Positions 1-25,134 of a DNA stretch of 25,134 bases are shown here, piece after piece (the first letter of the stretch is position 1; every line of letters starts with the position of its first letter). The position numbers were made by a program, and so were the translations under genes. The stretch is from a virus, in IMG/VR virus record IMGVR_UViG_3300033571_002560, positions 1-25,134 of that record, one strand, 5' to 3'. The notes below the pieces were generated by a model. That model was not told the DNA's origin, made no database searches, and was given only the letters and a program-made list of their open reading frames with translations.

Positions 1-398
1 TAGTTTAAACCCAGGATATCCTTCTTGTACCCAACATAAGTAAGATTATTAGCTAAGTATTGAGGCAATTCGTATACGTTTAATCCCGCACTAGCATCAA
101 ACACAGCATACTGCGTTGACCACTTAGGAGCATAGTAATCTAATTTAGATATTGCTTCATCAATACAAGTCTTTATTTGAAAAGGAGTTAACTCAACTGA
201 TACTACAGGGTGGCCTAATTGAGCTAAAACATAATCATGTATTGATTGCTCAAATAAATTAAATTGGACCCCATCTGCCTCTAGGTTTTTATTTAATTTC
301 TCTTGATTTATATCACTACCGGGAGCATACTCTGTTAACTTTTGACCACCGTATCTCCCGTAGCTAGACCCGTAACTTGTTATCAATGGGATTGTCAT
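1..398 (-). CDS. Partial phage structural protein candidate, C-terminus outside window
   Basis: An open frame starts at ATG 398-396 and runs without a stop to base 1, giving 132 codons, so the 3' part lies beyond the left edge. The product begins MTIPLITSYGSSYGRYGG, a Gly/Tyr/Ser-rich head. At about residues 59-84 it then carries a helical segment (LAQLGHPVVSVELTPFQIK, then CIDEAISKLDYYAPKW). An acidic helix of the type V-E-L-T-x-x-Q-I-x-x-x-I-D-E-A is common in small phage neck, connector or tail-associated proteins, but I cannot assign a specific homologue. The frame stays open upstream only until a TAG inside the terminator, so this ATG is the natural start. It has no recognisable Shine-Dalgarno and sits 25 nt after the terminator of the capsid gene. 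It therefore needs either read-through or its own promoter. Coding status is fairly secure; the function is a guess from position in a head/tail cluster. Confidence 0.8.
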   Translation of the reverse strand, partial: MTIPLITSYGSSYGRYGGQKLTEYAPGSDINQEKLNKNLEADGVQFNLFEQSIHDYVLAQLGHPVVSVELTPFQIKTCIDEAISKLDYYAPKWSTQYAVFDASAGLNVYELPQYLANNLTYVGYKKDILGLN

Positions 399-423
399 AT
401 AGTTATTTAGGGTCGTTAAAAAG

Positions 424-451
424 AAAAAAGCGGGCTAAAAAGCCCGCTTTT
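424..451 (-). terminator. Rho-independent terminator after the major capsid gene
   Basis: On the minus strand a perfect 11-bp stem (AAAAGCGGGCT / AGCCCGCTTTT) encloses a TTTT loop, and its 3' arm runs into a T-rich tract (TTTTTTCTTTTT). It lies 21 nt past the capsid stop codon. A small 6-bp inverted repeat (CTACTA/TAGTAG, 462-478) overlaps that stop codon just before it. The plus-strand reading also ends in TTTT, but no plus-strand gene approaches it. The role is to end the head-gene transcript. Confidence 0.93.
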
Positions 452-471
452 ATTACTCTACCTACTAGTTA

Positions 472-2076
472 TTAGTAGTTAAAGTTACCGACTCTCTCGT
501 TACCGATCAACTCAGGGTGCAGGTAATCGGCAGCAGCACCGATGATTCTGATGACACGGTAGAATCTGCTGGCAGGCTGAATAGCAGCCTTGCCATACCG
601 GGTCATAATACCCTTTCTTGGCTGGAATGAGCCAGGATCAGTTACGGTTGGCAGTGGCATGAGTGGAACATACGGGCAGTAGACGAATCCACCATCCAGT
701 GGGCTTCCACCGTTGTAGCCGATGATTAGCTCATCCTCTGGGAACAGAGGATCAACAATCAGATCGTACTTGCCAGCGAACTTACCCTTGTACTCGATCT
801 TAGCACCCATGTTAGTGGGACCAGCATCGGCAGGAAGTCCACCTTCAAGCTTCGCGGCTGACTCAAGCATTGAAGCGATGATTGGTGACGTAATAATTAC
901 GTTACCTGGGCCACGCATTGTGGTCTTGTAAATATCTTGGCTAGCGAAATTAATCATAGCCAACATATTGCTGTACCGCTGGCCTACATGCTGTGGAGCA
1001 TAGTTAGCACCTAGGAATCTAGCAAGATCAACAACGTAAATGTTACGCTCTGGGCTAGCTAGTGAGGTTGCACCAAAACCGGCTCCGGTATTACCCCATG
1101 AGAATGAACCTGGGTTCCACTCTTGCGCTCCGTTGGTTCCTACTGTCTTGCCGTAGTAATTGCTTCCGAAAGAATTGGAGTTAGCCAGTGGATCAAGTGA
1201 CTTTGCATTCCATCCGCCAATAGAATTGGTAGTACCAGCGAAACCATAAGCAACCATTCGGATATCTTCGATTAGCTCACGATCAATCTCAAGTGAAAGC
1301 TCTTTGCTGAGTAGCTCAGTAAGCTCCCGCTCTAGATCAAGATTGTGATAAGCCTTAAGGTCTTGTGAAGCCTCAATCGTCCAAAGTGCTCTCATCTTGC
1401 GAGTAAGAGCTACAACTGGCTGTTGCTCAATGTGGAACTGAACTTCTGGAATTCCAGTGCCGTCTAGACGCTCACCGGCTGATACAACCCAGCCTAGAGT
1501 AGTTGATGGATCAGGGAATGAAGCAATTCTACCACCGTAAGTGGTTGAGGGTGAACCTCTAGTGTTGCTTAGTACTGAGGAAAGGTTAACTCCACCAAGA
1601 GCAGTAGCTCCACCAAGAGCAGTAGCTTGGAAGTAATCAAATCTTCCGCTGTTGGTTCCAGTCGTATCAATTGGGAACGTAGCAGTCACGTTGTTAACAT
1701 TGTACGTCAGGTTAAACTTGCTATAAACAGTTTGCTGTGATCCACCGCTCCATCTGCTGTTGCCAAGATAGAAAATTTGGCTTACAGGAGCATCCATTGG
1801 CTGAGTTGAGCCGATGTAGTTGAATACTAGGTTTGGGTAAACTCTACGAACGAGAGGGAACGCAAACTTCTGGAATACGCCGATGTTACCGACAGTGGTT
1901 CCACCTTGGCTTACGACTTCTTCGTTCATCCGATTGCTCTCGGCTAATACAGCCTTAGCTTGGTTCTCAAGCAGTTGAGCAGTAACCCGAGCGGTATATT
2001 CATTCTTGATACCGTCAAGGGCTTTTGACCACTTCTGAACTAGTTCAGGTGATCCTCCGATTTTTGATACGTCCAT
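472..2076 (-). CDS. gp23: Major capsid protein, T4 gp23-like
   Basis: 534 aa, close to T4 gp23 (521 aa). It forms the hexamer shell of the prohead and is matured by the gp21-type protease encoded just upstream. Residues 59-82 (GTTVGNIGVFQKFAFPLVRR followed by VYPN) and the QPMDAPVSQIFYLG segment (92-105) correspond to the conserved gp23 pattern 'FQKFAFPLVRRVYPNL...QPM..P...IF'. Residues 223-280 carry the typical long acidic helix (RALWTIEASQDLKA, then LERELTELLSKELSLEIDRE). Two L-x-E sequences near the N-terminus, LLE(37) and LAE(46), fit the known T4 prohead protease consensus (I/L)-x-E, so the mature protein probably begins at Ser47 or Asn38. A perfect tandem repeat duplicates the hexapeptide ATALGG at residues 151-162. 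The start is fixed by a strong AAGGAGA 5 nt upstream. The gene follows the scaffold gene by 19 nt and is followed by a terminator. Identification is secure; exact relatives are not determined. Confidence 0.95.
   Translation of the reverse strand: MDVSKIGGSPELVQKWSKALDGIKNEYTARVTAQLLENQAKAVLAESNRMNEEVVSQGGTTVGNIGVFQKFAFPLVRRVYPNLVFNYIGSTQPMDAPVSQIFYLGNSRWSGGSQQTVYSKFNLTYNVNNVTATFPIDTTGTNSGRFDYFQATALGGATALGGVNLSSVLSNTRGSPSTTYGGRIASFPDPSTTLGWVVSAGERLDGTGIPEVQFHIEQQPVVALTRKMRALWTIEASQDLKAYHNLDLERELTELLSKELSLEIDRELIEDIRMVAYGFAGTTNSIGGWNAKSLDPLANSNSFGSNYYGKTVGTNGAQEWNPGSFSWGNTGAGFGATSLASPERNIYVVDLARFLGANYAPQHVGQRYSNMLAMINFASQDIYKTTMRGPGNVIITSPIIASMLESAAKLEGGLPADAGPTNMGAKIEYKGKFAGKYDLIVDPLFPEDELIIGYNGGSPLDGGFVYCPYVPLMPLPTVTDPGSFQPRKGIMTRYGKAAIQPASRFYRVIRIIGAAADYLHPELIGNERVGNFNY
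1591..1626 (-). repeat. Perfect 18-bp tandem duplication inside the capsid gene
   Basis: TCCACCAAGAGCAGTAGC (plus strand) occurs at 1591-1608 and again, identically, at 1609-1626. It encodes ATALGG twice in frame at capsid residues 151-162. Identity at every base, including silent positions, suggests a recent slippage event, an assembly artefact, or strong constraint. Confidence 0.9.
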
Positions 2077-2081
2077 GATTT

Positions 2082-2088
2082 TCTCCTT
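2082..2088 (-). promoter_or_regulatory. Strong ribosome binding site of the capsid gene
   Basis: AAGGAGA on the minus strand ends 5 nt before the capsid ATG (2076-2074), inside the 19-nt gap after the scaffold stop. It is the strongest SD in the window, fitting a protein needed in very high copy number. Confidence 0.85.
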
Positions 2089-2095
2089 GAAAATA

Positions 2096-2731
2096 TTAGT
2101 TAGACATCAATCTCATGACCTCTTCGGTCAAAAACTTATTGCCATGCGTCTCAGGTTTTGCGCTCTTGCGCTCTTCTAACCTTTTCCCTTGACGTTGGAA
2201 ATTTTCCTTTGAAACAACTTCAGCAGTATCAGAGAGCTTCATTGAGGTGACAGCCCGTGATTCAGCTAAATTAACCTTCGCTTGCTTAACATTCTCCTCA
2301 AGTCTCTCATTTTTATCTGATAAGACCTTCAGAACATTCTTAAGCTGTACGTTCTCCTTGAGTGAGCGATCTAGTTCCCCGGCAAGGACATCTACTTTCT
2401 TGGCTAGTGTGTCCTGCTCTAGAGCCATTAAATTAATGGCATTAACTTCGTCATCGTGAGAAAGCTCTGTAACAAATAATGACTTAACTGATTCATACAG
2501 TTGAGCATTACGATAAGTCTCATTCTCAAGCTCTAGTTCTTTAATGGCTTGCTCCTTGAGACGTTCAATCTGACCTCTTAGATAAGACTTTACCTTAACG
2601 GTAAGGTCTTCTGTCTTAGCATTAACCTCTTCCTCGATCTTCTTGTGAACCAAGGTGGCAATCTTTTCTACCGTTTCCTCGGTTAGACCGTCTGGTAACA
2701 GGCTAGCAATTTGTTCTAATGACTTGTTCAT
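2096..2731 (-). CDS. gp22: Prohead scaffold (core) protein, T4 gp22-like
   Basis: 211 aa, somewhat shorter than T4 gp22 (269 aa). It is expected to form the internal scaffold on which the capsid shell assembles and then to be degraded by the prohead protease. The sequence is almost entirely helical and charged. It has an N-terminal LPDGLTEETVEKIATLVHKK segment (residues 13-32) of the gp22 type, a long Lys/Glu coiled coil over roughly residues 30-165, and a short conserved-looking tail (FLTEEVMRLM, about 200-209). It contains several L-x-E tripeptides, such as LKE, LEE and LAE(about 155), that could be protease sites. It lies between the protease (31-nt gap) and capsid (19-nt gap) genes, the canonical 21-22-23 order. 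GGAGA lies 12 nt before the ATG. The call rests on gene order plus coiled-coil character, since gp22 proteins diverge strongly. Confidence 0.88.
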   Translation of the reverse strand: MNKSLEQIASLLPDGLTEETVEKIATLVHKKIEEEVNAKTEDLTVKVKSYLRGQIERLKEQAIKELELENETYRNAQLYESVKSLFVTELSHDDEVNAINLMALEQDTLAKKVDVLAGELDRSLKENVQLKNVLKVLSDKNERLEENVKQAKVNLAESRAVTSMKLSDTAEVVSKENFQRQGKRLEERKSAKPETHGNKFLTEEVMRLMSN

Positions 2732-2743
2732 ATAAACTATTTA

Positions 2744-2748
2744 TCTCC
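2744..2748 (-). promoter_or_regulatory. Ribosome binding site of the scaffold gene
   Basis: GGAGA (minus strand) lies 12 nt before ATG 2731-2729. It overlaps a GATAAATA string and a small palindrome (ATAAA-TAG-TTTAT, 2732-2744). The spacing is long for an SD. The GATAAATA resembles a phage late promoter box, but a promoter here would start transcription almost at the ATG, so I read the site as an RBS. Confidence 0.5.
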
Positions 2749-2762
2749 GTAGTAAAATATTT

Positions 2763-3551
2763 TTACTTTTTTCTTGGACCATGCTTTCTAGCGGTTTTTA
2801 TTATTGATGTTCTGACAGGCCCACCTTTCTTGCCCTTACTCGCTCTCTCTGCGACATCAAAACCTTTAGGGTCATCATCATCTCGCCCAGCGGCTCGATT
2901 TGATCTTCTAGCTATAGTATCACCCTTAACTTCATCTACTTTATTTAATTTAGCATCAATTTTCTGCTCTAGAAGCTTGAGGAAGTATCTTTCGCTAACA
3001 ACATTTCTAATTGTTGATTCAATTATTCTCTTATCTCTAGTTAACTGTTTTGATTCAGCTAAAGTAGGATAAGCTCCACGAGTTGAGGGGTCAGCAACAA
3101 TATCAAAAGTAACTAACTTAAAGTCTTCGTTTACTGTCTTGTAATCGCCCTTAGACTCGCTTAGGGTTCCCATACCACGGCTTGAAATTCCAATTTTAAC
3201 TCCACCCTCGATAAGGCCTTGAACAACCTTTCCAGCAGGAGTTGGTAGAATTTCAGCTTCGCCGATTACTTCTTTACCTTCCATCCAAAGACCAGTAATA
3301 AGGTGGGAAGCATTTGACAGCTTAACCATGTCGTAGGTTGGGTGATCTAGTTCACCTACAAGTCTACGATCCTTGATTGATTCGTTTAAAGACTTGATTG
3401 CACCTTCAAGAACTTTCTGGGGGTAGACTCTACGGTTATTGTTGGCTTCATCCGCACGTTGAAAAATACCGCGAACTTTTAGAGGGCCTGTCTTGCCCTC
3501 ATTTATTACGCGCATATTTTGGAGAATAAAGACATCTTGAAGTTGTTGCAT
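2763..3551 (-). CDS. gp21: Prohead maturation protease, T4 gp21-like
   Basis: 262 aa from ATG 3551. It is a serine protease of the prohead core that cleaves scaffold, core and capsid proteins after (I/L)-x-E. Key segments are RRVYP near residue 41, VGELDHP with His70, GISSRGMG with Ser123/Ser124, and FDIVADPS with Asp150/Asp154. These are the conserved blocks of the gp21 family: the GELDHP His, the SSRG nucleophile region and the D-x-V-x-D-P-S block. PTLAE at 162-166 is a candidate self-cleavage site that would remove a Lys/Arg/Asp-rich tail (167-262) ending ARKHGPRKK. The frame extends upstream to a GTG at 3590 inside the preceding gene, but that start has no SD. ATG 3551 follows the preceding stop by 1 nt and gives a family-like N-terminus (MQQLQDVFILQNMRVINEGK), so I choose it. 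Its SD (GGGG) is weak. Confidence 0.93.
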   Translation of the reverse strand: MQQLQDVFILQNMRVINEGKTGPLKVRGIFQRADEANNNRRVYPQKVLEGAIKSLNESIKDRRLVGELDHPTYDMVKLSNASHLITGLWMEGKEVIGEAEILPTPAGKVVQGLIEGGVKIGISSRGMGTLSESKGDYKTVNEDFKLVTFDIVADPSTRGAYPTLAESKQLTRDKRIIESTIRNVVSERYFLKLLEQKIDAKLNKVDEVKGDTIARRSNRAAGRDDDDPKGFDVAERASKGKKGGPVRTSIIKTARKHGPRKK

Positions 3552-3552
3552 A

Positions 3553-3963
3553 TTACTTACTACCCCAATACTTTTTGTTCTTTTTTGCACCTGAGTGCCG
3601 GGTCATAGTGCGGACGGCATACTTTTTAACATCTTTAAATGATGCTGGGATAGAGCCGGGAGAGAATCCCTTGGCAACTCGGCCACCTACCATTTGCTCA
3701 TCATCCTTCCCCCACTTTCTCTTAGTAACTACATAAAGGCGATCTGCGGCTTTAGTGGAGAAAATCTGACCCATGTATCCGTTCTTAAGAGCGTCGGTGA
3801 TTGAATTGTAAACTCTAACTCTGGACTTGCCTGGGGTTGTATGGGCTTTCTTCATATTAGAGCCTTGAATTGCGGCTCTACCCTCTTTTGACCCCTTTCC
3901 CTTTTCCGTCTTGCGTTCAACTAACTGAGAAGCTTCATTAAGTAATTCAATTAAATTAACCAT
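3553..3963 (-). CDS. Small basic protein of the head block, function unknown
   Basis: 136 aa, strongly basic (Lys/Arg runs at about 18-26 and 117-136, ending GAKKNKKYWGSK). It opens with an amphipathic helix (LIELLNEASQLVERK). A central segment, MGQIFSTKAADRLYVVTKRK, looks like a small folded domain. I do not recognise the family. It overlaps the preceding gene by 8 nt (ATGGTTAA) and is followed after 1 nt by the protease start, so the three are surely co-translated. A purine-rich AAAGAGAAAG before the ATG may serve as SD. By position it could be a second prohead-core or internal head protein, comparable to the small T4 genes 67/68 that sit before 21. The high positive charge would suit packing with DNA or with the acidic neighbour encoded two genes earlier. 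That role is inference only. Confidence 0.8.
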   Translation of the reverse strand: MVNLIELLNEASQLVERKTEKGKGSKEGRAAIQGSNMKKAHTTPGKSRVRVYNSITDALKNGYMGQIFSTKAADRLYVVTKRKWGKDDEQMVGGRVAKGFSPGSIPASFKDVKKYAVRTMTRHSGAKKNKKYWGSK

Positions 3964-4375
3964 ACTTTCTCTTTAACCTGTTGATGCAGCTACTTAACTT
4001 ACTATTTTTCTTAGGTTTTCCCAAAGTATTAGTTCCGATATTTCCGACCGTAGTAGTTCCAGGGGACATCTCACTTAGTAATTGTTTAGCTTCAGTCATT
4101 AATGAAGATAAACGCCCAATAAGATTCTCTAGTCTATTTTCAGTTGATTCTTGTATCTTTTGGACTTTCTTAGGGGCTTGCTTCTTTTCACCTAGGACCA
4201 TTGATACATAATCATTAGGAACTTTAATTTTACTGATATCCGGGGCATTCAATGATTGAGTAGTAGATTCCTTCAAAGCAGGCTTTAAAGACTCTGAAGG
4301 ATTTTTCGCCATGTCCTTTAATATGTCCATGGCAAAATTACCTACCGAAATATCAGGAAATTTATTATCGCTCAT
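3956..4375 (-). CDS. Prohead core-like protein with TTVGNIG motif
   Basis: 139 aa. The N-terminal 75 residues are polar and probably extended (MSDNKFPDISVGNFAMDILK...). A helix follows at about 79-103 (ENRLENLIGRLSSLMTEAKQ), then MSPGTTTVGNIGTNTLGK (103-120) and a basic tail (KLSSCINRLKRKYG). LLSE(102) just before MSPG, LGE(63), LKE(36) and IQE(76) match the (I/L)-x-E prohead protease consensus. The TTVGNIG heptamer recurs exactly in the capsid protein (residues 60-66), also a little downstream of an L-x-E site. Position two genes before the protease suggests an internal prohead core protein, like T4 gp67/gp68. The ATG at 4375 has no adjacent SD but is preceded by a hairpin that may bring GAGG close (see 4376-4405). 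It overlaps the next gene by 8 nt. Coding is certain; the core role is a positional inference. Confidence 0.85.
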   Translation of the reverse strand: MSDNKFPDISVGNFAMDILKDMAKNPSESLKPALKESTTQSLNAPDISKIKVPNDYVSMVLGEKKQAPKKVQKIQESTENRLENLIGRLSSLMTEAKQLLSEMSPGTTTVGNIGTNTLGKPKKNSKLSSCINRLKRKYG

Positions 4376-4405
4376 TCAGTTAACTAACTGAGAACAGTTA
4401 GCCTC
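4376..4405 (-). promoter_or_regulatory. Hairpin-bridged ribosome binding site for the 4375 start
   Basis: On the minus strand GAGG (4405-4402, overlapping the previous TGA stop) is followed directly by a perfect 7-bp hairpin, CTAACTG-TTCT-CAGTTAG (4401-4384). Eight nucleotides (TTAACTGA) then separate it from the ATG. Unfolded, the SD-to-ATG spacing is 26 nt, too far to work. Folded, it becomes about 8 nt. A similar arrangement is documented at the T4 gene 26-25 junction. A competing 5-bp hairpin (CAGTT-AGTT-AACTG, 4390-4377) uses the same middle arm, so two alternative folds are possible. There is no U-tract, so it is not a terminator. Confidence 0.5.
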
Positions 4406-4865
4406 ACTTACCCATCTTGGGGCCTTTCGTTGAAGATGAAGCTTTGCCGCTCATCTTCTGCTTAAGAAAGGAGGGCATCTTCTTGCGGCTAGCCTCAGCA
4501 ACCTGATCTAGCTCATCATCAGCGTCAGCGTCCTCAGCAAGTTCCTCACCCTCAAACTCCTCATCTGATTCAGTTAGTTGAGCCATTTCGTCAATTATGT
4601 TAATCATTAGATCAACGTGCTCTGATAGCTGGTCATCGCTAATTGGCTTCTCTAGATGTGACTCGCAAAGTGGGCAGACATGCTCGGCGTCAACTTGCTC
4701 GCCTTCCTGAATCTCATCTTGGACTTCCTCTTGAGCTTTCTCTTGAGCTTCATCAGCATGATCCTCGGAAACCTCGGTATTCTCATTTAATCTAACGCCA
4801 GTCTTTCCCCAGAAAGCCTGGGAAAGGATACCGTCAACTTCTTCCTTAAGTACGTCTCTTTTCAT
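4404..4865 (-). CDS. Acidic prohead-core-like protein with CPLC/His cluster
   Basis: 153 aa. Residues 30-62 and 97-124 are dominated by Glu and Asp. Between them lies HVCPLCESHLEKPISDDQ followed by LSEH, placing Cys64, Cys67, His70 and His83 in a layout that could bind a metal ion, though it is not a standard C2H2 spacing. The C-terminus turns basic (SRKKMPSFLKQKMSGK, ending KGPKMGK). LKE(8), LNE(28) and LTE(99) are candidate (I/L)-x-E cleavage sites. In T4 the small, very acidic gp67 occupies this place before 68-21-22-23 and is chopped into internal peptides; this protein may be its positional counterpart. It is the first gene after the 75-bp gap, with a CATAAATA box about 33 nt and AAGG 10 nt upstream of the ATG. 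Coding is secure from length, packing and composition; function is inferred. Confidence 0.85.
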   Translation of the reverse strand: MKRDVLKEEVDGILSQAFWGKTGVRLNENTEVSEDHADEAQEKAQEEVQDEIQEGEQVDAEHVCPLCESHLEKPISDDQLSEHVDLMINIIDEMAQLTESDEEFEGEELAEDADADDELDQVAEASRKKMPSFLKQKMSGKASSSTKGPKMGK

Positions 4866-4898
4866 AGTTAGTTAACCTTGTAATTAATTACCTATATC

Positions 4899-4906
4899 TA
4901 TTTATG
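4899..4906 (-). promoter_or_regulatory. Late-promoter-like CATAAATA box in the only sizeable intergenic gap
   Basis: The 75-bp gap 4866-4940 separates the tail block from the head block. On the minus strand it reads CATAAATA (4906-4899), one base from the T4 late promoter consensus TATAAATA. It is followed at suitable distances by AAGG (4879-4876) and ATG 4865. Transcription starting near 4892 would leave a leader of about 27 nt. Identical or near-identical strings elsewhere in the window lie in coding sequence, as expected for AT-rich DNA, so position is the main support. The rest of the gap is A/T-rich and shows no convincing terminator after the PAAR gene. Confidence 0.45.
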
Positions 4907-4940
4907 TCGCTATTAGTTCAAATAGGTTAATTTTTTTAAA

Positions 4941-5255
4941 TTAGTTCACAAATACTTTATTAGTAGGGTTTCCTGTAGTTGTATCCCCGCATGATAACTG
5001 AGTTCCAGCATAAGCTAACTTTAATTTTGAAGGACCTACAGAAACATTAGTGCTACCTATTACGACTACTGGAGCGTGAGCATCATTTCCGCACGTTGTA
5101 GGGGTATAAGCGTCTCCAACAACAACCACAGCGGCTTTAGATGGTCCAATAAACACTTGAGATGCAGCCCCTATACCATTAGTTTTTAATAAATGATCTA
5201 CTGGGCTATGGCAATGACCTAAAGTTAAGTCTAAAATTGTGGTAATTAATGGCAT
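4941..5255 (-). CDS. PAAR-type baseplate spike tip protein
   Basis: 104 aa. PAAR proteins form the sharp, metal-stabilised cone at the tip of the central spike of contractile tails (T4 gp5.4) and type VI secretion systems. The sequence has the small beta-rich, Gly/Val/Pro-patterned character of the family. It includes GIGAASQVFIGPSKAAVVVV (27-46), GDAYTPTTCGNDAH (47-60), APVVVIGSTNVSVGPSK (61-77) and AGTQLSCG (83-90). His14, Cys15, His16, Cys55, His60 and Cys89 are candidates for the buried metal site. The frame stays open up to 5297, but that ATG has no SD and lies inside the previous gene. ATG 5255 overlaps the previous stop as TAATG and has AGGAGA 9 nt upstream, so it is the better start. 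There is no fused effector domain. It is the last gene of the tail block, and no gp5 or gp27 gene lies next to it in this window. Confidence 0.88.
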   Translation of the reverse strand: MPLITTILDLTLGHCHSPVDHLLKTNGIGAASQVFIGPSKAAVVVVGDAYTPTTCGNDAHAPVVVIGSTNVSVGPSKLKLAYAGTQLSCGDTTTGNPTNKVFVN

Positions 5256-7678
5256 TAAGGTGATTCTCCTGGGAATGTCTGGGCAAAATCTAACCATCTT
5301 TGAGATTCGGTTATATAAATTGGGGCTGGTGGATTTATTTGATTTTCATACTCTCCAAAGATACCGTTAGTTATTATACCTTGACCTTCATTTAATACAA
5401 ACTTAACAGGTATATCATTACTGTACCCAAATTGTAATTGATCTCTAAATAATCCAAAATTAGAGTAATTAAGTCTCCCGATGTCGTTTGAGCTAATTCT
5501 AGTAAATACATCAAACCAAGTTAATTTACCAAAAATTCCTTCTAACTCAGTTCCAATAAAATCATCTCTAATTGTTACAGCGACTTCAGTTAAACTGTTA
5601 ACCAAAGACATAAATTTACCTTCTGGAGAATTAGTTCTTAAGCTAGATGCAGGCTGTAAGTTAGTGTATTCGCCGTTAGAATAATAAGATCTATTAAAAG
5701 ATATGGAACTTGGGTTGTAAGTGTAAACAAAGCCGTGGTAATCTGGCGAGTTAAATTGTTCATATGCGCCTAAGTAATTAGTGCTAAGTTCAAAATAGAT
5801 TCTTTCTTGGTCTATTGGAGGCTTAGAAGGTTCTAAGTTAGATATATCAACAGATGCATTCCCAGCGAAGACCCGAACTACTTTGCCACCGTCATAGGAA
5901 ACTATAGATGATCGTCCGTTAAATGGATTGTGCTCGCTTCCACGCCCAGGAGTCAGTATTATACCCTGTGGTATATTCCTTAACATTATTTTGTTTCTAA
6001 AAGTAGTATTGCTTTCAAATGATCTTAAATTAAACTCTTGACATTGAAATGTAATTGTGCTAGTATCTTTTACATAATTAACAAACGGATCTCTGTAGTC
6101 TAAATTTAATTTAGTGAGATTAAATCCATTACTTTGAGAGTGGGCCAATGCTTCTTCATCTGTAACCCTTGAATAAACTGCGGATACTGTAGTAATGACT
6201 GAGTTTGGGTTTATGATGTCTTCGACTGAATCCATGTTAAGAATTAAGTACATTGGACCTACATCCGCTGATGGGTTGTAGCTAGAGCTAAACTCATGTA
6301 CGCCAGAGGGCGAAGTTACCGTAAACCTATAAGAAGTATCTGCTCCGAGTAGAGTTAGGATATTGTATCTATCTCTAATTTGGCTGAAGTATGCATTGGA
6401 TAGATCGTTGAATGTAGCTAAGGGATATATGGCACTAGTCGGATAGCTTAGGGTAGAGAAGTAATACCCCGCCCCTGCTCCGAAGGCTACAGAAGAAGGA
6501 TTGTAATTTGGTACGAATACAAAATTAAGCTGTTCAACTGGTATGCCTGCATTATTGGCGTAAAGCTGACTTACGTTACCCTCAATCTCTTGCACTTCGA
6601 TGTAAGAATTGATATCCTCAGGCAGGAACCTCATTCGTTTGAAATCGTTCTGAAGTTCTACAGGTAGTAAAGGTTGATTGTAATTAGGATTAAGTGCGTT
6701 CTGTTCGAAGATAGCAAAAGCTAAGTTTATTGTGTTAGGAGTTTCCCCTACCTCAGAAAAGTTTATGAACGGATCGTTTAATTGTCTTTCATAAACTCTT
6801 CTATAGTAATTAACGTCAACTTCGTCTAAAGTTCCTTCTACAAGATGCTGGCGTATCATCGAGTAAAATGTAGAAGGGTTTACTTGTATGTTTCCTGCAC
6901 CGTGAATATTGTTAAAGTAAGTTAATAGATTTGTATTAAGGCTTGCTACAACTTTGTTTATAGTTAAGTTATTAAAATACTTCTCATACCAGTAGGGTAG
7001 TGAATCATTTTGACGTTCCAAGAAATAAGCAACCTCTTCTGCTACTGTGTTAGCAAAAATATTAAGGTACAGGCTATTTTGTACAAAGGTAGTGTTTTGG
7101 GATGCAGGGTAATCTAAGAAGTTGTAAAATCTATTATACATGCTTATGCATGTTTGAGGATCACCAGAGGATGTAAACCCTGCAAAGGATGGGTTATCTA
7201 CGTTGATTGTAATGCTCTGTCTTTGTGGTACAGAAGATTGCAGAGTAGTGGCAATCTGAGATGAGTTTGCTACTTGATTTTGAACTGCTTGAGACTGTAT
7301 TTGATTAGTTTGCTGTGGAGTATTTTGATAATTGTTTGAGATTATTATATTTTCGGATAATTGATCCTGGGAATACCCGTTAACAGTAGAAGTAAATTCT
7401 AAATTACCTTGATTTGATGTTGTAGTTCCTATCGAAATAGAAGGAGTTATTATAATCCCAGGGAGGTTAGTAGGTGTCTGAGGTATTGAAGGGGGTATTG
7501 GAGGGGGTATTGGAGGTTCTTCCGGCGGGCAAGCTGGAACATTGAATGGAGGAGAAGGGCTTATTGCATTAGGTACAATGCTAGGAACTACAACATTAGA
7601 AGTGTTTGTAGTACGTCTAGGCTCAGTCCCAGGGAGATAATCTCCGCACTGAGATAATTGCGGAAGATTTATAGACAT
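5255..7678 (-). CDS. Large virion-associated protein with proline-rich head, unknown family
   Basis: 807 aa. I do not recognise the family. Residues 1-75 are proline-rich and low in structure, with a PPIP-type repeat at about 56-66. Residues 75-150 are rich in Asn, Gln, Ser and Thr (QNQVANSSQIATTLQSSVPQ). From about residue 155 a folded, Tyr/Phe/Asn-rich region follows, including FYSMIRQHLVEGTLDEVDVN and YYRRVYERQLNDPFINFSEVG at about 271-316 and RMRFLPEDINSYIEVQEIEG at about 347-366. No signal peptide, membrane segment or catalytic motif is evident. It follows the 796-aa gene by 1 nt and overlaps the PAAR gene as TAATG. Its SD-like element (GCGAGATAG) resembles that of the preceding gene. 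Position between fibre-like proteins and the spike tip suggests a tail or baseplate component. A proline-rich linker followed by a globular body would suit a flexible attachment, but this is inference. Confidence 0.85.
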   Translation of the reverse strand: MSINLPQLSQCGDYLPGTEPRRTTNTSNVVVPSIVPNAISPSPPFNVPACPPEEPPIPPPIPPSIPQTPTNLPGIIITPSISIGTTTSNQGNLEFTSTVNGYSQDQLSENIIISNNYQNTPQQTNQIQSQAVQNQVANSSQIATTLQSSVPQRQSITINVDNPSFAGFTSSGDPQTCISMYNRFYNFLDYPASQNTTFVQNSLYLNIFANTVAEEVAYFLERQNDSLPYWYEKYFNNLTINKVVASLNTNLLTYFNNIHGAGNIQVNPSTFYSMIRQHLVEGTLDEVDVNYYRRVYERQLNDPFINFSEVGETPNTINLAFAIFEQNALNPNYNQPLLPVELQNDFKRMRFLPEDINSYIEVQEIEGNVSQLYANNAGIPVEQLNFVFVPNYNPSSVAFGAGAGYYFSTLSYPTSAIYPLATFNDLSNAYFSQIRDRYNILTLLGADTSYRFTVTSPSGVHEFSSSYNPSADVGPMYLILNMDSVEDIINPNSVITTVSAVYSRVTDEEALAHSQSNGFNLTKLNLDYRDPFVNYVKDTSTITFQCQEFNLRSFESNTTFRNKIMLRNIPQGIILTPGRGSEHNPFNGRSSIVSYDGGKVVRVFAGNASVDISNLEPSKPPIDQERIYFELSTNYLGAYEQFNSPDYHGFVYTYNPSSISFNRSYYSNGEYTNLQPASSLRTNSPEGKFMSLVNSLTEVAVTIRDDFIGTELEGIFGKLTWFDVFTRISSNDIGRLNYSNFGLFRDQLQFGYSNDIPVKFVLNEGQGIITNGIFGEYENQINPPAPIYITESQRWLDFAQTFPGESP
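5265..5270 (-). promoter_or_regulatory. Ribosome binding site that fixes the PAAR start
   Basis: AGGAGA (minus strand), 9 nt before ATG 5255-5253, lies within the last codons of the 807-aa gene. It favours this ATG over the SD-less ATG at 5297. Confidence 0.75.
7482..7517 (-). repeat. Three 12-bp tandem repeats encoding PPIP units
   Basis: GGTATTGAAGGG (7482-7493), GGTATTGGAGGG (7494-7505) and GGTATTGGAGGT (7506-7517) stand in direct tandem on the plus strand. Read on the minus strand they encode three four-residue Pro-rich units (PPIP, PPIP, PSIP) at the N-terminal proline-rich region of the 807-aa protein. One or two base changes separate the units. Confidence 0.85.
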
Positions 7679-7679
7679 G

Positions 7680-10070
7680 CTATCTCGCTATGATTATCGT
7701 ATCCCCGTATCTATTATCAGATAAGTTTTGTGATTCCCCGAAATCTTCGGGAATTCCGATAACTTCAAAACTTAATGTCGGGTACATTGCTATTCCATAT
7801 TGTGAATACCCTTGATAATTCTGTACCCCCTCGATACCATCTACGATACCTATTGGAGGGACTATGAAATTAGAGTAGTTTATTCTCGGATTAGTTGCTG
7901 TATTTGTACTAGTTAATGCGTTAGTTCTATTATATCTTGGATTGTAAAACTTTGATTTTTCAATTCCCCAAGCTACGTTTACCGAAAAATTAACAACATT
8001 GTTGCTTATCTCTTTTGTTACGAAGATTCCGCCTTTATCTGATTGAGCGGGAGCACAATTAAAATAGTTTACATTTAATTTGAAATCTTTAGCCCATGGG
8101 GTCTGCTGAGTATTTATAGCAAATTTCTTAGTTACCCAAACAATAGCAAAATCATGGTTGCCTAGACGATTCATAAAAGAATCAGTAGTCCAAGTATAAT
8201 AAGCTTGCTTTAAGAAAGCTGGCAAAGAATTGTAAGTCCCTAAAGCAGGGTTTGGACTAAAAGGATTTGAATTGTTATTTTCTGGTGGTTGAAAGCCTTG
8301 TATAAAGTTTAGATAATCATAAACCTGAGATCCAGGCCCATCATTAGGTGCTAATAATTGCCTAGCCCAGTACGATATATCCCAATCTGGATTTAACAAA
8401 AACGGTAAGCTTAAAGGGTATCCGAACCGTTGTCTAACTCTGTCAACGGCATCATTATCACTTAGATTGGGATTTACTGTTTTTATAAAGTTAAACAAAG
8501 ACTTCTCGACACCCCAGTTCATTCCACCCTTGATATAACCTGAATATACAATTCTTGGGGATATTTGCGTTGGGGTTGCAGGGACATTAGGAACTGAAGG
8601 ATTGTTTGTATTACCTGTAGAAATTAAATTAATTCTATCTGATAATCTCTTGGTTACGAGATCAACATAGTTCTCAGTAGCGACTGGATTAGCTATTGAA
8701 ACTTGAGGGTGGGCAGCAGCTATACCAGCACGCTCATTGTAAGCTAACTCTGTAGTTCTAAAGAAAGGACGAATATCGACTATATCTTCAGGATTTAAAA
8801 CAATAGCTCCATTTGCGTTAGTCGCTGCATTCTTTTTAACTACTATGTAAGCAATAGGAAGTATTGATTGCCCTAGAAGAGCAATGTTATCCGATTCTAA
8901 AGATTCTACTAAAGTAGGAGCTAAATTCAATAAATCGTCTGGAGATGGGAAAGAACCTTTGACTCCACTGAATCCCAGGTTTTGCCCAAGCTCGTCTGAG
9001 ATATTCGGCACGATCATTTGATTGCCGTTCTCATCTTGCAAGGGAACAGCATTACGAGGTTTATCTATGTCATAAGTTCTATTATCTAAGTTTAGGCCTA
9101 CTCCAGCCCCTTTCACTAAGCCCAAAGCTGGGGTGTAAATCTTAGTTGGAACATTTGAACCATTAACAAACTTTGCAATTGTTGCAGCGGAGGCATCAAT
9201 TGGTTTTGAGTAGATAAACAGTAAATCTATTCTTTGTGTTGCAGCAGTTAAGTTGGTTCTAACACCAGATTCATTTATGTAGTAAAAATCATCTGGGTTA
9301 AAAGCAGGGATCTCTATATCTAACTGAGATGGGATGTCAACGATAGAAGTTCTAGCTACCCCACGCCACTTCTTCATCCAGTTTGATTCGTGCCATACTG
9401 TACTTAGAAATCCAGTTGTTGCGTCCCCGTAAGCTGCACTATCAACAGAACCTACCGCTAGGTTGTAGATGTAAACTTGTCCAGTAGTAGATGGGTAAGG
9501 TATTTCTGCTGTATTCGATATGGGAATTGGAAGATACCTTGGATCAGTTACATTCAAGAATTGGGATACTTCTTCTAAATTTCTTGAAGCTCTTGTAAAA
9601 GCTCTCTCCATTAATCCATTCATTCCTAAAGAATTAGCTTGGAGTTGAGTTTTAAACGTATTTAAAATAGATCGTAGTTGTCCATCACGATTAGTTTTAA
9701 AATTGTAAGTATCAATGTACTCTGAATTAGTAAGTTTAGAAATTACTTGAAGTGGTTGTAAATTGAATACATCATTTATTCTAGCAGTATATCTCCCTGG
9801 GCGAACGTATACTTTGTTGTCAGAGCCGTTGGTGTAAGGTCTTAGCTCATCGAATCCAGCCCGGCTACTATTAACAGTAGTATTGTTAAAAGTGCTAGTG
9901 TTAAAGATTTGCTGATACTCTAATTTCGCTAATTGATCTTTCAGCCACATGTTATTTTCTTGTAGCTGCTTTAATGGTATATTATCTACCTCATAATAAA
10001 TTGGATCATTGGACTTATAGTATCGAATTGGCTCAGTGAAACGATAAGAACTTTGCTGAAATTGGACCAT
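7680..10070 (-). CDS. Large tail/baseplate-attached protein with 'DNIPL' N-terminal motif
   Basis: 796 aa. The N-terminus (RFTEPIRYYKSNDPIYYEVD, residues 10-29, then NIPLKQLQENNMWLKDQL, 30-47) is a compact motif. It is followed by a basic/aromatic segment (RAGFDELRPYTNGSDNKVYV, about 69-88) and then by long Asn/Thr/Ser-rich beta-type sequence. The same D-N-x-P-x-x-x-L-x-E spacing opens the 1167-aa protein encoded just before it, suggesting both dock on the same baseplate site. Late parts contain IDIP-like, EIPAFNPDDFYYINES (about 256-271) and FAIVWVTKKF (about 640-650) segments of unknown fold. I recognise the N-terminal style from large myovirus tail proteins but cannot name a family or enzyme. 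The start overlaps the previous stop as TAATG, with GAGAT about 7 nt upstream. The likely role is a fibre or accessory baseplate protein. Confidence 0.87.
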   Translation of the reverse strand: MVQFQQSSYRFTEPIRYYKSNDPIYYEVDNIPLKQLQENNMWLKDQLAKLEYQQIFNTSTFNNTTVNSSRAGFDELRPYTNGSDNKVYVRPGRYTARINDVFNLQPLQVISKLTNSEYIDTYNFKTNRDGQLRSILNTFKTQLQANSLGMNGLMERAFTRASRNLEEVSQFLNVTDPRYLPIPISNTAEIPYPSTTGQVYIYNLAVGSVDSAAYGDATTGFLSTVWHESNWMKKWRGVARTSIVDIPSQLDIEIPAFNPDDFYYINESGVRTNLTAATQRIDLLFIYSKPIDASAATIAKFVNGSNVPTKIYTPALGLVKGAGVGLNLDNRTYDIDKPRNAVPLQDENGNQMIVPNISDELGQNLGFSGVKGSFPSPDDLLNLAPTLVESLESDNIALLGQSILPIAYIVVKKNAATNANGAIVLNPEDIVDIRPFFRTTELAYNERAGIAAAHPQVSIANPVATENYVDLVTKRLSDRINLISTGNTNNPSVPNVPATPTQISPRIVYSGYIKGGMNWGVEKSLFNFIKTVNPNLSDNDAVDRVRQRFGYPLSLPFLLNPDWDISYWARQLLAPNDGPGSQVYDYLNFIQGFQPPENNNSNPFSPNPALGTYNSLPAFLKQAYYTWTTDSFMNRLGNHDFAIVWVTKKFAINTQQTPWAKDFKLNVNYFNCAPAQSDKGGIFVTKEISNNVVNFSVNVAWGIEKSKFYNPRYNRTNALTSTNTATNPRINYSNFIVPPIGIVDGIEGVQNYQGYSQYGIAMYPTLSFEVIGIPEDFGESQNLSDNRYGDTIIIAR

Positions 10071-13000
10071 TAGTTATCTCGCTGTAAATCAAATGTATTT
10101 GGAGACTTAACTCCAGTATCCGTATACGAACTTCCTAATACAACTGAATTGTAAGGGTAATATATTGAAACTAGTTTTGCATTGCCCGACTTACCTACAG
10201 AGGCGTGTTTAGCATTTGCAAATGTCTCTGCTGCCGACTCGTCTAGAATTACTCTGGTGTACCCTGCTGGGCTTGTCATTGTATTGCCATAATAATAGCC
10301 AGAAGCTACTATTTGATTTGACGTATTTCTCTGTAGAAGAGACGGGAACAAGGCACTAGCTTCCGTACCACTGCAAACAAGAGAAGAAGAAGGTTGATAC
10401 CCTTGTGCATAAATTTGAGGAACAACCTTGTAAGTATTTGAAGTTAAATCAGTTAAAGTATTTACAGCGGGATTTATTGAGAAGTAAATTCTAAACGGAC
10501 CCCAGTTTTGAGCGGAAGTCTTTCCGAAAGGATTAGCACTTACAGCAGCCGCCCCAAAGTAATCTAGAATTGAAGCACTGCTGGTATCTGGGGTTGTAGA
10601 TGGGAGTCCTGAGGCTACCACGTTTGATCCGCTTGTCCATACCCCTTGAGGCCCCACATATCCTGCCGCACGGGGAAATAGACCGCTGACGGAAGTGTAG
10701 GATGCTTTAAGTTGTGAGTTGTCGGCAAGATTCCAGATAAATGTCTTAAAGCACAATCCGGCATCTGTAATCCCTACAGTATTATCGTAGTATGCGGACG
10801 AAGCATTCCACCAGCCGCAAGGAAAGTTAACATTATGAACATTAACTAAACTTCCATTTATTGCTCTTACACAAGTTCCACCAAAAGTTACAGAAGAGTA
10901 GTTGTTGTAAGCCGTGTTTCTGTTTGCAAGATAATACAAAGTTCTATTATCAGAAGCATTACTAAATGTAGAATTATTAATTAATCCAGTAACGCTATCA
11001 ACTCCTTGGAATCCAGCGGTATAGCCCCCAGTTACAGAAACTGGAGTAATTGGATTTGGATAAAACTGTAAGCTGCCCGCACTAACGTAAGGCTGTATCT
11101 TAGTTATGGTCGCATAATCAATACCGCTAGCAACTCTATTAGAGTAATGCGACCCAGTAACATCCCAGTTCAAAGCAAATGATCCTAGATCACGGGCATT
11201 GAATGTAGATTGATTGTCTACGACTACGCAAGACCGAGTTGAGTGTAGTTCTACAGAAGTGTGATTTAATCTATTAGAAAGATTAAACGAGCTAATATCT
11301 AATCCAGCTTCATCGGTAGATCTGTGTGGATTTATGTTGATTATTGAATTATTCTCAGCTAGGAGGTTAATACCATACTGAGCCATTACCGTAGGGCCAT
11401 TTAATTCTACAGTAGAGTTGTTACCAGCGTACACTCCCGCAGTAGTCTTATGAAACTGTCTGCCAGGAGGACCAAATACGCGGGTGGCTCCACTTCTAGT
11501 TCCTTTTAAAGTAGCCTTTGAGTTGTTTAGAACTGCAAGCTCTGATCCTCTGCATGTTGCATTTGTTGCAGTAGCTAGGGCATGATTCGCATCTCGGGTC
11601 ATCAAAGGGGATACTAGCACAGCCTGGGAGCCGTTGGTAAGCTCAATGCCTGGGACAATCTGCTTGATGTTGGTATCTTGCATCAATGCGTCTTCGACGC
11701 CGATTGAATTTTGGAATTTTATTTCTTGATAAACTCCATCCATTCCCGAAGTTATTGTTGGAAGTAGTCGTGAAGCATTTAATACAATATGCTGACCATT
11801 TCCGCTAAACATCATTGGCGGATATGTTTCGCCGTTTGAAATAGAAACATAGGGTATCAGGTTCTTGTTGTAATTAATGTTTGAGTTATAGCACTCAAGA
11901 CCCGTCTTTTGATTAAAGATAAGAGTTAACTTATCAATTTCAAAGACTGAAGAGTCTAGCTTAATTCCAAACAAGTTTTCATATACATTAATTCTACCAT
12001 CAAATGAAATGGTAGAATTAAGTGCCTTGATACCTGAATCTGTATTGCCATATATGTTTAAATTTATAGCGTATAGATGATGGTCAGCAGAATCAGCGTT
12101 ATGATTATCTCCACCACGAAGGGTTGAGTTATTTAGAATAATTCCGTTAGCATTCTTACTAAAATCGAATATGTAATTTACGTTGGTGTACGATGCCCAA
12201 TCAGTTATGCCTAAACCTCCGAACTTATCTAAGACTCTAGCTTTGTAGAGAGGGTCTTCAAATAATCTGGTTGAACTAACGGTGATAAAACTGTTATTAG
12301 CTATTAAGCCAGCCGATTCACTTGCTGTAGTGTAATCGTAAGTTGAGTTAAAGGTATCAAATAGTCTTTTTATTGACCAAGCACCAACGACCCGCTCATT
12401 ACCAGCATCAAAATCATAGTTTCTGCTTGCAACACAACCCCTGAGCAAGGTTACATTTGAATTGTTTATTCTGAATCCTGCTCTACGGTATTTTACTGCA
12501 ACATTATTCTCTAAGAATACGTTTGTACAATTATTGATTTCAACTCCAATTAGATTGGTTGTGGCGTTAACTCCACTACCATCTAAGAAGAAATTTCTAA
12601 TAAAAATTGGACCTTCGCAATTATTTATTACAAGTTTATTAAGGATATTTCCGTAGAATAATCCGTTAGCTCCGTACAAATTACTTGTATCTTTTAAATA
12701 TAAATGAGTTGTACCATCTCTTGCTAAATCTATAGTGCTAACATCTCTAGTTGTAATTGCGTCGGCTGTCTCAGCATTCAAATCATAGGTTTTAAAAGTT
12801 AAAGAAGATGAAGATTGTCCGAACGGAGAGTTTTTACTAGCTATTATTAATGAACCTTTATTTAGTAAAGATTTGTTTGTAGCAGCAATTCCTACTGTAT
12901 TTGGGATAGAAACAAATCCATTACAATTACTTACTAATCTAGGATCAGAAGTTGAACTGAATACAGCGGCAGAAATGGAAAGGCAAGAAGCGTCTTTAAA

Positions 13001-13573
13001 ACAAGTACTCGCATCAAAAAGTCCTTGTAAATTTGAATTTCCAACTAATGCAGAAGCGTAAGAGTATAAATTATTTGCAGTAGTATCTTGTATATAATAA
13101 TTTAGTGTGGCTTCTGTTGGAATAAAGTATACGCCAGAGGCAAAAGCTTGGGGTCTAGCAAAGTTCCTATTAATAATCTCAAGCGAACCTCTAGGCCCGA
13201 ACTTTATGTTATCTAATACCATATCACCAAGCTGACCGAAGTTCGCAACTTCAATCAAAACTGGAAAATTTATCATTTCTGGAAGAGCGTTTACAGCGGC
13301 ACTTACAGTTCTGAATATATTAGTATTGCAGGCTACAGCTTGGTCGGTAGCGGCTGATGAAACGACAAGCGACAGCCCAGGAATGCTTGAGGTGGGGAAT
13401 CCAATCTTCTCCCATAGGTAATGGGTTCTTTCCTCTAAGTCATATACAGGCATGTTATCCTGTTCCCAGTTGTAAAAAGAGCTAGAATCAAATTTGGTGA
13501 CCTTATCAGTCCAGCACTTCATCAACTTGAGAGCAGTACTATTAACTGTGTAAATATCGCTTGTAATAAACAT
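10070..13573 (-). CDS. Parallel beta-helix tailspike/fibre-like protein
   Basis: 1167 aa. Residues 31-57 hold an anchor-like motif (SSFYNWEQDNMPVYDLEERT, then HYLWEKIG) related to that of the 796-aa neighbour. A pectate-lyase-like entry region follows (IFRTVSAAVNALPEMINFPV, about 86-105). From about residue 310 to 870 a ladder of short units recurs, each with a central N-N-S/T or N-x-S, e.g. VINNCEGPIFIRN, VEINNCTNVFLENN, RINNSNVTLLRG, ILNNSTLRG, YAGNNSTVELNG and LLAENNSIININ. This is the Asn-ladder signature of a right-handed parallel beta-helix, as in phage tailspikes and polysaccharide lyases. I cannot identify catalytic residues, so it may bind or degrade a host surface glycan. The C-terminal ~200 residues look like a separate domain. 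It begins 1 nt after the upstream stop; GGAG lies 14 nt before the ATG. The fold call is moderately firm; the substrate is unknown. Confidence 0.9.
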   Translation of the reverse strand: MFITSDIYTVNSTALKLMKCWTDKVTKFDSSSFYNWEQDNMPVYDLEERTHYLWEKIGFPTSSIPGLSLVVSSAATDQAVACNTNIFRTVSAAVNALPEMINFPVLIEVANFGQLGDMVLDNIKFGPRGSLEIINRNFARPQAFASGVYFIPTEATLNYYIQDTTANNLYSYASALVGNSNLQGLFDASTCFKDASCLSISAAVFSSTSDPRLVSNCNGFVSIPNTVGIAATNKSLLNKGSLIIASKNSPFGQSSSSLTFKTYDLNAETADAITTRDVSTIDLARDGTTHLYLKDTSNLYGANGLFYGNILNKLVINNCEGPIFIRNFFLDGSGVNATTNLIGVEINNCTNVFLENNVAVKYRRAGFRINNSNVTLLRGCVASRNYDFDAGNERVVGAWSIKRLFDTFNSTYDYTTASESAGLIANNSFITVSSTRLFEDPLYKARVLDKFGGLGITDWASYTNVNYIFDFSKNANGIILNNSTLRGGDNHNADSADHHLYAINLNIYGNTDSGIKALNSTISFDGRINVYENLFGIKLDSSVFEIDKLTLIFNQKTGLECYNSNINYNKNLIPYVSISNGETYPPMMFSGNGQHIVLNASRLLPTITSGMDGVYQEIKFQNSIGVEDALMQDTNIKQIVPGIELTNGSQAVLVSPLMTRDANHALATATNATCRGSELAVLNNSKATLKGTRSGATRVFGPPGRQFHKTTAGVYAGNNSTVELNGPTVMAQYGINLLAENNSIININPHRSTDEAGLDISSFNLSNRLNHTSVELHSTRSCVVVDNQSTFNARDLGSFALNWDVTGSHYSNRVASGIDYATITKIQPYVSAGSLQFYPNPITPVSVTGGYTAGFQGVDSVTGLINNSTFSNASDNRTLYYLANRNTAYNNYSSVTFGGTCVRAINGSLVNVHNVNFPCGWWNASSAYYDNTVGITDAGLCFKTFIWNLADNSQLKASYTSVSGLFPRAAGYVGPQGVWTSGSNVVASGLPSTTPDTSSASILDYFGAAAVSANPFGKTSAQNWGPFRIYFSINPAVNTLTDLTSNTYKVVPQIYAQGYQPSSSLVCSGTEASALFPSLLQRNTSNQIVASGYYYGNTMTSPAGYTRVILDESAAETFANAKHASVGKSGNAKLVSIYYPYNSVVLGSSYTDTGVKSPNTFDLQRDN

Positions 13574-13574
13574 C

Positions 13575-14186
13575 TTAGAAACTTAAACTCCATCTAAAAA
13601 CTAGTGCAAAATCAGAAGTCTTTCTAACATTACTGAAATATCTATAGGCAACAAGAATTGGTGCGTCAGGAGCACCACCCTTTATATTCTTAACGAATAA
13701 TCCAATCTCATTAAGATTAGCATTTTGTGCATTTCTAGTTAAATTGTTGCAAGACTCTTGATCCAAGAAAATTGTATAACGTACAGTATTTTCATCTACT
13801 CTAGTTATATTCTGCTGAGGAATTAACCCGTAAACATAGGTCTGGCCTATTACAGTGTTATTTCTTATTTGATTAGCCGATGCTGTCAAAACTTCGCCTG
13901 CAACTCCAGCATACTCTATCATAGAAGATAGTGGCCCTACTAACTGGTTTGTTTGTACAACTTCTGATCCAGTTGTTCCGCTAACACCTATTTGAAATCT
14001 GTCAATTTGGTAATCTAATATAGACGTAGATCCAGACAGTGCAAACATGTGGGCTAAGGCTACACCCATTCCTGATACAATTATGTTATGGTCATCAAAC
14101 ACAACTTCCTCCCTGTTATCAGGGTAAAGTTTTGATACAGTTAAATGTCCTCTAATGTTAAGTTCTTCTAAAAAGTTTAAATTCAT
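13575..14186 (-). CDS. Small beta-rich baseplate/fibre adaptor-like protein
   Basis: 203 aa. It opens MNLNFLEELNIRGHLTVSKL, then has EEVVFDDHNIIVSGMG (26-41) and YQIDRFQIGVSG (59-70), a pattern I associate with phage tail proteins carrying a 'V-F-x-D-x-N-x-I-x-S-G-M-G' start and a 'x-I-G-V-S-G' turn. The C-terminus has NEIGLFVKNIKGG and ends TSDFALVFRWSLSF, a beta strand closing many phage fibre-attachment domains. No enzyme motif is present. The gene lies between the 323-aa protein (2-nt gap) and the beta-helix protein (1-nt gap) and has no visible SD, so translation is probably coupled. The likely job is an adaptor joining fibres or spikes to the baseplate, inferred from size, beta content and position. 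Confidence 0.82.
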   Translation of the reverse strand: MNLNFLEELNIRGHLTVSKLYPDNREEVVFDDHNIIVSGMGVALAHMFALSGSTSILDYQIDRFQIGVSGTTGSEVVQTNQLVGPLSSMIEYAGVAGEVLTASANQIRNNTVIGQTYVYGLIPQQNITRVDENTVRYTIFLDQESCNNLTRNAQNANLNEIGLFVKNIKGGAPDAPILVAYRYFSNVRKTSDFALVFRWSLSF

Positions 14187-14188
14187 GG

Positions 14189-15160
14189 TTATACAAAATT
14201 AATGTACCAGGAGATAGTTAGCGATCCTTCATTAAATAACGTCCCACCATTCGCAAATAATGCTCTCATTCCTGAATTGCTAGAGTAATCAGTACAAAAG
14301 AGCAAATCTTTGTTAAAAGTCTTCTTTGCAAACAGCTTATATCTTCTCTTGTTATTTAGTGCATTAAAAGCAAATGGAGCAGATCCGGCCTGCTTTAATG
14401 TTTCTTTTATGTCTAAAACCCACAATCCTACTTGGTATAATCCGCCAAATAAAAGTAAACCCCCGGCATCGCCATTCCTTAAAGGTATCTTAATCGTGAC
14501 TCTAGAGGGGAAGGAAGGGTCGCAGCATCTTAATGCCCCCTGGGTATAGTTATTTGCAGCACTTAAAGAGTTGTGAGTGACTGAATTCCCGCTGGCAAAA
14601 GTTAGATAGCCTGACGGGTCCATGATTAAGTTAGCGTTATAGAAGCTACTTAAAACTCCGCTGATGATTACGGACCCTGTTGCATTAATTACTGAAGACA
14701 CCATCCAGAAGTTTGTACCCCCGGAAGCAGGGAAGCACCCAACTAAATGATAGTTTGCACTTAATGATGGGCTGAGTATAGAGTTAAGGCAGTGCCCTAC
14801 ATCAGGCACGCCGGAAGAATAAACCGTAACTGTGCTATTTAACTCTAGTCTTTTATCCAACGGGGAAGGGTATCTAGGCAGAAGCTCGTAGGTTCCCTGC
14901 AACGCGGAAGCTGTCGTAGACGTTTGATAACTGCTTAAACTTACTGGACCATAAGACAGAGTTTTAATTGTAACCGTAGTGGATGGACTAATTATCTGAT
15001 GCCCATGAAATTGAAATCCAGCAGCATCCTTACCGAAGGATACAGCTTGCACTGTATAATTCGAAGCGTCTAATAAAGACGAAGCAGACGGGATAGAAGC
15101 AAAGCTCCTATTCGCCGTTAGCGCATCCACAATAATTTGTCCTGCTCCATCTACTAGCAT
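14189..15160 (-). CDS. Beta-rich tail protein, adaptor or short fibre candidate
   Basis: 323 aa. The N-terminus (MLVDGAGQIIVDALTANRSF, then SSLLDASNYTVQAVSFGKDA at about 26-45) resembles a recurring N-terminal module of phage tail-fibre-associated proteins, though I cannot name it. The middle is Ser/Thr/Gly-rich beta sequence with PSFPSRVTIKIPLRNGDAGG (about 215-234). The end (GTLFNEGSLTISWYINFV) has the same 'short acidic turn then amphipathic beta strand' shape as the end of the 203-aa neighbour, hinting at related C-terminal folds. It starts 1 nt after the 1284-aa stop and has no SD; ATG 15160 is the first usable start. The frame is continuous and clearly coding. The structural role follows from the operon context. 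Confidence 0.8.
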   Translation of the reverse strand: MLVDGAGQIIVDALTANRSFASIPSASSLLDASNYTVQAVSFGKDAAGFQFHGHQIISPSTTVTIKTLSYGPVSLSSYQTSTTASALQGTYELLPRYPSPLDKRLELNSTVTVYSSGVPDVGHCLNSILSPSLSANYHLVGCFPASGGTNFWMVSSVINATGSVIISGVLSSFYNANLIMDPSGYLTFASGNSVTHNSLSAANNYTQGALRCCDPSFPSRVTIKIPLRNGDAGGLLLFGGLYQVGLWVLDIKETLKQAGSAPFAFNALNNKRRYKLFAKKTFNKDLLFCTDYSSNSGMRALFANGGTLFNEGSLTISWYINFV

Positions 15161-15161
15161 A

Positions 15162-18100
15162 TTAGTTATTTATGTTTAGATTATTAATAAACTGTCCAGC
15201 AGATGATTTACTTACAGAATTCCACTCTGGATTTTCAACGTAATTAATTCTGCTTCCACCGCTAGCTTCATACACTCCGCTTGTATAAGCAGCCGTTCTG
15301 TTTGCATACCCAAAAGAGGAGTACGCACCAGCTATCTCATTGAAATACTTAAAAATATTGTACAGGTGTCGTTTATCTAAATCTACACGATAATCTTTGC
15401 AATTCTTGGACAAAACTAGAGGCTTTGACCACTTGTTTAAAGTCATATCCACCAACTTAATATCATAGAACAAAGTAAACTTGTCTTGGCTTATGCAATT
15501 AGAAAATATTTCAATTACATAATTTTGATTAAGCCGGTGAACACTAGTTGAAATTTTATCAAAGTATTCTTGGGGCACTTCAATATCTCTGTTAAAAGTA
15601 TTGAAAGTAATATTTAGTTGATTAAACTCAGACTCAGTTAATGATGCAATAACATCATTTTCTCTGTTTGGGTTGTCACTTAATTTAAATCTATTGCATC
15701 TTAATGATGCGCCTGTGTCCCGTGCTTGGGATGGCAAATTAAAGACATGGCAATAGCTCTGGACTAGGTTGGAGGATTTAACGTCAGATAGTGAATGCTG
15801 CACCCATCTTCCGTCTTGCGTATACGACCAGATCTTTCCGTCCTCAGGCTTAGTATGCACCCAGACACTGATAGAATCCCCGCCTAGAACTTCCCCGACG
15901 TTGTTACAAATTAAAGACTTAAGGTCTAGGCTAAATTCGTGCTCGGGTGTTAGGAAATTTGTAGAAACATCGTACCCAAGATTTGTGTCCACGGAGTATT
16001 TTCTTAAATCAAAAGAAAATCTACTCTTTGAGTTAGTTGATTTTTGTCTGATTAAAGTATTCTCATATGTTAACGAATTGTACTTATACCCATTCTTGTT
16101 ATTTTTATCTAATCTTACCACTGAAAAAGAGTTAAACGAGTTAGCACCTGAAGGATGGATAAACTCTATATGACTTAGAATACCGCTATTTCTAAATTCT
16201 GGTATGAGTGATCCACCATCGGTATAAGTAAGTACGTCAGCCACAGTTGAAGCAATATAAGTCCCCGAAGAGGACCCTGAGGTTGAGAATAATATAGATC
16301 TTGAATTTAGTTCTGGGACAGTCAGCAAGCTTGATGCAATGTACTGTGGGTATTGAGTAGTGAACGGACCATTCTTTGAAAGGTTAGAATTGTAGAATAT
16401 AGGTCCGTACACATGAGCAAATATTGTAGGTCCATCTAATTGCATTACGTTAGGGGTTAGCCTATGCCTCGCAAAATTGTGAGTGTAGTCGTAGTATAGC
16501 TTATGGAACTCTTTTCCGAATTCATAAGTTGTGTAATCCTCTATTGAATTTGGGAATGCCCCACTGAACTCGGTTAATGTATTTGCATAATTTACTAGCT
16601 TATTACTCCACCAATTATCTTGTGCTAGTTCCGCTAAATTATCGTCGTAGTAAGCGGAAGCTTGCATAATTTTAGATTGTTCATTTACATGGTGCAGAGT
16701 TGCAACATATGGGTGTAACTGACCTCTGTCATTTGTGTAGTCTAATTTAAAATTATTTGAAAATGTTGAATTAATAAAAAATCTATCTTTATTTAATTCT
16801 TCTAATGTAGATACAGAAAAACTTGCTAAATTTAGGCCAGTCCACCCTCCCCCCCATAAGCCAGAAATAGAATAAACTTGAAAATTATTATTTAGTTGAC
16901 CTAAATGCATACTATCGCCTATCAAGCTATGGTAAGAATTTGAAGCAATCGGACTTGTATTTAAATTCAGAATTTGAGGGTAACTTAAATTAAATCCATC
17001 ATTTGAATTACAAACTTGAAGTTTGTTAAATAAAGTTAAAATAAAAAAGTTCGAATCAATAATAACTGCTGGGCTAGCTATGAAAAATTGAGTTTTATTT
17101 AATTTTGAATTATAAGCTACGTTAGTGCCCCCGAACATCGGGAATGTGTTTGGCTCCAAAGGAGTAGAGCTACCAGCTAGCCCAGGTTGAGAGTAAGACC
17201 CATTAAAATATTTGAACCATTGACTTTTTTGTTTAATCAATCCACTACTTATCACATCCGAATATAAAGATCTCGCAACACAAAAATTAGGTATATTAGC
17301 TATAGATGAGTTATTAAGATCTCCATCATAATAAATATACAAATAATCATCTTTTTTGAATATGCCCTGCGGAAATAAACTTTGGGAAGAACTAAATTGT
17401 ATATTTGGGCGAGCTAAAACCGTAGGGGTAATAATATATCCGCAATCATAAAAAGTTACAGCTTTGTCAAATGAAACAGCTAACCTTATAGCAGCATTTT
17501 TAAAATTAGAAGTTGGACCCCAATACCCTTCTTCTGTGTAATAAGGGTATAAAACTAATTCATTTGCCTCATCAAAATAAATAGACCCCCCAGCGAAATA
17601 ACTTACTCCAGATCCGTATTGGCAAATAGAAGACCAATTGCCGTCAGTAATAGAACATCTAGAAAGACCGAGTAAGCCACTAACGTCTGGTTTCCATTCC
17701 AAAATTTCTTGCCATTTAAATCCACTCGTAACCCCAAATGAATTTAGAGTAATTGACGATACCAACGCAAGGCTAGAGACTTCTGTTGCTAAAGGTGATA
17801 TAACTTCTTTTGCAGGGTCAAAGATAGTACCCTCAGTTACAGCAACTCTAAATGAATTACCAGCCACAAATCTATAAGTACCGCCACCATCTATTGGCAA
17901 CATACCTACCGGAGTATCAGGCCAAATATGTAGTCCTTTTTCTACCCTTTGAGCTGGATTATAAATTAAAGAATAATCGGAGGTTGGGACAGCTAATAAC
18001 TTTTGAATACCTATAAGATAATTTATATTTCCAACTTGTTCAATTAAATATCCATCATAAATTACATCAGAATTTATAGAAATTAACTCCCAACCAAAAT

Positions 18101-19016
18101 TTGGTATTTGGCCTATTGGAACATCTAAATTATTAATAATTACGTCATATGCCCAAATTTGCCCACCATAAATATTTTGAGTAGCTATTACAATATTGTT
18201 GTCAATAAATTTAATGTCTGTTATGTTGTAATTATTTCTATTTCCAAATCCAGAATCACTTAATTTTTCCCAAGTTGGTCCATCCAAAGATTTTACCCAA
18301 ACTTCACAACCAGAAGTTTCATTGTATGTACCCGCTATTAGTAAGTTATTAAAACAAGCTAATTTAGTTATTACTACGTTATTTGAGTTTCCGAACCCAG
18401 GCTGAGAAATAGAACTTATAGAAGATCCGTCATATCTTATTACACCGGAAGAATCAGTAAATGAAAGATTCTGTGTGGTTGCGTAGAGATAATTATTATC
18501 AGTAGTTAAATCTAACCAATTAAATAAATTAGTTGTATTAGTGTATCCTATAGGACTTCCAGTAACTTGAAAATTTATGGGTTTTGTCCAAGATAATCCA
18601 CCGTATTTAAATAATGAAAAATAACTCCCCGCTGCATAAATATTGTCTTTATATTTTAGTAATTTTCTTATTAAAGTATTTTCGTTAGATGCAAATTGAA
18701 GATTAGTATCGGTCCAGCCTTGAGAATTATTTTTCCAAACTTTTCCATAAGAAAAATCTTGATAGTTTCGTCCTGTGCCAGCGTAGAGAGTATTGTTATC
18801 AAAAAGTATTGAATTTATGCTTTTAGAGTTTACAGTATCAAAGTTTTGTGTAATTTTTTTCCAAACTTCTCCATTGTACTCCCAAATATCTACACCTGAT
18901 ACAGAATTCTCAGTTCCAATAAATAAACTCTTCCTATCATTTGTTGAACATTTAAATCTTACAGTAGGGTCTGTAGTTACATCATCTACACCAATAACTT
19001 TAAAATTTATAGTCAT
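15162..19016 (-). CDS. Giant propeller-like host-contact candidate of the tail
   Basis: 1284 aa. Residues ~28-310 contain at least five spaced units with a 'short strand, hydrophobic-A-G/T-T, vWxx' pattern: SLFIGTENS...VWKKIT, TLYAGTGRN...VWKNNSQGW, NIYAAGSYF...LSWTK, LLIAGTYNE...VWVKS and IVIATQNIY...IWAYD. This suggests a beta-propeller or BNR/sialidase-like fold. A second possible blade set (YLYIYYDGDL) lies further on. The C-terminal ~260 residues (SISVWVHTKPEDGKIWSYTQ, then WVQHSLSDVKSSN and a long helical/strand tail) look like a different domain, perhaps the virion-binding part. No catalytic Asp-box motif of sialidases is obvious, so an adhesin is as likely as an enzyme. The 5' half of the gene is markedly A/T-richer than the 3' half. 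It follows the gpI-like gene by 8 nt; AGAGGATGGGAT precedes the ATG. Receptor binding is inference. Confidence 0.86.
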   Translation of the reverse strand: MTINFKVIGVDDVTTDPTVRFKCSTNDRKSLFIGTENSVSGVDIWEYNGEVWKKITQNFDTVNSKSINSILFDNNTLYAGTGRNYQDFSYGKVWKNNSQGWTDTNLQFASNENTLIRKLLKYKDNIYAAGSYFSLFKYGGLSWTKPINFQVTGSPIGYTNTTNLFNWLDLTTDNNYLYATTQNLSFTDSSGVIRYDGSSISSISQPGFGNSNNVVITKLACFNNLLIAGTYNETSGCEVWVKSLDGPTWEKLSDSGFGNRNNYNITDIKFIDNNIVIATQNIYGGQIWAYDVIINNLDVPIGQIPNFGWELISINSDVIYDGYLIEQVGNINYLIGIQKLLAVPTSDYSLIYNPAQRVEKGLHIWPDTPVGMLPIDGGGTYRFVAGNSFRVAVTEGTIFDPAKEVISPLATEVSSLALVSSITLNSFGVTSGFKWQEILEWKPDVSGLLGLSRCSITDGNWSSICQYGSGVSYFAGGSIYFDEANELVLYPYYTEEGYWGPTSNFKNAAIRLAVSFDKAVTFYDCGYIITPTVLARPNIQFSSSQSLFPQGIFKKDDYLYIYYDGDLNNSSIANIPNFCVARSLYSDVISSGLIKQKSQWFKYFNGSYSQPGLAGSSTPLEPNTFPMFGGTNVAYNSKLNKTQFFIASPAVIIDSNFFILTLFNKLQVCNSNDGFNLSYPQILNLNTSPIASNSYHSLIGDSMHLGQLNNNFQVYSISGLWGGGWTGLNLASFSVSTLEELNKDRFFINSTFSNNFKLDYTNDRGQLHPYVATLHHVNEQSKIMQASAYYDDNLAELAQDNWWSNKLVNYANTLTEFSGAFPNSIEDYTTYEFGKEFHKLYYDYTHNFARHRLTPNVMQLDGPTIFAHVYGPIFYNSNLSKNGPFTTQYPQYIASSLLTVPELNSRSILFSTSGSSSGTYIASTVADVLTYTDGGSLIPEFRNSGILSHIEFIHPSGANSFNSFSVVRLDKNNKNGYKYNSLTYENTLIRQKSTNSKSRFSFDLRKYSVDTNLGYDVSTNFLTPEHEFSLDLKSLICNNVGEVLGGDSISVWVHTKPEDGKIWSYTQDGRWVQHSLSDVKSSNLVQSYCHVFNLPSQARDTGASLRCNRFKLSDNPNRENDVIASLTESEFNQLNITFNTFNRDIEVPQEYFDKISTSVHRLNQNYVIEIFSNCISQDKFTLFYDIKLVDMTLNKWSKPLVLSKNCKDYRVDLDKRHLYNIFKYFNEIAGAYSSFGYANRTAAYTSGVYEASGGSRINYVENPEWNSVSKSSAGQFINNLNINN

Positions 19017-19024
19017 AATTCAAA

Positions 19025-21421
19025 TTAATCCCATCCTCTTACTGGGAAAGTGGCACTTACGGCTACTCCATTATAGATGTTACTAGAACTTAAATCTTCG
19101 CATTTAGAGTATATGTTAGGAATTTCATTGTAATTAGGTATATTAACATAACTTAACGAGGAAGGAACTAACCCTAATGGAAAAAAAGATAAATTTTGAT
19201 AACTGTATATTTGATAGTTTATTGGCATGTTAAATCCAGTTCTATCGTAATAACCTTCCCTAGGTAATATATTTTTAAAGTCTCTTCTTCTGTGGTTTCG
19301 TCTAGGTAAGATTGCTGTAACTCCAGTGGGATTCATCAAAGTATCAATAATTGAATTAGCATTTGATCTAAAAAAAGATCCTATTGATGTTGGAGTCAAT
19401 CCTCTTTTGTATGTTGACATTGCGAGAGCGGACGAGGCAAAACCAGCTAACCCTGCGCTGCTGGCTGATTTTATTTGTGCAAAATCAGCTTCGGGTATAT
19501 TTAAAATTGGTATTGTAGAATCTGGTATAGTAGTATAGTTATCTTCGTAACTTGATCTTGCAAGGACATCAGGGACGGCTTTGGCAGGAGAAAATTTCTT
19601 TATTGATTGCGAAGTTATGTATAGAACTTCTTTTGAGTCAGCTTCTAAACTAGTTTTACCAAAATCGAACCCACTAGTATCTAGATTAATTCTAAAGAAA
19701 GATGATTTGCCATTCCAAAGAGGCAGATAATCAGTTCTAGTATTTGTTATGTCTGCGATTACAGAGTTCCAATTAGGTGCATACTCTATGCCAGAAGTAA
19801 AGAATAACCAGCTACTACGAATATTAAAATCGGAGCTTTGATTAGATACTTTTGATTTTATGTAATTAGCTACTTGAAGTACAAAGCTCTCTGGGACTTG
19901 AAAGCAGATTAATTTGTCAGCAATAAAATCAACCATTTCGGAAGTAACTCTTACCTTGGTGTAGTAAGGTATTTCTTCGAATGGTGGAACAGGATTCAAA
20001 GTTCCTCTGTAATTAAATATAAAGTCTTCAGTACTTAGTTTAAATGGCTCATTGCCCAGTAAGAAATTAGATGAAAACTGATATACGGTATCTTTAATTA
20101 TCTTATCAACGCAAAGCTTAATGTTCTCATCCATGCTACTAGAACTAAAGTTGGCAACCCCTAAATCCTGGCTAGATTGACGAGTCCATGTTTCAAATGA
20201 CCTTAGTAGTGTTGATTCAGTTGCCAGAGCATACTGAATTAAGAATGGTATGTAGGATTCCCAAAGCTCTGTAATAGTCGAGCTAGCATTAAACACATCC
20301 TCCCCAAACACTGAGTCGGCAACTAGTTGAACACACTTCTTGGTGCCTACTGTCTTATAAATTTCGACAGCATTTGCTAGCTGTAGTCTCCATCTGTCAG
20401 GTTCAGATCCAAATAGATTCCAACCAATAAGGTCTGCTAGTAGCGGCAAATACTGGTCTGGGCATTCATCTAGATCGTACAAAGATTCAAGGCGATCAAC
20501 TTGGTCTGAGTAATCTGCAAATGCGAACGAAAAAGCTTTCAATAATCGTAAGAAAGGTCCGTTATTTTTTAGTTCAGTAAGCAGATAGCTATTTTGGAGA
20601 TAATTCTCTACTGCATCTCTAACTCTAAAATCACCATCATCAATATAAAGTGGGGAATAAACAATATCAACTAAAGTGCAAAGTTTGTCTAGCTGCTGCG
20701 TCCCGCTTGTGTGTATCGAAGAAGTATTTCCAGCAGATGGCTTAAATTCATTTGGTAGAACGGAAAGAGAAGACCAAGATTGAGTATTGTAATTTCTCCA
20801 AATATAATTAGTTAATCCTCTTAATCCGTCATTAGTTGATAATTCTTGCCCTGTGTATATCTTCTCAATTAAAGTATCGTGAACAAAGCTAGATGGATTG
20901 TAAGTTAGGTTAATCGGCCCACTCAAATTTAAAAAGTAAAACCAAGAAAGATTGTTAATTAAATATGTGTGATTGTTTGCTTTGCTCCCACCATCAAGAA
21001 AATCTAGCGTAGGGTTGTTGAGTCGAATACCGGGAAGTAGCGTATCTTTTAAGAAATCAGAAAAATCTGAACTTGAATTAAAGTCTCTGAAAGACATTCC
21101 AAGGGGTAGCAATATCTTTCGTTCAAAATCGTTAGCATCAATGTCTGTTAAAGAATTTTGTTTAACAAAAAATTGGGCTATGCCACTAGCCTTATTAATT
21201 GAGCTAAACGCACCAGCCACAGAACTAATAGAAATTATGGAACTAAAATTACCTATTGTAACTAAATGTGAATTTATAACTTGATCTAGTATGTCTACTT
21301 CTTTTTCATTTAATTCAAAATCAGCTTCATAGTATAAAGAAGGGATAATATACTTCATCACATCGCTGTAATTAGCTTTGTGATATTGCCGATTATCTAT
21401 AAATTTGGTTACATTAGACAT
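19025..21421 (-). CDS. Baseplate wedge protein with P2 gpI-like tail domain (T4 gp7 position)
   Basis: 798 aa. Residues ~265-385 match the phage tail protein family related to P2 gpI: RVRDAVENYL, then FLRLLKAFSFAFADYSDQVD, then CPDQYLPLLADLIGWNLFGS (320-339), PDRWRLQLANAVEIYKTVGT (341-360) and KKCVQLVADSVFG (361-373). The 'P-x-x-x-L-P-x-L-A-x-x-x-G-W' plus 'R-x-x-x-x-x-x-A-x-x-x-Y-x-x-x-G-T' blocks are the recognisable part. In contractile tails this protein heterodimerises around the J/gp6 protein in the wedge, in the position of T4 gp7. The first 260 and last 400 residues are phage-specific extensions. It overlaps the J gene by 8 nt (ATGTCTAA) and has no SD, so translation is coupled. Family and context agree, so the wedge role is fairly secure. 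Confidence 0.88.
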   Translation of the reverse strand: MSNVTKFIDNRQYHKANYSDVMKYIIPSLYYEADFELNEKEVDILDQVINSHLVTIGNFSSIISISSVAGAFSSINKASGIAQFFVKQNSLTDIDANDFERKILLPLGMSFRDFNSSSDFSDFLKDTLLPGIRLNNPTLDFLDGGSKANNHTYLINNLSWFYFLNLSGPINLTYNPSSFVHDTLIEKIYTGQELSTNDGLRGLTNYIWRNYNTQSWSSLSVLPNEFKPSAGNTSSIHTSGTQQLDKLCTLVDIVYSPLYIDDGDFRVRDAVENYLQNSYLLTELKNNGPFLRLLKAFSFAFADYSDQVDRLESLYDLDECPDQYLPLLADLIGWNLFGSEPDRWRLQLANAVEIYKTVGTKKCVQLVADSVFGEDVFNASSTITELWESYIPFLIQYALATESTLLRSFETWTRQSSQDLGVANFSSSSMDENIKLCVDKIIKDTVYQFSSNFLLGNEPFKLSTEDFIFNYRGTLNPVPPFEEIPYYTKVRVTSEMVDFIADKLICFQVPESFVLQVANYIKSKVSNQSSDFNIRSSWLFFTSGIEYAPNWNSVIADITNTRTDYLPLWNGKSSFFRINLDTSGFDFGKTSLEADSKEVLYITSQSIKKFSPAKAVPDVLARSSYEDNYTTIPDSTIPILNIPEADFAQIKSASSAGLAGFASSALAMSTYKRGLTPTSIGSFFRSNANSIIDTLMNPTGVTAILPRRNHRRRDFKNILPREGYYDRTGFNMPINYQIYSYQNLSFFPLGLVPSSLSYVNIPNYNEIPNIYSKCEDLSSSNIYNGVAVSATFPVRGWD

Positions 21422-23030
21422 AAGTAATGTTTAAAGTGTAGTTGTTTAATTGAACTATTTCGTTGAAATCAACTTTTATAGATTCTTTTACATTATCTAT
21501 TGTGGCGTATCTAACCTCAGGTACTTCAAAAATACTGTACATTAAATCTTCTGGATTGAATGCTTTTGCAAAATCAGTATTGTCTATATTAAAGAAAGTT
21601 TCTATCTTATTTCTTACTTGCTGGCGTATATTAGCTTCAAGATACTGGTACTTCTTCTCCAGTCTTAAGGTTATATTAAGGTCTAGCGTTCTGATCAACC
21701 CATCGACTACTACTAACTCGTCGGTAAGCATTTTGCTGTCTTGCATGGCCTCCAGAAGCTGTCTCTTGTACTCAGGGGTAGCTTTTCTTAGCTGTAGGTT
21801 ATTTGCTTTCTCTAAGACAAAAATGTCTATTACGTTAGCTGAGGAATAAGCTCTTCTTGTCGCAGCAGTGGCTTTACCAATAGACCCGTAAGAACTGATG
21901 TAGTTATTTACGAAAGCTTTGTAGTCATCTAATGTCACAAGTCGGCTCTGTGCTCTAAAAGCTAAAGGGGCATACCTCTTCGCATTCTCTAGTGTCTCAG
22001 CATCAGAGCCTCCAGTTCCTTTTGATGTGTTCTGGACTGTTCCTGGAATACCTGCGATTGTTAGATTACCGTCTGGGTTGGTATAGTTTGCCGTTGTTAT
22101 TTGAGCGTTCAAAAGCCCTTGCCCTATGTTACCTCTAGTACCTCCACCTACTCTATAAGTAATTGTATATTGATCTCCAATAGATGGATTCCTGCCAACA
22201 TTATTATCGCCAAATACTACGGTAGCCCCGTAATCATCATCTGATATCAATTGGAATACTTTCGCATCCGTGCCAGAAGCATAAAAGATATTATTTACTT
22301 GCTTGTAAATTCCATTGGTGTTACCTGGGCTTGTTACGAAAACTTGAACGCTACCCTCAATTACTGGAGATTGCTGTAGCTTTACGCTCTTCAATGCTTC
22401 TGTGTCCGCAAAAGTCCCAGTATCGACAACCAACGACCCTTCTAAGAGTACTAAATTATTGAATACAGTTGTGGATGATCTCTCAGCGTCAAATAAGTTT
22501 ATATCCCCTGTAGAATTAGCTACATCAATATCCCCATCCGCAGCAACTTTGTAAAGTGTAAAAGTTATTGGAAGTCCGTCTTCAGGAGAAGTTATAGTAA
22601 TTACTCTATTCTGTGGCGTAATTTGAATGTACTCCCCAGGGTTGCTTAAACCCGGAATGGAGGCTAAAGTTAATTTAGCATCGGCAGCGGCAGCTATCGG
22701 ACCCTTCATTCTTACGCCAATTAGTTGCAACAGATCTTTTACACTATTTCTATCCCGAGCAGTACGGATAAAATTTTCATTAGCTAGATAATCTGCTTTA
22801 TATGAAAGTACATGCCCCATGTAAGCAACTAGCTCAATGAGGACCATCCCAAAATCAGACTCCACAAAGTAATTATAATCTAGTGGGTATACGGCCCTAA
22901 TGTAATTAATTAACGAGTTTCGAAGTGTTACGAAATCTGTTGAAGCAAAATTAATTTGATTTTCTTTATCGGCGTCATTAACGCTGACAAGTTTCATAAA
23001 ATCGGAGGTTACTGTGCCTTTGAATGCCAT
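21414..23030 (-). CDS. gp6: Baseplate wedge protein, T4 gp6/baseplate J-like
   Basis: 538 aa, shorter than T4 gp6 (660 aa). It forms the continuous ring that joins the baseplate wedges. The N-terminal part (TLRNSLINYIRAVYPLDYNY, FVESDFGMVLIELVAYMGHV, LSYKADYLANENFIRTARDR, residues 35-94) is the helical gp6-type opening. VVFGDNNVGRNPSIGDQYTI (271-290) and TYRVGGGTRGNIGQG (291-305) are the classic baseplate-J block. The region after ~330 (ETLENAKRYAPLAFRAQSRL, TLDDYKAFV) is the usual J middle helix segment. The gene starts by TAATG overlap with the gp25-like gene and overlaps the gpI-like gene, reproducing the conserved 25-J-I order of contractile injection machines. GTGGAAA before the ATG is a weak SD. 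Confidence 0.95.
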   Translation of the reverse strand: MAFKGTVTSDFMKLVSVNDADKENQINFASTDFVTLRNSLINYIRAVYPLDYNYFVESDFGMVLIELVAYMGHVLSYKADYLANENFIRTARDRNSVKDLLQLIGVRMKGPIAAAADAKLTLASIPGLSNPGEYIQITPQNRVITITSPEDGLPITFTLYKVAADGDIDVANSTGDINLFDAERSSTTVFNNLVLLEGSLVVDTGTFADTEALKSVKLQQSPVIEGSVQVFVTSPGNTNGIYKQVNNIFYASGTDAKVFQLISDDDYGATVVFGDNNVGRNPSIGDQYTITYRVGGGTRGNIGQGLLNAQITTANYTNPDGNLTIAGIPGTVQNTSKGTGGSDAETLENAKRYAPLAFRAQSRLVTLDDYKAFVNNYISSYGSIGKATAATRRAYSSANVIDIFVLEKANNLQLRKATPEYKRQLLEAMQDSKMLTDELVVVDGLIRTLDLNITLRLEKKYQYLEANIRQQVRNKIETFFNIDNTDFAKAFNPEDLMYSIFEVPEVRYATIDNVKESIKVDFNEIVQLNNYTLNITYV

Positions 23031-23494
23031 TATCGTATTTCCACGTTGATATCAAAATTTATGCTATCTTCATCCAATAAAGTGCAGAACAACTTTATCG
23101 TAATGAAATGCCCACCCTCAAGAGTTTCTGTTCTCCCAGGGAATACTTGAATTTTATCTAAAGAGACATTAGGGGCGTATCGTCTGATAGATTCAAAGAT
23201 TTCTCTCTTGATGCTGGACAAAGTAGCCTGATCTAGCGGCTCCATTAGGTAGCGTCGCAGGTTAGTTCCGTAAGCAGGTAACATCACCCTTTCGCCTCTA
23301 TTAGTTAGAAGTAACTGTCTCAAATGAGACTTAACAGCATTTAACCCAGAAGATTTCTTTAAGAAGGTGCCGGAATCCACATCCCCCATAGGAAATCTAA
23401 GGCCAAACAGCTTATCAATGCTTCTTTTAGTGAGGTTGCTAGGGTTTTTAATTACCCCAACTCCATAAAGATTGCTGTTTGAATTTATTGCCAT
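23030..23494 (-). CDS. gp25: Baseplate wedge / sheath initiator, T4 gp25-like (GPW_gp25 family)
   Basis: 154 aa, near the T4 gp25 length (132 aa). The family sits at the top of the baseplate wedge and starts sheath polymerisation; it is a lysozyme-like fold by name but works structurally. LLLTNRGERVMLPAYGTNLR (61-80) followed by RYLMEPLD (81-88) is the defining GPW/gp25 block 'T-x-x-G-E-R-x-x-x-P-x-x-G-x-x-L-x-x-x-L-x-E-P'. The Glu in GERV is the invariant EPR-like core position discussed for this family. ATG 23494 follows the LamG stop by 2 nt and gives a short polar N-terminus (MAINSNSNLYGVG). Only TTGAG stands upstream. The gene is followed by the J gene with a 1-nt overlap, a strong context match. 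Confidence 0.95.
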   Translation of the reverse strand: MAINSNSNLYGVGVIKNPSNLTKRSIDKLFGLRFPMGDVDSGTFLKKSSGLNAVKSHLRQLLLTNRGERVMLPAYGTNLRRYLMEPLDQATLSSIKREIFESIRRYAPNVSLDKIQVFPGRTETLEGGHFITIKLFCTLLDEDSINFDINVEIR

Positions 23495-23496
23495 AA

Positions 23497-25134
23497 TTAA
23501 CTCAACTTAGAAGTATCTATGTTCTTAAAGAAATTTTTATGAGTATTGTAGTTGTTTAATACTTCTTGTTGCGTGAGAGGCTTAGAATAGAACTTTACAC
23601 TGCCTAGATACCCTCTCAGGCCGCTTATTAGTCCGCCGTATTGCCCCCCCATGAAGTTTCCTTTTTGGAATCCATCAGTATATCCCCCACCAACAATCCA
23701 AGGGGTTACCTTGAAATTGGTTCCTGGGTTATTTAATTTTGGTCCGCTATTTAATTCAGTTGGGCTAGTTAAATTATATTCAAAGCTATTAGCAGCGGCT
23801 AAATTTGGCAAGTTAGGCATCGTACCTTCTGGGATTCCAAACACATAGGATAGAGAGGAAGTAGCAACTTCTTGCCCGTCAAAGTATAGAGTAAGCTTAT
23901 CAGATTGTGGATTGAGGGTAATTGAGAAGTGACAAAAGTCTGATGAGCAATCAACCATTTCTTGATTAAGTGATTTAACCATAGAGTGGTATGTAGTGGA
24001 TGCCTTACAGTCCAAACCATCAAAGAATGATCTGTTAATAAGCGTAGCGGCTGAAGCAGAAATTGATTGAGTTGGGGCAAGGAAGAAACTGGTTGAAGAT
24101 ACCGGATTAAGAGATTGGCTGTTTGAGGCTGGTAGGCCTGATACTAATCTGCGATCCCTAGTAAACCCAAGAATGAATCCCCGTACAGCGTCAGTCCCTA
24201 GTGAATTAGTTACATACTCAGAATCTGTAGAGCTAGCTGTACCATTAAACCCTACGTTCTCATTCGCCAGTACTAATCGGTAAAGGCTAGATACGTTGCC
24301 TACTCCGCTACTAGTAAATATGTCGGGAATATGAGTCCAGAAATCTATCGTGGCCCCTTGGTTGTTTTGCAGGAGATCGTCCAATGGCGGGGCGTTGGGG
24401 AGGCGGAAATAGGCTCCTAGAGCCGATACAGAGGACGGGGTAGTGTTGGAGTTCTTGGTTATGCCGTCAAAGTAAGCAATGCCTAATCCACCCTTAAATA
24501 CATCAGCGGCAGACTTAGCGACTAATTGCCCATACAGTTGATTCGATTGAGATGCTGAGTTTCTAGATAGGAAGGCAGTAGAAGATGGTGCTTCTATGTC
24601 TGTATCTAGGAAGTTGTACATAGCTATCAGAGAATCCGTAGTTAAAAAGTTTTCAGTCTGTAGAATTACTCCATCAATAGCCGAAGCCCCACTACCATCA
24701 AATATGATTGCCCCGTCTCCAATCTCAGGGATAATTAAATGTTCAAGGCGGGAAGTGTCAGTTGATACTTTGGTTTGTACAAATACAGACTGTACAGGGA
24801 GTGGTGATACAACACCCGAAATATCTACTTGGCTGAATACCATAGCTTTTTGACGTTCAATGTCAAAATTGATATTAGCTCCTGCAAGATACGAGAAGTC
24901 ATTAATCGGTACTTGACCTACTTGATACTCTACCCGAGTGTTGTAAATTTTTGGAAGCTCTACAGCTAATTGAATTTGTTTCTTGCGCTTGTTAATCTGT
25001 GCAAGAAGTCTTGCATTTTCTGATACAATGGATTGCTTTAGATTCCTTACGATTACCTGGGATGCTCCCCCAGACTCTAGCTCGGATACTTGAGCAGAGA
25101 GGTCATACAGTCTCTTGTTTCTGTTTCCAATTAA
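23497..25134 (-). CDS. Partial coiled-coil plus LamG-like virion protein (N-terminus outside window)
   Basis: The frame ending at stop 23497 is open without interruption to base 25134, giving 545 visible residues, so the 5' end lies outside. An ATG at 24843 exists, but it has no SD. The 97 codons before it encode coherent protein: a charged helical/coiled-coil segment (LYDLSAQVSELESGGAS, then LLAQINKRKKQIQLAVELPK), followed by an extended link. No ATG occurs in those 97 codons. Counting from Met24843, residues ~70-445 resemble a concanavalin A/LamG-type jelly roll: LIAMYNFLD, LGIAYFDG, ATIDFWTHIPD (~164-174), LTLYFDGQEVATSS, and the terminal GSVKFYSKPLTQQEVLNNYN typical of the LamG_3 group. 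Such domains bind glycans or form virion decorations. The gene directly precedes gp25-J-I with a 2-nt gap, so a baseplate-attached adhesin is plausible but unproven. Confidence 0.85.
   Translation of the reverse strand, partial: LIGNRNKRLYDLSAQVSELESGGASQVIVRNLKQSIVSENARLLAQINKRKKQIQLAVELPKIYNTRVEYQVGQVPINDFSYLAGANINFDIERQKAMVFSQVDISGVVSPLPVQSVFVQTKVSTDTSRLEHLIIPEIGDGAIIFDGSGASAIDGVILQTENFLTTDSLIAMYNFLDTDIEAPSSTAFLSRNSASQSNQLYGQLVAKSAADVFKGGLGIAYFDGITKNSNTTPSSVSALGAYFRLPNAPPLDDLLQNNQGATIDFWTHIPDIFTSSGVGNVSSLYRLVLANENVGFNGTASSTDSEYVTNSLGTDAVRGFILGFTRDRRLVSGLPASNSQSLNPVSSTSFFLAPTQSISASAATLINRSFFDGLDCKASTTYHSMVKSLNQEMVDCSSDFCHFSITLNPQSDKLTLYFDGQEVATSSLSYVFGIPEGTMPNLPNLAAANSFEYNLTSPTELNSGPKLNNPGTNFKVTPWIVGGGYTDGFQKGNFMGGQYGGLISGLRGYLGSVKFYSKPLTQQEVLNNYNTHKNFFKNIDTSKLS

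Follow-up and report, generated by a model that had tools for sequence, protein, structure and literature searches.

In T4-like phages, short targeting sequences recruit the core and internal proteins of the head. In T4, the N-terminal regions of the capsid protein gp23 are disordered in the prohead interior and become shell-stabilising N-fists on expansion, when each locks neighbouring subunits and ends on the outer surface, as described in excerpts of PMC9958956. An excerpt of PMC7136217 places the gp23 N-fist at residues 66-91. The motif given for the prohead protease gp21 in the excerpted text of PMC9026906 is L/I-x-E only, and the T4 internal proteins carry a targeting propeptide of 10-20 residues at the N-terminus (excerpt of PMC5694885).

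The window, by which we mean the whole 25,134-nucleotide stretch of viral DNA that was analysed, encodes a head block of this type (Table 1). The 534-aa protein belongs to the gp23 capsid family (Pfam PF07068, 229.6 bits vs a curated cut-off of 24.4). A search of eight records, possibly incomplete, gave no sign of a second capsid gene such as gp24, with all Gp23 profile matches of a record falling within a single open frame. The neighbouring protease matches Pfam Peptidase_S77, the T4 gp21 family; its ORF opens at 3590, and we placed the start at MQQLQ by comparison with relatives. An initial annotation had pointed to the heptamer TTVGNIG behind an L-x-E site in both the capsid and a 139-aa protein, and both ORFs and all of its residue numbers are correct as tabulated, with five residues between LSE and the heptamer in the 139-aa protein. 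When 17 window proteins were compared with one another, TTVGNIG was the sole shared heptamer, and a degenerate pattern built from it matched twice in the record and not at all when the record was read backwards. The motif is absent from the 211-aa, 136-aa and 153-aa neighbours, none of which was among the locus's two best ORFs against its own capsid motif. The chance of a shared heptamer is about 2e-4 for the capsid/core pair, and 0.11-0.15 are expected over all window protein pairs, so that the heptamer in the window alone is weak evidence and the question is settled by relatives.

Table 1. Features of the head block, with coordinates in the window.
Feature	Coordinates	Strand	Evidence or remark
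Major capsid protein, gp23 type, 534 aa	472..2076	-	PHROG 138, 2e-71; Pfam Gp23 PF07068; T4 gp23 chains
Capsid copy TTVGNIG, residues 60-66	1879..1899	-	Aligned to T4 gp23* 18-24 (gp23 83-89), within the T4 N-fist
Candidate cut site MNE, capsid residues 50-52, nearest to motif	1921..1929	-	[VIL]xE in most relatives listed
Candidate cut site LAE, capsid residues 44-46	1939..1947	-	Conserved in close relatives, absent from some clades
211-aa protein in scaffold gp22 position	2096..2731	-	Between gp21 and gp23; no strong family match
gp21-type prohead protease	2763..3551	-	Peptidase_S77, 110 bits vs cut-off 27; PHROG 207
136-aa basic protein between core-like protein and protease	3553..3963	-	No motif copy
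Core-like protein with capsid-like element, 139 aa	3956..4375	-	No convincing Pfam, PHROG or PDB match
Basic C-terminal tail, core residues 115-139	3959..4033	-	Predicted fragment 103-139: net charge +8
Core copy TTVGNIG, residues 108-114	4034..4054	-	T108, G111, G114 at least 90% conserved (36 aligned homologues)
Candidate cut site LSE, core residues 100-102	4070..4078	-	E102 at least 90% conserved (36 aligned homologues); ends predicted helix 78-103
Further LxE candidate LKE, core residues 34-36, conserved N-terminal part	4268..4276	-	E36 invariant in 15 homologues
153-aa acidic protein upstream of core-like protein	4404..4865	-	No motif copy

We surveyed the best 80 of 557 confirmed relatives (L001 and similar numbers denote the loci examined). 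A looser element, consisting of [LIVM]xE, a linker and T-T-x-G-x-[IL]-G, recurs in many IMG/VR contigs, both in a gp23-type capsid and in a small protein encoded upstream of a gp21-type protease, with at least 49 distinct capsid and core pairs among the relatives listed. These pairs were deduplicated by identical sequence only; relatedness was addressed through representatives at 75% and 65% capsid identity. Of the 49 distinct listed loci in which more than 1300 nt precede gp21, 45 yielded the core ORF by HMM, and in 35 it was the best of all six-frame ORFs of at least 40 residues against the 13-mer of its own capsid. The exact heptamer, by comparison, had to be rejected as the conserved unit, being identical in both proteins in just three of the 49 listed pairs (the window, L078 and L083). 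Absence from either family in close relatives was what the initial annotation had named as telling against its proposal, and taken literally this is the case: TTVNNVG stands in the core of L001/L002, as in the nearest relative, and TQVGNIG in the capsid of L003/L004. Copies are degraded in L072 and L074, and in L148 the core ORF stops before the motif, which its capsid has.

Every relative of the core protein that we found is an IMG/VR contig and none is a named phage. In 50,697 phage records the best E-values for core-protein relatives were 8, 5 and 6, and two other searches gave no match. Two narrow peptide patterns retrieved no relatives of the capsid from bacterial genomes. No PHROG or Pfam family was matched by more than one of 36 core homologues at E 0.01; the 36-member alignment derives from 40 chosen sequences, with L095, L098, L111 and L148 left out.

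The paired copies tend to change together, as in TTTQSMG/TTTQSIG, TAVGDLG/TAVGSLG and TGVGSLG/TGVGSIG, and YGPGTTTVGSIG occurs in both proteins. The initial annotation had proposed looking for co-occurrence and co-variation in related phages, and both were found. In 18 representatives with less than 75% capsid identity, own-locus heptamer matching was 27.8 vs 24.2 (permutation p = 5e-5, the use of representative sets not being a full phylogenetic correction), and the values for the six residues upstream of the heptamer were 2.9 vs -1.0 (p = 0.0023). Among nine representatives with less than 65% capsid identity, p was 3e-4 for the heptamer and 0.012 for the upstream six residues. Clade structure alone was rejected as the source of this co-variation, as none of 192 overlapping control windows from the capsid and gp21 attained the observed z of 4.69 (the largest was 2.75).

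The first co-variation test, which started from the 49 pairs, left out L109, L112 and L115, whose motif lies further forward in a longer ORF, as well as L148, whose core lacks it, L074, where it is degraded, and the truncated L100. L109, L112 and L115, located by a pattern requiring an upstream [LIVM]xE, were restored in the tests with 18 and nine representatives and in the control-window test. The core motif of L084 and L101, TTVGRIS, was picked by hand over the automatic call, and tests without both loci were also run. With eight representatives at 65%, without L084, L101, L085 and L086 and before L109, L112 and L115 were added, p was 0.087 for the heptamer, 0.065 for the upstream residues and 0.036 for position 5; heptamer identity alone at 65% gave p = 0.056 (n = 8). 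Insofar as aligned sequences can tell, the core copy is following the capsid of its own phage across diverged clades. The tracking is partial, because TTVGKLG-type capsids are mostly paired with cores that carry TTVGMIG-like copies. The looser element, as read from these contigs, is not chance. A coincidence or an effect of composition, with a T/G/V/I-rich peptide arising twice, would fit the shared heptamers expected over all protein pairs of the window, but is contradicted by the recurrence and co-variation across clades, and we consider it exceedingly improbable.

Profile comparison of the motif regions alone gave P = 2e-8, and the whole core profile against capsid residues 1-80 beat 100 of 100 column shuffles. 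Without the motif, a second match (DISKI/DVSKI) gave P = 0.007, a value attained by none of 100 column shuffles; homology of the whole propeptide was rejected, this weak second match being all that speaks for it. Recent gene conversion is not supported, since identical codons were not above expectation (43 pairs have 299 identical residues, of which 90 use the same codon against 113.8 expected). It is conceivable that the core protein's C-terminal half arose as a duplicate of the capsid propeptide and N-fist and that the resemblance was kept without any present interaction. The profile alignment is co-linear (core 46-115 to capsid 2-67), and direct BLASTP of the two window proteins extends back into the helix (E 5e-4). 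However, the match is weak once the motif is removed, and inert descent leaves unexplained both the own-locus tracking of variable positions and the conservation of E102, T108, G111 and G114. Shared descent as the entire explanation therefore seems to us a distant prospect.

Both proteins carry the signature of a gp21 substrate, an L/I-x-E before the mature part, with a class of first residues wider than L/I. Among the relatives listed, the 15 residues before the motif contain [LIVM]xE in 45 of 46 capsids (background 0.18) and 46 of 46 cores (background 0.50); the core figure is in part a product of the method, in which an upstream [LIVM]xE counted in favour of a core motif call. The initial annotation had taken LAE46 as the capsid site. 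This site is missing in several clades, and the candidate at 50-52, which is nearer to the motif in the window, tracks the motif better; in capsids such as those of L075, L077, L078, L080, L082, L083, L092 and L093 only this second candidate ([MVIL]xE) is kept. LAE46 was accordingly rejected as the only or best candidate, and it is probably not the last cut in the capsid. MNE 50-52 forms the end of a predicted capsid helix (26-52) in a low-confidence model. The helices preceding the candidate cuts are similar in general form in capsid and core, but this similarity is not specific to the own locus (p = 0.26), so that co-variation reaching into the pre-cut helix was rejected.

The linker from candidate cut to motif is 1 to 13 residues long, and capsid and core linkers are correlated in length (rho 0.74, 18 representatives). 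Such a correlation speaks for an element that is read by the protease, with a gp21-type enzyme recognising residues behind the cut too and co-evolving with its substrates in each lineage. The element does follow a candidate site in nearly all pairs listed, and the two proteins are part of the gp21 head block. Against this, the range of linker lengths is wide for a fixed subsite, the T4 gp21 motif in the excerpt of PMC9026906 is L/I-x-E only, and a third ORF near the own capsid motif is not general, judged by the two best ORFs per locus; L081 has a 122-aa ORF with a score of 36. Other likely substrates (the gp22-like protein, gp21 itself and the acidic protein) therefore seem to be without the element. 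We judge shared protease recognition unlikely, though it deserves attention.

The co-varying copies suggest that a small inner-head protein imitates the cut end of the capsid in order to dock on the shell. We give even chances to a reading in which the 139-aa protein belongs to the prohead core and carries a capsid mimic that can be cut off and docks at N-fist sites, with putative cleavage and docking. The gp21-type protease would cut both the capsid and the core protein, leaving the element exposed close to a new N-terminus in each. The capsid's element would form the N-fist and lock neighbouring subunits at shell expansion, and the core fragment would present the same element without an attached capsid. 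For the window, the predicted fragment 103-139 has 37 aa and a net charge of +8; across the relatives listed, the median is 42 aa and +9 (range +4 to +19), with 43 of 43 fragments positive. The fragment could sit in N-fist positions of the inner or expanding shell, the likeliest being those without a donor, around the portal or five-fold vertices, while its lysine-rich tail would bind packaged DNA or the core. Capsid and mimic would co-vary through having to fit one receiving surface. Since the T4 N-fist ends on the outer surface, an internal mimic would have to thread outward or bind a different face. AlphaFold models are weak around the motif in both proteins (core extended, pTM 0.24; capsid poor, mean pLDDT 54).

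Co-variation as such needs just a shared, evolving receptor, and both elements might, either before or after the cut, bind a common partner that is not the shell while the head assembles, such as the same scaffold, portal or host factor; the general likeness of the pre-cut helices agrees with this. No result points to any such partner, however, and the homologous T4 capsid segment has a late subunit-locking role in the excerpts of PMC9958956, which leaves a common partner rather improbable in our estimate. As for the idea in the initial annotation that a core protein mimics the capsid, the resemblance, the gp21-type candidate site in both proteins and the co-variation speak for it, whereas the exact heptamer and LAE46 as worded did not hold. 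If the docking reading is true, a core protein that copies the maturing end of the capsid, with copies tracking each other, would make a core-shell contact readable from sequence, and would bear on the way core proteins contact the shell and on the filling of N-fist sites without a capsomer neighbour. A possible rule for finding core proteins in uncultured phages would be an ORF upstream of gp21 that matches the N-terminal end of its own capsid.

No capsid copy of this kind was seen in the T2 head block or in the further T4-like clades examined. For named T4-like phages, a loose regular expression was applied to the 15 loci L048-L062, which include T2, cyanophages and phages of Vibrio, Salmonella, Campylobacter, Rhizobium and Pseudomonas. 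It matched the capsid N-terminus in four (L051, L054, L058, L062) and a small protein of Flavobacterium phage vB_FspM_immuto (L052); the other matches were chance-like, in ORFs of 250-730 residues or at an unrelated capsid position. A capsid was recognised in 7 of 9 named-phage loci tried and in 17 of the 23 loci L117-L139, and in these a search for an ORF resembling the own capsid end gave nothing convincing. The immuto protein KNV73_gp072 (73 aa) lies between the portal and gp21 genes and has VLEEMSTTGAVG followed by lysines, as in the core family, but the immuto capsid has no clearly matching element.

We take gp67 and gp68 to be the products of those T2 genes whose annotations read 'prohead protein' and 'head scaffolding protein'. 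Like T4 gp67/gp68, the core-like protein is a small protein encoded just upstream of gp21. T2 gp68 has 141 aa with a basic end and gp67 is acidic, comparable to the 139-aa and 136-aa proteins and the 153-aa protein of the window, respectively. Unlike in a common family, the core proteins show no sequence similarity to T2 gp68 (hhalign probability 0.7%); homology to the gp67/gp68 family was not found, with gp67 compared by eye only, and neither T2 gp67 nor gp68 contains a capsid copy. T4 internal proteins with a capsid-targeting sequence are core proteins cut by gp21, as proposed for the window core, but their targeting sequence is N-terminal, whereas the capsid copy of the window core stands behind a site at residue 102, the first LxE being LKE 34-36.

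Window capsid residues 59-66 align with T4 gp23 82-89 by phmmer, and in the same register in a profile alignment, although this stretch scores weakly in both alignments and the profile alignment is gapped just before it. As in the T4 gp23* N-fist, the capsid motif thus sits inside the homologous segment, behind a gp21-type candidate cut; here, unlike in T4, a second, non-capsid protein bears a copy, and the motif follows more closely on the candidate cut. It is possible, at somewhat less than even odds, that T4-like phages of a widespread group produce an N-fist in free form, in which a cut core protein provides a mimic of the locking element tied to a DNA-binding tail, filling donor-less sites or pinning DNA to the shell and co-evolving with the capsid residue by residue.

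The window is a 25,134-base virus record whose minus strand carries a T4-like head block, in which a gp23-type capsid protein and a 139-aa core-like protein share TTVGNIG. As the initial annotation had noted, the heptamer occupies residues 60-66 of the capsid and 108-114 of the core protein. A pattern derived from it occurs twice in the whole record, and TTVGNIG is the sole heptamer common to any pair among the 17 window proteins. The chance expectation of a shared heptamer is ~2e-4 for the capsid/139-aa pair and 0.11-0.15 over all pairs. The PAAR-like ORF, directly upstream of the head block, overlaps an 807-aa ORF. The acidic 153-aa protein, also found in related loci L001, L003 and L005, has a CPLC...H cluster that could bind metal.

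Head block of the window and features at related loci
Feature	Coordinates	Strand	Assignment
PAAR-like protein	4941-5297	minus	PHROG 281
Acidic 153-aa protein	4404-4865	minus	head block member
139-aa core-like protein	3956-4375	minus	head block member
Basic 136-aa protein		minus	head block member
gp21-type protease		minus	Peptidase_S77
Protein in gp22 position		minus	head block member
gp23-type capsid protein	472-2076	minus	head block member
Core homologue	L003:6001-6486		extra tail segment
Core homologue	L010:7001-7468		extra tail segment
Core homologue	L017:7001-7534		extra tail segment
Core homologue	L042:3690-4136		extra tail segment
Core homologue	L088:969-1445		extra tail segment
Core homologue	L148:5291-5617		
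122-aa ORF	L081:848-1213		
KNV73_gp072	L052:6633-6854		Flavobacterium phage immuto

The 139-aa family was located in IMG/VR contigs (5 loci in one search and 13 in another, overlapping). The exact heptamer is not a fixed unit, since the closest relative, L001, has TTVGNIG in the capsid and TTVNNVG in the core protein, in L003 the core carries TTVGNIG and the capsid TQVGNIG, and the L005 core has TSVGTIG. In an alignment of 36 core homologues, compiled without L148 (no motif) and three long, diverged members, E102, T108, G111 and G114 are each at least 90% conserved.

Protease-anchored scans covered the best 80 of 557 relatives in one case and 41 loci in a second. Among the loci listed, an ORF situated mostly ~500-1000 nt upstream of gp21 frequently has, as its C-terminal part, a candidate gp21 cut site ([LIVM]xE), then a linker, the element TT-x-G-x-[IL]-G and finally a basic tail; the capsid encoded at that locus carries this element too, followed by FQKFAFP. 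An iterated profile yielded at least 49 distinct capsid and core pairs. Distinct capsids of this type occur in 68 of the loci listed, 49 of which extend >1300 nt beyond gp21 on its upstream side. In 45 of the 49 the profile recovered the core ORF, and the four misses (L096, L097, L105 and L106) have a motif of the same form in the first or second ORF. Ranked among all six-frame ORFs (≥40 residues) against the 13-mer of its own capsid, the core ORF is best in 35 of the 49 loci and second in L081, L088, L111, L156 and L157. It ranks low in L005 (9th), L015 (7th) and L155 (22nd) because the linker or motif differs. The core copies of L072 and L074 are degraded. In L148 the core homologue terminates at the helix that precedes the cut site and lacks the motif, and the capsid keeps TTVGNIG; the next reading frame starts immediately after that stop. 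A 122-aa ORF upstream of the L081 head block, with IIGTGSITIGGIA, scores 36 against its own capsid end AIGTGTTTVGSLG and outscores the core ORF, a resemblance that is probably due to chance. In L109, L112 and L115 the element lies mid-ORF in far longer ORFs (421, 372 and 354 residues), not close to the terminus of a small protein.

Variable positions agree within capsid/core pairs of the same locus: TTTQSMG/TTTQSIG (L085), TAVGDLG/TAVGSLG (L102), TGVGSLG/TGVGSIG (L112), TTVGRLG/TTVGRIS (L084), LTPGATTVGKLG/LTPAATKVGSIG (L151), and YGPGTTTVGSIG in both proteins of L083. A permutation test on 18 representatives with <75% capsid identity gave 27.8 versus 24.2 for the heptamer (p = 5e-5, the minimum attainable with the number of permutations used) and 2.9 versus -1.0 for the six preceding residues (p = 0.0023). 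Nine representatives with <65% capsid identity gave p = 3e-4 and 0.012, respectively. When L084, L101, L085 and L086 were removed, in tests predating the addition of L109, L112 and L115, 15 representatives gave p = 2.5e-4 and 0.019, and eight gave 0.087 and 0.065. Relatedness between clades can mimic co-variation of this kind, and as a control 192 overlapping, variable 13-residue windows drawn from the capsid and gp21 were therefore run against the core motif by the same procedure; their z values have a mean of 0.06, SD of 1.20 and maximum of 2.75, versus 4.69 for the capsid motif. Capsid and core linker lengths correlate among the 18 representatives (rho 0.74, uncorrected for relatedness). 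The tracking is partial: TTVGKLG-type capsids pair with TTVGMIG-like cores. The two proteins have similar helices ahead of the cut, but the core helix does not track the own capsid. Codons are identical at 90 of 299 identical residues, with 113.8 expected from codon usage, and recent gene conversion is therefore not indicated. Profile comparison of the core and capsid families gave P = 2e-8 for the motif regions and P = 0.007 for the remainder, which shows that most of the similarity lies in the motif. The initial observation is confirmed, and extends to a family-wide, co-varying resemblance of the core protein to the capsid end that cleavage probably creates.

Window capsid residues 59-66 align with gp23* 17-24 (gp23 82-89) of solved T4 capsid chains, where the 456-residue mature chain starts at gp23 residue 66. 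In T4, gp23* residues 66-91 are termed the N-fist, which is stabilised by inter-capsomer contacts and disordered in the five portal-facing subunits (PMC7136217). In a review, N-terminal regions are disordered inside the prohead and shift on expansion to the outer surface, as N-arms and N-fists binding neighbouring subunits (PMC9958956). T4 gp21 cleaves after L/I-x-E (PMC9026906). Since multiple cuts in the capsid propeptide are described as a well-known T4 feature (PMC5694885), both LAE46, named in the initial annotation, and the nearer MNE52 may be cut. A poor capsid model has a helix (26-52) ending at E52; the core model, which has low confidence at the motif, places E102 at the end of a helix (78-103).

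The fragment predicted behind the core candidate site has a median length of 42 residues with a net charge of +9, and is positive in 43 of 43 cases (+4 to +19; 37 residues and +8 in the window), with the part before the site near neutral. In several homologues the basic tail includes an extra segment, approximately NPWAICHSSxGxKKxxKFERCVxxxKxKYG, and the SKLSSCINRLKRKYG at the end of the window core resembles a worn remnant of this segment. The chief rival explanation is that the element is part of protease recognition; against it count the linker length, which varies from 1 to 13, and the lack of any regular third ORF with the element. Mimicry of the capsid by the core protein is well supported at the sequence level, and cleavage and docking are testable proposals. 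Most simply, the cut would release, in the prohead interior, an end that resembles the N-fist and bears a basic tail. The freed piece could occupy N-fist sites, most usefully the ones around the portal or at five-fold vertices for which no capsid subunit acts as donor, and could hold DNA or core.

Pfam, PHROG and PDB gave no convincing match for the core family, and five members queried against 50,697 phage records found nothing better than E = 5. Among the open-access papers listed in literature searches, none reports, judged by title or abstract, a core protein that copies the capsid N-terminus; the term N-fist appears in two papers of this collection. KNV73_gp072, the small immuto protein, includes VLEEMSTTGAVGG and has lysine at its end; it may be a counterpart from another clade, although the immuto capsid has no clearly matching element. 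The core family occupies the position of the T2 genes known as gp67/gp68, and, although the sequences are not alike, it resembles T2 gp68 in size and in its basic end.
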